From Gemmobacter aquatilis (GTDB taxonomy: Bacteria > Pseudomonadota > Alphaproteobacteria > Rhodobacterales > Rhodobacteraceae), in assembly GCF_900110025.1 (NCBI RefSeq), contig NZ_FOCE01000002.1:62001-126000 (forward strand): a stretch of 64,000 nucleotides of DNA, given 5' to 3'. Positions 1 to 64,000 of the stretch are shown in pieces. The notes below the pieces were generated by a model. That model ran no database searches. It was not told the origin of the DNA and worked only from the letters and a program-made list of their open reading frames with translations. Position numbers and translations under genes: made by a program. Position 1 is the first letter of the stretch. Every line of letters starts with the position of its first letter.

Positions 1-152
1 ATGCTGCCCTGCCCGCCCCCCTCGACCGCGGCAATGGCCAGCGAAACAAGCACGGTGAACAGCACGAACCACCAATAGTCCGACCGCGCGGCGCGCCCGG
101 AAAAGGTGGCATAGTTGCGATAGGCGGATTTCACGGCGTCAACAAAGGTCAT
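1..152 (-). CDS. DUF805 family membrane protein (N-terminal part only)
   Basis: The first 50 or so residues read leftward from an ATG at 152 and run off the window edge. The start MTFVDAVKSAYRNYATFSGR, followed by an ARSDYWWFVLF segment and a hydrophobic stretch, is the typical opening of DUF805 (YhaH-like) small inner-membrane proteins: an aromatic, basic entry helix followed by transmembrane segments. No function is established for the family. The rest of the gene lies outside the window, so its length and operon context cannot be judged. Confidence 0.75.
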   Translation of the reverse strand, partial: MTFVDAVKSAYRNYATFSGRAARSDYWWFVLFTVLVSLAIAAVEGGGQGS

Positions 153-453
153 TATCGGTCCTTTACCGGCCCAAGCTGTCACCCAGCCTGCCATGGCGCG
201 GCAGGGCCTGTCCATCGCCCGATTGCCCGGCCCGCCCCGCCGCACCGGCAAGTCCCCCGGCAAATCCCTGCGCCATATCGGAAAAATCGCAGCCCTTGCG
301 CATCGGGCACCCGCAGCATGCCGCGCCGCAGCGTCCGTTGACCCCGCGTCACCCGATCATTCTGCGGCATATGGGCCACAAACGGCGCTTTTCTTTTCAA
401 GACGCCCGATCTAGCCTGCGCCCCATAAGACTGTTTCGACATGGGAGAAACCA
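153..453. other. Intergenic region between DUF805 gene and livK-like gene
   Basis: About 300 bases between two divergent genes. Short reading frames exist on both strands but have no recognisable product or ribosome site. A purine-rich GGGAGAAACC just before 454 is the ribosome binding site of the substrate-binding protein. A TTGACC at 338 lacks a matching -10 element, so I do not call a promoter. Confidence 0.6.
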
Positions 454-1638
454 ATGAAAAAACTGCTGCTTGCCACCACAGCAACCGCCCTCTTCGCCGG
501 CATCGCCAGCGCGGAAGAGGTCAAGGTCGGCGTTCTGCTCGGCTTCACCGGCCCGCTGGAATCCACCGTTCCGAACATGGCCAACGGCGCCGAACTGGCG
601 ATGAAGGAAGTGTCCGAGTCGGGCAAGTTCATGGGTGGCTCCACCGTGACCCCGCTGCGCGGTGACAGCACCTGCGTCGATGCCGCCGCCGCCCAGTCGG
701 CTGCCGAACGTCTGGTCACCTCCGACAAGGTGGCGGGCATTGTCGGCGGCGATTGCTCGGGTGTCACCGGCGCCGTGCTGCAGAACGTCGCGCGCCCCAA
801 TGGCGTCGGCATGATCTCGCCCTCCGCCACCTCGCCCGCGCTGTCCTCGGCCGAAGATGACGGGTTGTTCTTCCGCACCGCCCCGTCGGATGCCCGTCAG
901 GGCGAAATCATGGCCGATGTGCTGGCCGACAAGGGCGTGACCTCGGCCGCCGTCACCTACACCAACAACGATTACGGCAAGGGTCTGGCCGAAAGCTTCC
1001 AGAAGGCGTTCGAGGCCAAGGGCGGCAAGGTCACCCTGTCTTCGCCGCATGAAGACGGCAAGGCCGACTATTCCGCCGAAGTCGCGGCGCTGGCCTCGGC
1101 GGGCGGCGATGTGCTGGTGGTGGCCGGTTACGTCGATCAGGGCGGCAAGGGCATGATTCAGGCCTCGGTCGATTCGGGCGCCTTCTCGACCTTCTTCCTG
1201 CCCGATGGCATGTATGGCGAAAGCCTGATCGCCGCGATCGGCGCACCGCTCGATGGCTCCTATGGCACCGTCCCCGGCACCGACAGCCCCGGCTCGGCCA
1301 AATTCATCGAGATTTCCAAGGCGGCTGGCTTCGACGGCGCCTCGGCCTATTCGGGCGAAAGCTATGACGCGGCGGCGCTGATGCTGCTGGCGATGGAAGC
1401 GGCGAAATCCACTGCGGGCAAAGACTGGTCCGCCAAGGTGATGGATGTCGCCAACGCCCCGGGCGAGCCGGTCTATCCGGGCGAACTCGGCAAGGCGCTG
1501 GAGCTGATCGCGGCGGGCACCGATATCGACTATGTTGGCGCAACTGCCGTCGAACTGGTCGGTTCCGGCGAATCCGCTGGCGCTTTCCGCGAATACAGCG
1601 TGAAAGACGGCGCCTTCACCACGGACAAGTTCCGCTGA
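454..1638 (+). CDS. Branched-chain amino acid-type ABC transporter, periplasmic substrate-binding protein
   Basis: This 394-residue protein is the periplasmic ligand receptor of a LivK/HAAT-family ABC importer. Residues 1-20 form a clear Sec signal peptide (MKKLLLATTATALFAGIASA) cleaved before EEVKVG. The mature part is a type I periplasmic binding fold: GVLLGFTGPLEST is the usual first strand and loop, and GIVGGDCSGVTGAV and MISPSATSPALS line the ligand cleft in the family. It is the first gene of a five-gene transporter cluster, and a strong hairpin follows it, as is common where the binding protein must be made in excess. The substrate cannot be fixed from sequence; amino acids, amides or methylated amines are all possible for this family. 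Confidence 0.9.
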   Translation: MKKLLLATTATALFAGIASAEEVKVGVLLGFTGPLESTVPNMANGAELAMKEVSESGKFMGGSTVTPLRGDSTCVDAAAAQSAAERLVTSDKVAGIVGGDCSGVTGAVLQNVARPNGVGMISPSATSPALSSAEDDGLFFRTAPSDARQGEIMADVLADKGVTSAAVTYTNNDYGKGLAESFQKAFEAKGGKVTLSSPHEDGKADYSAEVAALASAGGDVLVVAGYVDQGGKGMIQASVDSGAFSTFFLPDGMYGESLIAAIGAPLDGSYGTVPGTDSPGSAKFIEISKAAGFDGASAYSGESYDAAALMLLAMEAAKSTAGKDWSAKVMDVANAPGEPVYPGELGKALELIAAGTDIDYVGATAVELVGSGESAGAFREYSVKDGAFTTDKFR

Positions 1639-1667
1639 GCGCCGCCGCCGTATAAACAGATCAGCGC

Positions 1668-1689
1668 GGCCCGGGGCTTGCCCCGGGCC
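1668..1689 (+). terminator. Hairpin after the substrate-binding protein gene
   Basis: GGCCCGGGG and CCCCGGGCC form a perfect 9-bp stem around a CTTG loop, 30 bases after the stop codon. No T-tract follows, so it probably stabilises the upstream mRNA or attenuates rather than fully terminates. This is a usual arrangement between a binding-protein gene and its transporter genes. Confidence 0.6.
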
Positions 1690-1763
1690 GTTGCCATAAC
1701 AACTGGCGCACCGCTACCGGGGATCAACCGCGGAGCATCCGTCGCGCCACTGGGGGACATCGG

Positions 1764-2552
1764 ATGATCGTTGTCGAAAATCTGCATAAACATTTTGGCG
1801 GCTTCCATGCCGTCGATGGCGCCTCGCTGGAAATCCGGACAGGCTCCATCACCGGGCTGATCGGCCCGAACGGCGCCGGGAAAACCACGCTGTTCAACGT
1901 GATCGCAGGCCGCCTGCCGCCAACCTCGGGCCGCGTGCTGATGGATGGCGAAGACATCACCGGCCTGCCGCCGCACACGCTGTTTGCCAAGGGCCTGCTG
2001 CGCACCTTCCAGATCGCGCATGAATTCGGCTCGATGACCGTGCGCGAAAACCTGATGATGGTGCCCGCGCAGCAATCGGGCGAACGGCTGTGGAACGCCT
2101 GGTTCCACCGGGGCCGCATCACCGCCGAGGAAAAGCGCCTGCGCGACAAGGCCGACGAGGTGCTGGATTTCCTCACCATCAGCCATATCGCCGATGCCAA
2201 GGCCAGCCAGATCTCGGGCGGCCAGAAAAAGCTGGTCGAACTGGGCCGCACCATGATGGTCGATGCCAAGATCGTGTTTCTGGACGAGGTGGGGGCGGGT
2301 GTGAACCGCACCCTGCTCAACACCATCGGCGACGCGATCATCCGCCTGAACCAGGAGCGCGGCTATACCTTCTGCGTGATCGAACACGACATGGATTTCA
2401 TCGCCCGCCTGTGCAACCCGGTCATCTGCATGGCCGAGGGCAAGGTGCTGGCGCAAGGCACGGTTGACGAAGTGAAGAACGACGAACGGGTGATCGAGGC
2501 CTATCTGGGCACCGGGTTGAAGAACAAGGTGAAGGAGGGCGCACATGTCTGA
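1764..2552 (+). CDS. livG: ABC transporter ATP-binding protein, LivG type
   Basis: A 262-residue ATPase that would drive the importer from the cytoplasmic face together with the 2633 gene product. Walker A is GPNGAGKTT (residues 34-42) and the signature is ISGGQKK. Walker B reads VFLDEVGAGV, with V in place of the usual P after DE; the family normally has DEPxAG. The C-terminal EHDMDFIARLCNPVICMAEG and the G(T/S)xxEV tail are typical of LivG. The ATG at 1764 follows a GGGGGAC ribosome site. The gene lies in the same direction as, and close to, the other transporter genes, so one operon is likely. Confidence 0.88.
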   Translation: MIVVENLHKHFGGFHAVDGASLEIRTGSITGLIGPNGAGKTTLFNVIAGRLPPTSGRVLMDGEDITGLPPHTLFAKGLLRTFQIAHEFGSMTVRENLMMVPAQQSGERLWNAWFHRGRITAEEKRLRDKADEVLDFLTISHIADAKASQISGGQKKLVELGRTMMVDAKIVFLDEVGAGVNRTLLNTIGDAIIRLNQERGYTFCVIEHDMDFIARLCNPVICMAEGKVLAQGTVDEVKNDERVIEAYLGTGLKNKVKEGAHV

Positions 2553-2597
2553 ACGCAGCATGGGGCGGATGCGCCCGGGGCGCTGCCCCGGACCCCG

Positions 2598-2622
2598 GGA
2601 TATTTTCAAACAGAAAATGAAA
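2598..2622 (+). repeat. Dispersed intergenic repeat, GATATTTT-type copy
   Basis: Reads GGATATTTTCAAACAG followed by AAAATGAAA, with an internal ATTTTC/GAAAAT dyad, and is preceded by a GC-rich CCCCGG run. A near-identical copy lies at 44322, also about a dozen bases before the start of the second gene of an operon, and inverted relatives lie at 48518-48581. It belongs to the dispersed family described under findings. Confidence 0.65.
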
Positions 2623-2632
2623 GAGGTGCAGC

Positions 2633-3343
2633 ATGGCTGAACCTTTCCTCATCGGTGAAGCGATGACCGGCGGCTATGGTGGCGCCGACATCCTGCATTC
2701 CTGCACCATTGCCGTCGAAAAGGGCGAAATCGCCGTGATCGTCGGCCCGAATGGCGCGGGCAAATCCACCGCGATGAAGGCGGTGTTCGGCATGCTGCGC
2801 CTGCGCGAAGGCCGGGTGCGGCTGGCGGGCGAAGACATCACCGCCCTGTCGCCGCAGGATCGCGTCGCCAAGGGCATGGGCTTCGTGCCGCAGACCCACA
2901 ACATCTTCGGCTCGATGACGGTCGAGGAGAATCTGGAAATGGGCGCCTTCATCCGGCGCGACGATTTCGCCGATACCATGACGCAGGTCTATGACCTGTT
3001 CCCCATCCTCAAGCAGAAACGCCACCAGCCCGCGGGCGAATTGTCGGGCGGCCAGCGCCAACAGGTCGCCGTGGGTCGCGCGCTGATGACCCAGCCCTCG
3101 GTGCTGATGCTCGATGAACCCACCGCAGGCGTCAGCCCCATCGTGATGGACGAGCTGTTCGACCGCATCATCGAGGTGGCGCGCAGCGGCATCTCGATCC
3201 TCATGGTGGAACAGAACGCGCGGCAAGCGCTTGATATTGCGGATAAAGGCTATGTCCTCGTGCAGGGCGCCAACCGCTTCACCGACACCGGCCGCGCCCT
3301 TCTGGCCGACCCGGAAGTCCGCCGTTCCTTCCTGGGGGGCTAA
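2633..3343 (+). CDS. livF: ABC transporter ATP-binding protein, LivF type
   Basis: The second, shorter ATPase of the importer (236 residues). Walker A GPNGAGKST is at residues 38-46, the signature is LSGGQRQQVAVGRAL, and Walker B VLMLDEPTAGVSP is canonical, unlike its partner. The tail (VEQNARQALDIADKGYVLVQG) is the LivF hallmark. It starts at ATG 2633 after an AAAGAGG ribosome site and ends 4 bases before the livH-type permease, so the two are translationally close. A dispersed repeat sits directly upstream. Confidence 0.9.
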   Translation: MAEPFLIGEAMTGGYGGADILHSCTIAVEKGEIAVIVGPNGAGKSTAMKAVFGMLRLREGRVRLAGEDITALSPQDRVAKGMGFVPQTHNIFGSMTVEENLEMGAFIRRDDFADTMTQVYDLFPILKQKRHQPAGELSGGQRQQVAVGRALMTQPSVLMLDEPTAGVSPIVMDELFDRIIEVARSGISILMVEQNARQALDIADKGYVLVQGANRFTDTGRALLADPEVRRSFLGG

Positions 3344-3347
3344 GGCC

Positions 3348-4358
3348 ATGGATATTCTCAACGCCCTTGTGGCTTTCCTCAACTTCGTCTTCGTCCCCGG
3401 CCTGACCTATGGCGCGCAACTGGCGCTGGGTGCGCTGGGGGTCACGCTGATCTACGGCATCCTGCGCTTTTCCAACTTCGCCCATGGCGACACCATGGCC
3501 TTCGGCACCATGGTCACCATCCTGTTCACCTGGTGGTTCCAGTCGATGGGGATCAGCTTCGGGGTGCTGCCCACCGCCCTTCTGGCCCTGCCCTTCGGCA
3601 TCGCCGTCACGGCGGCGCTGGTGCTGGGCACCGACCGCGCGGTCTATCGCTTCTACCGCAAGCAGAAGGCCGCGCCGACCATCCTGGTCATCGTCTCGAT
3701 GGGGGTGATGTTCGTGATGAACGGCATCGTCCGCCTGATCATCGGGGTCGAGGATCAGAACTTCGCCGATGGCGGTCGTTTCCTGATTTCCGCCGGTGAT
3801 TTCAAGAAGATGACCGGCCTGTCCGAAGGTCTGGCGATCAAGGGGTCGCAGGCCGTGACCGTCATCACCGCCGTGGTGGTGGTGGCCTTCCTGTTCTGGT
3901 TCCTGCAGAAAACCCGCACCGGCAAATCCATGCGCGCCTTTTCCGATAACGAGGATCTGGCACTGCTCTCGGGCATCAACCCCGACCGCGTGGTGCAGGT
4001 GACGTGGATTCTGGCGGCGGCGCTGGCCACCATCGCCGGGGTGCTTTACGGGCTGGACAAAAGCTTCAAGCCCTTCACCTATTTCCAGCTTCTGCTGCCG
4101 ATCTTCGCGGCGGCCATCGTCGGCGGTCTGGGCAGCCCCTTGGGCGCCATCGCGGGCGGCTTCGTCATCGCCTTTTCCGAGGTGATGCTGACCTATGCCT
4201 GGAAAAAGGTGGTCACCTACCTTGTGCCCGACAGTCTCGCCCCTGACGGATTGCTGCAACTGATGTCCACCGATTACAAATTCGCGGTCAGCTTTGCGAT
4301 CCTGATCATCGTGCTTCTGTTCATGCCGACCGGCCTGTTCAAGGGGAAATCCTTCTGA
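3348..4358 (+). CDS. livH: Branched-chain amino acid-type ABC transporter permease, LivH type
   Basis: A 336-residue polytopic inner-membrane permease starting MDILNALVAFLNFVFVPGLT. The segment GALGVTLIYGILRFSNFAHGDTMAFG is the conserved LivH first core motif, and the EAA-like loop appears as AFSDNEDLALLSGINPDRVVQVTW. LivH proteins usually have about 300 residues; the small excess lies in the central cytoplasmic loop. An in-frame upstream start inside livF is possible, but ATG 3348, four bases after the livF stop, matches the family length. The stop codon overlaps the next start by one base (TGATG), implying translational coupling with livM. Confidence 0.9.
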   Translation: MDILNALVAFLNFVFVPGLTYGAQLALGALGVTLIYGILRFSNFAHGDTMAFGTMVTILFTWWFQSMGISFGVLPTALLALPFGIAVTAALVLGTDRAVYRFYRKQKAAPTILVIVSMGVMFVMNGIVRLIIGVEDQNFADGGRFLISAGDFKKMTGLSEGLAIKGSQAVTVITAVVVVAFLFWFLQKTRTGKSMRAFSDNEDLALLSGINPDRVVQVTWILAAALATIAGVLYGLDKSFKPFTYFQLLLPIFAAAIVGGLGSPLGAIAGGFVIAFSEVMLTYAWKKVVTYLVPDSLAPDGLLQLMSTDYKFAVSFAILIIVLLFMPTGLFKGKSF

Positions 4359-5656
4359 TGTCGCGCAATCTGTTCCTGTTCGGCGGCGTGGCCGTCCTGT
4401 TCCTGCTGACCGGCCTCATGGCAAGCTGGAACCAGTCTCTCTATATCCTCAACATCTCGCTGGTCTTTGCGCTGATGTCGCTGGGGGTGAACATGCAATG
4501 GGGCTATGCCGGGCTGTTCAACACCGGCGTCATGGGCTTTGCCGCGCTGGGCGGTCTGGCCGTGGCGCTGACCGCCGCGCCGCCGGTGGCCGCCGCCTGG
4601 CAGGCCGGGGGGCTGGGCGTGCTCGGCGGGCTGATCCTTGGCGCCGCGATCCTGGGTCTGGCCGTGGTTCTGTATCGCCGCATGGCGCCCGGGCGCAGCC
4701 GCACGCTGGCGCTGCTGGTGGTGCTGATCGGCGGCTTCTTCCTGTTCCGCGCCGTGTTCGATCCGGCGGTGACGGCGGTCGAGGCGATCAACCCCTCGGT
4801 CTCCGGCAACCTTGGCGGGCTGGGCCTGCCGCTGCTCTTCGCCTGGCCGCTGGGCGGGCTGCTGGCCGCCGCCGCCGCCTGGGCGATCGGCAAGACCGCG
4901 CTCGGCCTGCGGTCGGATTACCTCGCCATCGCCACGCTCGGCATTGCCGAAATCGTGGTCGCGGTGATGAAGAACGAAGACTGGCTGGCCCGTGGTGTGA
5001 AGATGGTCAACCTGTCCGAGCGCCCCTGGCCCGTGCCTTTCGAGGTCGATCTGCAGCGCACCGCCTGGTTCACCGACATGGCGGCGAACTGGGGCTTCGA
5101 TCCGGTCACCGGCTCGTCGATCTTCGTCAAGCTGTGCTACACCGCGCTGATCGCCGTGGTGCTGGTCTCCATCGTCTTCCTGTCCGAACGCGCGCTCAAC
5201 AGCCCCTGGGGCCGGATGATGCGCGCCATCCGCGACAACGAGATTTCCGCCGCCGCCATGGGCAAGGACGTGACGCGCCGCCATCTGCATGTCTTCATCC
5301 TCGGCTCGGCGGTGATCGGCGTGGCCGGGGCGATCTTCGTGTCGATGGACGGCATCCTGAACCCCGGCACCTACCAGCCGCTGCGCTTCACCTTCCTGAT
5401 CTGGGTGATGGTGATCGTTGGCGGATCGGGCAACAACTGGGGCGCCGTGCTGGGCGCGCTGCTGATCGGCTGGCTGTATCTGATCGTCGAACAGGTCGGC
5501 CCCAACATCATGGGCGCCATCACCGCAGGCCTGCCCGAAGGCGCCTTGAAGGCCCATCTGGTGGACAGCGCGCAACACATGCGCCTGCTGACACTGGGGG
5601 TGATCCTGCTGCTGGTCCTGCGCTTCAGCCCGCGCGGGTTGCTGCCGGAAAAGTAA
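4358..5656 (+). CDS. livM: Branched-chain amino acid-type ABC transporter permease, LivM type
   Basis: A 432-residue inner-membrane permease that pairs with the LivH-type protein. The core LivM motifs are MSLGVNMQWGYAGLFNTGVMGF near the N-terminus and LRSDYLAIATLGIAEIV in the middle. GRMMRAIRDNEISAAAMGKD is the EAA-like coupling loop that contacts the ATPases. VIVGGSGNNWGAVLGALLIG is the last conserved membrane motif. The gene overlaps livH by one base. A perfect GC hairpin with a TTCG loop and a short T-run follows the stop, which marks the operon end. Confidence 0.9.
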   Translation: MSRNLFLFGGVAVLFLLTGLMASWNQSLYILNISLVFALMSLGVNMQWGYAGLFNTGVMGFAALGGLAVALTAAPPVAAAWQAGGLGVLGGLILGAAILGLAVVLYRRMAPGRSRTLALLVVLIGGFFLFRAVFDPAVTAVEAINPSVSGNLGGLGLPLLFAWPLGGLLAAAAAWAIGKTALGLRSDYLAIATLGIAEIVVAVMKNEDWLARGVKMVNLSERPWPVPFEVDLQRTAWFTDMAANWGFDPVTGSSIFVKLCYTALIAVVLVSIVFLSERALNSPWGRMMRAIRDNEISAAAMGKDVTRRHLHVFILGSAVIGVAGAIFVSMDGILNPGTYQPLRFTFLIWVMVIVGGSGNNWGAVLGALLIGWLYLIVEQVGPNIMGAITAGLPEGALKAHLVDSAQHMRLLTLGVILLLVLRFSPRGLLPEK

Positions 5657-5678
5657 GCCCCCCAACCTTCCCCCGTCA

Positions 5679-5699
5679 GGGCGCCTTCGGGCGCCCTTT
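5679..5699 (+). terminator. Rho-independent terminator after livM
   Basis: GGGCGCC and GGCGCCC form a 7-bp stem closed by a TTCG tetraloop, followed by TTTC. It lies 22 bases after the livM stop and separates the transporter operon from the flavoprotein gene. Confidence 0.75.
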
Positions 5700-5804
5700 C
5701 GATTCCTGCCGCCCCGCACGGAATCCGACACATCCTGTCGCCCCCGCGCATGATGCACCGCGCCCCGCCCGCCATCCTGACCCAAACCCGCGACGGAGTG
5801 CCCC

Positions 5805-8225
5805 ATGAAAACCCATACCCGCGTTCTGGTCATCGGCGGCGGCGTCGTCGGCTGTTCCGTCCTTTATCACCTCACCAAACTCGGCTGGTCCGATGTGATG
5901 CTGGTCGAACGGTCCGAGCTGACCTCCGGCTCCACCTGGCACGCGGCGGGCGGGTTTCACACACTGAACGGCGATACCAACATGGCGGCGCTTCAGGGTT
6001 ATACCATCCGCCTGTATAAAGAGCTGGAGGCGATCACCGGCCTGTCCTGCGGCTTGCACCATGTCGGCGGCATCACCCTCGCCGACAACCCGGCCCGCTT
6101 TGAACAGCTCAAGGCCGAACGCGCCAAACACCGCTACATGGGGTTGGAGACCGAAATCCTCGGCCCCGCCGAGATTGCTAAGCTGACCGACGGAATGGTC
6201 AATCTCGAAGGCATCATCGGCGCGCTTTACGACCCGCTTGATGGCCACCTCGATCCCTCCGGCACCACCCATGCCTATGCCAAGGCCGCGCGGATGGGCG
6301 GCGCCGAAATCGTGCTGCACAACCGCGTGCTGGAAACCAACCCCCATCCCGAAGGCTGGGAGGTGGTGACCGAAAAGGGCACCATCATCGCCGAACATCT
6401 GGTCAATGCCGGTGGCCTCTGGGCACGCGAGATCGGCGCCATGGCCGGCGTCTATCTGCCGCTGCTGCCGATGGCGCACCAATATCTCGTCACCGACGAC
6501 ATCCCCGAAATCGTCAACTTCCTGAAATCGGGCCGCGAATTCCCGCATGTGATGGACCCGGGCGGCGAATCCTATCTGCGGCAGGAAGGCCGCGGCCTCT
6601 GCATCGGCTTTTACGAAAAACCCTGCGAACCCTGGTCGGTCGATCAAACCCCCTGGACCTTCGGCCACGAACTGCTGAACGAAGACTGGGACAAGATCGA
6701 GGATTCCGTCGCCTTCGCCTATCGCCGCTTCCCGGTGCTGGAACGCACGGGCGTCAAGCGCGTCATCCATGGCCCCTTCACCTTCGCCCCCGATGGCAAC
6801 CCGCTGATCGGCCCGGTGCCCGGCCTGCGCAACTACTGGTCGGCCTGCGCCGTCATGGCGGGCTTTTCGCAGGGCGGCGGCATGGGCCTCGCCCTCGCCC
6901 AATGGATGATCCAAGGCGAGGTGGAACGCGATCCGCGCGGCTTCGATGTCGCCCGTTTCGGCGGGTGGACCTCACCGGGCTACACCGTGCCCAAGGTGAT
7001 CGAAAACTACCAGATGCGCTTCTCCGTCTCTTACCCGAACGAAGAACGCCCCGCCGCGCGCCCGTTCCGCACCACGCCGATGTTCGATATTTTCGACGGC
7101 ATGAACGCCGTCTGGGGCCAGCAATACGGGTTGGAGGTGGTGAATTACCACGCGCTGCCCGGCGAACCCCGCTATGAAACCCCGTCCTTCAAACGCTCCA
7201 ACGCCTGGGGCCCGACCCGGGCCGAGGTGCAGGCCGTGCGCAATACCGTCGGCATCAACGAGGTGCAGAACTTCGGCAAATATCGCGTCACCGGGCCGAA
7301 CGCCCGCGCCTGGCTGGATCGGATCATGGCAGGCGCCATCCCGAAACCGGGGCGGCTCAGCCTCACGCCGATGTTGGCGCAAAGCGGCAAGATCATCGGC
7401 GATTTCACCGTCTCCTGCCTGTCGAACGACGACTTTCAACTGACCGCCAGTTATGGCGCGCAGGGCTGGCACATGCGCTGGTTCGATCAGAATATCGAAA
7501 CAGGTGTTCACATTGAAAACATCTCCGACACGCGCTCGGGCTTCCAGATCGCCGGGCCGCTGGCGCGTGAATTGCTGTCGCGCGTGACGCGCGCCGATGT
7601 TTCCGAACAATCGTTCAAATTCATGGATGTGAAGCGGATGACTGTCGGCATGGCCAACTGCCTCGTGCAGCGCGTCAGCTATACCGGCGATCTGGGGTTC
7701 GAGATTTTCACCGATCAGATGTCGGTGCGCCACCTGTGGCACACGCTCTGGGCCGCCGGGCAGGATCTGGGCCTGCGCCCCTTCGGGATGCGCGCGATGA
7801 TGTCGCTGCGGCTGGACAAATGGTTCGGAAGCTGGGGCCGCGAATACAGCCCCGATTACACCCCGGCCGAAACCGGGCTGGATCGCTTCATCCGCTGGGG
7901 CAAGGGCGATTTCATCGGCAAAGCCGCCGCTTTGGCCGAAAAGGCCAACGGCCCGCAACGCCGCCTCGTCTCCTTCATCGTCGAGGCCGCCGATGCCGAT
8001 GTGGTGGCATGGGAGCCGATCTGGCTTGACGGCGCCGTGGTCGGCTATTGCACCTCGGGCGGCTTTTCGCATTGGACGGGCCACTCCGTCGCCCTCGGCT
8101 TCCTGCCCGCCGACAGGGTGCAAGACGGCCTCGCCTGCGAGATCGAGATTCTCGGCGAACGCCGCCCCGCCCGCGTCCACCTCGCGCCGCTGTGGGATGG
8201 CGACGGCGCGCGGATGCGGGGCTGA
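5805..8225 (+). CDS. FAD-dependent oxidoreductase/GcvT fusion, dimethylglycine or sarcosine dehydrogenase-like
   Basis: An 806-residue two-part enzyme. Residues 6-390 are a DAO-type flavin domain: VLVIGGGVVGCSVLYHL is the ADP-binding fold. TSGSTWHAAGG contains the His that carries covalent FAD in dimethylglycine dehydrogenases. From about residue 430 a GcvT-like tetrahydrofolate domain follows (FGKYRVTGPNARAWLDRI, then GDLGFEIF and GRE-YSPDYTPAETGL) with the usual C-terminal barrel. Family members oxidatively demethylate N-methylated glycines and pass the one-carbon unit to folate; the exact substrate is not readable. It sits directly behind the transporter operon, which suggests (inference) that the transporter may bring in a methylated amine or betaine derivative. 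Confidence 0.85.
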   Translation: MKTHTRVLVIGGGVVGCSVLYHLTKLGWSDVMLVERSELTSGSTWHAAGGFHTLNGDTNMAALQGYTIRLYKELEAITGLSCGLHHVGGITLADNPARFEQLKAERAKHRYMGLETEILGPAEIAKLTDGMVNLEGIIGALYDPLDGHLDPSGTTHAYAKAARMGGAEIVLHNRVLETNPHPEGWEVVTEKGTIIAEHLVNAGGLWAREIGAMAGVYLPLLPMAHQYLVTDDIPEIVNFLKSGREFPHVMDPGGESYLRQEGRGLCIGFYEKPCEPWSVDQTPWTFGHELLNEDWDKIEDSVAFAYRRFPVLERTGVKRVIHGPFTFAPDGNPLIGPVPGLRNYWSACAVMAGFSQGGGMGLALAQWMIQGEVERDPRGFDVARFGGWTSPGYTVPKVIENYQMRFSVSYPNEERPAARPFRTTPMFDIFDGMNAVWGQQYGLEVVNYHALPGEPRYETPSFKRSNAWGPTRAEVQAVRNTVGINEVQNFGKYRVTGPNARAWLDRIMAGAIPKPGRLSLTPMLAQSGKIIGDFTVSCLSNDDFQLTASYGAQGWHMRWFDQNIETGVHIENISDTRSGFQIAGPLARELLSRVTRADVSEQSFKFMDVKRMTVGMANCLVQRVSYTGDLGFEIFTDQMSVRHLWHTLWAAGQDLGLRPFGMRAMMSLRLDKWFGSWGREYSPDYTPAETGLDRFIRWGKGDFIGKAAALAEKANGPQRRLVSFIVEAADADVVAWEPIWLDGAVVGYCTSGGFSHWTGHSVALGFLPADRVQDGLACEIEILGERRPARVHLAPLWDGDGARMRG

Positions 8226-8262
8226 GCCATGGAATTTCGTGGCACCGATAGCCGACGCCTGC

Positions 8263-8292
8263 TGTACAGGGGGTGTACCAATGTCACCCCCC
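8263..8292. repeat. Short dispersed repeat TGTACAGGGGGTG...TGTCACCCCCC
   Basis: TGTACAGGGGGTG, an 8-base spacer and TGTCACCCCCC occur here and again at 51193-51223 with a different spacer. GGGGGTG and CACCCCC can pair to form a hairpin. In both places the element lies in a gap just downstream of a rightward gene (the flavoprotein; ornithine cyclodeaminase), so it may serve as a transcript end. Confidence 0.5.
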
Positions 8293-8311
8293 GATTTTCG
8301 CGGCGGTTCCG

Positions 8312-8899
8312 GTGATCCCGCCTACCATCCTGCTGCTCGCTGCCGGGGCCTCCAGCCGGATGCGCGGCGGTGACAAGCTGCTGGAACAGGTCGATGGCCA
8401 GCCGCAACTGCGCCGCGCCGCGCTGGCCGCGCTGGCCAGCGGCGCCCCGGTGCGCGTGGCCCTGCCGCCCGATCACCCGGCCCGCCTTGCCGCGCTGGAA
8501 GGTCTGCCGGTGACGCAGATTATCGTGCCCGATGCGGACCTTGGCATGTCCGCATCGATCCGCGCCGGGGCGGCAGGGGTGAGGGGGGGCTTGATGATCC
8601 TGCCCGCCGACATGCCAGAGATCGACGCGAAGATTATCATGCAACTTGTTGAATTACATTATGAAAATTCAAGATTGATCCTGCGCGGCGCCAGCCACGG
8701 CACCCCCGGCCACCCCGTTCTGATCCCCGCCGATCTGCTGCCCGCCCTCGCCAACCTCACCGGCGACGAAGGCGCCCGCGCCGTGCTGAAAGCCCATGCC
8801 GCGTGTCTGCATCTGGTCGATCTGCCGGGGCAAGCCGCGCTGACCGATCTGGATACACCCGAAGACTGGGCCGCCTGGCGCGCCGCGCGGCAAAGTTGA
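8312..8899 (+). CDS. MocA/MobA-like nucleotidyltransferase
   Basis: A 195-residue protein of the NTP_transf_3 family. LLLAAGASSRMRGGDKLLE is the nucleotide-binding motif of molybdenum cofactor cytidylyl- and guanylyltransferases, and LPADMPEIDAKII holds the metal-binding Asp. HGTPGHPVLIPADL and the C-terminal DLDTPEDWAAW close the fold as in MocA. I chose GTG 8312, which places the motif five residues from the N-terminus; a GTG at 8273 would add 13 residues and overlap the repeat. MocA normally matures MCD cofactor for xanthine-dehydrogenase-type enzymes, but no such enzyme is encoded nearby, so the substrate is uncertain. Confidence 0.75.
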   Translation: MIPPTILLLAAGASSRMRGGDKLLEQVDGQPQLRRAALAALASGAPVRVALPPDHPARLAALEGLPVTQIIVPDADLGMSASIRAGAAGVRGGLMILPADMPEIDAKIIMQLVELHYENSRLILRGASHGTPGHPVLIPADLLPALANLTGDEGARAVLKAHAACLHLVDLPGQAALTDLDTPEDWAAWRAARQS

Positions 8900-8927
8900 G
8901 CTTCGCCGCGCAATGCTCTGAAATTAT

Positions 8928-11168
8928 TCAGGAATGAAGAAGAACCCGCGCCTCGTGCGCCCGCAAACTGCGCCGCGCCGCCATATAGCGGCCGCCCGGG
9001 GCCTGCAGGTCCGGGAATAGCAACAGGATTTCATTGCGTTGTGCGTCGTCCATCCCCGCCAACGTCAGATCGCCCGGCTGGAAGCTCTCGGTCCAGCAGC
9101 CATCGGCGCGGATGATTTCATGCTTGTCGAACAGCAGGTGGAAATAGGTCACACCCGGCGGAGAAGCCCTTGTAATTCCTTCCATTCCCACCAGATGCAG
9201 CGCCGCGACCAGCACCTCGTGCTCGCCGAACAGCATCTCGGCCCGCGTGCCCGTCACCAGCATCCGGTGTTGCGGGCTGACCATCATGTCCCGCTCCGGC
9301 AACCCATCCCCCAGCGCGCCCTTGCTGATCAACACCGGCCGGAAATTCGGCTGCACCAGCAGATCCGCCTCGGCGATCCGCCGCCGCCCCAGCCAGCGGA
9401 TGACCTGCCAGCCATTGTCGCGCGTCAGCACCGCCTTGCCCGGGATCAGGTCTTCGACCAGCACGTCTCCGTCTTCACACAGGATCTTGGTGCCAGCGGT
9501 AAAGCAAGGCACAACCTGTTCGATGTCGGTAAAGGTCATCGTGCCGATGACATTGCCGAAATCATCCAGAAACTCGACCGTTCCGTTCTCGGGATTATCG
9601 GGGTCGAAGATGATATTGGTGTGGTCTTTGCCCCAGCTCGTCAGATCCAGTTCGTCATGGTCGTCGCCCGTGCCACCGCCGACGATGGTATCCCCGACGG
9701 TCAGATTGGCAAACACATCCCGGTCATCGCCACCGTCCAGCAGGTCAGCCCCATCGCCACCCGACAGGGTATCATTGCCCGCGCCCCCATACAGGCTGTC
9801 CGCGCCGATCCCGCCGTTAACGATATCGTCGCCATCCCCGCCATAGACTTGGTCATTGCCCGCGCCCCCATCGACAGAATCGTTCCCGGCATCGCCATAG
9901 ACCGAATCCGCCCCATCCCCGCCCAGCACGGTATCATGATCCGCCCCCCCATAGAGCGCATCATCCCCGCCACGGCCATCCAGCGAGTCATTACCTGCGG
10001 CCCCATAGAAGATGTTGGTATAGGTATCCGCCCCGCTGCCCTGGCCATCAAAGCCCAGCAGCGTGTCGTTGTAACCCGAGCCGATGATACCATCGACGCC
10101 GCTCAGCGTATCGCCCGCCGCAGTGCCGCCGCCGCCAAGTCCGGTATTCAGATCAATGGAAACTCCGCTGCCACTGTCAGAATAATCGGCATAATCCATG
10201 CCGGAACCGGCATTCAGGATATCTGCGCCATCACCGCCCTGCAGCGTGTCATCCCCGGTACCGCCGAAAAGCTGATCGGCACCCGTGCCCCCGAACAGAT
10301 GGTCAGAGCCATCGTCGCCATAAAGCGTATCCGCATCGGCCGCGCCATACAGGCTGTCATTGCCGATGCCACCACGAATCTGATCGTTTCCTGCCGCGCC
10401 GAGAAGCGTGTCATCGCCGTCTTCGCCATACAGCGTATCGTTGCCATCCCCGCCATCGACGGAATCATTGCCTATGCCCGCATAAACGCTGTCATTGCCC
10501 AAACCCGACATAACCGTGTCGTTCCCGGCTCCGGCGCGGATGTAATCGTCATTGCCGCTGGATCCGGCAAGGCCCGCATCAGTGTTGTCAACCTTGTCAG
10601 AACCATTGGCCGCAGGCTCGACATAGCTGCCATTGATCAGATCGCCACCGGACGTGCCGTCGATATAGCCATCGTCAAAGGCAGTGAAGTAACGATCCGT
10701 CGCAAAGTTCACATTGGTCGCGCTGCTGACGCTGTTCAGTGTGATCGACAGGATCGGCTTGGCCTCATAGGCGGTCGTATCCGTGTTCGCCGTCAGTTCC
10801 GGCGACAGGAACAGCTCGCCTGTCGTGGTCTGCGCCACAACCGCCGTCACGGTGGCCGTGGTGCCATCGGCATAGGTGATCGTGGCGTTATAGGCGGCAT
10901 TGCCATCATAGGTGAAGGTCTGGGTGCCCGCGCCGATATTGGTGGTGAACTGGTCGTTCGACGCGTTGTTATTGGTATCCAGCGCACTGGCCGTGCCACC
11001 ATTGTCGATCATTGTGGCAGAGGTGATCTTGCTGAACAGCGGCGAGGCCGATGAGCCGAAGGTCTGGCCATTGAACGCGGCAGCGTTGTCCGACGTGGCA
11101 TTGCCCTCGAACCTGTCCATCGAGGTGGTGGAGGTGCCGAGGTAGATCCAGTTGAATGTCGTCGCCAT
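8928..11168 (-). CDS. RTX calcium-binding repeat protein with C-terminal Hint domain
   Basis: A 746-residue acidic protein without a Sec signal. Residues 1-190 form a beta-rich N-terminal region of unknown type. Residues about 190-500 carry many GGxGxDxLx/GGAGNDxVYGG nonapeptides, the calcium-binding RTX roll typical of type I secreted proteins. From residue 553, VPCFTAGTKILCEDG opens a Hint_2 (hedgehog/intein) domain with the nucleophilic Cys at 555 and the block-B histidine in MMVSPQHRMLV. The Hint domain reaches to the C-terminus (AHEARVLLHS), so self-cleavage rather than splicing would be expected. No ABC/MFP secretion genes lie nearby. It has the same plan as the protein at 11552-14449, probably by ancient duplication. 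Confidence 0.88.
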   Translation of the reverse strand: MATTFNWIYLGTSTTSMDRFEGNATSDNAAAFNGQTFGSSASPLFSKITSATMIDNGGTASALDTNNNASNDQFTTNIGAGTQTFTYDGNAAYNATITYADGTTATVTAVVAQTTTGELFLSPELTANTDTTAYEAKPILSITLNSVSSATNVNFATDRYFTAFDDGYIDGTSGGDLINGSYVEPAANGSDKVDNTDAGLAGSSGNDDYIRAGAGNDTVMSGLGNDSVYAGIGNDSVDGGDGNDTLYGEDGDDTLLGAAGNDQIRGGIGNDSLYGAADADTLYGDDGSDHLFGGTGADQLFGGTGDDTLQGGDGADILNAGSGMDYADYSDSGSGVSIDLNTGLGGGGTAAGDTLSGVDGIIGSGYNDTLLGFDGQGSGADTYTNIFYGAAGNDSLDGRGGDDALYGGADHDTVLGGDGADSVYGDAGNDSVDGGAGNDQVYGGDGDDIVNGGIGADSLYGGAGNDTLSGGDGADLLDGGDDRDVFANLTVGDTIVGGGTGDDHDELDLTSWGKDHTNIIFDPDNPENGTVEFLDDFGNVIGTMTFTDIEQVVPCFTAGTKILCEDGDVLVEDLIPGKAVLTRDNGWQVIRWLGRRRIAEADLLVQPNFRPVLISKGALGDGLPERDMMVSPQHRMLVTGTRAEMLFGEHEVLVAALHLVGMEGITRASPPGVTYFHLLFDKHEIIRADGCWTESFQPGDLTLAGMDDAQRNEILLLFPDLQAPGGRYMAARRSLRAHEARVLLHS

Positions 11169-11551
11169 GGCCGCCTCCCTTACCTGGGTTCAGCGCAATG
11201 CGTTGCGCCCAGCACAACCGGAAGAAAACCGACATGAAACCCAATACAAATCGCCATCGGAACCAACTCTTTTCCCAAACATCCGAGAAGGCCCGCCTCA
11301 CCAGACGGACCAATCTGTTATTCTGTCTGAGCGAGGATAGCGGCGTAAGCGTGAACAGTTCCTGACCGGATTGCGGCCATACCCCTTCGCAATCAGCGGA
11401 AATCAGGCAAAGCTGTGGCAAAGTTTCCTAAAAATCCACAAGCTTCCTGACCGGCAAGCACCGTTCCGGGACGGAACACAAAAAAAGGGGCCCGCAAGGG
11501 GCCCCTTTTTCCGCTGCCCTGGCCTTACGGCGCGGGGCAGTGCTGCATAAC
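11169..11551. other. Intergenic region between the two RTX-Hint genes
   Basis: This 383-base gap is noticeably AT-richer than its flanks. It should hold the leftward promoter of the 746-residue RTX gene in its left and central part. Its right part holds the terminator of the upstream 965-residue RTX gene (11477-11511). The start region of the downstream gene carries GGGAGGCGGCC just before its ATG on the minus strand. I see no convincing small gene or tandem repeat here. Confidence 0.6.
11477..11511 (-). terminator. Bidirectional rho-independent terminator between RTX genes
   Basis: A run of A residues, AGGGGCCC, a short CGCA loop, GGGCCCCT and a T-run make a symmetric hairpin with U-tracts on both strands. 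It lies about 40 bases downstream of the 965-residue RTX gene's stop, in the leftward reading direction. This is the best terminator in the window. Confidence 0.85.
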
Positions 11552-14449
11552 TCATTTCACGAGCAGACGGGCCTCGTGCTTCTTCAGCGTGCGCCGCGCC
11601 GCGCCATAATTCTCGCGCCCTTCCTCGGTCTTCAGATCGGGGAACAGCTCGAAGATTTCCTGACGCTGGGCATTGCCCATGCCTTTCAGCGTATAGTCGC
11701 CGGGCTGGAAGCTTTCGGTCCAGGCACCATTCGACAACACGACCTCGTGGCGGTCGAACATGAAGTGGATATAGGTGGTGCCCATGCTGTCCACCTCATG
11801 CACGCCCTTGCCCGCAATCAGGTGCTTGGCCGCGACCAGCACTTCATGCTCGTCGAAGTAAAGCGCCGTGCGGTCATTGGCCACCAGCACGCGGTGGTTG
11901 GGCGACACCATCATGTCCCGCTCCGGCAAACCGTTGCCAAGGCTGCCGCGACGGATCAGCACCGGCTTCAGATGCGGGTTCAGCGACAGATCCTGCCAAC
12001 CCATCTTCTTGGCACCGACCCAGCGGATCGGCTGGATGCCATTGTCGCGGGTGATCACCCGGTCGCCGGCTTTCAGCTCTTCCACCGGCACTTCACCGCG
12101 CGGCGTCGCGATCAGCGTGCCGGGGGTGAAGCAGGGCACGATATCCTCGATATTGGTGAAGGTCAGCCCGCCGGTGACGTTGCCGTCACTGTCGAGGAAT
12201 TCCACCCGGCCATCAAAGCCGTTGCCGTCACTGTCGGTCACCCGGTCCACGATGCGGAACTCGCCCGAACCGGTCAGATCCAGCGTATCCCAGTCGGTCC
12301 CACCGGCACCGCCATCCACCACATCGCCATCGCCATCGGTGGCGCTGGTCACGAAGAACGTGTCCTGATCGTCGCCGCCCGACAGGCTGTCATCGCCATG
12401 GCCGCCGGTGATCAGATCGCGGCCTTCGTCGCCCGAGATCGTATCGTTGTCGATTCCGCCGTCGATCACATCGTTATTGGTGCCGCCATAGATCACATCG
12501 GCGTCGTCCATACCGAAGATCGTGTCATTACCCTCGCCGCCCATGATGGTGTCATCAGCATTGTCGGGGCGCAGATCGGTTTCGTCGGGGATGTTCAGCT
12601 CGTCCGGGGCGCTGGCATCATAGCCGCCGAAGATCACGTCATGGTCATTGCCGCCGTCGATCAGATCGGCCCCTTCGCCGCCCACGATCGTATCGCCACC
12701 CTGACCGCCCATCAGCGTGTCATCATCCAGCCCGCCATCGACCAGATCCCGGCCCGAGCCGCCATAAACCACATCCGCGTCGTCGCCGGTGCGGATCGTG
12801 TCATGGCCGATGCCGCCATAGACGGTATCCAGATCGTCGGTCGGGTCGCTGTCAGCCGGGTAAAGGCCCGGATAGTCGCGGTCAGGAAGCTGATAGCCCG
12901 GCGCATCGCTGTCGATCACATCATCGCCGATGCCGCCATAAACGAGGTCGCTGCCCTCGCCGGTGGTGACCGTGTCATTGCCATAGCCGCCGCCAACCGA
13001 GTCATTGCCCGCATCGGTATAGACCAGATCATTGCCCGAGCCCGCATTGACGGTATCGTCGCCCGCCCCGGCATAAACCGTGTCGTCGCCATCGAAGGCG
13101 CGCACGAAATCGTCGTCGCCCACGGCACCCGGCAGCAGCGCGTCATTGGCGTCCACCATGTCGCCATCCGGGTCGCCGGTATAGGCCACGTCGATCAGAT
13201 CGCCGCCCGCCGTGCCATCCACATAGCCATCGCGCACAGGCCCATCACCCACGGTCACCGTAACAGTGGCGGTATCGGTGCCGCCATTGCCATCGGTCAC
13301 CTCGTAGGTGATCGTCGCGTCACCCGAGAACCCGTCATTCGGGGTGAAGGTGATCGTGCCATCGCCGTTCACTGTAACCGAGCCATCTGCCGAAACCGGC
13401 GTGCCGAGAATCGACAGCGTGTCGCCATCCACATCGGTGTCATTGCCCAGCACATTGACGGTGACTGCCGTCTGGAAGTCGGTCGAGCCGATGTCGTCAT
13501 TGGCCACCGGATCGTCATTCACCGGGTTCACCGTCACCGTGACCGTCGAGGTGGAGGTGTTCCCCCCCGGATCGGAAACCGTGTAGGTGATGGTGTCGGG
13601 GCCGTTGTAATTCTCGTTCGGCGTGTAGGTGACAGAGCCATCGTCATTGATGGTCACCGTACCGTTTTCCGCCGTCGCCGTGGTCACGGTCAGCGGGTCG
13701 CCTGCGGGATCGGTGTCATTGTCCAGCACCGGAATGGTGACCGGGGTATCCTCGTCCGTCACCGCATCGTCAGGATTGGCGGTCGGGTCTTCGTCGCAGA
13801 CCGGCGGATTGTCCACCGTATCGGACAGCGAGAAATAATCGACAGTGCCCGCGAAATGGCTGTCAATATTGTTCAGCGCGTCGGGCGAGGCGGTCGATTG
13901 GCCGGCGCCCACGATCCAGTTCTTGTTCATGCCGGCACTAGTCTGATCCATCGTCAGACCGGCCGGGGTATCGGCGGTTTCGCTGGTGCCGGTGGTGGCG
14001 TTTTCCAGCAGGATATGGCCGCCGCTGGTCTCGTCCCAGGAATAGCTGACCTTCACGTCTTCGCCGACACCGGCAAAGCCTGCGGCGCTGTTATAGGTGA
14101 AGGTGCCGCCTGCGGCGCTTTCATGGGTGATCTGCAGCGAGCCATCGGCCAGACGCTCGATCCGGAAACCGCCATCGGTTTCGCCGGCGCTGTCCCGCGA
14201 CAGCACGGTCTGCGTGTCGTCGCTGCCGGACGCGGCGGTGTTGAACTTGATCTCCAGCGTACCGCGATCCATCTGGAACACGTCATTGTTGAAGATCTTC
14301 ACCGCGTCATCGACGCCATCCAGCACGGCATTCACTCCGTCCGACACGGCGCCGTTGTAATAAAGCCCATTCTGCGCACCGTTTCCGAGCGCCGAGTCTT
14401 CGGCGATGGTCCCGGAATCGTCCAGGTTGTAGAATGCGATAACCGGCAT
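11552..14449 (-). CDS. Multidomain RTX adhesin-like protein with LamG-like, cadherin-like and C-terminal Hint domains
   Basis: A 965-residue acidic protein without a Sec signal, starting MPVIAFYNLDDSGTIAEDSA. Residues about 1-215 resemble a concanavalin/LamG fold (GTLEIKFNTAAS, GGHILLENATTG). Two tandem cadherin/Big_9-like units of about 90 residues follow (VTDEDTPVTIPVLDNDTDPAGDPL and a second VNVLGNDTDVDGDTLS unit). A long RTX block then carries GGIGxDxIxxGDDADVVYGG-type repeats. From residue 771, VPCFTPGTLIATPRG opens a Hint_2 domain with Cys773 and VSPNHRVLV as block B; it runs to the end (KHEARLLVK). The Hint domain is closely similar to that of the neighbouring RTX protein. Type I secretion and calcium-dependent folding are inferred. 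The long antisense frame here is a shadow. Confidence 0.88.
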   Translation of the reverse strand: MPVIAFYNLDDSGTIAEDSALGNGAQNGLYYNGAVSDGVNAVLDGVDDAVKIFNNDVFQMDRGTLEIKFNTAASGSDDTQTVLSRDSAGETDGGFRIERLADGSLQITHESAAGGTFTYNSAAGFAGVGEDVKVSYSWDETSGGHILLENATTGTSETADTPAGLTMDQTSAGMNKNWIVGAGQSTASPDALNNIDSHFAGTVDYFSLSDTVDNPPVCDEDPTANPDDAVTDEDTPVTIPVLDNDTDPAGDPLTVTTATAENGTVTINDDGSVTYTPNENYNGPDTITYTVSDPGGNTSTSTVTVTVNPVNDDPVANDDIGSTDFQTAVTVNVLGNDTDVDGDTLSILGTPVSADGSVTVNGDGTITFTPNDGFSGDATITYEVTDGNGGTDTATVTVTVGDGPVRDGYVDGTAGGDLIDVAYTGDPDGDMVDANDALLPGAVGDDDFVRAFDGDDTVYAGAGDDTVNAGSGNDLVYTDAGNDSVGGGYGNDTVTTGEGSDLVYGGIGDDVIDSDAPGYQLPDRDYPGLYPADSDPTDDLDTVYGGIGHDTIRTGDDADVVYGGSGRDLVDGGLDDDTLMGGQGGDTIVGGEGADLIDGGNDHDVIFGGYDASAPDELNIPDETDLRPDNADDTIMGGEGNDTIFGMDDADVIYGGTNNDVIDGGIDNDTISGDEGRDLITGGHGDDSLSGGDDQDTFFVTSATDGDGDVVDGGAGGTDWDTLDLTGSGEFRIVDRVTDSDGNGFDGRVEFLDSDGNVTGGLTFTNIEDIVPCFTPGTLIATPRGEVPVEELKAGDRVITRDNGIQPIRWVGAKKMGWQDLSLNPHLKPVLIRRGSLGNGLPERDMMVSPNHRVLVANDRTALYFDEHEVLVAAKHLIAGKGVHEVDSMGTTYIHFMFDRHEVVLSNGAWTESFQPGDYTLKGMGNAQRQEIFELFPDLKTEEGRENYGAARRTLKKHEARLLVK

Positions 14450-15225
14450 AGCACCTTCCTCATCTCAGCAGGGCCCAAAGGCCTTGATCCACATCGGCGG
14501 GCCAGAAGGCCCATTTGACGCGGCCCAAAAACACTGGACCCTGCGCCGCTCGACCAGACATCAGATCGGAGGATGAAAAATAACGCCGCCTCCCGCGCAC
14601 GGGTGCGTCCAAAACAACGTCCCTTCGCGGGACAAATCAGAAATACAACATTCCGAAGCTTGGCAGCGCTTTTCGTTACACCCTGGCGTCTTGCGACGCG
14701 ATACCACTGACGACCGCCCCCACGGCCAACACATCTCACCCAGACGAGACATGTTCTAGATACCCCCAGTTATGCTTTCCGAAAAGTGAAAAAATTGCGG
14801 CACGCCGTGGATGCTGCGCCTGCAACGGCTTGAATGGCGGAGAAAAAATACCGGAATCGATGCGAAACTGGGCAGGATTGTTTCGCAATGCGACGCCATT
14901 TTGGTGGATAGAGCTGTGGATATGTCGGGCAACCCCATCTAAAACAAATGCTTGCCTGCTAGCCCCATGCAGCGCGATCACACGCATTGTTGCGTAACGG
15001 ATAACGACAACCTTTCGCCACAGTTGATTAACCCTGACCACGGATTTGCCATATTCTTTCTGCGATCTCGCCATCTTTGGCCGCAGCGGTGTTGCCTGTG
15101 CGGCATCAATCCGGCGGATCGGCGATGATAAATCGTGGATAAGATACTGTTAACTCAGGCAAAGGCCGAATCGCCCATAGGTGGCATGCCTTGCCGGCGG
15201 AACTGCGGAAATTGTCAGAGAAATA
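14450..15225. other. Gene-poor gap between the large RTX gene and tRNA-Leu
   Basis: About 780 bases, markedly AT-richer than the surroundings in its central part (14750-15140). Short frames exist on the minus strand (for example 14736-15074), but they lack recognisable content. It should contain the promoter of the leftward RTX gene near 14450-14700. It also holds several GTGGAT-type sequences, including TGTGGATAT at 14915 and CGTGGATAA at 15134, each one mismatch from a DnaA box. I cannot assign a gene; a small RNA or regulatory region is possible. Confidence 0.5.
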
Positions 15226-15309
15226 TGGTGCCCGAGGCGAGATTCGAACTCGCACACCTTGCGGCGGAGGATTTTGAATCCCCTGCGTCTACCGTTCCGC
15301 CACTCGGGC
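15226..15309 (-). tRNA. tRNA-Leu (CAA)
   Basis: Read on the minus strand, the 7-bp acceptor GCCCGAG pairs with CTCGGGC before discriminator A and an encoded CCA. The anticodon stem GGGGA/TCCTC encloses the loop TTCAAAA, giving anticodon CAA. The T-arm is GCGAGTTCGAATCTCGC. A variable arm (CGCCGCAAGGTG region) between the anticodon and T stems is as expected for a class II leucine tRNA. Confidence 0.95.
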
Positions 15310-15361
15310 CCATGCCGGACCATTAGCGCGGCCCGGCGCGGGCGTCAATCGCAGGACGCGA

Positions 15362-16204
15362 TCAGAGTTTGCGCGCTGCGAAAGTATCGCACTGATCCAG
15401 GTTGCCGGTCTTGTAACCGCGCAGGAACCAGCGCGCCCGCTGGTCCGATGTGCCATGGGTAAAGGTATGCGGCATCGGCGTGCGCCCGGCATTGCGTTGC
15501 AGCGTGTCGTCGCCGATGCGATGGGCGGCGTTCACCGCCTCCTCCACATCCCCCGCCTCCAGCGTGCCAAAGCGCGCGTCGGCCTCGCGCGCCCAGATGC
15601 CCGACAGGCAATCGGCCTGCAGCTCGATTCGCACGGAAATCGCGTTGCTGTCGGCCTCGCTGGCGCGTTGGCGCACCTCGTTTGCCTGGCCGAGGATGCC
15701 CAGCTCGTCCTGCACATGATGGGCCACCTCATGCGCCACGACATAGGCGGCGGCGAAATCGCCGCCTGCCCCCAGCTCGCGCGACATGGTGGTGAAAAAA
15801 TCGGTGTCGAGATAGATTTTCTGGTCGTTCGGGCAATAGAACGGCCCGGTCGCCCCGCTGGCCCCGCCGCAGGGCGATTGCGTCACACCTTTATACAGCA
15901 CCAGAACCGGGGGCTGATAGGGTTGGCCGATCTGTTCGGGGAAGACATGGCCCCAGACCTCTTCGGTATCGGCCAGCGTAACCGAAACAAACTGCCCCGC
16001 CTGTTCATCCGCCGCTGTCAGCTCGGTCTGGCTGCCGCTGCCGGTGCTGGTCCCCTCCAGCAAGGGGGTCACGTCGATGCCGAGGAAATAGCCGATGATC
16101 ACCACCGCCAGCACGCCGACCCCGCCGATCGCGCCGCCGCCGCTGATTCCGGCGCGGCGCCGGTCCTCGATGTTGCCGCTTCCGCGACGGCCCTTCCACT
16201 GCAT
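15362..16204 (-). CDS. ypfJ: Neutral zinc metallopeptidase, YpfJ family
   Basis: A 280-residue predicted membrane-anchored zinc peptidase. It starts MQWKGRRGSGNIEDRRR, the hallmark of the family, followed by a glycine-rich hydrophobic segment (GGGAIGGVGVLAVVIIGYFLG) that acts as an N-terminal membrane anchor. The zinc motif is AHEVAHHVQDELG, preceded by the conserved YCPNDQKIYLDTDFF. Residues 260-280 include FTHGTSDQRARWFLRGY, also conserved in the family. I chose the ATG at 16204 rather than upstream starts because the MQWKGRR start is invariant in the family. Physiological substrates are not known. Confidence 0.9.
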   Translation of the reverse strand: MQWKGRRGSGNIEDRRRAGISGGGAIGGVGVLAVVIIGYFLGIDVTPLLEGTSTGSGSQTELTAADEQAGQFVSVTLADTEEVWGHVFPEQIGQPYQPPVLVLYKGVTQSPCGGASGATGPFYCPNDQKIYLDTDFFTTMSRELGAGGDFAAAYVVAHEVAHHVQDELGILGQANEVRQRASEADSNAISVRIELQADCLSGIWAREADARFGTLEAGDVEEAVNAAHRIGDDTLQRNAGRTPMPHTFTHGTSDQRARWFLRGYKTGNLDQCDTFAARKL

Positions 16205-16344
16205 GATCGCCCCCCTTACCGGATACCCACGCACCGAGCCTAGCCGCTACCGCCCATTGCGGGAAGCCCCGGCCTGACCTGCGCCACGGCCTTGACCTTG
16301 CACGCGCCACATGATGCAAGCAGCCAACGCAAGAGGTGCCCAAA

Positions 16345-16929
16345 ATGTTCCGCCGCCTGTATGACTGGACACTGCGCTGGGCGGGCTCGCGCCATGCCGA
16401 AACCGCGCTGGGCGTGGTGTCGCTGGTCGAAAGCTCGGTCTTTCCGATCCCTGCGGATGTGCTGTTCATTCCGATGTGCCTGTCGCGCCCCGAACGGGCG
16501 ATGCGCTATGCGCTGATCGCTACGGTGACTTCGGTGCTGGGCGGGGTGCTGGGCTGGCTGATCGGCATGTATGCCTTCGACATTCTGGCACGGCCGCTGC
16601 TGGAATTCTATGGCAAGATGGCCGCTTTCGAGTCGCTGCGCTCGGGCACCGGCGATACGGCGATCCTGCTGATGCTGGTCACTTCGGGCCTGTCGCATCT
16701 GCCGCCGATGAAGGTGGTCACGATCCTGTCAGGGGTGGTTGCCTTCGACCTGAAACTGTTCATCCTGTCGGCGATCGTGGCGCGGGGCGGGCGGTTTTTC
16801 CTGCTGGGCTGGCTGCTGAAGCATTTCGGCGTGAAGATCGTCGATTTCATCGAACGCCGCTTTCCCTGGATCGCGCTGGGCCTTGCCGTGGTGCTGACCG
16901 CGGTCTGGCTGGTGCTGAAGGGCCTGTGA
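16345..16929 (+). CDS. YqaA family (VTT/SNARE-associated) inner-membrane protein
   Basis: A 194-residue polytopic membrane protein. It has the YqaA pattern: an N-terminal amphipathic helix (MFRRLYDWTLRWAGSRHAE), the motif SLVESSVFPIPADVLFIPM (the re-entrant loop of the DedA/VTT superfamily) and an internal GVLGWLIGMYAFD. Family proteins are thought to act in membrane lipid scrambling or homeostasis, but this member's role is unknown. An ATG nine bases upstream (16336) would add three residues. It is followed after 18 bases by dsbB, so the two are probably co-transcribed. Confidence 0.85.
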   Translation: MFRRLYDWTLRWAGSRHAETALGVVSLVESSVFPIPADVLFIPMCLSRPERAMRYALIATVTSVLGGVLGWLIGMYAFDILARPLLEFYGKMAAFESLRSGTGDTAILLMLVTSGLSHLPPMKVVTILSGVVAFDLKLFILSAIVARGGRFFLLGWLLKHFGVKIVDFIERRFPWIALGLAVVLTAVWLVLKGL

Positions 16930-16947
16930 CGGGCAAGGAGTAAGACG

Positions 16948-17409
16948 ATGGGTAAGGCGACACTGATGCTGCTGGCAGCGGCGGGTTCTGCCGGGATGTT
17001 GCTGGGGGCGCTGGCCTTTCAGTATATCGGCGGGCTGGCGCCCTGCCCGCTCTGCCTGTGGCAGCGCTGGCCGCATCTGGCGGCGGTGCTGATCGGCGCG
17101 CTGGCGATCTGGCTGGGTTGGCGGGTTCTGGCGGTTCTGGCGGGCCTTGCGGCGCTGACCTCGGCGGCGATCGGGGTGTTTCATGTCGGGGTCGAGCAGC
17201 AATGGTGGGAAGGGCTGGCGAGTTGCTCCTCCGGCTCTGTCGCCGGGATCAGCGCGGCGGATCTGCTGAACCCGGCGGTGGATGTGGCCCGCGTGGTGCG
17301 CTGTGACGAGATTGCGTGGCAGATGTTCGGCATCTCGATGGCCGGGTGGAATGTGCTGATCTCGGTCGCGCTGGCGCTGATCTGGTTCGCGGCCGCACGG
17401 CGGAGGTGA
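16948..17409 (+). CDS. dsbB: Disulfide bond formation protein B
   Basis: A 153-residue, four-helix inner-membrane quinone reductase that reoxidises DsbA. The first periplasmic pair is APCPLCLWQRW (Cys33, Cys36). The second pair is Cys93 in GLASCSSGS and Cys119 in VVRCDE, within a periplasmic loop of typical size. Arg40 after the first pair matches the quinone-contact arginine in E. coli DsbB. An AAGGAG ribosome site precedes ATG 16948. dsbA is not in the window. Confidence 0.9.
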   Translation: MGKATLMLLAAAGSAGMLLGALAFQYIGGLAPCPLCLWQRWPHLAAVLIGALAIWLGWRVLAVLAGLAALTSAAIGVFHVGVEQQWWEGLASCSSGSVAGISAADLLNPAVDVARVVRCDEIAWQMFGISMAGWNVLISVALALIWFAAARRR

Positions 17410-17413
17410 AGAA

Positions 17414-17481
17414 GGGGGCTGTCTGCCCCCTCTTGAGCCTGCGGCTCAATTCACCCCCGAGAGTATTTTTGCCAGGATGAA
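17414..17481 (+). repeat. Dispersed intergenic repeat, full three-module copy
   Basis: Three modules in order: a GGGGGC/GCCCCC hairpin (17414-17430), a TTGAGCC/GGCTCAA hairpin (17433-17449), then TTCACCCCC and the core GAGTATTTTTGCC plus AGGATGAA (17461-17481). It occupies the whole gap between the convergent dsbB and dgt genes, where the hairpins could end both transcripts. Related copies lie at 29912, 34613/34651, 38512, 42093 and 48476-48620. Confidence 0.75.
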
Positions 17482-17482
17482 A

Positions 17483-18658
17483 TCAGCCGAACAGGCGGCC
17501 GTGTTCCTGAATGGCAAAACGGTCGGTCATGCCGGCGACGTAATCGGCGACGATGCGGGCAAGCTGGCTGTCATCGCGGGCCGCCTCGATATCGGTGCGC
17601 CATTCCTGCGGCAGCAGATCGGGCTGGCGCAGGAACAACGGGAACAGATCGTCGAGCATGGCGGTGACGCGGGCGCGTTCTGCCATCACGCTGGGCGCGC
17701 GATACATGCGGTGGAACAGGAAGCTGCGCACCGCCTTCAACTCCTGATACAGCGGTTTGGAAAAGCGGATGATGGTGGTGCCCATCAGGCGGATCTCGTC
17801 CACCGATTTCGGCTGCGCGGCGGTCAGCCGGTTCTGGGCGACGGCGATCACGTCTTCGACCATGCGACCGAACACCCGGCGCAGCGCCTCATGCCGACGG
17901 CGCATCTTGTCCAGCCCGGGATAGAGGCGGTCCACCTCCTCGAAGGCCGGGGCGGTAACCGGCAGTTCCATCAGGTCGGCTTCGGTGAACAGGCCGGAGC
18001 GGAGGCCATCATGCAGATCGTGATGCGAATAGGCCACGTCATCGGCGATGGCGGCCACCTGCGCTTCGGCGCTGGCATGGGTGTGCAGTTCCAGATCCCA
18101 GTCGGCATTGGCCTCGACCAGCGCGTAAGGCAGCGGGTCGGGCGCGTGTTTGGGATCGGCATTGGGGCCGATGAGCGGGCCGTTATGCTTGGCGATACCT
18201 TCCAGGCTTTCCCAGGTCAGGTTCAGCCCGTCGAAATCGGCATAGTGCCGTTCCAGCTTGGTGACGATGCGCAGCGCCTGGGCATTGTGGTCGAAGCCGC
18301 CATAGGGCTGCATCAGCCGGGCCAGCGCATCTTCGCCCGTATGGCCAAACGGCGTGTGGCCAAGGTCATGCGCCAGCGCGATACATTCAGCCAGATCGGC
18401 ATTCAGCCCCAGCACGCCGGAAATGGTGCGGGCGACCTGCGCCACCTCGATCGAATGGGTCAGGCGGGTGCGGTAGTAATCGCCCTCGTGTTCGACAAAG
18501 ACCTGCGTCTTGTGCTTCAGCCGCCGGAAGGCCGAAGAATGGATGATCCGGTCCCGGTCGCGCTGGAAGGGCGAGCGGAAGGTGGACATGCCTTCGGGGT
18601 GGCGGCGCCCGCGCGAGGCTTCGGGCAGGCAGGCAAAGGGAGCAAGCATTCTGGTCAC
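17483..18658 (-). CDS. dgt: Deoxyguanosinetriphosphate triphosphohydrolase-like HD protein
   Basis: A 391-residue dNTPase. The HD metal centre is spelled RLTHSIEVAQVARTI (His) and ALAHDLGHTPFGHTGEDAL (HD plus downstream His). FRSPFQRDRDRIIHSSAFRRLKHKTQVF near the N-terminus is the invariant opening of the family. The enzyme hydrolyses dNTPs to deoxynucleoside and triphosphate, limiting pool size. The protein is of the shorter bacterial class 2 type (about 390-400 residues). It is divergent from erpA, 45 bases away, so the two share a promoter region. The stop abuts the dispersed repeat. Confidence 0.9.
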   Translation of the reverse strand: MTRMLAPFACLPEASRGRRHPEGMSTFRSPFQRDRDRIIHSSAFRRLKHKTQVFVEHEGDYYRTRLTHSIEVAQVARTISGVLGLNADLAECIALAHDLGHTPFGHTGEDALARLMQPYGGFDHNAQALRIVTKLERHYADFDGLNLTWESLEGIAKHNGPLIGPNADPKHAPDPLPYALVEANADWDLELHTHASAEAQVAAIADDVAYSHHDLHDGLRSGLFTEADLMELPVTAPAFEEVDRLYPGLDKMRRRHEALRRVFGRMVEDVIAVAQNRLTAAQPKSVDEIRLMGTTIIRFSKPLYQELKAVRSFLFHRMYRAPSVMAERARVTAMLDDLFPLFLRQPDLLPQEWRTDIEAARDDSQLARIVADYVAGMTDRFAIQEHGRLFG

Positions 18659-18663
18659 GGTTC

Positions 18664-18692
18664 TTGTCTGGTCTTTCCTTGAAGCCTATATG
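18664..18692 (+). promoter_or_regulatory. Candidate promoter of erpA
   Basis: TTGTCT (18664-18669) and TATATG (18687-18692) are separated by 17 bases in the 45-base gap between dgt and erpA. The predicted transcript would begin only a few bases before ATG 18704. Confidence 0.4.
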
Positions 18693-18703
18693 ATGAAAAG
18701 CCC

Positions 18704-19060
18704 ATGAAGGATATGGAAATTCCACCGATGGACCTGCAGCTTCCCCCCCGTGTGACCGACCGTGCCTTTGCCCGGCTGGCCGAGATTGCCGAAATGACTG
18801 GTGAACAGAAGGCCCTGCGCGTCGCGGTCGAAGGCGGCGGCTGTTCCGGCTTTCAGTATGACATAAAGCTGGACGATCCGGCAGGCGATGATCTGGTGCT
18901 GGAAAAGGGCGGACAGAAGGTTCTGGTCGATCCGGTGTCCCTGCCCTTCCTGTCCAACGCGGTGATCGATTTCACCGAAGAGCTGATCGGCGCGCGCTTC
19001 GTGATCGAAAACCCGAATGCCAGTTCAAGCTGCGGCTGCGGCACATCTTTTTCGATGTGA
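18704..19060 (+). CDS. erpA: Iron-sulfur cluster insertion protein, ErpA/IscA family
   Basis: A 118-residue A-type carrier that hands Fe-S clusters to apoproteins. The three conserved cysteines are Cys47 (VEGGGCSGFQYD) and Cys110 and Cys112 (SSSCGCGTSFSM). The N-terminal part (RVTDRAFARLAEIAEM) is the usual helix. The start is uncertain: ATG 18704 would give an almost leaderless transcript from the candidate promoter, while ATG 18728 (MDLQLPPRV) gives the more usual family length of about 110. It works upstream or in parallel with the suf system at 57686-64000. Confidence 0.9.
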   Translation: MKDMEIPPMDLQLPPRVTDRAFARLAEIAEMTGEQKALRVAVEGGGCSGFQYDIKLDDPAGDDLVLEKGGQKVLVDPVSLPFLSNAVIDFTEELIGARFVIENPNASSSCGCGTSFSM

Positions 19061-19951
19061 TCAGCGCGCCGCAGCGCGCTGAGCGTTCACCAGCCAGATG
19101 CCCGAGCCGATCACCAGGGCCGAGCCGAGCCAGACATGGGCGCCCGTCACCTCGCCGAACAGGCTTTGGCCGAGGATCACCATCCAGATGAACTGCACAT
19201 TGGCCAGTTGCAGCACGACATAGGCGGGCAGCAGCCGCACGATCACCACCATCAGCCAGCGGGTGGCGATCAGGAACAGCGTATAGAGCGCGATCAGGCC
19301 AAGATCGGCGGCGGCCATGGGTTGCCAGACCAGCGGTGCCAAAGCCAGACCGAGGATCAGGCAAGCCAGTTGCGCATAGAACACCTGCGCCATGGAATGG
19401 GTATGGCTGCGGCAGATCCGCCGTGACAGCACGATGGACCCCGCGCCGGTGGCACTGGCGGCCAGCCCGATCCAATGGCCAAGGCCGATGGTGGCCAGCC
19501 CGCCGGGCAGCAGATACACCATGCCCAGCAGCCCGACCGCCAGCGCCAGCCAGACCGCGCGGCTGATCCGCTCGTTCAGGAACAAGCCGGACAGCAGCGC
19601 ACCGAAGATCGGCATGATGGCGATGAAGACAAACACCTCGGCAAAGGGCAGATAACGCAGGGCGTAGAAGAAACAGGTGGTGCTGACAGCCCCCAGCGCC
19701 GAACGCAGCGCCAGCAGCCGCGGTGCGCCGGTGTGCAGCACGCGCGCCTGCTGCCCCATCGCGGCGGCCAGCAGGCCCAGCCCCACCGCAATCGCCCCGG
19801 CCACCGCCATCAGTTGCGGCGCGGCATAGCTGGCGATCAGATCCTTTGCGATCGCATCGGCGCTGACAGAAACCAGCGTGTTCAGAAGGGTCAGCCCCGC
19901 GCCCAGCAGGGCGGCGCGTTGCAGCGGAACCGCGCCGGAAACCGCGGTCAT
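19061..19951 (-). CDS. EamA/DMT family transporter (probable exporter)
   Basis: A 296-residue, ten-helix drug/metabolite transporter made of two EamA halves. The first half includes LFYALRYLPFAEVFVFIAIMPIF-type text, the classical EamA motif (here FFYALRYLPFAEV), with GALLSGLFLNERISR after it. The second half ends in PAYVVLQLANVQFIWMVILG and GSALVIGSGIWLV. Family members export amino acids and other small molecules, but the substrate cannot be read. The start codon overlaps the stop of the preceding gene (ATGA), so it is translationally coupled to the unknown 367-residue protein and hence to the LMPCSN peptide gene. Confidence 0.85.
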   Translation of the reverse strand: MTAVSGAVPLQRAALLGAGLTLLNTLVSVSADAIAKDLIASYAAPQLMAVAGAIAVGLGLLAAAMGQQARVLHTGAPRLLALRSALGAVSTTCFFYALRYLPFAEVFVFIAIMPIFGALLSGLFLNERISRAVWLALAVGLLGMVYLLPGGLATIGLGHWIGLAASATGAGSIVLSRRICRSHTHSMAQVFYAQLACLILGLALAPLVWQPMAAADLGLIALYTLFLIATRWLMVVIVRLLPAYVVLQLANVQFIWMVILGQSLFGEVTGAHVWLGSALVIGSGIWLVNAQRAAAR

Positions 19952-21051
19952 GCGCCCACCCGCAGACTGTGCGGCGCGGCGCGGACCGGCGTCGAGGCAC
20001 GGGCGAATGCGGCAAAGAATGTTTCGAATCCCGGGCTGTCGGCAGCGCCCTGATCGGCAAGTTCCAAGGCGCGCCCGGACAGGTGAGGCGCACAGCGGAT
20101 GCGCATCTCCGGCCAGTCCGCGCTGCGCCCCTCGCCCAGTGACAGCAGCGCCTGAGACCATTCACGCAGCGGGGAAATCAGGGGTTTGTCGAGACGAATA
20201 CGCATCGGACCTGCCACAAAATGCTCACAAAACGCGGTAGCGCCATTAACCGACAACAACCACTGATTGACAAGATAATTATGGTAGGCATCCGAGGAAT
20301 CCTCGCAGGCGCCCCGCTCCACCCGGAAGGCCGATGCCTCGGCCTCGCAGAAGGCGCGCCACGATGCAGGTTGCGGTTGGCCGGTGAAGCGCAGGGCAAG
20401 GCAGACCTCGGCCAGCAGATCGCCGTTCTGTTCCAGATGCGCAAGGCAGCCCAGATGCAGCAGCGACAGGCGCGCCGGTTCCGGCAGGTCCAGCGGGCGC
20501 TGGCCATAATGGCTCAGATAGAAGATCACATGCAGCAGATCATAAGCGGCGCGCGGGTTGGGCAGGGCAAACACCGCCGGGCGCGACAGGAAGCGCATCA
20601 ACCGTGCATCCAGCCCCGGCTCGTCGATCACTTGCCCGGCGCGGGCCAGCAGATAGCGCGTCTCGGCGCGCTGCAGGTCGTTCACCTCTGACTCGGGCCA
20701 GCCCTGCGCCACGATCCATGCGGCCAGCGCGGCGGATTTGCCGCCCGCAAGTCCCAGCGTTTCCAGCGAAAGCGTCAGGCCCAGCAGCATCCGGTAATAT
20801 TGCGGGTAGAAGGCGATCTGCGTTTCGATCGCGTCATGGAACGGCTGATAGACCGCCAGCGCCAGATCGGGCAGCCGCGTGCCACAGGCCGCAAGAATGC
20901 CCAGCAGTTCGGCGTTTTCCTTCAGCCAGAAGGCGTCGCCCTCGCGGCGGCGGTGCTGCGCAAAGCTGGTCAGCAGCGGCGCGAGTGCCCCCGGCGCCTG
21001 CGCGGCGCGGGGGGAACGGGTATGGGTGGCAAACCGGACCACGTTGGACAT
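19948..21051 (-). CDS. Uncharacterised helical protein in the LMPCSN-peptide operon
   Basis: A 367-residue soluble protein that I cannot assign to a characterised family. It begins MSNVVRFATHTRSPRAAQ and is almost entirely alpha-helical in appearance. Notable conserved-looking segments are GDAFWLKENAELLGILAACG (residues 38-57), FYPQYYRMLLGLTLSLETLG (81-100), YDLLHVIFYLSHYG (170-183), HLGCLAHLEQNGDLLAEVCLAL (199-220, shown in part) and DAYHNYLVNQWLLS. The spaced His/Tyr residues suggest an alpha/alpha-type helical bundle, possibly enzymatic, but this is inference. It lies between the repeat-peptide gene and the EamA transporter, transcribed in the same direction and overlapping the latter by four bases, so a role in handling the peptide is plausible. 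Confidence 0.7.
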   Translation of the reverse strand: MSNVVRFATHTRSPRAAQAPGALAPLLTSFAQHRRREGDAFWLKENAELLGILAACGTRLPDLALAVYQPFHDAIETQIAFYPQYYRMLLGLTLSLETLGLAGGKSAALAAWIVAQGWPESEVNDLQRAETRYLLARAGQVIDEPGLDARLMRFLSRPAVFALPNPRAAYDLLHVIFYLSHYGQRPLDLPEPARLSLLHLGCLAHLEQNGDLLAEVCLALRFTGQPQPASWRAFCEAEASAFRVERGACEDSSDAYHNYLVNQWLLSVNGATAFCEHFVAGPMRIRLDKPLISPLREWSQALLSLGEGRSADWPEMRIRCAPHLSGRALELADQGAADSPGFETFFAAFARASTPVRAAPHSLRVGA

Positions 21052-21086
21052 GAAACTCTCCCTGGCCCGGCCTGATCTCCGAAAGC

Positions 21087-21122
21087 CCCCCTCCCGCGCC
21101 GGGCGTCTGGCGGTGGAGGGGG
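21087..21122 (-). terminator. Intercistronic hairpin between peptide gene and unknown 367-residue gene
   Basis: CCCCCTCC and GGAGGGGG form an 8-bp stem with a roughly 20-base loop, on the minus strand between the peptide stop (21137) and the next start (21051). A GGCTTTCGG tail follows without a real T-tract. It could act as a partial terminator or 3'-end stabiliser that makes the peptide message more abundant than its downstream genes. Confidence 0.5.
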
Positions 21123-21136
21123 TGCCTTGGGGGCGC

Positions 21137-21391
21137 TCAGTTCGAGCAGGGCATCAGCGCCACGCCGGAACCCGCCAGCATGTCATCGGCCTTGATGTTG
21201 GAGCAGGGCATCAGATCGGCGGCCACGCCGGTTTCCACGTTGGAGCAGGGCATCAGTGCCACGCCACCGCCCAGCACCATGTCGGCGCCTTCGATGTTGG
21301 AACAGGGCATCAGATCGGCGCCAAGGCCCATGGCCATGTCGGTCACGCGGAGGGTTTCGATTTCGACGGCGATTTTACGAACGGCGCTCAT
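21137..21391 (-). CDS. Small peptide with four LMPCSN repeats, RiPP-precursor-like
   Basis: An 84-residue peptide of unknown function. After about 20 leader-like residues (MSAVRKIAVEIETLRVTDMA) come four repeats of 14-19 residues. Each ends in the identical hexapeptide LMPCSN at residues 27-32, 46-51, 60-65 and 79-84, the last being the exact C-terminus. The spacers alternate between GADLMPCSNIE- and GGGVALMPCSNVE-like forms, so the unit is probably a duplicated pair. The only cysteines are the four in the repeats. An AAGGAG ribosome site sits 7 bases before ATG 21391. The form (leader plus repeated Cys-containing cores, followed by an unknown protein and an exporter) resembles multi-core RiPP precursors. 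Metal binding or a structural role is the alternative. Confidence 0.8.
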   Translation of the reverse strand: MSAVRKIAVEIETLRVTDMAMGLGADLMPCSNIEGADMVLGGGVALMPCSNVETGVAADLMPCSNIKADDMLAGSGVALMPCSN

Positions 21392-21486
21392 GGCGATCTC
21401 CTTGAATGAGCAGTTTCTGCCCCTTCACGGTTGCGCCATCTGATTGATTTTTCAAACGTTTTTACATCCACAGGTTGTGAGATGCC

Positions 21487-21585
21487 TTATCCACACAGCC
21501 CTGTTGTCGCAAGCCTCGTCAGCCGTTAACCTAATTTCCGCAAGGTAGACTTATCCACACCCGCACAGGAAGAAACTTATCCACA
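21487..21585 (+). promoter_or_regulatory. Cluster of three perfect DnaA boxes
   Basis: TTATCCACA occurs at 21487, 21551 and 21577, all in the same orientation, with 64 and 26 bases between starts. This matches the consensus TTATNCACA exactly three times within 99 bases. An AT-rich dyad follows 24 bases later. The arrangement fits a replication-origin-like element, a DnaA-titration site or DnaA-regulated promoters. Sequence alone cannot choose. Confidence 0.6.
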
Positions 21586-21608
21586 TCGCCGCAGTCTGAG
21601 GATGATTC

Positions 21609-21638
21609 GCATGTATTAACAAAGCGTTAATATCATGC
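21609..21638. repeat. AT-rich imperfect inverted repeat next to DnaA boxes
   Basis: GCATGTATTAAC and GTTAATATCATGC face each other across AAAGC, matching apart from a one-base insertion in the right arm. It could be an operator for xth or the peptide operon, or the unwinding element of an origin. Confidence 0.45.
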
Positions 21639-21738
21639 GTCAGGCCATTTCTTGGCCCGGCCTTGCCATGGCAAGCGGCGCTTGCGATAGGTTGTGACCA
21701 CGGCCCCATTCGGGCCGCATGCCAGCCCCGGAGACGCC

Positions 21739-22548
21739 ATGAAACTCGCCACCTTCAACATCAACGGCATCAAGGCCCGGATCGACGCCCTGCCCCGCTG
21801 GCTGGAAATCGCGCGCCCCGATGTGGTGGCGCTGCAGGAAATCAAATCGGTGGACGAGGCCTTTCCCCGCGCGCTGTTCGAGGATCTGGGCTACCGGGTG
21901 GAAACCCACGGGCAAAAGGGCTTCAACGGCGTGGCGATCCTGTCGCGCCTGCCGCTGGAGGATGTGACGCGCGGCCTTCCCGGTGATGACAGCGACGAAC
22001 AGGCCCGCTGGATTGAGGCGACCGTGCTGGGCGACAAGCATCCGCTGCGGCTGTGCGGGCTGTATCTGCCGAATGGCAACCCGGTCACCTTCGACGCCGA
22101 GGGGCGGCCCGAAGCGACCGGAAAATACGGCTACAAGCTGGGCTGGATGGAGCGGATGCGCGCCCGCGCCGCCGAGTTGTTGACCAGCGAGGAACGCGTT
22201 GTGCTGGCGGGCGATTACAACATCATCCCGCAGGCCGAAGACGCCGCCCGGCCAGAGGTCTGGGCGCAGGACGCGCTGTTCCTGCCCGAAAGCCGCGCCG
22301 CCTTTCGCCGCATCCTGAACCTTGGCTATACCGAGGCGTTCCGCGCCTGCACGCAGGGGCCGGGGCATTACAGCTTCTGGGATTATCAGGCCGGCGCCTG
22401 GGACAAGAACAACGGCATCCGCATCGACCATCTGTTGCTGAGCCCGCAAGCCGCCGATCTGCTGCAAGACTGCCGCATCGAACGCGAGGTGCGCGCGGGC
22501 GACAAGCCGTCGGATCACGTGCCGGTCTGGATCGAACTCGACGCCTGA
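21739..22548 (+). CDS. xth: Exodeoxyribonuclease III (AP endonuclease)
   Basis: A 269-residue Mg-dependent AP endonuclease/3'-exonuclease for base excision repair. The start MKLATFNINGIKARIDALP is the usual N-terminus. LQEIKSVDEAFP carries the catalytic Glu, GDYNIIPQAED the Asp/Asn pair, RIDHLLLSP the Asp-His and SDHVPVW the final catalytic His. I chose ATG 21739 over an in-frame upstream start because the family begins within a few residues of KLATFN. It ends six bases from the convergent monooxygenase gene. Confidence 0.93.
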   Translation: MKLATFNINGIKARIDALPRWLEIARPDVVALQEIKSVDEAFPRALFEDLGYRVETHGQKGFNGVAILSRLPLEDVTRGLPGDDSDEQARWIEATVLGDKHPLRLCGLYLPNGNPVTFDAEGRPEATGKYGYKLGWMERMRARAAELLTSEERVVLAGDYNIIPQAEDAARPEVWAQDALFLPESRAAFRRILNLGYTEAFRACTQGPGHYSFWDYQAGAWDKNNGIRIDHLLLSPQAADLLQDCRIEREVRAGDKPSDHVPVWIELDA

Positions 22549-22554
22549 ACGCGC

Positions 22555-23748
22555 TCAGACGCCGGGCTGCGCCGTCACGTCAAACCCATGCAGCCAGTCG
22601 AACCGTTTCAGCGGTGCGGCGGGGGCGATCTTGCTGCCCAGCCGCAGCCCCAGATGCGCCACCTCGCGCAGCGGGCTGCCCAGGTGATAGGCCCGCGCAT
22701 TGCCATTGGCCGCCGCCACGATCCGCGCGCAGCGTGGCGCGCGCGCAGCCTGATAGGCGGCCAGCGCCTCGGCGGTCGGCCCCAAGGCCTCCAGCGTTTC
22801 GGCCAGCACCCAGGCATCCTCCAGCGCCATATTGGCCCCTTGCGCCAGGAAGGGCAGCGTCGGATGCGCGGCATCGCCCAGAATCGCCACCGCGCCTTCG
22901 GGCAGCACCCGGCCCCAATGCTGCGCGACCGGATGGCGGAACAGGCCCCAAAGCCAGACCTCCGCCGCCTGATCCAGCCAGCCGCGCACCCTTGGGCCAA
23001 AGCTTTCAAAGGCCAGACGCAGGCTCATCGGGTCGTCCTGCGTGTTCCAGCCTTCCTCCACCCAGCGGTTGCGTTCCTCCACCGCCACGATGTTGCGGAT
23101 CGTGCCGCCGCGCAGCGGATAGCTGACCAGATGCCGCCCCACGCCCATATGCACCTCGGCCACCGGCGCCGCGTCGGGTTCTGCCGGGATCAGGCAGCGC
23201 CAGGCCACCTGCCGGGTAAAGAACGGCGCCACCATGCCGTTCAGCGCCCCGCGCAGTTTCGAATGAAGCCCATCGGCGCCGATCAGCAGCGTGGGCGACA
23301 TCTCGGCCCCCTGCGCGGTCACCAGCCGGGGCCGCGCACCCGACAGATCGACCGTCTCCACCTTCTGCAACAGCCGCACCTGCACGCCCGCCGCCCGGGC
23401 GCCCGCCGCCAGCACCTCGATCAGATCGGCGCGGTGCAGCAGATGCCAGCCCATCGCCGGGCGCAGCCGCGCCAGATCCATCCGCAGCACCAGATCGCCA
23501 TCCAGCCCGTCGCGCAGTTCCACCGCGCGGGACCGCATCGAGGCCGCCTCCAGCGCAGGCCCAAGCCCCAGCGCCTTCAGCACCGCCGCGCCGTTGGGTG
23601 TGATCTGCAACCCGGCGCCCACCTCGCGGATCGCCTCGGCCTGTTCCAGCACCGTGACCGCGGCGCCTTTCAGCGCCAGCGCCCGCGCCAGCGCCAGCCC
23701 GGCGACCCCTGCCCCCAGAACCGTGATTTCCGCGCCGTTCAGCCGCAT
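22555..23748 (-). CDS. FAD-dependent aromatic-type monooxygenase (UbiH/salicylate hydroxylase-like)
   Basis: A 397-residue group A flavoprotein monooxygenase. ITVLGAGVAGLALARALALKG is the FAD-binding fold at the N-terminus. LIGADGLHSKLRG is the DG motif, and ILGDAAHPTLPFLAQGANMALEDAWVLAE is the second FAD contact (shown here only as landmarks). It most resembles salicylate/6-hydroxynicotinate-type hydroxylases rather than ubiquinone UbiH because of the PxLAQGANMALED wording. No aromatic-degradation genes are adjacent, so its substrate is unknown. I used the ATG at 23748, directly before the FAD motif. Confidence 0.8.
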   Translation of the reverse strand: MRLNGAEITVLGAGVAGLALARALALKGAAVTVLEQAEAIREVGAGLQITPNGAAVLKALGLGPALEAASMRSRAVELRDGLDGDLVLRMDLARLRPAMGWHLLHRADLIEVLAAGARAAGVQVRLLQKVETVDLSGARPRLVTAQGAEMSPTLLIGADGLHSKLRGALNGMVAPFFTRQVAWRCLIPAEPDAAPVAEVHMGVGRHLVSYPLRGGTIRNIVAVEERNRWVEEGWNTQDDPMSLRLAFESFGPRVRGWLDQAAEVWLWGLFRHPVAQHWGRVLPEGAVAILGDAAHPTLPFLAQGANMALEDAWVLAETLEALGPTAEALAAYQAARAPRCARIVAAANGNARAYHLGSPLREVAHLGLRLGSKIAPAAPLKRFDWLHGFDVTAQPGV

Positions 23749-23833
23749 CCCATCCCCCGCAAACGCAAACGCCGGACCCTGAGGCCCGGCGTAACCCTGC
23801 GCCACAGTCCGGCGCAAGCGCGAAAGCCTGCGC

Positions 23834-24256
23834 TCAGTCGTCGCGGTGCACCTTCTCGCGCCGCTCGTGCTTTTCCTGCGCTTCCAGCGTCATGGTGGCG
23901 ATCGGGCGGGCATCCAGCCGCTTGAGGCTGATCGGCTCGCCGGTCATTTCGCAATAGCCATATTCGCCGTTCTCGATCCGGCGCAGAGCCGCGTCGATCT
24001 TCGACACCAGCTTGCGCTGCCGGTCGCGCGTGCGCAGTTCCAGCGCGCGGTCGGTCTCTTCGCTGGCCCGGTCGGCAATGTCGGGCACGTTGCGACCGCT
24101 GTCTTGCAGGTTGTCGATCGTCTCGGCGCTCTGGCCCAGAAGCTCCTGCTTCCAGACCAGAAGCTTGCGGCGGAAGTATTCCAGTTGCCTCTCATTCATG
24201 AAAGGCTCGTCTTCCGCGGGGCGATAGTCGTCGGTAAGAAAGACCTCTGCCTTCAT
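23834..24256 (-). CDS. dksA: DksA/TraR-family transcription factor with degenerate zinc site
   Basis: A 140-residue RNA-polymerase-binding factor. The coiled coil spans about residues 20-95, and its tip reads VPDIADRASEETDRALELRTRD, keeping the acidic/alanine tip of DksA (shown in part as DRASEETD). The C-terminal globular domain has only Cys102 (GYCEMTGEPI); the other zinc ligands are replaced (CEMT, IATMTLEAQ). This matches what I recall of the Rhodobacter sphaeroides DksA-type protein RSP2654, which works without a four-cysteine zinc site. It would cooperate with ppGpp at rRNA and amino-acid promoters. The start at 24256 gives the family length. Confidence 0.85.
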   Translation of the reverse strand: MKAEVFLTDDYRPAEDEPFMNERQLEYFRRKLLVWKQELLGQSAETIDNLQDSGRNVPDIADRASEETDRALELRTRDRQRKLVSKIDAALRRIENGEYGYCEMTGEPISLKRLDARPIATMTLEAQEKHERREKVHRDD

Positions 24257-24441
24257 CGCTGCACTACTCCAGTTAGGCGGACGGCGCCGGTCGGGCAAGG
24301 CCGGGTCTCGACCGAGGTCTGACAGCGCGTCTTGTGGCGCTCTCCTACCGGATGCCGGGGGCATTGTCACTAGCAGTTGCGACGAAATCGCTGCGCGGAT
24401 ACGGTCTGTAGCGGCCCCGCCTTGCAAGTATCGGATGCACC

Positions 24442-25281
24442 ATGAAATTCGCCTCAACCTCCAGCTACATCGCCTCGGAAGACCTTGCCGTTGCGGTCAA
24501 TGCCGCCGTGGCACTGCAACGCCCGCTGCTGGTGAAGGGCGAACCCGGCACCGGCAAGACCGAACTGGCGCGGCAGGTGTCGGCCAGTCTTGGCCTGCCG
24601 ATGATCGAATGGAACATCAAGTCCACCACCAAGGCGCAGCAGGGCCTGTATGAATATGATGCGGTCAGCCGCTTGCGCGACAGCCAGTTGGGCGATGCCC
24701 GCGTCAACGACGTGAAGAACTATATCCGCAAGGGCAAGCTGTGGCAGGCGTTCGAGGCCGAGACCCGCGTGGTGCTGTTGATCGACGAGATCGACAAGGC
24801 CGACATCGAGTTTCCCAACGACCTGTTGCAGGAACTCGACCGGATGGAGTTTCACGTCTACGAGACGGGCGAGACGATCCGCGCCAAACACCGCCCCGTG
24901 GTCATCATCACCTCGAACAATGAAAAAGAGCTGCCGGATGCCTTCCTGCGCCGCTGCTTCTTCCACTACATCCGCTTCCCCGACATCGACACGCTGCGCG
25001 CGATTGTCGATGTGCATTTCCCCGGCATCAAGGAACAGCTTCTGACCACCGCGCTGACCCAGTTCTACGAAATCCGCGAAACGCCGGGACTGAAGAAGAA
25101 ACCCTCCACCTCCGAGGTGCTGGACTGGCTGAAGCTGCTGCTGGCCGAGGATCTGGCGCCCGAGGATCTGAAGCGCGACGGCAAGGCCAGCCTGCCGAAA
25201 CTGCATGGCGCCCTGCTGAAGAACGAACAGGACGTGCATCTGTTTGAACGGCTGGCCTTCATGGCGCGGGGCCGGGGCTAG
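24442..25281 (+). CDS. MoxR-family AAA+ ATPase
   Basis: A 279-residue AAA+ chaperone-like ATPase. Walker A is GEPGTGKT (residues 33-40), Walker B is VVLLIDEIDKAD (about 110-121), sensor 1 is IITSNNEKELP and the arginine finger region is DAFLRRCFFHYIRFP. MoxR proteins act with von Willebrand A proteins in maturation of enzymes or envelope complexes; here the VWA partner is at 27040. Between them lie a DUF2927 lipoprotein gene and a small membrane protein gene. The MoxR-VWA pairing is therefore interrupted but clear, and all four genes run in the same direction. Confidence 0.9.
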   Translation: MKFASTSSYIASEDLAVAVNAAVALQRPLLVKGEPGTGKTELARQVSASLGLPMIEWNIKSTTKAQQGLYEYDAVSRLRDSQLGDARVNDVKNYIRKGKLWQAFEAETRVVLLIDEIDKADIEFPNDLLQELDRMEFHVYETGETIRAKHRPVVIITSNNEKELPDAFLRRCFFHYIRFPDIDTLRAIVDVHFPGIKEQLLTTALTQFYEIRETPGLKKKPSTSEVLDWLKLLLAEDLAPEDLKRDGKASLPKLHGALLKNEQDVHLFERLAFMARGRG

Positions 25282-25473
25282 GCCCCGCGGAATGTGGCGC
25301 AATTCCCCGCGTTTGCCACGGCTTTGCCTTCCTGCCGACATGCCGACGCGCTTCCTTGGGCGTGACGGTTGTATGACGCCAGACCGGCCGACGGCGGGCT
25401 TGCACCCGGAAACACCCTTTGGCGTCTCTGGCCCGCAAGGCCGCGCCGCAACAACGAGCAGAGTCCGGTAAGT

Positions 25474-26838
25474 ATGCGCATCCCCGCCGCCTTCGCCTTC
25501 GCCGCCCTGTCGGCCTGCGTCCAGCCCGGGGTGCCGCGCGATGCCGCGCAGGTGTCGATGCTGCGCAACCCCGAAGCAGTGGCCCTGCCCCTTGCCGCCG
25601 GGGCTGCCCGTTCCAACACCCGGATCGCGCAGGATTTTCTGGATCTGGAATTCCAGCTGGAAAACGGGCGCCGCCTTCCGGTGTTCACCCGGTTCACCGG
25701 GCCGATCACCGTGGCGCTGGCGGGTGATGTGCCCGCGACCGCGCCGCAGGACCTGGCGCAGCTTCTGGCCCGCATGCGGCAAGAGGCGGGGATCGACATC
25801 ACCCCCGTCACATCGAACGGGCGCATCACCGTCACCTTCCTGCCCCGCCGCACCATCCGCGCCACCCATGCCAATGTCGCCTGTTTCGTGGTGCCCGGCG
25901 TCTCGGACTGGGCCGGGTTTCAGGCCAGTCCCAGCCGCGCGACCGATTGGTCCAGCCTGCGCGACCGTGACCGCGCCGCGATCTTCGCCCCCTCGGATGC
26001 CAGCCCGCAAGAGGTGCGCGATTGCCTGCATGAAGAACTGGCGCAAGCCATCGGCCCGCTGAACGACCTGTATCGCCTGCCCGACAGCGTGTTCAACGAC
26101 GACAACTTTCAAACTGTGCTGACCGGTTTCGACATGCTGATGCTGCGCCTGCACAACGCCCCCGCGCTGCACTCCGGCCTGACCCGGGCCGAGGTGGACG
26201 CCCGCCTGCCCGCGCTGCTGGCGCAGATCAACCCGCAGGGCGGCGCGGTCAATCCTGCCGCCCTGCGCGCAGACGGCGCCGAAACACCCCGCGCCTGGAC
26301 CACCGCGATCGAAACCGCCTTCGCGCAGGAAGGCGGCGGCGGGGTGCGCCGCGCCGCCGCGCAACGGGCGCTGACCATCGCGCAAACCCAGGGCTGGCGC
26401 GATTCGCGGCTGGCCTTCTCGTGGTTCGCCGTCGGACGCCTGACCCTGACCCGCGATCCGCAGACCGCCGCTGCCGCCTTTGCCGAGGCGGAGCGCCTCT
26501 ACCACGCGCTGCCCGGCGCCGCCCCGCAGCGCGCCCATGTCGATATGCAGCTTGCCGCCCTCGCCCTCAGCCAGGGTCAGCTGGCCCATGCCATCGCCTT
26601 TGCCGACCGCGCCTTGCCGGTGGCCCGCGCCAGCCAGAACGCCACGCTGATGGCCACGCTGCTGTTGCTGAAAGCGCAGGCGCTGGAGGCGGGCGGCAAT
26701 GCCGCCGCCGCCCGGGCGCTGCGCCTCGACAGTCAGCCTTGGGCGCGCTATGGCTTCGGCTCGGACGCCGTGGCAGAGGAACGCCTGCGCGACATCGCGG
26801 GGCTGGTGCCACCGTCGCTGCGTCTGGCACAGAAATAA
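25474..26838 (+). CDS. DUF2927-type lipoprotein
   Basis: A 454-residue predicted lipoprotein. The short signal MRIPAAFAFAALSAC has the lipobox LSAC, with lipidated Cys15. The middle part (FLDLEFQLENGRRLPVFTRFTGPIT through NDLYRLPDSVFNDDNFQTV, landmarks only) is the DUF2927 region of Rhodobacterales proteins. The last 150 residues look like helical repeats (TPR-like: AAAAFAEAERLYHALPG, QLAHAIAFADRALPVA). No enzymatic motif is visible. It lies between moxR and the VWA gene, so it may be an envelope partner of that module. The start at 25474 is the one that yields a lipobox. Confidence 0.75.
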   Translation: MRIPAAFAFAALSACVQPGVPRDAAQVSMLRNPEAVALPLAAGAARSNTRIAQDFLDLEFQLENGRRLPVFTRFTGPITVALAGDVPATAPQDLAQLLARMRQEAGIDITPVTSNGRITVTFLPRRTIRATHANVACFVVPGVSDWAGFQASPSRATDWSSLRDRDRAAIFAPSDASPQEVRDCLHEELAQAIGPLNDLYRLPDSVFNDDNFQTVLTGFDMLMLRLHNAPALHSGLTRAEVDARLPALLAQINPQGGAVNPAALRADGAETPRAWTTAIETAFAQEGGGGVRRAAAQRALTIAQTQGWRDSRLAFSWFAVGRLTLTRDPQTAAAAFAEAERLYHALPGAAPQRAHVDMQLAALALSQGQLAHAIAFADRALPVARASQNATLMATLLLLKAQALEAGGNAAAARALRLDSQPWARYGFGSDAVAEERLRDIAGLVPPSLRLAQK

Positions 26839-26870
26839 CGGGGTGGCCCTGCCACCCGGCAGGAGGCCCG

Positions 26871-27035
26871 ATGATCGTCATTTCCGCCGCACTTTTCGGC
26901 GCCCTGCTCGGCGCTCTCACCGCCCGGCGTCAGGGCGGGCGCGGGCTCGACATGCTGCAATATGGCGCGGGCTTCGCCATCGCTTTCGCCCTGCTGGGCC
27001 TGTTCGCCACGATCCTCATCGAAAGGTCGATCTGA
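26871..27035 (+). CDS. Small two-helix membrane protein
   Basis: A 54-residue protein, MIVISAALFGALLGALTARR through LLGLFATILIERSI, with two hydrophobic segments separated by a basic, glycine-rich loop (RRQGGRGLD). A strong AGGAGG ribosome site lies seven bases upstream of ATG 26871. It ends four bases before the VWA gene start, so it is probably translated with it. The function is unknown; the position suggests a membrane component of the MoxR/VWA module. Confidence 0.75.
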   Translation: MIVISAALFGALLGALTARRQGGRGLDMLQYGAGFAIAFALLGLFATILIERSI

Positions 27036-27039
27036 CGCG

Positions 27040-28221
27040 ATGTTCCTGCCCTTTTTCGAAACGCTGCGCCGGACCGGAGTCCCCGTCTCGTTAAGGGAAT
27101 ATCTCAGCTTTCTCGAAGCCATGGCTGCGGGCCTCGCCACCTACGACCCGGAGGCGTTCTACTACCTCGCCCGCACCACCATGGTGAAGGACGAACGCCA
27201 TCTGGATCGCTTCGACCGCGCCTTCGCCGAAAGCTTCAAGGGGCTGGAGGCGATCACCCCCGATCAGGTGCTGAACGCCGTGGACCTGCCGCGCGAATGG
27301 CTGGAAAAGCTGGCCGAAAAATACCTGACCCCGGAAGAAAAGGCGCAGATCGCGGCGCTGGGCGGTTTTGACAAGCTGATGGAAACCCTGCGCCAGCGGC
27401 TGGCCGAACAGAAGGGACGCCATCAGGGGGGCAACAAATGGGTGGGCACGGCGGGCACCTCGCCGTTTGGCGCCTATGGCTACAACCCCGAAGGCGTGCG
27501 CATCGGCCAGAACGAAAGCCGCCACCAGCGCGCGGTCAAGGTCTGGGACAAGCGCGAATTCCGCAATCTCGACGACAGCGTGGAACTCGGCACCCGCAAC
27601 ATCAAGGTCGCCCTGCGCCGCCTGCGCCGCTGGGCCCGCGACGGCGCAGCCGAGGAATTGGACCTTGACGGCACCATCCGCGCCACCGCCGAACATGGCT
27701 GGCTGGATGTGCAAACCCGGCCCGAACGGCGCAATGCCGTGAAGGTGCTGCTGTTTCTCGACATCGGCGGCAGCATGGACCCCTATGTCCGCGTGCTGGA
27801 AGAACTGTTCTCCGCCGCGAAATCCGAATTCAAGCACCTGCGGCATTACTACTTCCACAACTGCCTTTACGAAGGCGTGTGGACCGACAACGCCCGCCGC
27901 TGGAACGAACAGACCCCGACATGGGAGGTGCTGCGCTCCTACGGCCCCGACTACAAAGCGATCTTCGTCGGCGATGCCGCGATGAGCCCTTACGAGATCC
28001 TGCATCCCGGCGGCGCCAGCGAACACTGGAACCCGGAACCCGGCCAGCTCTGGCTGCAACGCGCCTGCCTGCAATGGCCCCACCACCTGTGGATCAACCC
28101 GACGCCCGAGGCCTATTGGCCCCACACCCATTCCACCCGGCTGATCCGCGAGATTTTCGGCAATGCCATGGTGCCGATGACGCTGGACGGTATCGCCCGC
28201 GGCATCAAGCAATTGCGCTGA
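27040..28221 (+). CDS. VWA-domain (CoxE-like) protein, MoxR partner
   Basis: A 393-residue soluble protein with a C-terminal von Willebrand A domain. The N-terminal half (MFLPFFETLRRTGVPVSLREY, shown in part) is typical of CoxE-like MoxR partners. The VWA domain begins at about residue 236 with LLFLDIGGSMD, whose DxGxS is the MIDAS metal site (the usual second residue is variable). IFVGDAAMSPYEI and the WINPTPEAYWPHTHST stretch are conserved in this subgroup. It likely acts with the MoxR ATPase at 24442 as a client-remodelling pair. It is coupled to the next gene by a one-base overlap. Confidence 0.88.
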   Translation: MFLPFFETLRRTGVPVSLREYLSFLEAMAAGLATYDPEAFYYLARTTMVKDERHLDRFDRAFAESFKGLEAITPDQVLNAVDLPREWLEKLAEKYLTPEEKAQIAALGGFDKLMETLRQRLAEQKGRHQGGNKWVGTAGTSPFGAYGYNPEGVRIGQNESRHQRAVKVWDKREFRNLDDSVELGTRNIKVALRRLRRWARDGAAEELDLDGTIRATAEHGWLDVQTRPERRNAVKVLLFLDIGGSMDPYVRVLEELFSAAKSEFKHLRHYYFHNCLYEGVWTDNARRWNEQTPTWEVLRSYGPDYKAIFVGDAAMSPYEILHPGGASEHWNPEPGQLWLQRACLQWPHHLWINPTPEAYWPHTHSTRLIREIFGNAMVPMTLDGIARGIKQLR

Positions 28222-28559
28222 TGCGCCGCCTCGCCCGGCTCTGGCACGCGCATCCCTTGCTGGTGCTGGCCTTTCTCGCCGCCTGCCTGCTGTTTGCGGG
28301 CTTCCTGATCCGCCTGTTGCTGCTGGCACCGCATTGGCACCCCGACGGGCCACCGCCGCCGCTGGCCGGCTGGATGACCCCGCGCTTCATCATCCATGCC
28401 TACCACCTGCCGCCCGAAGACCTCGGCGCGATTCTGGGCCTCGACCGCGGCGAAAAGCCCCGCGCGACGCTGGATCAGATCGCCGCCGAACAGGGCGTGC
28501 CGCTGGCCGATCTGCTGGCACGCATCGCGGCGGTGATCGCGGCGCAGCCGCCGCAATGA
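28221..28559 (+). CDS. Small membrane-anchored protein of unknown function
   Basis: A 112-residue protein with one or two N-terminal hydrophobic segments (HPLLVLAFLAACLLFAGFLIR, read as about 20 residues) followed by a soluble part: PRFIIHAYHLPPEDLGAILG and a helix-turn-helix-like ATLDQIAAEQGVPLADLLARI. The gene overlaps the VWA stop by one base and the next start by four (ATGA). It is therefore translationally coupled on both sides. I do not recognise a characterised family. Confidence 0.7.
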   Translation: MRRLARLWHAHPLLVLAFLAACLLFAGFLIRLLLLAPHWHPDGPPPPLAGWMTPRFIIHAYHLPPEDLGAILGLDRGEKPRATLDQIAAEQGVPLADLLARIAAVIAAQPPQ

Positions 28560-29146
28560 CCGAAACGCTGCTCGCCCTCGTGCCGGAATACGGCGCGCTG
28601 CTGCTGGGGCTGGCGACCTACCTGTCCTGCCTCGCCGTGCCGCTGCCCTCGTCGCTGCTGATGCTGGCCGCCGGGGCCTTCATCGCCTCGGGCGATCTGG
28701 CGGCGGCCCCCGTCGCGCTGGCGGCGCTTGGCGGCGCGGTGGCGGGCGATCAGACCGGCTATGCCCTAGGCCGCTGGATCGGCGCGCCGCTGCGCGCAAG
28801 GCTGACCCGCCGCCCCGCCACCGCACACCTGGTCGCCCAGGCCGAATCCCGGCTGCACGCCGCCGCCACCCCCGCCGTGTTCCTCACCCGCTGGCTGTTC
28901 TCGGCGCTTGGCCCCTATGTCAACCTGCTCGCCGGCGCCGCCCGCCTGCCCCATGCCCGCTTCACCCTTGCCGCCACGGGGGGCGAGGCGGTCTGGGTCA
29001 CCGCCTATACCGGCGCGGGCTATACCTTCGCCGACCAGATCGAGGCGCTGGCGCAGGCCGCCTCTGCCCTGGGTGGCGCGCTTGCGGCGGGGCTGGTGGC
29101 GCTGCTGCTGGGCCGCGTGCTGTGGCGCGCGCTGCGGCAGGCCTGA
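28556..29146 (+). CDS. DedA family membrane protein
   Basis: A 196-residue inner-membrane protein of the DedA/VTT superfamily. The signature appears as LAVPLPSSLLMLAAGAFIAS near the N-terminus, with the second repeat element GGAVAGDQTGYALGRWIG and the later TRWLFSALGPYVNLLAGAARL (shown in part). Family proteins affect membrane potential, envelope integrity and lipid carrier recycling. It begins with an ATGA overlap with the preceding small protein gene. It is slightly shorter than typical DedA proteins (about 200-220 residues). Confidence 0.8.
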   Translation: MTETLLALVPEYGALLLGLATYLSCLAVPLPSSLLMLAAGAFIASGDLAAAPVALAALGGAVAGDQTGYALGRWIGAPLRARLTRRPATAHLVAQAESRLHAAATPAVFLTRWLFSALGPYVNLLAGAARLPHARFTLAATGGEAVWVTAYTGAGYTFADQIEALAQAASALGGALAAGLVALLLGRVLWRALRQA

Positions 29147-29155
29147 CCATGCACA

Positions 29156-29183
29156 TTGACGCGCCGCCGCCAAAGCCCATATC
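29156..29183 (+). promoter_or_regulatory. Candidate promoter of the M48 peptidase gene
   Basis: TTGACG (29156-29161) and CATATC (29178-29183) are separated by 16 bases in the 43-base gap before ATG 29190. The predicted transcript start falls on or next to the ATG, so the message would be leaderless. Confidence 0.4.
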
Positions 29184-29189
29184 TGAGCG

Positions 29190-29876
29190 ATGACCCGCTT
29201 CCTGCCGCTGATCCTCGCCGTTCTCTATGCGCTGGCGCTGTACCGCTTCTCGGTCTGGCGCACCCGCAAGGTGCTCGACACCGCCTCGCACCCGCTGCAC
29301 GAGCCGCGCCTCGCCGCGCTGACCGACCGGCTCGCCGCCGCGCTGGAGTTGCCGGGGCTGCACATCCATGTGTTCGAAATCCCGCAGGTCAACGGCCTCG
29401 CCGCCCCCGATGGTCGCATCTTCCTGACCGAAGGTTTCCTGCGCAAATTCCACCGGGGCGAGGTCAGCGCCGAAGAGCTGGCCAGCGTCATCGCCCATGA
29501 ACTCGGCCATGTTGCGCTGGGCCATACCCGCCGCCGCATGATCGACTTCACCGGCGCCAATGCGGTGTTCATCGTGCTGACCGCGCTGCTGTCGCGCTTC
29601 CTGCCCTTCATCGGCGTGTTCATCGCCAATGCGATCTCGGGCGCGCTGATGGCCCGCCTGTCGCGCAAGGATGAATTCGAGGCCGATTCCTATGCCTCCG
29701 CGCTGCTGATCAAGGCGGGCATCGGCACCGCGCCGCAGAAATCGCTGCTGCGCAAACTGGAAAGCCTGACCGGATCGTCCAGCGAAGACATCCCGACCTG
29801 GGTGCTCAGCCACCCGCGCATCCCCGACCGCATCGCGGCGATCGAAACCAACGAGGCGCGCTGGCTGCAAGGCTGA
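29190..29876 (+). CDS. M48 family zinc metallopeptidase
   Basis: A 228-residue membrane-associated peptidase. Residues 4-20 form an N-terminal hydrophobic segment (LPLILAVLYALALYRF). The zinc motif is VIAHELGHVALGH (HELGH at residues 103-107) and the third ligand lies in SRKDEFEADSYAS. A hydrophobic hairpin (VFIVLTALLSRFLPFIGVFIA, shown in part) lies between them. The final HPRIPDRIAAIE is conserved in M48 proteins. It is smaller than HtpX or BepA. The substrate is unknown; envelope protein quality control is likely. Confidence 0.85.
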   Translation: MTRFLPLILAVLYALALYRFSVWRTRKVLDTASHPLHEPRLAALTDRLAAALELPGLHIHVFEIPQVNGLAAPDGRIFLTEGFLRKFHRGEVSAEELASVIAHELGHVALGHTRRRMIDFTGANAVFIVLTALLSRFLPFIGVFIANAISGALMARLSRKDEFEADSYASALLIKAGIGTAPQKSLLRKLESLTGSSSEDIPTWVLSHPRIPDRIAAIETNEARWLQG

Positions 29877-29911
29877 CCCCGGGTCTGCGCTCTTTGTCCC
29901 GGCAAAGGCCC

Positions 29912-29960
29912 TTCATCCTGGCAAAAATACTCCGGGGGGTGCGGGGGGCTGGCCCCCCGC
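29912..29960. repeat. Dispersed intergenic repeat, core plus GC hairpin
   Basis: The core (complement of GAGTATTTTTGCC + AGGATGAA) lies at 29912-29932. It is followed by CGGGGGG and a GCGGGGGGC/GCCCCCCGC hairpin at 29941-29960. It fills the gap between the convergent M48 and PIN genes, in the same kind of position as the copy at 17414. Confidence 0.7.
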
Positions 29961-29993
29961 TACGCCTGCCGCCCCCCGCGACGCCTGTCGCTG

Positions 29994-30545
29994 CTAAACG
30001 CCCTCCGCCCCCAGCGCCTTGGCAAACCGGTTCAGCTTCACCCGCTTCAGCATCGCCTTCAGCGACACCGGCTGCCCCGCCAACCGTTCCGCCTCGGCGT
30101 GAACCGCGCGCACGGTGGCGCCCACGGTGTCGGGGTCGCCCGACCACAGCTCCCACAGAAACCCGTCCGGGTCGCGCCGGTCCAGATGTTCCTCGGCCAG
30201 CAGATGGCGCGGAAAATCGGTGGCGTTGAAGGTCAGGATCGCGTCCGCCCCGGCACTGATCGCCACCGCCAGCACATGCGCGTCATTGGCATCGGGCAGC
30301 ACCAGCCGCGCCTCGATGTCGGGCCGCGCTTTCGCACAGGCGCGCGGGAACGCGGCCTGCATCAGCGCCGCATCGCCCCGCGCCACCGCCTCGGCGCCTG
30401 GTCCCAGCCGCCGCACGGCGCGGGCCCATTCTTCCAGAATCCGCTCTGACCAGACCGGCTCGTACAGCCCCGCCCGCGCCACCCCCAGCAGGATTTCCCG
30501 CAGCACCGTCGGAAACAGCACGCAGGCATCCAGCACGACCTTCAT
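29994..30545 (-). CDS. PIN-domain putative ribonuclease
   Basis: A 183-residue protein with an N-terminal PIN nuclease fold. The acidic metal-binding residues appear in MKVVLDACVLFP (Asp6), ILEEWARAV (Glu), LPDANDAHVLAVA (Asp) and TFNATDFP (Asp). A C-terminal extension of about 45 residues (SLKAMLKRVKLNRFAKALG) follows. PIN proteins are usually VapC-type toxins, but no antitoxin gene precedes it. It is instead adjacent to the rRNA methyltransferase gene, with one base between the PIN start and the rlmI-like stop. The gene pair with this order is familiar from Rhodobacter sphaeroides genomes (RSP_2648 and RSP_2647, from memory), so RNA processing is plausible. Confidence 0.8.
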   Translation of the reverse strand: MKVVLDACVLFPTVLREILLGVARAGLYEPVWSERILEEWARAVRRLGPGAEAVARGDAALMQAAFPRACAKARPDIEARLVLPDANDAHVLAVAISAGADAILTFNATDFPRHLLAEEHLDRRDPDGFLWELWSGDPDTVGATVRAVHAEAERLAGQPVSLKAMLKRVKLNRFAKALGAEGV

Positions 30546-30546
30546 C

Positions 30547-31755
30547 TCAGTCGAGCCGGAAGACCAGCGACTTCAGATAGCCGCTTTCCGCCAGTTGCGG
30601 CAGCAGCGGATGGTCCGGCCCGGCGAACCCGGTATGGATCAATTGCCCCCGCCGCCCGCCGCGCCCGATGCCGCGCCCGCTGGCATTGCGGAACGCGCTC
30701 AGATCGGCGGCATGGGAACAGGAACACAGCACCAAATAGCCACCCGGCGCCACCAAGGGCGCCGCCAGCCGGGCGATGCGTTCATAGGCGCGCAGCCCCG
30801 CCTCCAGCGCCGGTTTGGCGGGGGCAAAGGCCGGCGGATCACAGATCACCAGCTCGAACCGCGCGCCCTCGGCGCCCAAAGCCTCCAGCACCTCGAAGGC
30901 ATCGCCCTGCCGCGTGCTGAACCGATCTGCCACGCCCGAGGCTTCGGCCCCCTTGGCTGCCAGCGCCAAAGCGGGGGCCGAGGCATCCACCGCCAGCGCC
31001 GATTCCGCGCCACCTGCCAGCGCCGCCAGGGCAAAGCCGCCAACATGGGTGAACATGTCCAGCACCCGCGCGCCCTTGGCCAGCCGCGCGGCAAAGGCGT
31101 GGTTCGGGCGCTGGTCATAGAACAGCCCGGTCTTCTGCCCGCCCATCACATCGGCCATATAGGTGGCGCCATTCATCGGCACCGGGATCGGCCCGTCCAG
31201 CGCACCACACAGCAGCACGGTTTCTTCCGTCAGCCCCTCCAGCCCGCGCGCGCGGCCCGTGCCGTTCTTGACCACGGTCGCCACCCCGGTCACCGCGCGC
31301 AGCGCCGCCACCAGCGCCTCGATGTGATCTTCGGCCCAGGCCGCATTGGGCTGCACCACCGCCACATCGCCAAAGCGGTCGATCACCACCCCCGGCAGCC
31401 CGTCCGCTTCGGCATGAACCAGCCGGTAGAACGGCGCGTCGAACAGCCGCGCCCGCAGTTCCAGCGCCCGCCCGATCCGCCGCGCGAACCAGTCGGCGTC
31501 GATCACCGCCTCGGGGTCGCGGTCCAGCATCCGGGCGATGATCTTGGATTTGGTGTTCACCGTCACCAACCCCAGCGCCCGCCGGTCGCCATCTTCCAGC
31601 ACCGCCAGCGCGCCGGGCACCAGCGCCTGCGTGCGCCGGTCGGTCACCAGCTCGTCGGCATAGACCCAGGGAAAGCCATGCCGAATGGCCCGGGCCTCGG
31701 CCTTGGGTTTCAGGCGAACAACGGGCAGGCCAGCGCGGGGCGAATTCTCGGTCAT
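30547..31755 (-). CDS. rlmI: Class I rRNA methyltransferase, RlmI-like
   Basis: A 402-residue SAM-dependent methyltransferase with an N-terminal PUA domain (VVRLKPKAEARAIRHGFPWVYADE, landmark only). The Rossmann domain has GARVLDMFTHVGGFALAALAGG (in part) and the catalytic-loop ICDPPAFAPAK. CSCSHAADLSAF near the end carries the paired cysteines typical of m5C enzymes. RlmI methylates C1962 of 23S rRNA in E. coli. It is followed almost immediately by the PIN gene, so the two are probably co-transcribed leftward. Confidence 0.85.
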   Translation of the reverse strand: MTENSPRAGLPVVRLKPKAEARAIRHGFPWVYADELVTDRRTQALVPGALAVLEDGDRRALGLVTVNTKSKIIARMLDRDPEAVIDADWFARRIGRALELRARLFDAPFYRLVHAEADGLPGVVIDRFGDVAVVQPNAAWAEDHIEALVAALRAVTGVATVVKNGTGRARGLEGLTEETVLLCGALDGPIPVPMNGATYMADVMGGQKTGLFYDQRPNHAFAARLAKGARVLDMFTHVGGFALAALAGGAESALAVDASAPALALAAKGAEASGVADRFSTRQGDAFEVLEALGAEGARFELVICDPPAFAPAKPALEAGLRAYERIARLAAPLVAPGGYLVLCSCSHAADLSAFRNASGRGIGRGGRRGQLIHTGFAGPDHPLLPQLAESGYLKSLVFRLD

Positions 31756-31780
31756 CGGCTCACAATCGAAAAGGAGGGCG

Positions 31781-31803
31781 AAAAGGGGGGCATGAAGCCC
31801 CCC
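31781..31803 (-). terminator. Terminator of the lipoprotein gene
   Basis: On the minus strand GGGGGGC, a TTCAT loop, GCCCCCC and TTTT make a 7-bp GC stem with a short U-tract, about 50 bases after the lipoprotein stop at 31851 and before the RlmI-like start at 31755. Confidence 0.75.
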
Positions 31804-31850
31804 TCTATCCCGTTCCGTGCGGCCTTGAAAGCCCGCTCACTTGCCCCCGG

Positions 31851-32531
31851 TCACTTCACCGAGGTCAGCACCAGCGTATTGATGCCGTTCTGCGAAACCA
31901 GATCGCTGCCCGGCGGCACCGCCACCGGCATCGACAACTCGCGCCGGATCACCGCCGCCAGATGCTCGACGATCACCACCCGCTGGGTGCGCCCGGCCTG
32001 ATCCTCGGCCATTGCCCGCGATCCGCCCGCCGCCTTCACATCCGCCACGATCATCCGCGGCCCGTCCAGCGCCACACCGCTGGCCGCATCGCGCACCGTC
32101 AGCATGAACTTGATCGAATGAACCCCGCCCACCGTGTAGCGGGTCTTTTCCGTCAGCGCATGAAAGCGCACCAGTTCGACATCGACGTTCACCTTGCGGC
32201 CCTGATGCATGGCCCCCGTGCCGGAGGTCACGCCATCCTCAAGGATTGCGCGCACCTGTTCATAACGGTCGCCCGGCGCCTCGCCGCGCCAGACAATATC
32301 GGCGATCGGATAGAACACATTCGCCTCGGAAACTTTCAGATCGCGGGGCACCGTGACATGCACCGCTGTCACGTCATATTGCGGCGCCATAACCACCGCA
32401 CCGCCCATGGCCGGAACCACCAGCGCCGCACCATCCACCCCGCCGCGCGACACCGTCCCGCTGCCGCCGACACAGGCCGAAAGGCCCGATGCAAGACCCA
32501 TGGCCACAAGAACTCGAATCGCGTTTTTCAT
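31851..32531 (-). CDS. Predicted lipoprotein of unknown function
   Basis: A 226-residue protein beginning MKNAIRVLVAMGLASGLSAC, a clear lipoprotein signal with lipidated Cys20. The body reads DVTAVHVTVPRDLKVSEAN, IADIVWRGEAPGDRYEQV and VDVELVRFHALTEKTRYTVG, a beta-rich domain that recurs in Rhodobacteraceae lipoproteins but has no known role. The late segment ends RRELSMPVAVPPGSD. It is monocistronic, with its own terminator; a GGAGGAT ribosome site precedes ATG 32531. Confidence 0.75.
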   Translation of the reverse strand: MKNAIRVLVAMGLASGLSACVGGSGTVSRGGVDGAALVVPAMGGAVVMAPQYDVTAVHVTVPRDLKVSEANVFYPIADIVWRGEAPGDRYEQVRAILEDGVTSGTGAMHQGRKVNVDVELVRFHALTEKTRYTVGGVHSIKFMLTVRDAASGVALDGPRMIVADVKAAGGSRAMAEDQAGRTQRVVIVEHLAAVIRRELSMPVAVPPGSDLVSQNGINTLVLTSVK

Positions 32532-32730
32532 CTGATCCTCCGGGGATGTCCCGTTGCTGTTGGCGCCAGATAGCCTGCGAATCGTGGCGCAAATGCGGAG
32601 TAAAAAGGTTAATATGGCGGTATCCTTGAACGCCGCCCCCACCACAGGGCGTTGACGCTGCGCAACCGCTGCGGCAAAGATCTGAAAGCGCGCCCGGATG
32701 GCACCGCCGTTCCCGATATTCCGACACGGG

Positions 32731-32746
32731 TTGTTAGCGCTAACAA
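32731..32746. promoter_or_regulatory. LacI-family-type operator upstream of edd
   Basis: TTGTTAGCGCTAACAA is a perfect 16-bp palindrome with the central CG typical of LacI/GalR-family operators. It lies 43 bases before the edd start. Its left end supplies a possible -35 (TTGTTA, 32731-32736), with TAGAAA (32754-32759) as -10 at 17-base spacing, so a bound repressor would block RNA polymerase. No LacI-family gene is in the window. Confidence 0.7.
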
Positions 32747-32788
32747 AGTCTGCTAGAAACAGGGCTGTCTGACCGAGAGGAAGCCGCC

Positions 32789-34594
32789 ATGACGCTGAAC
32801 GCCACCATCGCCCGCGTGACCGACCGTATCCGCGCCCGATCTGACGCGACGCGCGGCACCTACCTTGCCCATATGCAGGCCGCCGCCCTCAAGGGCCCGG
32901 CCCGCGCGCATCTGTCTTGCGGCAATCAGGCCCATGCCTATGCCGCCATGACCACCGACAAGGCCGATCTTGCCGCCGCCCGCCTGCCCAATATCGGCAT
33001 CGTCACCGCCTATAATGACATGCTCTCGGCCCACCAGCCCTATGAAGATTACCCCAAACTGATCCGCGAGGCCGCCCGCCGCGCCGGGGCCACCGCACAG
33101 GTCGCCGGTGGCGTGCCCGCCATGTGCGATGGCGTGACGCAAGGCCAGGCGGGGATGGAACTGTCGCTGTTCTCGCGCGATGTGATCGCGCTGGCGGCGG
33201 GCGTCTCGCTTAGCCACAACACCTTCGATGCGGCGCTGTTCCTCGGCGTCTGCGACAAGATCGTGCCCGGCCTGATCATGGCCGCCGCCACCTTCTCGCA
33301 CCTGCCCGCCGTCTTCGTGCCCGCCGGCCCGATGACCTCCGGCCTGCCGAATGACGAAAAATCCAAGGTCCGCAACCTCTTCGCCCAAGGCGAAGTCGGC
33401 CGCGACAAGCTGATGGAGGCCGAGATGGCCTCGTATCACGGCCCCGGCACCTGCACCTTCTACGGCACCGCCAATACCAACCAGATGCTGATGGAGTTCA
33501 TGGGCCTGCACCTGCCGGGCGCCAGTTTCGTGAACCCCGGCACCCCGCTGCGCGAGGCGCTGACCCATGCGGCGGTGGACCGCGCGGCGCAGATCACCGC
33601 GCTCGGCAATGATTTCCGCCCGGCGGGCGAGATTCTGGACGAACGCGCCTTCGTCAACGGCATCGTGGGCCTCATGGCCACTGGCGGCTCCACCAACCTC
33701 GTGCTGCACCTGCCCGCCATGGCGCGCGCGGCGGGGATCATTCTGGATCTGGAGGATTTCTCCGATATTTCCGATGTCGTGCCGCTGATGGCCAAGGTCT
33801 ACCCGAACGGGCTGGCCGATGTGAACCATTTCCACGCGGCGGGGGGTCTGGGCTACATGATCGGGCAGTTGCTCGATGCGGGCCTGCTGCATCCCGATGC
33901 CAAGACCGTGGTCGGCGACGGCCTCGCCCTCTACCGGCAGGAACCCAAGCTGATTGATGGCAAACTGGTCTGGCAGGATGGCGCGGGTGACAGCCTGAAC
34001 GAAAAGATCCTGCGCCCCGCCCGCGATCCCTTTGCCACATCGGGCGGGCTGAAACAGCTGACCGGCAATCTCGGGCGCGGCGTGATCAAGGTCTCTGCCG
34101 TGGCCCCCGAACGCCATGTGATCGAAGCCCCGGCCCGCATCTTCCACGATCAGGAAGACGTGAAACGCGCCTTCAAGGCGGGCGAGTTCACCTCGGATAC
34201 CGTGGTCGTCGTCCGCTTTCAGGGCCCGCAGGCCAACGGGATGCCCGAACTGCACTCGCTGACCCCCACGCTGTCGGTGCTGCAGGAACGCGGGCTGAAA
34301 GTGGCATTGGTCACCGATGGCCGCATGTCCGGCGCCTCGGGCAAGGTGCCCGCCGCGATCCATGTTTCGCCCGAGGCGGCTTGCGGCGGCCCACTGGCGC
34401 GCCTGCGCAATGGCGACCTCATCCGGCTGGATGCCGTGGCAGGCACGCTGACCGTGCTGGCCCCCGATTTCGACAGCCGCACACCGATCACCGCCGATCT
34501 TTCTGCCAACACCCACGGCACCGGGCGCGAGCTGTTCGAGGCGTTCCGCCGCAACGTCGGCAATGCCACCGAAGGCGCCGCCGTCGTCGTCTGA
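32789..34594 (+). CDS. edd: Phosphogluconate dehydratase
   Basis: A 601-residue Fe-S dehydratase converting 6-phosphogluconate to KDPG in the Entner-Doudoroff pathway. Edd is told from dihydroxy-acid dehydratase (IlvD) by the N-terminal [16 protein letters not shown] and [20 protein letters not shown], and by the length of about 600. Cluster cysteines are in SLCG-like [27 protein letters not shown] and [27 protein letters not shown] and [17 protein letters not shown] are further conserved blocks. It is followed by eda after 129 bases, which include an inverted pair of dispersed repeats. Confidence 0.95.
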
Positions 34595-34612
34595 GTTTCG
34601 CCTTCGGCGAGA

Positions 34613-34671
34613 GAGTATTTGGACCAGGATGAAAGCCGCACGTTTCGCCCTTCATCCTGGCAAAAATACTC
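34613..34671. repeat. Inverted pair of dispersed intergenic repeat cores between edd and eda
   Basis: The left arm (34613-34633) reads GAGTATTTGGACC + AGGATGAA. The right arm (34651-34671) is the complement of GAGTATTTTTGCC + AGGATGAA. They differ at three of 21 positions and can pair across a 17-base loop. Unlike the pairs between convergent genes, this one lies inside an operon. Confidence 0.7.
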
Positions 34672-34723
34672 CCGCCGGAGGCATCCGCCCTCTCCATCCG
34701 CGCCAGCGTCAGGAACAAGCAGC

Positions 34724-35365
34724 ATGACCCCGCAAGAAGCCTCGATCAAATCCGCCGCCCTCTGCCGCCTCGCCCCGGTCATCCCGGTGCTGGTGCTGGA
34801 CGATCTGTCCTTCGCCCGCCCGCTGGCCGAAGCGCTGGTGGCCGGTGGCCTGCCGGTGCTGGAAGTCACCCTGCGCACCCCTGTCGCACTGGACGTAATC
34901 CGCGCCATGGCCGAGGTGCCGGGCGGCGTGGTGGGCGCAGGCACGCTGCTGACCCCGGCTGATGTGAAGGCGGCCAAGGCCGCAGGCGCCACTTTCGGCG
35001 TCTCGCCCGGCGCCACCGACCGGCTGCTGGATGCCTGCGAGGAATACGACCTGCCGCTGCTGGCCGGGGCCGCCACCTCGACCGAGGTCATGGCCCTGCT
35101 GGAACGCGGCTACACCGTGCAGAAATTCTTTCCGGCCGAGGCCAATGGCGGCGCCCCGGCGCTGTCAGCCATCGGCGCGCCGCTGCCGCAGGTCAGCTTC
35201 TGCCCGACCGGCGGCATCAGCCTCGCCAAGGCGCCGGATTATCTGAAACTGCCGAATGTGCTGTGTGTCGGCGGCAGCTGGGTGGCGCCCAAGTCGCTGA
35301 TGCAGGCGGGCGACTGGGCCAGCATCACCAAGCTCGCCGCCGAAGCCGCCGCCCTGCCGCGCTGA
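34724..35365 (+). CDS. eda: 2-dehydro-3-deoxyphosphogluconate aldolase
   Basis: A 213-residue class I aldolase splitting KDPG into pyruvate and glyceraldehyde-3-phosphate. APVIPVLVLDDLSFARPLAEAL is the typical start, and LEVTLRTPVALDVI carries the catalytic Glu. GAGTLLTPADVKAAKAAGA is the middle strand, and YTVQKFFPAEANGG contains the Schiff-base Lys. CPTGGISLAKAPDYL and GGSWVAPK complete the phosphate site. I chose ATG 34724 rather than an upstream in-frame start because the latter would run through the repeat. Confidence 0.95.
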   Translation: MTPQEASIKSAALCRLAPVIPVLVLDDLSFARPLAEALVAGGLPVLEVTLRTPVALDVIRAMAEVPGGVVGAGTLLTPADVKAAKAAGATFGVSPGATDRLLDACEEYDLPLLAGAATSTEVMALLERGYTVQKFFPAEANGGAPALSAIGAPLPQVSFCPTGGISLAKAPDYLKLPNVLCVGGSWVAPKSLMQAGDWASITKLAAEAAALPR

Positions 35366-35380
35366 TCCGATCCGCGCCGC

Positions 35381-35650
35381 CTATTCGGCAAACCGCCCGG
35401 CGCGGCCGCCCCGGCGCCGCGCGGGCGGCGGGGCCTCCAGCGCCGCGTGCAACACGCCGGTCATCGGATGATCCGCCCGCCCGGCGCCGTAATGCGCGAT
35501 CAGCGCCGCCGCTGCCGCGGGCACTTCCACCCCAACCTTCAGGCTCAGCGCCCAATCCACGAAGATCGAGCGGCATTCCTCTGCCGTGATCCCCTCGATC
35601 GCATAGCTTTCGCGCACCAGCCCTTTCGGGTCCGCCTCTTCAAGCTGCAT
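35381..35650 (-). CDS. Small conserved-looking protein after glnE
   Basis: An 89-residue protein, MQLEEADPKGLVRESYAIEG to RRGGRAGRFAE. It has an acidic N-terminal half with EECRSIFVDWALSLKVG and a basic, arginine-rich tail. It starts inside the end of glnE (an 11-base overlap) after an AGGAG ribosome site, so it is translationally coupled to it. I do not recognise a characterised family; in many Rhodobacteraceae a hypothetical gene sits here. Confidence 0.65.
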   Translation of the reverse strand: MQLEEADPKGLVRESYAIEGITAEECRSIFVDWALSLKVGVEVPAAAAALIAHYGAGRADHPMTGVLHAALEAPPPARRRGGRAGRFAE

Positions 35651-38435
35651 CGCCCGCTCCTTCCAATCGTGCCGCGATCACCGCCGCCGCCGCCTCTGCC
35701 GCCGCCTCCAGCCGCGCCGTCAGCGCAGCACCATCCTCGGCCCCCGTTTCGCGCACCAGAAAAGCCCGGCCACCCTCGCCCAGCCGGTCCAGCTCCAGCG
35801 TTCCATCGGTCAGCAGCCGCGCCCCGGCCTGCAGGCGCCACATCACCCTGTAGGCGTCCAGCAAGATCCGCTCGTCCGAAAGCGACAGGAAACCGCTCTT
35901 CACCCCCGCATGGATCTGCCGCTCCACCTGCCGCGCCGGATCGGCGGCGCGCAGGGCCGCCGTCTGCGCCAGCAGTTCGATGTCCATCAGCCGCCCCGCG
36001 CCGTTCTTCGCCTCCCACGATCCCGCCGCAGGCTTGGCCGCCTGCAACCGCCCGCGCATCGCCGCCACATCCGCCAGCACGCTGGCCCCGCCCGCCTTGG
36101 CCGTCAGCACCGCGCGCCGCACCGCCTCCACATCCGCAGCCAGCCCCGCATCGCCCGCCAGCACCCGCGCCCGTGTCAGCGCCAGATGTTCCCAGGTCCA
36201 GGCCTCCTCCATCTGATAGCTGCGGAACCCTTCGATCGAGGTCGCCACCGGCCCCTGCCGCCCCGAGGGGCGCAGCCGCATGTCCACCTCATACAGCCGC
36301 CCCTCCGGCATCTGCGCCGTCAGCGCCGTCACCATCGCCTGCGTCAGCCGCGCGAAATAGGGCCGCGCCGCCAGCGGCTTCGGCCCCGTGCTGACCTCCA
36401 CCCCCTGCGCGTCATAGATCACGATCAGATCCAGATCCGACCCGGCATTCAGCCGCCCCGCGCCAAGGCTGCCCATCCCCAGCACCACCGCGCCGCGCCC
36501 CGGCGCCGGGCCATGGCGGCGGGCAAATTCCGCCTCCACCACCGGCCACAGCCCGGCCACCATCACCTCGCCCAGATCGGCATAGCATTTCGCCGCCTCG
36601 AACGCGTCGATCAGCCCGCGCAGATGATGCACGCCCACGCGGAAATGCCATTCCTTCATCCAGCGCCGCGCCGCATCCAGCTTGCGCTCGTAATCGGGAA
36701 CGTCGATCAGTGCGGTCGCCAGCCCCGCCCGCAACTGCGCCACCCCCGGCCAAGGCGCCCAGAATGACCCGCCGATCACCGCATCCAGCACCCCGGCATT
36801 GCGGCTCAGATAGCGGGCCAGCGCCGGGGTCGTTCCGGCAATATCGACAATCAGGTCGATCAGCACCGGATTGGCCTCGAACAGCGAAAAAAGCTGCACC
36901 CCCGCGGGCAGGCCCTTCAGAAACCCGTCCAGCGCCAGCAGCGCCTCGTCCGGGTTGGCCGCTTTCTGCAAGGCCTTCAGCAGCGTGGGGCGCAGCCGCT
37001 TGAAGATCTGCACCGCCCGTTCCGACCGCAGCGCCGGATAGGCGCGCCAGCCGTCCACAATGCCCCGCGCGGTGTCCGAAAGCTCCGGCCCCTCTTCCGC
37101 CGCCCCCGGCGCGAAAAACCCCTCGGCCAGCCGGTCTGTCCGCGCCAGCCGGTCGCGCAGATCGGCTCGAAACCGCGCCACATCGGTTTCACCGCAGAAA
37201 TACGCGATCCGCGCCACGCCGTCGGGGGTCACCGGCATCTCATGGGTCTGCGCATCCAGCACCATCTGCAAGCGATGCTCGATTTCCCGATGCGCGCGAT
37301 AGAGGTCGGTCAACTCCGCCGTCACCGGCTCGGGCACCCAGCCCTTCGCCGCCAGCGCCGCCAGCCCGCCCACCGTCGTGCGGTCACGCAGATCGGGGTC
37401 GCGCCCGCCTGCGATCAACTGCCGCGTCTGGGTGAAGAACTCGATCTCGCGAATCCCCCCCACCCCCAGCTTCATGTTGTGCCCCTCGATCACCACCGGC
37501 CCATGCAGCCCGCGGTGGTCGCGGATGCGCAGCCGCATGTCATGGGCATCCTGAATCGCCGCGAAATCCAGATGCTTGCGCCAGACAAACGGCGTCAGCG
37601 CCCGCAGGAACCGCGCGCCCGCCGCAAGGTCGCCCCCTGCCGGACGCGCCTTGATATAGGCCGCCCGTTCCCATGTGCGGCCCTGCGCCTCGTAATAGGC
37701 CTCGGCGGCGGCCATCGAGATGCAGACCGGCGTCACGCTGGCATCGGGCCGCAGCCGCAGATCGGTGCGGAACACATAGCCCTCGCCGGTGATGTCCGAC
37801 AGGATCGAGGCCATCTTGCGCGTCACGCGAATGAACCCGGTCCGCGCCTCCTGCCAGTCCGCCCCATAGCGCTCCTGATCGAACAAACAGATCAGATCAA
37901 TGTCGGACGAGTAATTCAGCTCGCCCGCGCCGCCCTTGCCCATGGCCAGCGCCACCATGCCGCCCGCCGTTTCGGCATCCTCGGGCCGTTGCCCCGGCAG
38001 CTTGCCCCGGCGAATCTCCTCGGCGACCAGCCGTTTCAGACACAGATCCACCGCCAGATCGGCCAGCCGCGACAGCGCGCCGGTCACCGCCTCCAGATCC
38101 CAGACGCCACCCAGATCGGCCAGCCCGGTCAGCAGCGCCACCCGCCGCTTCGCCTGCCGCAAGCCCGTGGGCAACTGATCCACCGGCAGCTCCGCCAGCG
38201 GCGCGAACACCGCGTCCAGCGTCCCTTCGGGCGCCCCGGCCAGCGCCGCGCGCAACCACTCCGCCTCGCGCCCCATCAGCCCGCGCAGATAGGGCGAACA
38301 GCCCGCCGTCCCCGCCAGCAGCCCGCGCAGCTCTGGCGCCAGATCGGCAAATTGTCCCGCCACATCCGCCCCGGCAGCGGCATCAAAGGCAATCGGAGAG
38401 CGGTTCAGGCGCGAGGCGAAATCAGCATGTGTCAT
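35640..38435 (-). CDS. glnE: Bifunctional glutamine synthetase adenylyltransferase/adenylyl-removing enzyme
   Basis: A 931-residue enzyme controlling glutamine synthetase by reversible adenylylation in response to PII. It has two nucleotidyltransferase domains. The first, around residue 230-300, contains MGKGGAGELNYSSDIDLICL (adenylyl removal), and the second, around residue 620-700, contains GMGSLGAGRLNAGSDLDLIV (adenylylation). Helical linker domains follow each (ELTDLYRAHREIEHRLQM). The start at ATG 38435 (MTHADFASRLNRSPIAFD) fits the family length; an in-frame extension by 244 residues has no family support. The C-terminus overlaps the next gene. Confidence 0.92.
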   Translation of the reverse strand: MTHADFASRLNRSPIAFDAAAGADVAGQFADLAPELRGLLAGTAGCSPYLRGLMGREAEWLRAALAGAPEGTLDAVFAPLAELPVDQLPTGLRQAKRRVALLTGLADLGGVWDLEAVTGALSRLADLAVDLCLKRLVAEEIRRGKLPGQRPEDAETAGGMVALAMGKGGAGELNYSSDIDLICLFDQERYGADWQEARTGFIRVTRKMASILSDITGEGYVFRTDLRLRPDASVTPVCISMAAAEAYYEAQGRTWERAAYIKARPAGGDLAAGARFLRALTPFVWRKHLDFAAIQDAHDMRLRIRDHRGLHGPVVIEGHNMKLGVGGIREIEFFTQTRQLIAGGRDPDLRDRTTVGGLAALAAKGWVPEPVTAELTDLYRAHREIEHRLQMVLDAQTHEMPVTPDGVARIAYFCGETDVARFRADLRDRLARTDRLAEGFFAPGAAEEGPELSDTARGIVDGWRAYPALRSERAVQIFKRLRPTLLKALQKAANPDEALLALDGFLKGLPAGVQLFSLFEANPVLIDLIVDIAGTTPALARYLSRNAGVLDAVIGGSFWAPWPGVAQLRAGLATALIDVPDYERKLDAARRWMKEWHFRVGVHHLRGLIDAFEAAKCYADLGEVMVAGLWPVVEAEFARRHGPAPGRGAVVLGMGSLGAGRLNAGSDLDLIVIYDAQGVEVSTGPKPLAARPYFARLTQAMVTALTAQMPEGRLYEVDMRLRPSGRQGPVATSIEGFRSYQMEEAWTWEHLALTRARVLAGDAGLAADVEAVRRAVLTAKAGGASVLADVAAMRGRLQAAKPAAGSWEAKNGAGRLMDIELLAQTAALRAADPARQVERQIHAGVKSGFLSLSDERILLDAYRVMWRLQAGARLLTDGTLELDRLGEGGRAFLVRETGAEDGAALTARLEAAAEAAAAVIAARLEGAGDAA

Positions 38436-38511
38436 GCGCCGACCATGCCGCCGCCCCCCGCCGCCGTCAACGCCCCCCGGATTGCCCCACACAGCGACCA
38501 CTCCCCCCTTC

Positions 38512-38575
38512 TTCTTTGCAAAAATACCCGCAGGGGGTGAATTGGCCGCAGGCCAAGAGGGGGCGCGCGCGCCCC
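38512..38575. repeat. Dispersed intergenic repeat, complete but diverged core
   Basis: In inverted orientation it reads TTTGCAAAAATACCC, then AGGGGGTGAATTGGCC, GCA, GGCCAAGAGGGGGC and GCCCCC. These are the three modules of the 17414 copy: the core, the TTGGCC/GGCCAA hairpin and the GGGGGC/GCCCCC hairpin. It lies between the divergent glnE and ybaK-like genes, and so cannot be only a terminator. Confidence 0.65.
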
Positions 38576-38633
38576 CTCGCTTCCCCTCCGCCCCAGAACC
38601 CGCTATCCCGGTTGCGCAAAACCGGAGCCGCCC

Positions 38634-39104
38634 ATGTCCAAAAGCCTCGCCCGCGTCATCGCCGCCCTGCAGGCCGCAGGCATCGCCAGCACCCCGCTGG
38701 AAATGGCCGCCGAAACCCGCACCGCGCCCCAAGCCGCCGCAGCGGCGGGCTGCGCGCTCGACCAGATCGTGAAATCCATCCTGTTCGCGGGCGAAACCTC
38801 TGGCCGGCTGTTCCTGTTCCTCACTGCCGGCGGCAATCAGGTGGACCCGGCGAAAGCCTCCGCCCTTGCCGGCGAATCCCTGGGCCGCGCCGATGCAAGG
38901 CAGGTGCGCGCCGTCACCGGCTTTGCCATCGGCGGCGTCAGCCCGATTGGCCACCTGACCCCCAGCCCCGAGTTTTTCGATCCCCGCCTGCTGGATTTCC
39001 CGCAGGTCTGGGGCGCCGCAGGCACGCCGCGCCACATCTTCCCCATCGCGCCGCAAGACCTGCTGCGCCTCACCGGCGCCACCCTCGCGCCCTTCACCGC
39101 CTGA
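38634..39104 (+). CDS. YbaK/EbsC family aminoacyl-tRNA deacylase
   Basis: A 156-residue single-domain editing protein. Conserved pieces are LDQIVKSILFAGETSG (the KS motif with the catalytic Lys), LFLTAGGNQVDPAKAS, VRAVTGFAIGGVSPIGH (the GxxPxG loop) and the terminal GTPRHIFPIAPQDLLRLTG. The family hydrolyses mischarged tRNAs or aminoacyl-RNA. The exact class (YbaK, ProXp or YeaK) cannot be read. It is followed after 37 bases by the TetR operator. Confidence 0.85.
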   Translation: MSKSLARVIAALQAAGIASTPLEMAAETRTAPQAAAAAGCALDQIVKSILFAGETSGRLFLFLTAGGNQVDPAKASALAGESLGRADARQVRAVTGFAIGGVSPIGHLTPSPEFFDPRLLDFPQVWGAAGTPRHIFPIAPQDLLRLTGATLAPFTA

Positions 39105-39107
39105 CCC

Positions 39108-39136
39108 TTGACCTGAAAGATACCTGATGGTATCTT
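39108..39136 (+). promoter_or_regulatory. Promoter of the TetR-SMR operon
   Basis: TTGACC (39108-39113) and TATCTT (39131-39136) are 17 bases apart. The expected transcript start (about 39143) falls within the ATG at 39142, which implies a leaderless tetR message. Confidence 0.5.
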
Positions 39137-39140
39137 TCAG
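39113..39140. promoter_or_regulatory. TetR-type operator (28-bp palindrome)
   Basis: CTGAAAGATACC, a TGAT centre and GGTATCTTTCAG form a perfect palindrome with 12-bp arms. It overlaps the -35/-10 region of the regulator gene and ends one base before the preferred ATG at 39142. This is a typical autorepression site for a TetR protein. Confidence 0.8.
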
Positions 39141-39141
39141 C

Positions 39142-39708
39142 ATGTCCAACGCACACCGCCGCCCCAAAACCCCCGATCAGACCCGCCGCGCCCTCCTGGA
39201 TGCGGCGGCCCGCCTTGGCATCGAAAGCGGCTTTGCCGCCGTCTCCCTGCCTGCCGTGGCCGAGGCGGCGGGCGTCACCAAAGGCGCGCTGTTCCACCAT
39301 TTCGGCTCCAAACAGGGCCTCGTCGCCGCCGTCTGCACCGACCTGCTGGATCAGATCGACGCCGAACTGGAAGAAGCCCTCGGACAAGACAGCGGCGGCT
39401 ACGGCACCTTCACCCGCGCCTATGTCACCTGCACCTTCGCCCCCCAAGGCGCCACCTCGCCCTGGTCCTCGCTGTCGCTCTCGGCCATCACCGACCCAGA
39501 TCTGGCCGCGATCTGGTCGCGCTGGATGACCGGCCGCCTGACCCGCCACGCCGAAACCGATGCCTTCCCCGAGCTGGAGATCGTCCGCCTCGCCACCGAC
39601 GGCTACTGGCTCGCCAATCTTCAGCACATGGACCCGGGCACCCGCGCCGCGCCCGCCGACCTGCACGCCCGCCTCCTCGCCCTCACCCGCAAGGCTTCCT
39701 CCGCATGA
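39142..39708 (+). CDS. TetR/AcrR family transcriptional regulator
   Basis: A 188-residue repressor. The N-terminal helix-turn-helix is evident: RALLDAAARLGIESGFAAVSLPAVAEAAGVTKGALFHHFGSKQGLVAAVC (landmark; the helix motif is VTKGALFHHFGSKQ). The ligand-binding part shows no helpful motif. I chose ATG 39142 because the in-frame ATG at 39127 lies inside the palindromic operator. It overlaps the next gene, an SMR pump, by four bases (ATGA), so the regulator and pump form one autoregulated operon. Confidence 0.88.
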   Translation: MSNAHRRPKTPDQTRRALLDAAARLGIESGFAAVSLPAVAEAAGVTKGALFHHFGSKQGLVAAVCTDLLDQIDAELEEALGQDSGGYGTFTRAYVTCTFAPQGATSPWSSLSLSAITDPDLAAIWSRWMTGRLTRHAETDAFPELEIVRLATDGYWLANLQHMDPGTRAAPADLHARLLALTRKASSA

Positions 39709-40046
39709 CCCCCTTCGCCACCTATGCCATCCTCGCCCTCGCCATCGCCGCCGAGGTTGCGGGCACCTCGCTCCTCGGCCTCAGCCAGCAATTCACCCGG
39801 CTCTGGCCGACGCTGGGGCTGGCGCTCTGCTATGGCTTTTCGTTCTACTGCCTGTCGGTCGTGGTGCGGCACCTGCCCATCGGCATCGTCTATGCGGTGT
39901 GGAGCGGCATGGGCATCGTGCTGATCGCCGGTGTGGGCTACGTCCTGTTCCGCCAGACGCTCGACACCTGGGCGGTGGTCGGCCTTGGCCTGATCCTGTC
40001 GGGCGTCGTGGTGATCAACACGCTGTCCAGCAGCGTGCAGCACTGA
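39705..40046 (+). CDS. Small multidrug resistance (SMR) efflux pump
   Basis: A 113-residue four-helix proton-coupled efflux protein. ILALAIAAEVAGTSLLGLSQ is the first helix with the essential Glu (Glu17), corresponding to EmrE Glu14. FYCLSVVVRHLPIGIVYAVWSGMG (in part) is the conserved second and third helix region with the AVWxG motif. It starts with ATGA overlap with the TetR gene, so its expression follows that repressor. The substrate is probably a quaternary ammonium compound or cation, but the inducer is unknown. Confidence 0.9.
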   Translation: MTPFATYAILALAIAAEVAGTSLLGLSQQFTRLWPTLGLALCYGFSFYCLSVVVRHLPIGIVYAVWSGMGIVLIAGVGYVLFRQTLDTWAVVGLGLILSGVVVINTLSSSVQH

Positions 40047-40067
40047 TCCGCCCCCTTCCGGCAAAAA

Positions 40068-40143
40068 TGTAAATTTGTTTTACATCGGCTCTTGAAGCCG
40101 GGCCCTGCCATGCGCATCTCCCTCAATGTGAAACGCCTTTACA
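40068..40143. promoter_or_regulatory. Twin TGTAAA-N5-TTTACA operators upstream of the DUF2852 gene
   Basis: TGTAAATTTGTTTTACA at 40068-40084 has perfect 6-bp arms. A second copy, TGTGAAACGCCTTTACA at 40127-40143, has one mismatch and starts 59 bases later. Both precede the ATG at 40169. The shared TGTN11ACA layout suggests cooperative binding of a dimeric regulator. Confidence 0.6.
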
Positions 40144-40168
40144 TGAACCCGCAAGCAGGAGACCGCCC

Positions 40169-40612
40169 ATGACCCCCGCCTTCCCCGCCGCCGTGACAGG
40201 CGGCCCCCGCAACCCGCTGCGCCGCGCCGCCGACTGGCTGGACGACCGTGGCAAACCCGCCTGGATCGCCGCCGTGGTGCTGGGCTTCATATTTGTCTGG
40301 CCCGTCGGCCTCGCCATCCTCGCCTATATGATCTGGAGCAAACGCATGTTCAGCAAATCCTGCGCCCAACGCCGCGCCGAATTTTCCGCCCACCGCTTCG
40401 GCGGGGCCTATCGCAGCTCCGGCAACTCGGCCTTCGACGCCTACAAGACCGAAACCCTGAAGCGTCTGGAAGATGAACAATCCGCGTTCGAAGGCTTCCT
40501 GCAACGCCTGCGCGAAGCCAAGGACAAGCAGGAGTTCGACCGTTTCATGGACGAACGCGCCCACAAGGCCGCCGAACCCGCCACGGTTGAAGACCCCGCA
40601 CCCCGCACCTAA
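40169..40612 (+). CDS. DUF2852 family membrane protein
   Basis: A 147-residue protein with one strong transmembrane helix (AWIAAVVLGFIFVWPVGLAI, residues about 29-48) followed by YMIWSKRMF. A long charged coiled-coil tail then runs TETLKRLEDEQSAFEGFLQR and DRFMDERA. This matches DUF2852 proteins of Rhodobacterales. No function is known. It has its own twin-operator promoter region, and a GGGGGGCC/GGCCCCCC hairpin (40623-40642) lies behind it. Confidence 0.8.
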   Translation: MTPAFPAAVTGGPRNPLRRAADWLDDRGKPAWIAAVVLGFIFVWPVGLAILAYMIWSKRMFSKSCAQRRAEFSAHRFGGAYRSSGNSAFDAYKTETLKRLEDEQSAFEGFLQRLREAKDKQEFDRFMDERAHKAAEPATVEDPAPRT

Positions 40613-40622
40613 GTGATAACCC

Positions 40623-40642
40623 GGGGGGCCAGACGGCCCCCC
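40623..40642. terminator. Hairpin between DUF2852 and RDD genes
   Basis: GGGGGGCC and GGCCCCCC form an 8-bp perfect stem around AGAC, 10 bases after the DUF2852 stop. No T-run follows, so partial termination or mRNA stabilisation is likely. Confidence 0.5.
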
Positions 40643-40670
40643 ACCCATCCCCTGCCACAGGAACCCGCCG

Positions 40671-41117
40671 ATGTTCGCCCTCTCCGCCCCGAACCTCCCT
40701 GACCCGGAGCGCCATGCCGAATTCTACGAGGGCGTCGCGTTCAAGCGCGGCCTCGCCTGGCTGGCCGATACGATCCTGATCGCGCTGATCACCGCGATCA
40801 TCGTGCCCTTCACCGCCTTCACCGCGCTGTTCTTCCTGCCCTTCCTGTTCCTGTTCATCAGCTTCACCTACCGGGTGCTAACGTTGGCAAACGGCTCCGC
40901 CACGCCGGGGATGCGGCTGATGAACATCACCTTCCTCACCCGCTATGGCGAGCGGTTCGACTTTGCGACCGCCTTCCTGCACACGCTGGGCTATACCCTG
41001 TCCATCGGCACGCTTCTGGTGCAGATCGTCTCGGTGTTCCTGATGTTCACCTCGTCGCGCGGTCAGGGGCTGACCGACCATGTGCTGGGCACTGTGGCGA
41101 TCAACCGCCCGCGGTGA
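40671..41117 (+). CDS. RDD family membrane protein
   Basis: A 148-residue membrane protein. [23 protein letters not shown] opens the RDD domain; the R-D-D residues appear as R in KRGLAW, D in LADT and D in [10 protein letters not shown] near the end. [20 protein letters not shown] is the cytoplasmic loop shared by the family. Functions are unknown, though some RDD proteins are Na+/H+ antiporters. It follows the DUF2852 gene in the same direction. Confidence 0.85.
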
Positions 41118-41208
41118 AAACTGCATGAATTTTTCGCAACAGGGCGCTTGGCGACAGGCGCCCCGCTTGCTAACCTCAGGCGCAATCCACCCTATTCCCG
41201 TTCAGGTC

Positions 41209-42045
41209 ATGCGCCACACGCTCCCCATCGCGCCGCAATTCTATGTGACGGCCCCGCAGGCCTGCCCCTATCTCGATGGGCGGCTGGAGCGGAAGCTGTT
41301 CACCTCGCTGCAGGGCGAACATGCGCAGAAACTGAACGACACGCTGTCGAAACAGGGCTTCCGGCGCAGCCAGAATGTGCTCTACCGCCCGTCCTGCGCC
41401 GAATGTTCCGCCTGCCTGTCCGCCCGCATCCGCGTTGCCGATTTCCAGCCCAGCCGCACGCAGAAGAAACTGCTCAAACGCAATGCCGACCTGCGCCGCA
41501 ACGCCACCTCGCCCTGGGCCACAGAAGACCAGTATGCCCTGTTCCGCCGCTATCTCGATACACGCCACGCCGATGGCGGCATGGCCGACATGGACATTTT
41601 CGAATTCGCCGCGATGATCGAGGAAACCCCGATCCGCTCGCGCGTCATTGAATACAGCCGCCCCGCCCAGCCGGGCGAACACGGTCGCCAGCTTGCCGCC
41701 GTCAGCCTGACCGATGTCTTCGATGACGGGCTGTCGATGGTCTACAGCTTTTACGAACCCACCATGCAGGCCCGCAGCCTTGGCGCCTATCTGATCCTCG
41801 ATCACGTCGAAATCGCACGCGAGGCGGGGCTTCCCTACGTCTATCTCGGCTACTGGGTGCCGGGCAGCCGCAAGATGGGCTACAAGGCCGGCTACAGCGC
41901 ACTGGAAATCTACAAGGCTGGCGCCTGGCAGGATCTGGGCGATCCCGCCGACCACCGGGCCGAACTGCATCCGCTGTCGGTCGATCCCATCGCCGAACAG
42001 GTTGCCCGCATCGCTTTGCCCGAAGCCCGCCCCCGGCAGGACTAG
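41209..42045 (+). CDS. bpt: Aminoacyl-tRNA-protein transferase (Bpt/ATE family)
   Basis: A 278-residue N-end-rule enzyme that attaches an amino acid from tRNA to protein N-termini, making them substrates for ClpS/Clp[24 protein letters not shown] and [20 protein letters not shown] carry the conserved Cys-rich Zn/Fe-S region. [18 protein letters not shown] is the GNAT-like acceptor site. Gram-negative Bpt proteins transfer leucine. I chose ATG 41209 because the upstream frame has no family match. The dispersed repeat follows at 42093. Confidence 0.9.
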
Positions 42046-42092
42046 GCCACAGCCCCGCCCCCCACAGCCCGCCCCGCGCCTGCGCCCGCCCC

Positions 42093-42113
42093 TTCATCCT
42101 GGCAAAAATACTC
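42093..42113 (-). repeat. Dispersed intergenic repeat core
   Basis: An exact complementary copy of GAGTATTTTTGCC + AGGATGAA, 48 bases after the bpt stop. The two GC hairpin modules are absent here. Confidence 0.65.
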
Positions 42114-42293
42114 ATCTTGCCCCCGCCGCCGCCCCGCAGAGGCGCCGGACAAAGGCGCCTGCCCGCGCCTCTTGCCGCGCATCCGGCACCGAATCCCCGG
42201 CTGATTTTCCGCTTCATGCGCCAGAAACCCCAAAACCCGCAACTTTCAGAAACCTTTCACGCCACCTGCGACATTTTATTGCAAAATTTGCCA

Positions 42294-42320
42294 TTGACGC
42301 CCCGCGCCGCCGCTCATAAT
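42294..42320 (+). promoter_or_regulatory. Candidate ilvIH promoter
   Basis: TTGACG (42294-42299) and CATAAT (42315-42320) lie 15 bases apart, about 38 bases before the leader-peptide ATG. The spacing is short of the ideal 17, hence the moderate confidence. Confidence 0.45.
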
Positions 42321-42357
42321 GTCCGCCCCAGTCGAGGCAAGCCCCAAGGGTGAAGAA

Positions 42358-42405
42358 ATGCGTGAGCTTCTTGTCATCGTAGAGGAATGGCGCATGGGCC
42401 GGTAA
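42358..42405 (+). CDS. ilvL: Branched-chain amino acid leader peptide of ilvIH
   Basis: A 15-residue peptide, MRELLVIVEEWRMGR. Residues 4-8 (Leu-Leu-Val-Ile-Val) are the regulatory codons for the three branched-chain amino acids. A weak AAGGGTGAAG ribosome site precedes it. Translation speed through these codons would decide whether the following antiterminator or terminator forms. It is too short for normal gene prediction. Confidence 0.8.
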   Translation: MRELLVIVEEWRMGR

Positions 42406-42459
42406 CGGTTGACCATCAGGTTCCCCATGCGCCCCCGAAGGAAACTCCGGGGGCTTTTT
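42389..42459 (+). promoter_or_regulatory. Transcription attenuator of ilvIH (antiterminator plus terminator)
   Basis: The antiterminator is GGCGCATGGG (42389-42398) pairing with CCCATGCGCC (42424-42433). The terminator is GCCCCCG (42431-42437) pairing with CGGGGGC (42448-42454), followed by TTTTT (42455-42459). The two stems share bases 42431-42433, so they exclude one another. ATGCG at the leader start (42358) can also pair with CGCAT at 42391, giving the classical 1:2 protector helix. All parts of a ribosome-mediated attenuator are present. Confidence 0.8.
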
Positions 42460-42504
42460 GTTGCGCTAACGGGCCGCAATGCGGCGGCGAAAAGGACGGA
42501 AGAT

Positions 42505-44268
42505 ATGACCAGGGCGGATAAAGGTTTGATGACCGGCGCACAGATGATCGTGCAGGCGCTGAAGGATCAGGGGGTTGAGGTCGTCTTCGGCTATCCCGGC
42601 GGCGCCGTCCTGCCGATCTATGATGCGATCTTCCAGCAGAACGACATCCGCCATGTGCTGGTGCGCCACGAACAGGGCGCCATCCACATGGCCGAAGGCT
42701 ATGCCCGCTCCACCGGCAAGCCCGGCGTGGCGCTGGTGACCTCTGGCCCCGGCGCCACCAATGCGGTGACCGGCCTGACCGATGCGCTGCTCGACTCCAT
42801 CCCGCTGGTGGTGCTGTCGGGCCAGGTGCCCACCTTCATGATCGGCACCGACGGCTTTCAAGAGGCCGATACCGTCGGCATCACCCGCCCCTGCACCAAG
42901 CATAACTGGCTGGTGAAGGATACCGAGAAGCTGGCCGAAACCCTGCATCAGGCCTTCCACGTCGCCACCTCGGGCCGCCCCGGCCCGGTGCTGGTGGACA
43001 TTCCGAAGGACGTGCAGTTCGGCGAGGCGCTCTATTCGCCGAAAGAAAAGATCCGCACCCATTACCAGCCGAAGGTGAAGGGCGACATCGACCAGATCAC
43101 CCGTCTGGTGGAGATGATCGAGAAAGCCGAACGCCCGGTGTTCTATACCGGCGGCGGCGTGATCAACTCCGGCCCCGCCGCCAGCCAGTTGCTGCGCGAG
43201 CTGGTGGAGGCGACCGGCTTCCCCATCACCTCCACCCTGATGGGCCTGGGCGCCTACCCGGCCTCGGGCAAGAACTGGCTGGGGATGCTGGGGATGCACG
43301 GGCTCTACGAGGCCAACCTCGCCATGCACGGCTGCGATCTGATGATCAACATCGGCGCCCGCTTCGATGACCGCATCACCGGCCGGGTCAAGGATTTCAG
43401 CCCGACCTCGGCCAAGGCGCATATCGACATCGACCCCTCGTCGATCAACAAGGTGATCCGCGTCGATGTGCCGATCGTGGGCGATGTCGGCCATGTGCTG
43501 GAAGACCTGCTGCGCGTGTGGAAATCGCGTGGGCGCAAGGTGAACAAGGACGGGCTGGCCAAGTGGTGGAAACAGATCGCCGAATGGCAGGCCGTCAACT
43601 GCCTTGACTACAAGAACAGCGAAAAGACCATCAAACCGCAATACGCCCTGCAACGGCTGGAAGCGCTGACCAAGGGGATGGACCGCTACATCACCACCGA
43701 GGTCGGCCAGCACCAGATGTGGGCCGCGCAGTTCCTCGGCTTCGAGGCGCCGAACCGCTGGATGACCTCCGGCGGGCTGGGCACCATGGGCTACGGCCTG
43801 CCCGCCTCGATCGGCGTGCAGATCGCCCATCCCGAAGCGCTGGTGATCAACGTCGCGGGCGAGGCGAGCTGGCTGATGAACATGCAGGAAATGGGCACCG
43901 CGATGCAATTCCGCGCCCCGGTCAAGCAGTTCATCCTGAACAACGAACGCCTCGGCATGGTGCGCCAGTGGCAGGAACTGCTGCATGGCGAACGCTACAG
44001 CCATTCGTGGAGCGAGAGCCTGCCCGATTTCGTGAAACTGGCCGAGGCCTTCGGCTGCAAGGGCATCCGCTGTTCCGATCCGAAGGATCTGGATGACGCG
44101 ATTATGGAGATGATCCGCTATGACGGCCCGGTGATCTTCGACTGTCTGGTGGAAAAGCACGAGAACTGCTTCCCGATGATCCCGTCGGGCAAGCCGCATA
44201 ACGAGATGCTGCTGGGCGAGGCCGACACCCAGGGCGTGATCGGGGCCAAGGGCGCCGTGCTGGTGTAA
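42505..44268 (+). CDS. ilvI: Acetolactate synthase large (catalytic) subunit
   Basis: A 587-residue thiamine-diphosphate enzyme making acetolactate or acetohydroxybutyrate. Landmarks are VVFGYPGGAVLPIYD, VRHEQGAIHMAEGYAR (catalytic Glu), GPGATNAVTGLTDALLDSIPLV (in part), and the ThDP/metal region NVAGEASWLMNMQEMG with LNNERLGMVRQWQ. The usual GDG of the metal site reads GEA here. A start at ATG 42505 follows AAAGGACGGA; an upstream frame would read through the attenuator terminator and is not credible. It is co-transcribed with the small subunit gene. Confidence 0.94.
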   Translation: MTRADKGLMTGAQMIVQALKDQGVEVVFGYPGGAVLPIYDAIFQQNDIRHVLVRHEQGAIHMAEGYARSTGKPGVALVTSGPGATNAVTGLTDALLDSIPLVVLSGQVPTFMIGTDGFQEADTVGITRPCTKHNWLVKDTEKLAETLHQAFHVATSGRPGPVLVDIPKDVQFGEALYSPKEKIRTHYQPKVKGDIDQITRLVEMIEKAERPVFYTGGGVINSGPAASQLLRELVEATGFPITSTLMGLGAYPASGKNWLGMLGMHGLYEANLAMHGCDLMINIGARFDDRITGRVKDFSPTSAKAHIDIDPSSINKVIRVDVPIVGDVGHVLEDLLRVWKSRGRKVNKDGLAKWWKQIAEWQAVNCLDYKNSEKTIKPQYALQRLEALTKGMDRYITTEVGQHQMWAAQFLGFEAPNRWMTSGGLGTMGYGLPASIGVQIAHPEALVINVAGEASWLMNMQEMGTAMQFRAPVKQFILNNERLGMVRQWQELLHGERYSHSWSESLPDFVKLAEAFGCKGIRCSDPKDLDDAIMEMIRYDGPVIFDCLVEKHENCFPMIPSGKPHNEMLLGEADTQGVIGAKGAVLV

Positions 44269-44289
44269 CGCCCGCCCCATGTGAGACCC

Positions 44290-44346
44290 CGGGGGACTTT
44301 GCGTCCCCCGGACCCCCTGCAGGATATTTTCAGACAGAAAATGAAA
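44290..44346 (+). repeat. Dispersed intergenic repeat, GATATTTT-type copy between ilvI and ilvH
   Basis: A GGGGGAC/GTCCCCC hairpin (about 44290-44308) is followed by CCCCC and GGATATTTTCAGACAG + AAAATGAAA (44322-44346), eleven bases before the ilvH start. It is almost identical to the copy at 2598, which also sits before the second gene of an operon pair. Confidence 0.7.
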
Positions 44347-44357
44347 GTGAGAGGCGC

Positions 44358-44918
44358 ATGTCCGCACTCAACATCAAACGCGGCTCGACGAGCCATTCCG
44401 CCTATGACCTGCGCGATCCCTATGCCGAGGTGATCGAAACCCATACGCTGGCCGTGCTGGTCGATAACGAAAGCGGCGTTCTGGCCCGGGTGATCGGGCT
44501 GTTTTCCGGGCGCGGCTACAATATCGACAGCCTGACCGTCGCCGAGGTGGATCACGAGGGGCACCGCTCGCGCATCACCATCGTGACGCGCGGCACGCCG
44601 CAGGTGATCGAACAGATCAAGGCGCAACTGGGCCGTCTGGTGCCGGTGCACGAGGTGCATGACCTGACGGTGGAAGGCCCCGCCGTGCAGCGCGAACTGG
44701 CGCTGATCAAGGTGTCGGGCAAGGGCGAGGCGCGGATCGAGGCGCTGCGTCTGGCCGAGATCTTCCGCGCCAATGTAGTGGACAGCACGCTGGAAAGCTT
44801 TGTGTTCGAAATGACCGGCCTGCCCGACAAGATCGACGCCTTCGCCGAACTGATGCGCCCGCTGGGCCTGCGCGAAATCGCCCGCACCGGCGTCGCCGCC
44901 CTCGCCCGCGGCGTGTGA
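44358..44918 (+). CDS. ilvH: Acetolactate synthase small (regulatory) subunit
   Basis: A 186-residue regulatory subunit conferring valine feedback on IlvI. The N-terminal ACT domain contains HTLAVLVDNESGVLARVIGLFSGRGYNIDSLTV (landmarks: NESGVLARV and GRGYNIDSL). The C-terminal ACT-like half includes ELALIKVSGKGEARIEALRL and RTGVAALARG. It lies 89 bases after ilvI in the same transcript, which carries the dispersed repeat. Confidence 0.93.
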   Translation: MSALNIKRGSTSHSAYDLRDPYAEVIETHTLAVLVDNESGVLARVIGLFSGRGYNIDSLTVAEVDHEGHRSRITIVTRGTPQVIEQIKAQLGRLVPVHEVHDLTVEGPAVQRELALIKVSGKGEARIEALRLAEIFRANVVDSTLESFVFEMTGLPDKIDAFAELMRPLGLREIARTGVAALARGV

Positions 44919-44945
44919 CCTGACGCCGGTTATCCGGGGCACCTT

Positions 44946-45048
44946 CCCTCCCCCTGCAGGGGGAGGGTCAGGGAGGGGGTAATACCCCCACCACCCGCAG
45001 CCCATGGCCGGCCCCCTGCGCTTTCCCCTCTCCCCTCGGGGGAGAGGG
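44946..45048. repeat. Two REP-like palindromes after ilvH
   Basis: A perfect 22-bp palindrome (CCCTCCCCCTG and its complement, 44946-44967) is followed by a second one, CCCTCTCCCC/GGGGAGAGGG at 45026-45048. Each is trailed by GTCAGGG(A/T)GAGGG-like text. This is the look of widespread REP-type elements and may end the ilv and convergent enoyl-CoA hydratase transcripts. Confidence 0.6.
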
Positions 45049-45090
45049 TCAGGGTGAGGGGGAACCCGGCAAGCTGAGGGGGAGCCCCCC

Positions 45091-45867
45091 TCAAACCCCG
45101 CGAAACTGCGGCTTGCGCTTTTCCAGAAACGCCGCCACGCCCTCGCGGAAATCGGCACTCCGCCCCATCTCGCCCTGCAACCGCGCCTCCAGCGCCAGTT
45201 GATCCGGCAGGCTGTGGCCCGGCGCCGCACGCAGCGCCTGTTTCACCGCCCGGTAAGCCGCTGTCGGCCCCTGCGCCAATTGCCCGGCGCGTTCGGCCAC
45301 CCGCGCGGCAAAGGTCTCATCCGCCACCGCCTCATAGATCATGCCCCAGCTTTCCGCCTGCCGCGCGCTGATCTTGTCGGCAAAGAGGCAAGCCCCCATC
45401 GCCCGTGCCATGCCCACCTGACGCGGCAGCCACCAGGTGCCCCCCGCATCCGGGATCAGCCCGATCCGCGTGAAGGCCTGCACGAAACTGGCGCCCTCCG
45501 CCGCGATCACCACATCCGCCGCCAGCGCCAGATTGGCCCCGGCCCCCGCCGCCACGCCATTCACCGCCGCGATGGTCGGCACCGGACAATCATAGATCGC
45601 GTGCAGCAGCGGCTCATATTCCTCGCGCAGCACCTGTTCCAGCTCGATCTCGCCCACAGCCGCCGCATCGCCCAGATCCTGCCCCGAACAGAAGGCCCGC
45701 CCCGCCCCGGTCAGCACGATGACCCGCGCCCGCGCCTCGGCAATCCGCATCGCCGCCAGCAGTTCCGCCCGCATCCGGCTGGACAGCGCATTCATCACCT
45801 CCGGCCGGTTCAGCGTGATCGTGGCAATGCCCCCGGCCTCGGCCAGCGTGATCGTGTCAAATTCCAT
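45091..45867 (-). CDS. Enoyl-CoA hydratase/isomerase family protein
   Basis: A 258-residue crotonase-fold protein. AGGIATITLNRPEVMNALSSRM is the N-terminal strand-helix, and GAGRAFCSGQDLGDAAAVG gives the oxyanion loop. VNGVAAGAGANLALAADVVIAA (in part) is the second oxyanion site. RIGLIPDAGGTWWLPRQVG has Asp at the catalytic site, typical of PaaG-like ring-epoxide isomerases rather than classical hydratases with Glu. No phenylacetate genes are nearby. It lies 63 bases from the ccmH stop in the same direction. Confidence 0.82.
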   Translation of the reverse strand: MEFDTITLAEAGGIATITLNRPEVMNALSSRMRAELLAAMRIAEARARVIVLTGAGRAFCSGQDLGDAAAVGEIELEQVLREEYEPLLHAIYDCPVPTIAAVNGVAAGAGANLALAADVVIAAEGASFVQAFTRIGLIPDAGGTWWLPRQVGMARAMGACLFADKISARQAESWGMIYEAVADETFAARVAERAGQLAQGPTAAYRAVKQALRAAPGHSLPDQLALEARLQGEMGRSADFREGVAAFLEKRKPQFRGV

Positions 45868-45930
45868 CCCGAACCTCCTCGTTTGCGCCAGCCTAGCGGG
45901 ACGCAGCCGACAGGAAAGCGGAACGGCACG

Positions 45931-46377
45931 TCACTCCTTCAGGATTTCCGCCAGCCGCGCCTCTTCTTCCGCCGTCAGCGCCGCAGGGGCTGCCTGCCTG
46001 CGCCGCCGCACATAGGCCAGCGCCAGCCCGCCGCCGATCAGCAGCATCCCCGGCCCCGCCCCCCAGAGCAGCAGATTGGAGCCGCGGGTATCGGGCCGGA
46101 ACAGCACATATTCGCCGTAGCGGTCCACCACATAGTCCAGCACCGCCGCGTCGCTGTCGCCCGCCACCAGCCGCTCGCGCACCAGCAGGCGCAGATCGCG
46201 CGAGATGTCGGCGTTGGAATCGTCGATGTTTTCCGACTGGCAGACCGGGCAGCGCAGCATCTGCGAAATCTCGCGCGCCCGCGCCTCCAGCGCCGGATCG
46301 GGCAACACCTCGTCGGGCTGCACGGCAAAGGCGGGAGCGGCCAGCAGGCTCAGACAGAAGGCAAGGATCAACCGCAT
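45931..46377 (-). CDS. ccmH: Cytochrome c-type biogenesis protein CcmH
   Basis: A 148-residue thiol-reductive protein for apocytochrome c. The signal MRLILAFCLSLLAAPAFA is cleaved before VQPDEVL. The redox motif is RCPVCQSENIDDSNADISRD, with the CxxC pair and the LRCxxC wording. A single C-terminal transmembrane helix (NLLLWGAGPGMLLIGGGLALAY, in part) and a short cytoplasmic tail follow. It starts five bases after the ccmF stop, forming a ccmF-ccmH operon. ccmG is not adjacent. Confidence 0.9.
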   Translation of the reverse strand: MRLILAFCLSLLAAPAFAVQPDEVLPDPALEARAREISQMLRCPVCQSENIDDSNADISRDLRLLVRERLVAGDSDAAVLDYVVDRYGEYVLFRPDTRGSNLLLWGAGPGMLLIGGGLALAYVRRRRQAAPAALTAEEEARLAEILKE

Positions 46378-46382
46378 CACGC

Positions 46383-48353
46383 TCACTCCGCCGGAACCGC
46401 AGCGGCGCTGCGACGCGCCCCTGCCGCCACCCGATAGCGCCGGTCGGTCAGCGACAGCAGCCCCCCCAGCGCCATCAGCCCGGCGCCGATCCACAGCCAG
46501 TCGGCCATCGGCTTCCAATAGGCGCGCACGGCATAGCCCCCGGCCTCCTGCTTGTCACCGATCACCAGATACAGATCGCGCCACAGCCCCTGATCAATCG
46601 CCGCCTCGGTCGTCGGCATCGCCTGCACCGGATAGACCCGCTTTTCGGGATACATCACCGCGATCACCTGATCGCCCTGGCGCACCACCATCTCGGCCCG
46701 GGTGGACAGGTAGTTCGGCCCCTGCAGCTCCTCGACCTTGCTCAGCGTCACATCCAGCCCGTGCAGCGCAAAGCTTTCGCCCAGTTGCACCACCTTGATC
46801 TGCTCGGTGGACCAGGCATTCATCGCCGCCACCGCAAAGATCGTGACGCCCAGCCCGGCATGGGCGGTCGCCTTGCCCCATTCGGCCCGCGGCAGCCGCG
46901 CCATCCGGCCCAGCCGCACGGCAAGGCCCATCCGGCCCGCGCGCTGCCACAGATCGGTCAGCGCCCCCAGCACCACCCAGGCGCCCAGAGCAGCCCCGAT
47001 CGGCCCCAGCGCCGAGCGCCCGGTCTGCATCGCCCAGACCAGCGCCCCGCAAGCCAGCGCCAGCAGCAGCGCCGGCATCAGCGAGGGCATCACCCGGCCA
47101 ACCTGAGCCCGCTTCCACGGCATCATCGCGCCAATCGGCAGCACCACCGCCAGCGCCACCATGAAGGGCGAAAACGCCGCGTCAAAGAACGGCGCCCCGA
47201 CGCTCAGTTTGCGCGCCCACAGCAGTTCGGCGATCAGCGGCCAGATCGTGCCGATGAACACCACGAAGCTCGCCACCGCCAGCAGCAGGTTGTTCACCAC
47301 CAGCGCGCTTTCGCGGCTGACCATGCCAAACACCCCCTTCGCCTCCATCACCCCGGCGCGGAAGGCAAACAGCGTCAGCGCGCCGCCCATGAACACCGCC
47401 AGAATCAGCAGGATGAACACGCCGCGCTCCGGGTCATTGGCGAAGGCATGGACCGAGGTGATGACGCCCGAACGCACGATGAACGTGCCGATCAGGCTGA
47501 AGCCAAAGGCGAGAATCGCCAGCAGGATCGTCCAGGCCTTCAGGCTTTCGCGCTTTTCCACCACAATGGCACTGTGCAACAGCGCCGCGGCGATCAGCCA
47601 GGGCATGAACGAGGCGTTTTCCACCGGATCCCAGAACCAGAACCCGCCCCAGCCCAGCTCGTAATAAGCCCACCAGGACCCCAGCGCGATGCCGATGGTC
47701 AGGAAAATCCACGCCGCCAGCGTCCAGGGCCGCACCCAGCGCGCCCAGGCCGCATCCACCCGCCCCTCGATCAGCGCCGCCACCGCGAAACTGAACGCCA
47801 TGCTCAGCCCGACATAGCCGAGGTAGAGGAACGGCGGATGGAAGGCGAGCCCCGGGTCTTGCAGCAGCGGGTTCAGGTCATCGCCATTCAACGGCGGATC
47901 GGCCAGCCGCAGGAAGGGGTTGGAGGTGAACAGCAGAAACGCCAGAAACGCCACGCCGATCATCCCCTGCACCGCCAGCACCCGCGCCCGCAGCGTCTGC
48001 GGCAGGTTATTGCCGAACAGCACCGCACAGGCGCCGAACAGCGCCAGAATCAGCACCCACAGCAGCAAAGACCCCTCATGGTTGCCCCAGACGCCCGAGA
48101 TCTTGTACAGCATCGGCTTGTCGGTATGCGAATTCAGCACCACCAGCCGCAGCGAAAAGTCCGAGGTGACAAAGGCATAGGTCAGCGCCCCGAAAGCCAC
48201 CGCGATCAGCAGCAGTTGCACCACCGCCGCAGGCTCGCCCACCGCCATCCACGCGCCCCAGCGCTTCTGCGCCCCCACCAGCGGCACCGTGGATTGCACC
48301 ACCGCCACCGCCAGCGCGAGCACCAGCGCGAAATGCCCAAGCTCTACAATCAT
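46383..48353 (-). CDS. ccmF: Heme lyase subunit CcmF
   Basis: A 656-residue polytopic membrane protein for holocytochrome c assembly. The tryptophan-rich WWD domain reads WWAYYELGWGGFWFWDPVEN, the site holding heme from CcmE. MIVELGHFALVLALAVAVVQ is the N-terminal membrane segment. The periplasmic C-terminal part (RAEMVVRQGDQVIAVMYPEKR) is also typical. Start ATG 48353 fits the length of about 650. An overlong upstream frame was discarded. It is the first gene of a ccmF-ccmH pair. Confidence 0.92.
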   Translation of the reverse strand: MIVELGHFALVLALAVAVVQSTVPLVGAQKRWGAWMAVGEPAAVVQLLLIAVAFGALTYAFVTSDFSLRLVVLNSHTDKPMLYKISGVWGNHEGSLLLWVLILALFGACAVLFGNNLPQTLRARVLAVQGMIGVAFLAFLLFTSNPFLRLADPPLNGDDLNPLLQDPGLAFHPPFLYLGYVGLSMAFSFAVAALIEGRVDAAWARWVRPWTLAAWIFLTIGIALGSWWAYYELGWGGFWFWDPVENASFMPWLIAAALLHSAIVVEKRESLKAWTILLAILAFGFSLIGTFIVRSGVITSVHAFANDPERGVFILLILAVFMGGALTLFAFRAGVMEAKGVFGMVSRESALVVNNLLLAVASFVVFIGTIWPLIAELLWARKLSVGAPFFDAAFSPFMVALAVVLPIGAMMPWKRAQVGRVMPSLMPALLLALACGALVWAMQTGRSALGPIGAALGAWVVLGALTDLWQRAGRMGLAVRLGRMARLPRAEWGKATAHAGLGVTIFAVAAMNAWSTEQIKVVQLGESFALHGLDVTLSKVEELQGPNYLSTRAEMVVRQGDQVIAVMYPEKRVYPVQAMPTTEAAIDQGLWRDLYLVIGDKQEAGGYAVRAYWKPMADWLWIGAGLMALGGLLSLTDRRYRVAAGARRSAAAVPAE

Positions 48354-48475
48354 CCGCGTCTCCCTGTTCACGCGCCAGTCTAGGCCAAAGCCGCCCGCCC
48401 CGCCATGGGCCGAAAGTCCCCCGCGCGCCGATGTCGCAAGCCGCCCAGGTGCGGCGCAGGTGGACCGCGTGCAAA

Positions 48476-48620
48476 GGGGGCTGTCTGCCCCCCTCGCCCG
48501 TTCCGGGCTCACCCCCCGAGGATATTTGAGAACAGAAAATGAAAAGCGGGCCTATGCCATTTTCTGTTCTCAAATATCCTCAGGGGGTGAATTGGCCAAA
48601 GGCCAAGAGGGGGCGCGAGC
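48476..48620. repeat. Large inverted arrangement of two dispersed repeats upstream of ccmF
   Basis: A GGGGGC/GCCCCCC hairpin (48476-48492) and ACCCCCC lead into the left core arm at 48518-48541. A 16-base spacer follows, then the right arm 48558-48581, an exact reverse complement over 24 bases. Next come AGGGGGTGAATTGGCC, GGCCAAGAGGGGGC and GCCCCC as in the 38512 copy. The cores are GATATTTGAGAACAG + AAAATG, the GATATTT subfamily. Confidence 0.75.
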
Positions 48621-48633
48621 GCCCCCTTCCTTC

Positions 48634-49065
48634 TTACTTCCGCCCCGCCTTGCGCGTGGACAGCAGCAGATTGGTTTCAGAGGTCGTCACCCCCTCGATG
48701 CTGCGGATGCGGTGAATCACCTCGTCCAGTTCCAGCAGGGTCTGTGTCGCCAGTTCCACGATCAGATCCCATTTGCCATTGGTGGAATGCACCGCCATCA
48801 CCGCCGGAATCCCCGCCAGCCGCGCCATGATGCGTTCGCCGCCGCGCCCCTCGATGCCGATCATCATCAGCCCGCGCACCGGCGCCGCCGTCACATCGGC
48901 CCGCGTCACCACGGTGAAGCCCGCAATTTCGCCCCGCGCCGTCAGCCGCTCCATCCGCGCCCGCACCGTCGCCCGGCTCAGCTCCAGCCGCTCCGCCAGA
49001 TCCGACAGCGCCGCCCGCCCGTCGCGCCGCAACTCGGCGATCAGCCGTTGATCCACATCGTCCAT
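48634..49065 (-). CDS. Lrp/AsnC family transcriptional regulator
   Basis: A 143-residue regulator. The N-terminal helix-turn-helix is DVDQRLIAELRRDGRAALSDLAERLELSRATVRARMERL (landmark ELSRATVRARMERL). The C-terminal RAM (ligand) domain contains GIEGRGGERIMARLAGI and VHSTNGKWDLIVELATQT. It is divergent from the arginase-ornithine cyclodeaminase operon, 108 bases away, and so probably controls it in response to arginine or ornithine. I used the ATG at 49065; an upstream start ten codons earlier is possible. The gap contains the palindrome TTGCGCAA (49088-49095). Confidence 0.88.
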   Translation of the reverse strand: MDDVDQRLIAELRRDGRAALSDLAERLELSRATVRARMERLTARGEIAGFTVVTRADVTAAPVRGLMMIGIEGRGGERIMARLAGIPAVMAVHSTNGKWDLIVELATQTLLELDEVIHRIRSIEGVTTSETNLLLSTRKAGRK

Positions 49066-49173
49066 ACCGGCAATTCCCCCAACCGCATTGCGCAAATCAT
49101 GTTACAAAACGATCATAATGCCGATGGAACCTGCCGCAAGCCGCAAACATCCTTACCCCAACAGGAGACGCAA

Positions 49174-50100
49174 ATGACCCAGACCATTCTCATCGGTGCG
49201 CCGGTCGATAGCGGCCAGCGCCGCCCCGGTTGCCTCATGGGCCCCGCCGCCTATCGGGTGGCCGGTCTTGCCCGCATGATCGCCGATCTTGGCCATGGCG
49301 TGACCGATTGGGGCGATGTCGCCCCCGTCACCGTGGCCCCGGCCCATTGCCCCAACCCCGCCGTCGATCAACTGCCCGAAACGCTGGGCTGGACCGAGAT
49401 TCTGCGCGAAAAGGTCGAGGACGCCTTGGCGCAGGATGCCATGCCGATCACGCTGGGCGGCGACCATTCGCTGGCGCTGGGCACCGTGGCGGGCGCCGCC
49501 GCCCATGCCCGGCGCATCGGGCGGCCGCTGTTCCTGCTCTGGCTTGATGCGCATAGCGATTTTCACACGCCGCTCACCACCACTTCGGGCAATCTGCACG
49601 GCACCCCCGTGGCCTATATCGCCGGGCGCGAGGGGTTCGAGTCCTTCCCGCCCTTTCCGGCCCCGATCCCGGCGCAGCGCATCTGCCTCTATGGTATCCG
49701 CTCGGTGGACCCGGCCGAACATGCCGCCCTGCTGCGCCATGACATCGCCATCAACGACATGCGCGTGCTGGACGAGCGCGGCATCGTCGCGCCCTTGCGC
49801 GAATTCCTGACCGCCGTGCGCGAGGCGGGCGGGATGCTGCATGTCAGCCTGGATGTCGATTTCCTCGACCCGTCGATCGCGCCGGCCGTCGGCACCACCG
49901 TGCCCGGCGGCACCACCTTCCGCGAGGCGCATCTGGTGATGGAGCTGTTGCACGAATCCGGCCTCGTCACCTCGCTGGATCTGGTGGAACTGAATCCCTT
50001 CCTCGACGACCGTGGCCGCACCGCGAAGCTGATGGTCGATCTCGTCGCCTCGCTGATGGGCAAGAAGGTCTTCGACCGGCCCACCCGCAGTTTTGCTTGA
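49174..50100 (+). CDS. rocF: Arginase
   Basis: A 308-residue manganese ureohydrolase splitting arginine to ornithine and urea. Metal ligands lie in [31 protein letters not shown] (in part) and [21 protein letters not shown] (in part); the paired D-x-D and the H of GGDHS are all present. It starts at ATG 49174 after ACAGGAGACG, an excellent ribosome site. It is followed nine bases later by ornithine cyclodeaminase, forming a pathway from arginine to proline, with the Lrp gene divergent. Confidence 0.94.
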
Positions 50101-50109
50101 AAGCTTGCC

Positions 50110-51159
50110 ATGACCCAGCCATCCCGCCAAGCCTTTGTGCCTTTTGTCAGCGTTGACAACATGATGCGCCTTGTTCTTCACATCGGCATCGAACAGATGA
50201 TGGTCGATCTCGCCGCCGAGATCGAAGCCGATTTCCGCCGCTGGCCGCTGTTCGACAAGACCCCGCGCGTCGCCTCGCATTCCGATGTGGGGGTGATCGA
50301 ACTGATGCCCACCTCCGACGGGCAGACCTATGGCTTCAAATATGTGAACGGCCATCCGTCGAACATGAAGAAAGGGCTGCAAACCGTTACCGCCTTTGGG
50401 CTTCTGGCCGATGTGGCCACCGGATATCCGCTGATGCTCAGCGAGATGACGCTGCTGACCGCGCTGCGCACCGCCGCCACCTCGGCGCTGGCCGCCAAAT
50501 GGCTGGCGCCGCAAGGCGCCACCACCATGGCGATGATCGGCAACGGCGCACAGTCCGAATTTCAGGCGCTGGCCTTCAAGGCGATCTGCGGCATTTCAGA
50601 GGTCCGACTATTCGACATTGACCCCGCCGCCACCCGCAAATGCGCCGCCAATCTCGCGGGCCTCGGGTTGCGCGTGGTGCCCTGCGCCACGGCGCAAGAG
50701 GCGATCCTTGGCGCGCAGATCCTGACCACCTGCACCGCCGACAAGCAGAATGCCACGATCCTGACCGACAACATGGTGGGCAGCGGCGTGCACATCAACG
50801 CCGTTGGCGGCGATTGCCCCGGCAAGACAGAGCTGCACCGCGACATCCTGCTGCGCGCTGGCATCTTCGTCGAATACCCGCCGCAAACCCGGATCGAAGG
50901 CGAGATCCAGCAGCTTGCCCCCGACCATCCGGTGACCGAGCTGTGGCAGGTCATCGCCGGTCAGGCCGAGGGGCGCCATGACCCGCGCCAGATCACCCTG
51001 TTCGACAGCGTGGGCTTCGCCATCGAGGATTTCAGCGCCCTGCGCTATGTCCATTCGCGGCTGCGCGGCACCGGATTCTATCAGGATCTCGACATGATCG
51101 CCGACCCGGACGACCCGCGCGACCTGTTCGGGATGCTGCTGCGCGCGCAGGCCGCCTGA
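50110..51159 (+). CDS. ocd: Ornithine cyclodeaminase
   Basis: A 349-residue NAD-dependent enzyme turning ornithine into proline and ammonia. The substrate loop is [21 protein letters not shown], the NAD fold contains [18 protein letters not shown], and the Asp of the catalytic site appears in [15 protein letters not shown]. Length and motif order match bacterial OCD/mu-crystallin proteins. It sits nine bases after the arginase stop. The pathway arginine-ornithine-proline is complete with its neighbour. Confidence 0.92.
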
Positions 51160-51192
51160 GCGTTTTGCGCCGCACTGATGCTGCACCGGGGG

Positions 51193-51223
51193 TGTACAGG
51201 GGGTGCCGCCTTGTCACCCCCCC
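51193..51223. repeat. Short dispersed repeat, second copy
   Basis: TGTACAGGGGGTG, a 6-base spacer and TTGTCACCCCCCC match the element at 8263. A GGGGGTGTACA run immediately precedes it. It lies between the convergent ocd and usg genes. Confidence 0.5.
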
Positions 51224-51493
51224 TCAATGCAGCCGGAATTCCCCCACCACATTGCGCCACTCGCCCGGCCCGATCAGCTTGCGATGGGTGAAGCGGACCG
51301 AGTGCAGCGGCCCCTCGATCTTTTCCTGCCAGAATTCGATGAAGTTGAACAGTTTGGGATAATCTGGTGCAAGATCATACTCTTGCCAGATGAAGCTGTT
51401 CAGCACATTGCGAAAATCCGGCATCCGGTAATACAGCTCGGCCGTGGTCAGCCCATAGCCTTTCAGCATCAGTTCCGTATCGCGGTGCTCCAT
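51224..51493 (-). CDS. usg: Usg family protein
   Basis: An 89-residue protein, MEHRDTELMLKGYGLTTAEL, then YYRMPDFRNVLNSFIWQEYD and DYPKLFNFIEFWQEKIEGPL. This matches the alphaproteobacterial Usg protein, originally named for its location near trp genes. Its function is unknown. It has a good ribosome site (GGAGGTATCTT) before ATG 51493 and its own promoter space toward gyrA. Confidence 0.85.
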   Translation of the reverse strand: MEHRDTELMLKGYGLTTAELYYRMPDFRNVLNSFIWQEYDLAPDYPKLFNFIEFWQEKIEGPLHSVRFTHRKLIGPGEWRNVVGEFRLH

Positions 51494-51612
51494 AAGATAC
51501 CTCCGTGGTTTCTTCTTGTAGAATCAGGATGCCAAAAATCCGTTATTAATCAATGAAAACAGTGTGTTGTCACTCATTCGCCACGGCTGCCAATCGCGCC
51601 CGCGATGCGCGG

Positions 51613-51642
51613 TTGCACCCCATATCCGCGATGGTCTATAGT
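51613..51642 (+). promoter_or_regulatory. Candidate gyrA promoter
   Basis: TTGCAC (51613-51618) and TATAGT (51637-51642) lie 18 bases apart, leaving about 50 bases of leader before the GTG start of gyrA. A good match to a sigma-70 promoter. Confidence 0.55.
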
Positions 51643-51697
51643 GCTGCCAACTACATCTTGGGGCCTCTGACACCCCGCAGAAAAGAAGGCGGCCTCC

Positions 51698-54424
51698 GTG
51701 ACCGACCAGCCGGAAGACACTGAAAACATGGAAGAAAAACCGCGCAGCACCTATACGGGGCCGCAGGTTTCCATCGAGGCCGAGATGAAGACGGCCTATC
51801 TCGATTACGCGATGAGCGTGATCGTCAGCCGTGCGATCCCCGATCTGCGCGACGGGTTAAAACCTGTGCATCGGCGTATTCTTTACGCAATGTCGGAAAC
51901 CGGCAACACCCATGACAAGGCCTATCGCAAGTCTGCCCGTCCGGTGGGCGATGTGATGGGGAAATACCACCCGCATGGCGATAGCGCGATCTACGACGCG
52001 CTGGTCCGCATGGCGCAGCCCTTCAGCATGTCGCTGAAACTCCTTGATGGACAAGGAAATTTCGGCTCCATGGATGGCGATAACGCCGCCGCCATGCGCT
52101 ATACCGAAGTGCGGATGGACAAGCCCGCCGCCTTCCTTCTGGCCGATATCGACAAGGATACCGTCGATTTTCAGGACAATTATGACGGCAAGGACAAGGA
52201 ACCCACCGTCCTTCCGGCGCGATTCCCCAACATGCTGGTGAACGGTGCGGGCGGTATCGCGGTCGGCATGGCGACCAACATTCCGCCGCACAATCTGGGC
52301 GAGGTGATCGACGGCTGTCTGGCGATGATCCAGAACCCCGACATCTCGACCGAGGCGCTGATGGAGATCATTCCGGCGCCCGATTTCCCGACCGGGGGCC
52401 ATATCCTGGGGCGTTCGGGTGCGCGCAAGGCTTATCTAGAGGGGCGTGGTTCGGTCATCATCCGCGCCAAGACCCGCATCGAAGAGATCCGCAAGGATCG
52501 CTGGGCGATCATCCTCGACGAGATTCCCTATCAGGTGAATAAAGCGACGATGATCGAAAAGATCGCCGATCTGGTGCGCGAGAAGAAGATCGAGGGCATC
52601 TCCAACATCGCCGACGAATCCGACCGGATCGGCGTGCGCGTGGTGATCGAGTTGAAGCGCGACGCGACGGCGGATGTGGTGCTGAACCAGTTGTTCCGGT
52701 TCTCGCCGATGCAAACCACCTTCGGCTGCAACATGCTGGCGCTGAACGGCGGTCGCCCAGAACAATTGACGCTGCGCGATTTCCTGAGCCATTTCATTAC
52801 CTTCCGAGAAGAAGTTGTGGCGCGCCGCACCGCGTATGAACTGCGCAAGGCGCGCGAGCGCAGCCATATCCTGTGTGGCCTGGCCGTTGCCGTGTCCAAC
52901 GTGGACGAGATCGTGGCGACCATCCGCTCCTCCGCCGATCCGGCCGAAGCGCGCGAACGGCTGATGACCCGGCGCTGGCCTGCCCATGACATCGTGGCCT
53001 ATATCCGGCTGATCGACGACCCGACCCACAAGGTCAATGACGACGGCACCTATAACCTGTCGGAAACCCAGGCCCGCGCCATCCTGGAACTGCGCCTGCA
53101 GCGCCTGACCGCGATGGGTGTCAAAGAGATCACCGACGAACTTGAAGAACTGGCTGCAAAGATCAAGGATTACTTGGAAATTCTTGGGTCTCGTGACCGG
53201 ATCATGGCGATCATCTCGGACGAGCTGACCGAGGTGAAGACCCAGTTTGCCATTCCGCGCCGGACGGAAATCGTCGATTGGGCCGGCGATATGGAAGACG
53301 AGGATCTGATCGAGCGCGAGGATATGGTCGTCACCATCACCTCCGGCGGTTATATCAAGCGCACCCCGCTGGCCGAATTCCGTGCGCAGAACCGGGGCGG
53401 CAAGGGCCTTTCGTCGATGGCGACGAAAGAGGATGATGTGGTGACCACGCTTTTCGTGGCCAACACCCACACCCATCTGCTGTTTTTCACAACAGATGGA
53501 ATGGTTTACAAGCTGAAATGCTGGCGGCTGCCTTTGGCCGGTCGCACGGCCAAGGGCAAGGCGATCGTCAATATCCTGCCGATCGAGCAAGGCGTTTCCA
53601 TCGCCGCGCTGATGCCGGTGGACGTGCCGGAAGCGGAATGGGACGATCTGCAGATCGTCTTTGCCACCTCGGACGGCGATGTGCGGCAGAACGATCTGTC
53701 GGATTTCACCAATGTGAAGCGCAACGGCAAGATCGCCATGAACCTGCCCGAGGGCGTTTCGCTGGTGAATGCGGCCATTGCGGACGAGAATGACGACGTG
53801 ATGCTGGTCACGGCGGGCGGGCGGGCGATCCGCTTTTCTACCACCGAGATTCGCGTGTTCAAGAGCCGCGGTTCGACCGGCGTGCGCGGCATCCGGCTTG
53901 CCGAGGGTGACAAAGTGGTCTCCATGGCGATCATCCGCCATTTCGAGGCCAATCCCGAAGAGCGGGAGGCCTATCTGAAACAGCGCCGCCTGATGGCCGG
54001 GGCGCCGGATGAAGAGGTTGAAGCCGACGATGAGGAAGAGGCGGTCGCCATCGGCCAACTCTCGCCCGAGCGCTATGCCGCGATGTCGGCGGCCGAGGAT
54101 CTGATCCTGACAATTACATCAGGAGGGTCTGGTAAGCTCAGCTCCAGCCATGATTATCCGGTGCGGGGCCGTGGCGGCATGGGCGTGAAGGCGATGGATG
54201 GGGCGATGCGCGGCGGCAAGCTGGTGGCCTCGTTCCCGGTCGATCTGTCGGATCAGATCATGCTGGCTACCTCCACCGGCCAGTCGATCCGCGTGCCGGT
54301 GGATCAGATCAGCTTCCGTTCGCGCGGGGCGGGCGGCGTGCGGGTGTTCAATGTCGGCGCCGATGAAGAGGTCGTCTCGGTTGCGCGCGTGGCTGAACAG
54401 GGGCCCGATCAGGCAGATGAGTGA
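51698..54424 (+). CDS. gyrA: DNA gyrase subunit A
   Basis: A 908-residue type II topoisomerase subunit. The catalytic tyrosine is Tyr135 in [11 protein letters not shown]. The quinolone region reads [16 protein letters not shown], with Ser96 and Asp100 as the wild-type residues at the two resistance sites. The C-terminal beta-pinwheel contains the GyrA box ([14 protein letters not shown], in part of the Q(R/K)RGG(K/R)G type). The gene starts with GTG at 51698. It overlaps the next gene by eight bases. The GyrA tail carries an acidic insertion ([15 protein letters not shown]). Confidence 0.95.
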
Positions 54425-54710
54425 TCTTGAGGCGCGGCTGGCCCTGCTGGCCGCGCAAGGCCAGACCATCGCCTATGGCGCGCTGGCCCGCGAATTGGGC
54501 TGGCGCGTCGCCGATCTGACGGCCGCGCTGGAACGGCTGATGGAACAGGACGCGGCGGCCGGAAAACCCCTGCGCGCCGCCCTATGCGAGGCACGCCTGA
54601 CGCCCGGCCTGCCGGCACGCGGTTTTTTCGACAAGGCCGCGGCGCTGGGGTTCAGGTTCGGTGATCCGGTGGAATTCGTGGCCGCACAACGGCTTTTGCT
54701 GCGCAGTTAA
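54417..54710 (+). CDS. Small protein overlapping gyrA, unknown function
   Basis: A 97-residue protein, [20 protein letters not shown] onward. It has a helix-turn-helix-like N-terminal part ([20 protein letters not shown]) and then [20 protein letters not shown]. It overlaps the gyrA stop by eight bases, so it is translationally coupled. The text resembles DNA-binding winged-helix or alkyltransferase-like modules only loosely, and I do not assign a function. The good helix spacing and the [13 protein letters not shown] wording suggest a real, conserved gene. Confidence 0.65.
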
Positions 54711-54758
54711 CCTTCGCGCAACGGATCTGTGGTTCAACAGGGGCAGGAGGAGCCGCTG

Positions 54759-55109
54759 ATGAACCTTTATCACTGTCTGATCGAGTTGAAGCAGGAAAGC
54801 CGGGCGCTGGCCTTTGCCGGGGCTGTCGAAGCGTGGATGGCCTATCTGAAATCGGCCGGTTTGGTGCAGGGCTGGCGGCTGATGCGGCGCAAGTTCGGGC
54901 TGGCCTCAGGCACGCATACCGATTTCCTGCTGGAGATCGAGGTTGCAGGCCTCGCCGCGCTGGAAAACGCCTTCACCGCCCTTGCCACCGCAGATGATGC
55001 GGCAAGCCGCTGCTATGACCAGATGCACCAGATGATCGCCTCGGTGGAGGTGGGGCTGTACCGGCCTTACCCGGATCCGGCGCAGCGGGAGCGGATCGCC
55101 TTGATCTGA
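54759..55109 (+). CDS. Small conserved protein upstream of trmFO (DUF6614-like)
   Basis: A 116-residue protein, [21 protein letters not shown] then [20 protein letters not shown] and [20 protein letters not shown] (shown in parts). An AGGAGGAG ribosome site lies seven bases before ATG 54759. The fold looks like an alpha/beta ferredoxin-like dimer (beta strand, helix, strand, helix). I recall similar proteins annotated as DUF6614 in Rhodobacteraceae; the name is uncertain and the function unknown. Confidence 0.6.
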
Positions 55110-55135
55110 ACGCCCCGCAGGGCTATGTGCGGCCT

Positions 55136-56467
55136 ATGCATAAGACACTCCATATCATTGGCGGCGGAATGGCCGGATCGGAAGCAGCATGGCAGGCAGC
55201 CCAGATGGGTGTGCCGGTGGTGCTGCATGAAATGCGACCCCAGGTGGGCACCTTCGCCCATCGCACCGGCAATCTTGCCGAGATGGTCTGCTCCAACTCC
55301 TTCCGTTCGGATGATGACGAACGCAATGCGGTGGGTCTGCTGCATTGGGAAATGAGCGCGGCCAATGGCTTGATCATGGAAATGGCGCGTCGGCATCGCT
55401 TGCCTGCAGGTGGCGCGCTTGCCGTGGACCGCGATCTGTTTGCCGCAGCCGTGACGGCGCAACTGCTGAGCCACCCGCTGATTTCGGTCGAATATGGCGA
55501 AATCACCGATCTGCCGCAGGATGGGCACTGGATCATCGCCACCGGCCCGCTGACCTCGGGCGCGCTGGCCGAAAGTATCCGCGCGGAAACCGGAGCTGAC
55601 AGCCTCGCCTTCTTCGATGCGATCGCGCCGATCGTCTATGCGGAATCGGTTGATATGTCGGTCGCCTGGATGCAATCGCGCTATGACAAGGGCGAGACGC
55701 TGGAAGAACAGACCGCCTACATGAACTGCCCGATGACCCGCGACCAATACGAGGCGTTCATCGACGCGCTGCTCGCCGCCGAAAAGACCGAGTTCCACGA
55801 GGGTGAGACGGCGGGCTATTTCGACGGTTGCCTGCCGATCGAGGTGATGGCCGAACGCGGGCGCGAAACCCTGCGCTTCGGCCCGATGAAGCCGGTGGGG
55901 CTGACCAATGCCCATAAGCCTGACGAGAAAGCCTATGCCGTGGTGCAACTGCGCCGCGACAACAAACTGGGCACGCTCTACAATATGGTGGGCTTCCAGA
56001 CTAAGATGAAATACGGCGCGCAAACCGCTGTTTTTAAGATGATTCCGGGGCTGAAGAATGCCAGTTTCGCCCGGCTGGGCGGCATCCATCGCAACACGTT
56101 CCTGAATTCTCCGACGCTGCTGGACGATCAGATGCGCCTGAAATCGCGCCCGAACATTCGCTTCGCCGGCCAGGTGACCGGAGTCGAGGGTTATGTGGAA
56201 AGCGCCGCGATGGGCCTGCTGGCCGGGCGCATGGCAGCAGCGGAGCTTCTGGGCCAGACCCTGCCGCCGCCGCCGCCCGAAACCGCGATGGGTGCGCTGA
56301 TCACCCATATCACCGGCGGGGCCGAAGCGAAGACCTTTCAGCCGATGAATGTCAATTTCGGGCTGTTCCCGCCGATTGACGCGAAAGGCGGGCGCCGGGG
56401 TCGGAAGGATCGCTACAAGGCCTATACCGACCGCGCAAAGGCCGCGTTCACGGCATGGCTTTCGTAA
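55136..56467 (+). CDS. trmFO: Methylenetetrahydrofolate-tRNA-(uracil-54-C5)-methyltransferase
   Basis: A 443-residue flavoenzyme making ribothymidine at tRNA position 54. [21 protein letters not shown] is the FAD fold, and the catalytic cysteines are Cys52 in [15 protein letters not shown] and Cys198 in [16 protein letters not shown] used ATG 55136 ([11 protein letters not shown]) rather than a GTG nine bases upstream. The 3' end overlaps gluQRS by 13 bases, so the two tRNA-modifying enzymes are translated together. Confidence 0.94.
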
Positions 56468-57321
56468 CCCGCTTCGCCCCGTCACCCACCGGCCCGCTGC
56501 ATCTGGGCCATGCCTATTCGGCCCTTCTGGCCCATGACATGGCGCGCGCCGCAGGCGGGCGTTTCCTGCTGCGAATCGAGGATATTGACCGCAGCCGCGC
56601 CCGGCCGGACTGGGAAGCGCAGATTTATGACGATCTGCGCTGGCTCGGCATCCACTGGGAAGAGCCTGTGCTGCGCCAGTCGGAGCAACTGCCGCGTTAT
56701 GGGGCCGCGCTGGACCAGCTTTGGGCGCACGGCATGCTGTTTGCCTGCACCTGCAGCCGCCGCGACATCGAACAGGCGCTGAGTGCGCCACAAGAGGGTG
56801 TGACCCCGGTCTTTGGCCCGGATGGCATGGTCTATCCCGGCACATGCCGCAGCAAACCGCGCCCCGCATCGCGCCCGCGCGATGCCGTGCTGCGGCTGGA
56901 CCTGCAGGCCGCGCTGAGCTGCACCCCGATGCCTCTGACCTTTAGGGAAACCGGCGAAGGCCCCCCCCGCAATGTTGTGACCAACGCGGCCACCTATCGC
57001 CACGAGATCGGCGACGCCGTGCTGGCACGCACCGAGATGGGCACCTCTTACCACCTGTCGGTCGTGCTGGACGATGCGGTACAGGGCGTGACCCATGTAC
57101 TGCGTGGCGCCGACCTGTTCGAGGCGACCCGGTTGCACCGCCTGCTGCAAGCCCTTCTGGACCTGCCGACACCGGTCTATCACCATCACAGGCTGATCCG
57201 CGACGCCAATGGCAAACGCCTCGCCAAACGCGACGACGCCCGCGCCATCACGAAATACCGCGCCGAGGGCGCGACAGTGCAGGACATTAGGGAGATCACC
57301 GGTTTGGCGCCAGCGGCCTGA
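56455..57321 (+). CDS. gluQ: Glutamyl-Q tRNA(Asp) synthetase
   Basis: A 288-residue truncated glutamyl-tRNA synthetase that charges queuosine of tRNA-Asp. The HIGH motif is HLGHA (residues 16-20), the zinc site includes [14 protein letters not shown] and [10 protein letters not shown], and the KMSKS-like motif is KRLAKRDDA. The anticodon-binding domain is absent, as expected for GluQRS. It overlaps trmFO by 13 bases. Two tRNA genes follow it on the opposite strand. Confidence 0.93.
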
Positions 57322-57356
57322 TGCAGCTTCGAAGCGGCCAAGTACTTGAAAGAACT

Positions 57357-57430
57357 TGGAGGCGGGTACCGGAATCGAACCGGTCTTCACGGATTTGCAA
57401 TCCGCTGCGTAACCTCTCCGCCAACCCGCC
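57357..57430 (-). tRNA. tRNA-Cys (GCA)
   Basis: On the minus strand the acceptor GGCGGGT pairs with ACCCGCC, with discriminator T and encoded CCA. The anticodon loop is TTGCAAA within GCGGA/TCCGT, giving GCA. The T-arm contains GACCGGTTCGATTCCGGT. It is 74 bases with CCA. Confidence 0.95.
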
Positions 57431-57562
57431 GTCGTCCGTGAGGTGTGTCCAATTAACCCGAGTCTGCCCCCTGTGCAAGGCCTGCTGACGAGAAAACTGG
57501 GCGCTTGATCGGTAAAGCGAAGCAGTGCTGCCAGCCGTTCTACATGTTCAGATTGGGGGATA

Positions 57563-57639
57563 TGGTGCACCCAGCACGATTCGAACGTGCGACCTTTGCC
57601 TTCGGAGGGCAACGCTCTATCCAGCTGAGCTATGGGTGC
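57563..57639 (-). tRNA. tRNA-Arg (CCG)
   Basis: On the minus strand the acceptor GCACCCA pairs with TGGGTGC, then A and an encoded CCA. The anticodon stem TTGCC/GGCAA encloses CTCCGAA, giving anticodon CCG. The D-arm is TAGCTCAGCTGGATAGAGC and the T-arm GCACGTTCGAATCGTGC. Confidence 0.94.
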
Positions 57640-57685
57640 GTGCGGCCTGAATAAACGAAGCCGCGCGGGGCTGCAACCGGAAACG

Positions 57686-58906
57686 TCAGGCAAAAAGGTC
57701 GTGGCAGAGTTCCAGCGCCTCGACCAGTTTGTCCACCTCGGCTTCGGTGTTGTACATGGCGAAAGAGGCGCGGCAGGTGGCGCTGACCCCCATATGTGCC
57801 ATCAGCGGCATGGCGCAATGCGTGCCGGCGCGCACCGCGACGCCCTTCTTGTCCAGCACGGTCGAGATGTCATGCGCATGGGCCGGGCCTTGCAGCGTGA
57901 ACGAGAAGATCGCTCCCTTCCCTGCTGAATTTCCCTGCACGTTCAGCCAGTTCAGCCCCGCCAGACGGTTGCGGGCGTAATCACGCAGCTTGCGCTCATG
58001 CGCGGCGACATCGGCCATGCCCAGCGACATCAGATAGTCCAGCGCCACGCCCATGCCGATCTGCTGCACGATACCGGGGGTGCCTGCCTCGAACTTCATC
58101 GGCGGGTCGGCATAGGTCACGGCATCGCGGGTGACCTCGCGGATCATGTCGCCTCCGCCAAGGAAGGGGCGCATCTCGTCCATCCTCTCGCGCCGGATGA
58201 AGATCGCACCGGACCCACTTGGCCCGTAAAGCTTATGCCCGGTGATGGCGTAAAAGTCGCAGCCCATCGCCTGCACATCCACCGGCATATGCACCGCCCC
58301 TTGCGAGCCATCCACCAGCACCGGCACGCCCTTTTCGCGGGCGGCATGGCAGATTGTGGCCACATCGACCACAGTGCCCAGCACATTCGACATCTGCGTG
58401 ATGGCCACCAGTTTGGTGCGCGGGCCGATGGCGTCGATCACGGCCTGCGGGTCCAGATCGCCATTCGCGTCACAATCCACCCATTTCAGCACCACGCCCT
58501 GCCGTTCGCGCAGGAAATGCCAGGGCACGATATTGGCGTGATGCTCCATGACCGACAGCACGATCTCGTCGCCGGGCTGCAGGCGCGGGGCGGCCCAGGC
58601 GTAAGAGACCAGATTGATCCCTTCGGTGGTGCCAGAGGTGAAAACGATTTCCTCTTCCGAACGGGCGTTCAGGAATCGGGCAACGATGCCGCGCACCGCC
58701 TCGTATTTCTCGGTGGCGAGGTTCGACAGATAGTGCAGGCCCCGGTGAACATTGGCATATTCCATCGAATAGGCCTGCGTCACCGCATCAATCACGCATT
58801 GCGGCTTTTGTGCGGAGGCGCCGTTATCCAGATAGACCAGCGGCTTGCCGTTCACCTCGCGCGAAAGGATCGGGAAATCGGCGCGGACTTTTGCGACATC
58901 GAACAT
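57686..58906 (-). CDS. sufS: SUF-system cysteine desulfurase
   Basis: A 406-residue PLP enzyme that mobilises sulfur from cysteine for Fe-S assembly. FPILSREVNGKPLVYLDNGAS is the N-terminal SufS motif, FYAITGHKLYGPSGSGAI contains the PLP Lys, and VRAGTHCAMPLM carries the catalytic Cys364 on a short loop typical of group II (SufS/CsdA) enzymes. Start ATG 58906 abuts the YIP1 gene stop (TGATG). It is the last gene of a suf operon; SufE is not present in the window. Confidence 0.93.
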   Translation of the reverse strand: MFDVAKVRADFPILSREVNGKPLVYLDNGASAQKPQCVIDAVTQAYSMEYANVHRGLHYLSNLATEKYEAVRGIVARFLNARSEEEIVFTSGTTEGINLVSYAWAAPRLQPGDEIVLSVMEHHANIVPWHFLRERQGVVLKWVDCDANGDLDPQAVIDAIGPRTKLVAITQMSNVLGTVVDVATICHAAREKGVPVLVDGSQGAVHMPVDVQAMGCDFYAITGHKLYGPSGSGAIFIRRERMDEMRPFLGGGDMIREVTRDAVTYADPPMKFEAGTPGIVQQIGMGVALDYLMSLGMADVAAHERKLRDYARNRLAGLNWLNVQGNSAGKGAIFSFTLQGPAHAHDISTVLDKKGVAVRAGTHCAMPLMAHMGVSATCRASFAMYNTEAEVDKLVEALELCHDLFA

Positions 58907-59400
58907 CACGACAGCTCCTGTAGCGGGCGCGCCACTTCCCGAAGGGCGACGCACCACTGGAAAAGGAAAGCGGCAAAGGTCAGCGCGCCGATACCGGCAA
59001 GCTGCGGGCCCGGCCCGATCATCCCGGCGACCATCCCCGACAGCAAAACCATCGGGCTGGCCGCGACCAAGGCCCAGAACAGCGCCAGACGCGCACCATA
59101 ACCCGTGCCCTGCCCGCCCAAAGCCCGCATCGCAAGGTGGCTGAGCGCCGCCAGAGCGTACAGGGCCGGGATGGTGGCCAGCAGGCCCAGCCCCCGCGCC
59201 AGAAGTTGCGCCGAAACCGGGATCGTCGCATCCAGCGCCGTCACGCGGGCCGCGCTGGGGATCTGCGCCACGAAGGCCAGGATCAGGAACGCCACCAGCA
59301 GGCTGAAGGCAAAAGGCTCCGACTGGCCGCGCCGCAGATGGCTGCGGATGACAGAGCGCGGGTGCCGCCAGCTTTGAACGATATCGGTCGTGACGGCCAT
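58906..59400 (-). CDS. YIP1-family-like membrane protein in the suf operon
   Basis: A 164-residue membrane protein with four or five hydrophobic segments (FSLLVAFLILAFVAQI, LLARGLGLLATIPALYALAA, LALFWALVAASPMVLLSGMV, IGALTFAAFLFQWCVALREV). It starts with MAVTTDIVQSWRHPRSVIRS and has the R-x-P and GLxxR-type wording of YIP1-domain proteins. No role in Fe-S assembly is established; Rhodobacteraceae suf operons often include it. Its stop overlaps the sufS start. Confidence 0.75.
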   Translation of the reverse strand: MAVTTDIVQSWRHPRSVIRSHLRRGQSEPFAFSLLVAFLILAFVAQIPSAARVTALDATIPVSAQLLARGLGLLATIPALYALAALSHLAMRALGGQGTGYGARLALFWALVAASPMVLLSGMVAGMIGPGPQLAGIGALTFAAFLFQWCVALREVARPLQELS

Positions 59401-59409
59401 GCCCTGCCC

Positions 59410-60686
59410 TTACTGCCCGTGGCGCGCCAGCCAGCCTTCCAGCCGCGCGCGAATGTCTTCGGCCAGCGCCTCGTCCTCGATCTCGCCGATCGCTTCGGCA
59501 AGGAAGGCCTGCACCAGCAGCGATTGCGCCTGCCGCAGCGGCACCCCGCGCGACCGCAGGTAATACAGCGCCGTCTCGTCGATCGCGCCCGAGGTGGAGC
59601 CGTGCGAGCATTTCACATCGTCGGCATAGATCTCCAGCTCCGGCTTTGCGAGGAACTGGCAGTCATCATCCAGCAACAGGCATTGGCTGATCTGATAGCC
59701 ATCGGTTTTCTGCGCGCCGGGCTTGACCAGAATCTTGCCCTGAAACACCCCGACCGCGCCGCTTTTCAGCACCTTCTTGAACACCTGGCGGCTTTCGCAC
59801 CGCTCGGCGGCGTGGGTGATGAATACGGTGTCGTCATGGTGGAAATCGCCGTCCCCCAGCGCCGCGCCAGCAACATGCGCCACGGCGTCATCGCCGGTCA
59901 GCTCGATGATTGCTTCGTTGCGGGTCATCACCCCATTGGCGGTGAGGGTGAAGCTTTTGAACAGCGACTCGCGCCCCAGACGGGCGAAGATATGCGTCAC
60001 GGCGCGGCGTTCATGGTCGCGCCCCTGCGCGCGGACATGGTGGAAGCGCGCGCCATCGCCCACCTCGACCTCCAACACCTTGTTGAAGCGCGCAGCGGCA
60101 GGGCCATTTTCCAGCAGGGTCAGTTCAGCGCCGCTTTCCAGCTTGATGCAATGGTGAAGGATCGCATCGGAACTCTCTGATGTATGCAGATAAATCAGGG
60201 AAACCGGCTTTGCGGCCTTTCCCGTCACCCGGATCAGCACGCCCTCGGTTGCCGCCGCCGTGTTCAGGGCGGCCAGCGGGCGGGCAACCGGGGTCTGGCC
60301 CCGGGTTTCCAGCACACCATACAGGCCCTGCGCCCAGTGGATGTCAGCCGACACACGGCTCAGCAGTTCTACGCCTGCCGCCACCGGATCGTCCGAGGCT
60401 GCCGGATCGAAAACGCCATCGACAAAGACCAGTTTCACCCGGTCTACCGCATCGAACATCGCCGGTTCGTCCCCCGCATCGAACAGTCGGGCGTGCGGAG
60501 CGTCGGCGGTGGTCAGCGAGGTCGGATCGGTGTAGCGCCAGTATTCATCGCGCTTGCCCGGCATCCCCATCGCCTGCAGACGCGCCGCAGCATCGTGGCG
60601 CGCCGCAGCCGACCAGCCGGTCTGCGGCAGGCTCAGCGCTGCCAGACGCGCCGCGGCGGCGTCGAGTTTCGCCTGCGCCACCGCCA

Positions 60687-60690
<4 letters not shown>
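59410..60690 (-). CDS. sufD: Fe-S assembly scaffold protein SufD
   Basis: A 426-residue beta-helix subunit of the SufBCD complex. YWRYTDPTSLTTADAP, GESSDAILHHCIKLE-type text (SESSDAILHHCIKLE) and FQGKILVKPGAQKTDGYQIS are typical. KCSHGSTSGAIDETALYYLR is the conserved end of the beta-helix with the metal-contact His. It starts after, and overlaps by four bases, the sufC stop. Together with SufB it holds the nascent cluster. Confidence 0.92.
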
Positions 60691-61442
<752 letters not shown>

Positions 61443-61485
61443 TCTTTTCGATCCTATACCCGTAATGCCCGCGCGGGCATGAATC

Positions 61486-63006
61486 TTAGCCGACCGAGCC
61501 TTCAAGGCTGATCGCAACAAGGCTTTGCGCTTCCATGGCGAATTCCATCGGCAGGGCCTGCAGCACTTCCTTGCAGAAGCCGTTCACCACCAGCGCCACC
61601 GCCTCTTCCTCGTCCATCCCGCGCGAGCGGCAGTAGAACAGCTGGTCGTCATCGACCTTGCTGGTCGTGGCCTCGTGTTCCACGCGGCTCGAATTGTTCT
61701 TCACCTCGATGTAAGGCACGGTATGCGCCCCGCATTTGTCGCCGATCAGCAGGCTGTCGCATTGCGTGTAGTTGCGGCTGTCGGTGGCCTTGGGATGCAT
61801 CGACACCAGCCCGCGATAGGTGTTCTGCGCCCTGCCCGCGCTGATCCCCTTGGACACGATGCGCGACTTGGTGCGCTTGCCCAGATGGATCATCTTGGTG
61901 CCGGTATCGGCCTGTTGGGCGTTGTTGGCGATGGCAATCGAGTAGAATTCGCCCTGTGAATCATCACCGCGCAGGATGCAGGACGGGTATTTCCAGGTGA
62001 TCGCCGAGCCGGTTTCAACCTGCGTCCACATCACTTTCGACCGTGCGCCCCGGCAATCGGCGCGTTTGGTGACGAAGTTGTAGATACCGCCCTTGCCGTT
62101 CTCATCGCCCGGATACCAGTTCTGGACGGTGGAGTATTTCACCTCGGCATCCTCCAGGATGACGATTTCCACCACTGCGGCGTGAAGCTGGTGAGTGTCG
62201 CGCTTGGGCGCCGTGCAGCCTTCGAGATAGCTGACGTAAGAACCCTTCTCGGCCACGATCAGCGTGCGTTCGAACTGCCCGGTGTTTTCCGCGTTGATGC
62301 GGAAATAGGTGCTCAGCTCCATCGGGCAGCGGGTGCCTTCGGGGATATAAACGAACGATCCGTCGGAAAAGACGGCGCAGTTCAGCGTGGCAAAATAGTT
62401 GTCCGATTGCGGCACGACCGAGCCGAGGTATTTCTTCACCAGTTCCGGGTGTTCGCGCACGGCTTCCGACATGGAACAGAAGATCACGCCCGCCTTCGCC
62501 AGTTCGGCCTTGAAGGTGGTGCCCACCGAAACCGAATCGAAGACCGCATCCACCGCCACCTTGCGTGGCTCGTCAGCACCTTCGACACCGGCCAGAAGCA
62601 TCTGTTCCTTCAGAGGAATCCCCAGCTTGGCATAGGTGGCCAGCAGCTTTGGGTCCACCTCGTCCAGCGATTTGGGCTTGGTCGCCATGCTTTTCGGCTT
62701 GGCGTAGTAATACTGGTCCTGATAGTCGATCTCTGGGTAATGCAGCATCGCCCAGCGGGGTTCTTCCATCTGCAGCCAGCGGCGATAGGCGGTCAGACGC
62801 CAGTCCAGCATCCACTCCGGCTCGCCGTTCTTTTCAGAGATCAGCCGCACGATGTCTTCCGACAGGCCCTTGGGGGCATATTCGGTTTCAATCTCGGTTT
62901 CCCAGCCGTGCTTGTATTTGCCGGCCATCGCCTGCACGGTTTCGATCGTCTCGCGGTCCACGCCTTCGCGCAGCTCGATCTGGTCTTCGCTGTCCAGTGC
63001 CGCCAT
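61486..63006 (-). CDS. sufB: Fe-S assembly scaffold protein SufB
   Basis: A 506-residue scaffold subunit. [20 protein letters not shown] and [20 protein letters not shown] are N-terminal family motifs. The core beta-helix contains [18 protein letters not shown] and [20 protein letters not shown], near the C-terminus. Start ATG 63006 ([15 protein letters not shown]) was preferred to an upstream GTG. It lies 15 bases after the cysteine desulfurase gene and opens the sufBCD block. The sufB-sufC gap is 43 bases. Confidence 0.93.
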
Positions 63007-63020
63007 GGCCCTTTCCCCTC

Positions 63021-64000
63021 TCATACCCGCGCGCGGGCTTTGTGATACTGCTTGCCCCACGCCTCGGCGAAGCGCAGCACCGCGTCTTTCGTCGTCTCGG
63101 GCCCGATCGAGATACGCAGCGCCGATGTCGCCGCGATGTCGTCGAACCCCATGGCGCGCAGCACCCGGCTGGGCCGGACCTTGCCGCTGGAACAGGCCGA
63201 GCCTGCCGAGACGGCAAAGCCTGCCAGATCCATCTGCATCACCTGCGTTTCACCCTTCCAGCCGGGCGTCACGAGGCAAAGCGTGTTCGGAAGGCGCGCA
63301 CCGCCATTCCCGACTGAAATAGTCTCGTTTGCGATGGAAGACAATGCTGACTCTAGAATGTTTCTAATTTCAGCGACCTGTTCCCACACCCCATTGGCCA
63401 GATCGCGCGATGCAGCCTCGGCCGCAGCGGCGAAACCGGCGATGCCGATCAGGTTTTCGGTGCCAGCCCGGCGCCCCATTTCCTGCCCGCCGCCCTTCAA
63501 CTGCGCCGGAACCTCCAGCCCCTGCCGCAGAATCAGCGCACCGATTCCCTTGGGGCCGCCCAGTTTGTGGGCCGACACGAGGCCCATGGCGCAGCCCAGC
63601 CAGTTGAAGGCGAAAGGCAGCTTGCCAAAGGCCTGCGTCAGATCGCTGACCGCCAGCCCGTCGGGCAGCACCTGCACGATGCCGGTTTCGGAATTGGCAT
63701 ATTGCAGCGCGGTCTGGGCGGGGGCGGTCACCGCCACCTGCCCCGCCGCATCCACCGCCAGATCGGACTGACACCAGGCGCTGACCGCCTCGTGTTCAAT
63801 ATCGGCACAGTGCAGCCCACGCCCGGCACAGGCCAGCGCCGCCGCCTCGGTCGCGCCCGAGGTGAAGACGATATCCGCCCCATCCGCGCCAAGCGCCGCC
63901 GCAATCTGCGCCCGCGCGCGTTCCATCAGCGATTTGGCCGCCCGCCCCTCGCCATGAACCGAGGACGGGTTGCCCACCACCTCCATCGCCGCAACCATCG
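63021..64000 (-). CDS. Cysteine desulfurase, IscS/NifS type (5' end beyond the window)
   Basis: At least 326 residues of a PLP-dependent desulfurase; the N-terminus lies beyond the window edge. [21 protein letters not shown] is the region after the usual LDNxATTP start. [14 protein letters not shown] and [16 protein letters not shown] (PLP Lys) follow, and [18 protein letters not shown] carries the catalytic Cys. The long loop round the Cys places it in group I (IscS/NifS), distinct from the group II SufS at the other end of the operon. Upstream neighbours are outside the window. Confidence 0.9.

Follow-up and report, generated by a model that had tools for sequence, protein, structure and literature searches.

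What does a short gene make when its product repeats one hexapeptide four times, and which of its neighbors act on that product? The question is raised by a locus of Gemmobacter aquatilis within a 64,000-nucleotide stretch of DNA that was analyzed as a whole (hereafter, the window). The initial annotation described an 84-residue protein with four identical LMPCSN cores, the last of them forming the C-terminus, and this was confirmed on the ORF running from 21391 to 21137, in which all four Cys residues sit inside the cores. Among 20,000 residue shuffles of the window peptide, none produced a hexamer with four copies (two copies arose twice and three copies once). The reported gene order, from the peptide gene through the gene of a 367-residue protein to an EamA gene (Pfam EamA, 9.1e-14), was likewise borne out, with an 85-bp gap on the same strand between the first two genes and an ATGA overlap between the end of the second and the start of the third (Table 1). 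The observed arrangement of repeat peptide, DUF6902 protein and EamA protein is real. Scans for promoters and terminators gave nothing beyond chance, and the nearest peptidase-like gene among the 15 window proteins scanned is a Zn_peptidase at 15362-16234, approximately 3 kb beyond the cassette.

Table 1. Features of the peptide/DUF6902/EamA locus and its flanks (positions in the window).
Feature	Position	Strand	Remarks
Multi-core precursor peptide gene, 84 aa	21137..21391	-	four LMPCSN cores
Leader-like N-terminal part of precursor, MSAVRK..., residues 1-26	within 21137..21391	-	
Core 1 LMPCSN, residues 27-32	21296..21313	-	
Core 2 LMPCSN, residues 46-51	21239..21256	-	
Core 3 LMPCSN, residues 60-65	21197..21214	-	
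Core 4 LMPCSN, residues 79-84	21140..21157	-	exact C-terminus
Shine-Dalgarno-like AAGGAG ahead of peptide gene	21398..21403	-	read from the sequence
DUF6902 protein, 367 aa, putative peptide-modifying enzyme	19948..21051	-	PF21843, 2.1e-108
DUF6902 His174 codon	20530..20532	-	His of the relatives' [TS]HxxF motif; window reads LHVIF
DUF6902 Asp211-Glu215 codons	20407..20421	-	motif DLxxE
DUF6902 Tyr256-His257 codons	20281..20286	-	motif YH
EamA (DMT) transporter gene, 296 aa	19061..19951	-	PF00892, 9.1e-14; putative exporter
Exonuclease III-type (xth) gene	21694..22548	+	Pfam Exo_endo_phos; conserved flank outside the system
erpA-type Fe-S biosynthesis gene	18704..19060	+	Pfam Fe-S_biosyn; conserved flank outside the system

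The peptide and DUF6902 genes travel together

A gene-encoded peptide with cores, as expected of a RiPP precursor, was found ahead of the DUF6902 gene in 168 of the 171 loci examined, a partly redundant set that includes genomes counted twice (in the genome sample and among the named GTDB records) and in which two of the peptides are partly masked. One of the three remaining loci is cut by a contig end, and the other two, L078 and L092, lack the peptide; these encode the two full-length DUF6902 proteins that have lost His174 and Asp211. DUF6902 occurs in 82 of the 295 sampled Rhodobacteraceae genera and, in the samples searched, in one genus of another class, where the same three genes lie in a different context and the cores are of the form [FLY]GCY. 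The flanking genes xth and erpA mark the empty site in relatives: both were seen in 25 of 30 DUF6902-negative relatives, and in none of the 30 was DUF6902, EamA or a repeat peptide seen in the approximately 1.5 kb read on each side of erpA. Long ORFs at three empty sites, L198, L199 and L201, contain a four-residue string three times (RRGL, RSRR and GLGR) and were dismissed as out-of-frame. The peptide and DUF6902 genes are therefore linked, being present, absent and moved together, and it is by this linkage only, the tie of its gene to the precursor gene, that DUF6902 qualifies as the dedicated partner of a RiPP precursor. The search for the same gene order that the initial annotation had proposed showed the pair to be found in different genera, in most cases together with EamA. 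Separation of the peptide from the 367-residue gene, which had been named as evidence against the proposal, was not seen, the exceptions being L078 and L092 with their lost conserved residues. Some neighboring genes in L233 and L238-L240 (rpe, transketolase and enoyl-CoA hydratase), as well as the L239 and L240 EamA genes, were named by eye.

An orthologue-grade EamA is encoded in 61 of the 82 DUF6902-positive genera, as compared with none of 213 negative genera. Among the 21 positive genera in which it is missing, 18 keep the peptide (one partly masked), two lack it and one was not fetched. EamA, which had been proposed as a co-transcribed exporter partner, is thus usually present but optional, and we infer that it would serve as an optional exporter of a small product.

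Repeated cores are held constant while their codons diverge

The script found 164 peptides, which were reduced to 138 by removing the masked L077 and duplicates over the last 60 residues, and then to 135 nonredundant peptides by setting aside L012 and L052, whose peptides lie in another frame, and L092. Copy number per precursor ranges from 2 to 20, with a median of 7, and the units are 20 or 21 residues apart in 686 of 822 spacings, although spacings of 8, 13, 14 and 19 also occur. The cores follow the pattern [F/M]-x1-x2-x3-x4 in a semi-conserved frame with a Gly six residues ahead of the F/M, and the last core coincides with the end of the protein in 103 of the 135. We counted 47 distinct modal five-residue cores, the most frequent being FSSGS (30 of 135 peptides, from several genera).

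When units were located by their flanks alone, in a leave-one-out manner, identity at core positions +1 to +4 was 0.95-0.98 within a peptide, as compared with 0.31-0.63 between peptides. With the anchor finder, which requires three of four identical residues and is biased towards identity, the +1 to +4 residues differ in 1-3% of pairs, whereas codons for the same residue differ in 44-53%, and 11 of 15 flanking columns show 44-80% differences. All cores are identical at +1 to +4 in 115 of the 134 peptides that could be placed on the DUF6902 tree (134 of the 135), and at least one deviating core is found in the other 19; at least 65 changes of the modal core are counted along that tree. Judged from these comparisons, selection is acting on the repeated product sequence, because the cores are 95-98% identical though about half of their codons differ. 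The alignment that had been suggested thus gave a constrained core and drift at most spacer positions, with the core itself varying between peptides. Alignment A2 takes in 72 of the 80 named loci; L106, L113, L139, L142, L160 and L170 were omitted by choice, L128 for an internal stop and L137 for masked bases, and L124 was truncated at its own stop. Homologues without repeats, a second finding that would have spoken against the proposal, were not seen: all fully read peptides ahead of DUF6902 contain two or more units.

The suggestion that the product is a cysteine-modified or metal-binding peptide did not survive the comparison. Cores of close relatives read LMPTSN (four copies) and LMPASN (seven copies), with Thr or Ala in place of Cys, and Cys is present in the modal core of only 32 of the 135 peptides, so this reading was rejected for the family as a whole. 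Profile scans of the window peptide and its relatives gave no credible match to known peptide families. The L114 peptide reached the curated cut-off for Palm_thioest (1.1e-06) and S1_2 (2.4e-05) with no passing stretch, and these matches, like a below cut-off match to Ig_like_ice, were dismissed as repeat artefacts.

DUF6902 is related to DUF6895

The 367-residue protein, described at the outset as uncharacterized and apparently helical, is a member of Pfam DUF6902 (PF21843, 2.1e-108), and its AlphaFold model is indeed almost all helix (pLDDT 92.6). The word uncharacterized needs amending in one respect, as about 200 residues also match DUF6895 (PF21836, 3.5e-18; 66.4 bits, cut-off 23.8). In 8 of the 12 DUF6895-type proteins that were read, the motifs [TS]HxxF, D[LV]xxE and YH are all present; L195, which matches DUF6902 only below threshold, is one of the eight, and the other four proteins lack one or more of the motifs in strict form. 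Comparing the DUF6902 alignment with one DUF6895 protein gave a weaker result, 68% probability with an E value of 4.7e-5 and 25% identity across 155 columns. On these matches, we place the window protein in a DUF6895/DUF6902 superfamily. A small ORF lies upstream in the seven DUF6895-type loci read in detail, and the cores found beside DUF6895 are of another type, e.g., GPWFVL. One DUF6895 domain (4.7e-9) is encoded in a single ORF together with a D-aminopeptidase, Peptidase_M55 (5.2e-43).

The conserved DUF6902 residues include His174, Asp211, Asp254 and His257. A search of the PDB by sequence returned no relatives (best E 0.61), and none of the 316 matches of a fold search at E up to 10 reached 0.001; the TM score was at most 0.37 (transcobalamin) among the best 50 of the 316. 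The active site is therefore deduced from conservation, and His174 and Asp211, the residues lost in L078 and L092, are putatively catalytic.

Comparison with known peptide systems

FxSxx-COOH cyclophane peptides belong to FxsA/FxsB biology and have a radical SAM partner at the locus. Many DUF6902-associated peptides resemble them in finishing with F-[ST]-S-x-x (FSSGS, FTSGS), but the window core is LMPCSN. The window peptide did not match TIGR04268, which 1 of 10 relatives matched weakly (7.2 bits; cut-off, 28), and none of the 15 window proteins scanned, which cover the locus and its surroundings, matched radical SAM; membership in that class was rejected on both counts. MNIO (DUF692) peptides such as bufferins combine Cys in the core with an MNIO enzyme at the locus. 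No MNIO match was found among the 15 window proteins and Cys is not general in the cores, so this class was also set aside. Cyanobactins are multi-core RiPPs in which one enzyme processes several cores of one precursor, and microviridins are multi-core RiPPs as well. The latter are so described in the excerpt of PMC5934393 that we used, and to the extent of that source the shared feature is the presence of several cores in one precursor, whereas DUF6902 precursors carry many copies of one short core. Neither ATP-grasp nor YcaO was matched among the 15 window proteins, and none of these is a protease or known RiPP enzyme in or next to the cassette.

The closest functional leads come from lasso peptides. 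A paper title cited in PMC13352647 (title of Shi et al., ACS Catal. 2026) names a lasso-peptide epimerase of the DUF6895 family. DUF6902 resembles that family in the profile match and the three shared motifs but differs in having its own Pfam family and in lying beside multi-core precursors. The lasso-peptide epimerase MslH, according to an excerpt of PMC10406935, acts on a ribosomal precursor through two His/Asp catalytic pairs and has a calcineurin-like, metal-dependent fold. The four conserved His and Asp residues of DUF6902 could serve as such pairs, although the all-helical model is unlike the fold described there. PF13471 (Transglut_core3, the lasso leader protease) had no match in the genome of the window and turned up in only one of the 14 genomes or records covered, where it lies on a different contig from the DUF6895 gene; this near-absence implies that lasso chemistry does not carry over.

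Discussion

The peptide gene would give rise to a largely unfolded precursor in which a short leader-like N-terminal part is followed by one core repeated several times, and DUF6902 would act on each core as a dedicated modifying enzyme. Most likely, it would invert a Cα center (L to D) through His/carboxylate acid-base chemistry. The cores would then be cut free after x4 by an unlinked protease, and EamA, where present, would export the small product. We hold with roughly equal conviction and doubt that the cassette represents an undescribed multi-core RiPP-like family of this kind, with DUF6902 modifying the cores, most likely by L-to-D epimerization, and EamA an optional exporter. Support at the level of sequence is provided by the repeat architecture, the selection for identical cores, the peptide/DUF6902 pairing, their joint absence and movement, and the motifs shared with DUF6895. 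The original proposal, in which a multi-core precursor has a partner protein of its own, is thus sustained by the recurrent pair and the constrained cores, with its Cys or metal component removed. The family looks undescribed within the open-access literature searched: there, DUF6902 is unmentioned, DUF6895 appears only in the reference list of PMC13352647, and nothing on the cassette was found under peptide epimerases, multi-core RiPPs of Rhodobacteraceae or Roseobacter, EamA with RiPPs, or FxSxx.

One could envision that the pair is the same but that DUF6902 carries out other core chemistry, such as proteolytic release, cyclization or amide chemistry, the link to DUF6895 reflecting ancestry only. 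We regard this as quite conceivable without expecting it to be correct. The DUF6902/DUF6895 alignment, with 25% identity across 155 columns at 68% probability, would fit it, as would the core type F/M-[ST]-S-[GSW]-x, unlike the cores beside DUF6895, and because the cassette has no separate protease, DUF6902 might itself cut. Against it are the three motifs common to DUF6902 and two-thirds of the DUF6895-type proteins read, and the fact that the only functional leads found in the superfamily, a paper title and the ORF shared with a D-aminopeptidase, point to D-residue chemistry.

It is improbable that the peptide functions as a structural protein built of repeats (a solenoid, metal-binding or surface protein) with DUF6902 as its chaperone. 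The predominant 20- or 21-residue spacing would suit a solenoid coil, but the variable copy number and the exceptional spacings would not, Cys is confined to a minority of modal cores, and cores are identical within a peptide yet change between peptides. A solenoid is further disfavored by the model of the window precursor, which is disordered (pLDDT 43.9, from an alignment of only nine sequences). Hardly credible is the idea that the peptide serves as a regulatory leader ORF, controlling DUF6902 and an EamA that exports an unrelated metabolite. The peptide gene does come first in the cassette, and the 85-bp gap contains a GC-rich hairpin; this candidate attenuator, however, is no stronger than those of shuffles (z -0.94), the idea leaves up to 20 identical cores with diverged codons unexplained, and most genera without an orthologue-grade EamA retain the peptide.

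If our preferred reading holds, an apparently undescribed RiPP-like family would be present in more than a quarter of the sampled Rhodobacteraceae genera, and, should DUF6902 be an epimerase, DUF6895-type chemistry would reach beyond lasso peptides and include multi-core precursors. The precursor allows core selection to be read directly, as residues are held and codons are free, and the 47 modal cores offer a ready set for probing DUF6902 action. Since the cores of a precursor all change together, it also becomes possible to test whether a peptide signal is involved. A more speculative proposal, which we consider rather unlikely, is that the cassette produces exported D-residue oligopeptides of a new class, approximately five or six residues long and serving as lineage-specific signals. 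It is suggested by a pheromone or self-recognition pattern, in that copies are held identical by selection and all change together between lineages; the sharing of FSSGS by 30 of 135 peptides from several genera counts against lineage specificity.

Conservation of the cassette

On the minus strand of the window, the gene for the repeat peptide is followed by that for the DUF6902 protein and then by that for the EamA transporter; an exonuclease III-type gene lies on one side of this cassette and an erpA-type gene on the other, both on the plus strand. ORF reading and Pfam confirmed the same-strand arrangement described in the initial annotation, and no hexamer with four copies arose in 20,000 shuffles of the window peptide. 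Elsewhere in the window (11552-14449, minus strand), a 965-aa RTX/cadherin-like protein carries a Hint domain at its C-terminal end (Pfam matches Hint_2 and HemolysinCabind).

Genes of the repeat-peptide cassette in the window
Feature	Coordinates	Strand	Basis
Repeat peptide, 84 aa, four LMPCSN cores	21391..21137	-	ORF reading
DUF6902 protein, 367 aa	21051..19948	-	Pfam DUF6902, 2.1e-108
EamA transporter, start in ATGA overlap with the DUF6902 gene	19951..19061	-	ORF reading and Pfam

DUF6902 was found in 82 of 295 sampled Rhodobacteraceae genera, in all 11 searched genomes of the window's genus (the window's own included) and in none of 14 control genomes. A class-wide sample gave matches in 4 of 240 genomes, the three above the cut-off all being Rhodobacteraceae, and another class of the same phylum gave matches in 3 of 321 genomes, all of one genus. 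Because each sample includes a single genome for every species and its members are phylogenetically dependent, these counts cannot be treated as independent trials. A species-level genome collection yielded 366 stretches encoding a relative; the 80 best were retained.

A repeat peptide lies upstream of DUF6902 in 168 of 171 partly redundant loci, as determined by a script and by reading of the frames by eye. The script, limited to same-strand peptides no more than 500 nt upstream, found one in 164 loci; reading by eye added five (L046, L053, L072, L075 and L086), removed the L092 call as false and corrected the frames of two others (L012 and L052). Two of the 168 loci, L046 and L077, are partly masked, and L077 shows one unit. 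The available sequence of L178 extends only 85 nt upstream of DUF6902, and the true absences are L078 and L092 only. Persistent separation of the two genes in relatives, named in the initial annotation as evidence against a common system, was not seen, the peptide being absent only where DUF6902 has decayed: these are the two full-length proteins with conserved residues lost (window numbering; His174 to Arg and Asp211 to Ser in L078; His174 to Gln, Asp211 to Leu, Glu215 to Arg and His257 to Thr in L092). Apart from a truncated row (L094), His174, Asp211, Glu215 and His257 are otherwise intact in 172 partly redundant rows. Neither of the two genomes has an orthologue-grade EamA (at least 130 bits).

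EamA of this grade occurs in 61 of the 82 DUF6902-positive genera and in none of 213 negative genera, whose own top EamA matches have lower scores (strongest, E 1.9e-29). Among the 21 positive genera without it, 18 retain the peptide (one partly masked), and in two of these (L077 and L088) a divergent EamA-like gene occupies the position; two are the peptide-less loci L078 and L092, and one was not fetched. In 30 DUF6902-negative genomes of at least 98% completeness, reading of about 1.5 kb on each side of erpA showed no DUF6902 or EamA match and no credible repeat peptide, and both xth and erpA were seen in 25. Two genomes of a genus of another class (G859, locus L233; G1029, locus L239) have all three cassette genes, adjoining rpe-like genes. 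Their cores follow the pattern [FLY]GCY, and Pfam confirmed DUF6902 (2.3e-102) and EamA in L233. In a third genome of this genus (G1028), the contig stops just upstream of DUF6902. Synteny is strongly conserved within Rhodobacteraceae; in one long-flank locus (L087), xth, erpA and dgt are missing but the peptide and EamA are present. Because synteny may reflect common descent alone, we place the weight on the empty sites, on the cassette found in a second class and on the enzymes that have decayed in L078 and L092. The three genes behave as a unit; in the search of relatives proposed as a check, peptide and DUF6902, usually with EamA, recur across Rhodobacteraceae genera, and all three genes recur in one genus of another class.

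Selection on the core and the nature of the peptide

The 135 nonredundant peptides contain 957 units, each peptide having between 2 and 20 (median, 7), with a spacing of 20 or 21 residues in 686 of 822 cases. The commonest unit residues are G-[DE]-[AG]-[VT]-x-[ML]-F-[ST]-S-[GS]-x, and Gly is present at −6 (column 0 being F/M) in 97%. No core deviates at +1 to +4 in 115 of 134 peptides, and 103 of 135 end exactly with their last core. A second unit finder, using flanking columns alone with each peptide left out in turn, returned 950 units, 933 of them common to the first set. With this finder, identity within and between peptides was 0.95-0.98 versus 0.31-0.63 at +1 to +4, 0.92 versus 0.71 at column 0, and 0.43-0.63 versus 0.23-0.39 at −5 to −1. 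The codon comparison used the first set, for which the finder requires 3/4 identical residues and is therefore biased towards identity: at +1 to +4, 1-3% of within-peptide residue pairs differ, and 44-53% of same-residue pairs have different codons. Eleven of 15 flanking columns in this set differ in 44-80% of within-peptide residue pairs; the remaining four columns are −6 (5%), 0 (11%), +5 (36%) and +6 (21%). That residues are kept while codons differ speaks against simple recent duplication and argues for selection acting on the core residues.

There are 47 different modal five-residue cores, FSSGS being modal in 30 of the 135 peptides. In a FastTree phylogeny covering 134 enzymes, in which 53 of 131 inner branches have weak support, the modal core changes at least 65 times, as compared with a mean of 101 and a minimum of 97 under 100 label shuffles. 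The window's genus has LMPCSN, LMPTSN, LMLCSN and LMPASN. The check proposed in the initial annotation, whether LMPCSN is invariant between drifting spacers, showed a constrained core and drift at most spacer positions, with cores varying even within the genus. One genome (L005 and L105) has three LMPCSN cores and one LMPASN, possibly a core change caught part-way.

Since Thr or Ala replaces Cys in these same-genus cores, Cys is dispensable, and the cysteine-peptide reading was abandoned for the family. That the core peptides serve as lineage-specific signals seems unlikely; the sharing of FSSGS by many peptides lowers its odds slightly. The idea of a repeat-fold protein is disfavored by a disordered model, made for the 84-aa window precursor alone. 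Many C-termini of the DUF6902-linked peptides fit FxSxx, but an FxSxx-COOH system was rejected by profile. A lasso system was rejected on the one lasso feature tested, PF13471, which has no match in the window genome.

Possible chemistry of DUF6902

The AlphaFold model of the window DUF6902 protein is almost all-helical (pLDDT 92.6, pTM 0.90), as had been surmised from sequence; no relative with a solved structure was found. The protein also matches Pfam DUF6895, more weakly (3.5e-18) and again above the cut-off. We compared it with 12 DUF6895-type proteins (L184, L185, L188, L189, two in L190, L191, L195 and L234-L237), part of which were scanned with Pfam and of which L195 gave only a sub-threshold DUF6902 match; the sub-threshold matches L186, L187 and L232 lie outside this set. 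Eight of the 12 have [TS]HxxF, D[LV]xxE and YH as in DUF6902. The first two motifs are present in L235 and L236, occur with Ala in place of Thr in L237 and as variants in L234. They also align in the direct comparison of the DUF6902 alignment with L184, which gave a probability of only 68%. A single ORF of L237 (6302-8128, minus strand) joins a Peptidase_M55 D-aminopeptidase (5.2e-43) to a DUF6895 domain (4.7e-9); close to it lie an ATP-grasp gene and a small ORF of 82 aa rich in Gly and Ser.

A DUF6895 family member is named as a lasso-peptide epimerase in the title of Shi et al. (ACS Catal. 2026). Another lasso epimerase, MslH, is reported to use two His/Asp pairs (PMC10406935), which the conserved His174, Asp211, Asp254 and His257 of DUF6902 could mimic. 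From this likeness, the resemblance to DUF6895 and the M55 fusion we infer L-to-D epimerisation, which would be the likeliest chemistry, with a chance approaching even; the main rival is that DUF6902 performs some other chemistry on the core.

A small ORF lies upstream in all seven DUF6895-type loci examined in detail (L184, L185, L188-L191 and L195), with one further gene intervening in L190. By eye, six of the seven (all except that of L190) contain a leader-like stretch, L..[SA]G[LIA][IVL][DN]....L..L, followed by short, variable, aromatic-rich sequences (GPWFVL, WDKYVLVV, WAFIVKGKF); one precursor has a repeated GPWYIYKE/GPWFVLKE element. NCBIfam gave no above-cut-off match for these ORFs, which may belong to a wider DUF6895-linked peptide family. 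The pairing was not seen in L234-L237; the proteins of L235 and L236 seem to have a membrane segment at the N-terminus, with no adjoining small peptide gene seen. On plasmid p1 of Streptomyces fungicidicus (L190, 6718-8603, plus strand), DUF6895-type genes form a tandem pair (first member, Pfam 1.6e-90), preceded by a 62-aa ORF and the further gene and followed by a beta-lactamase-fold gene.
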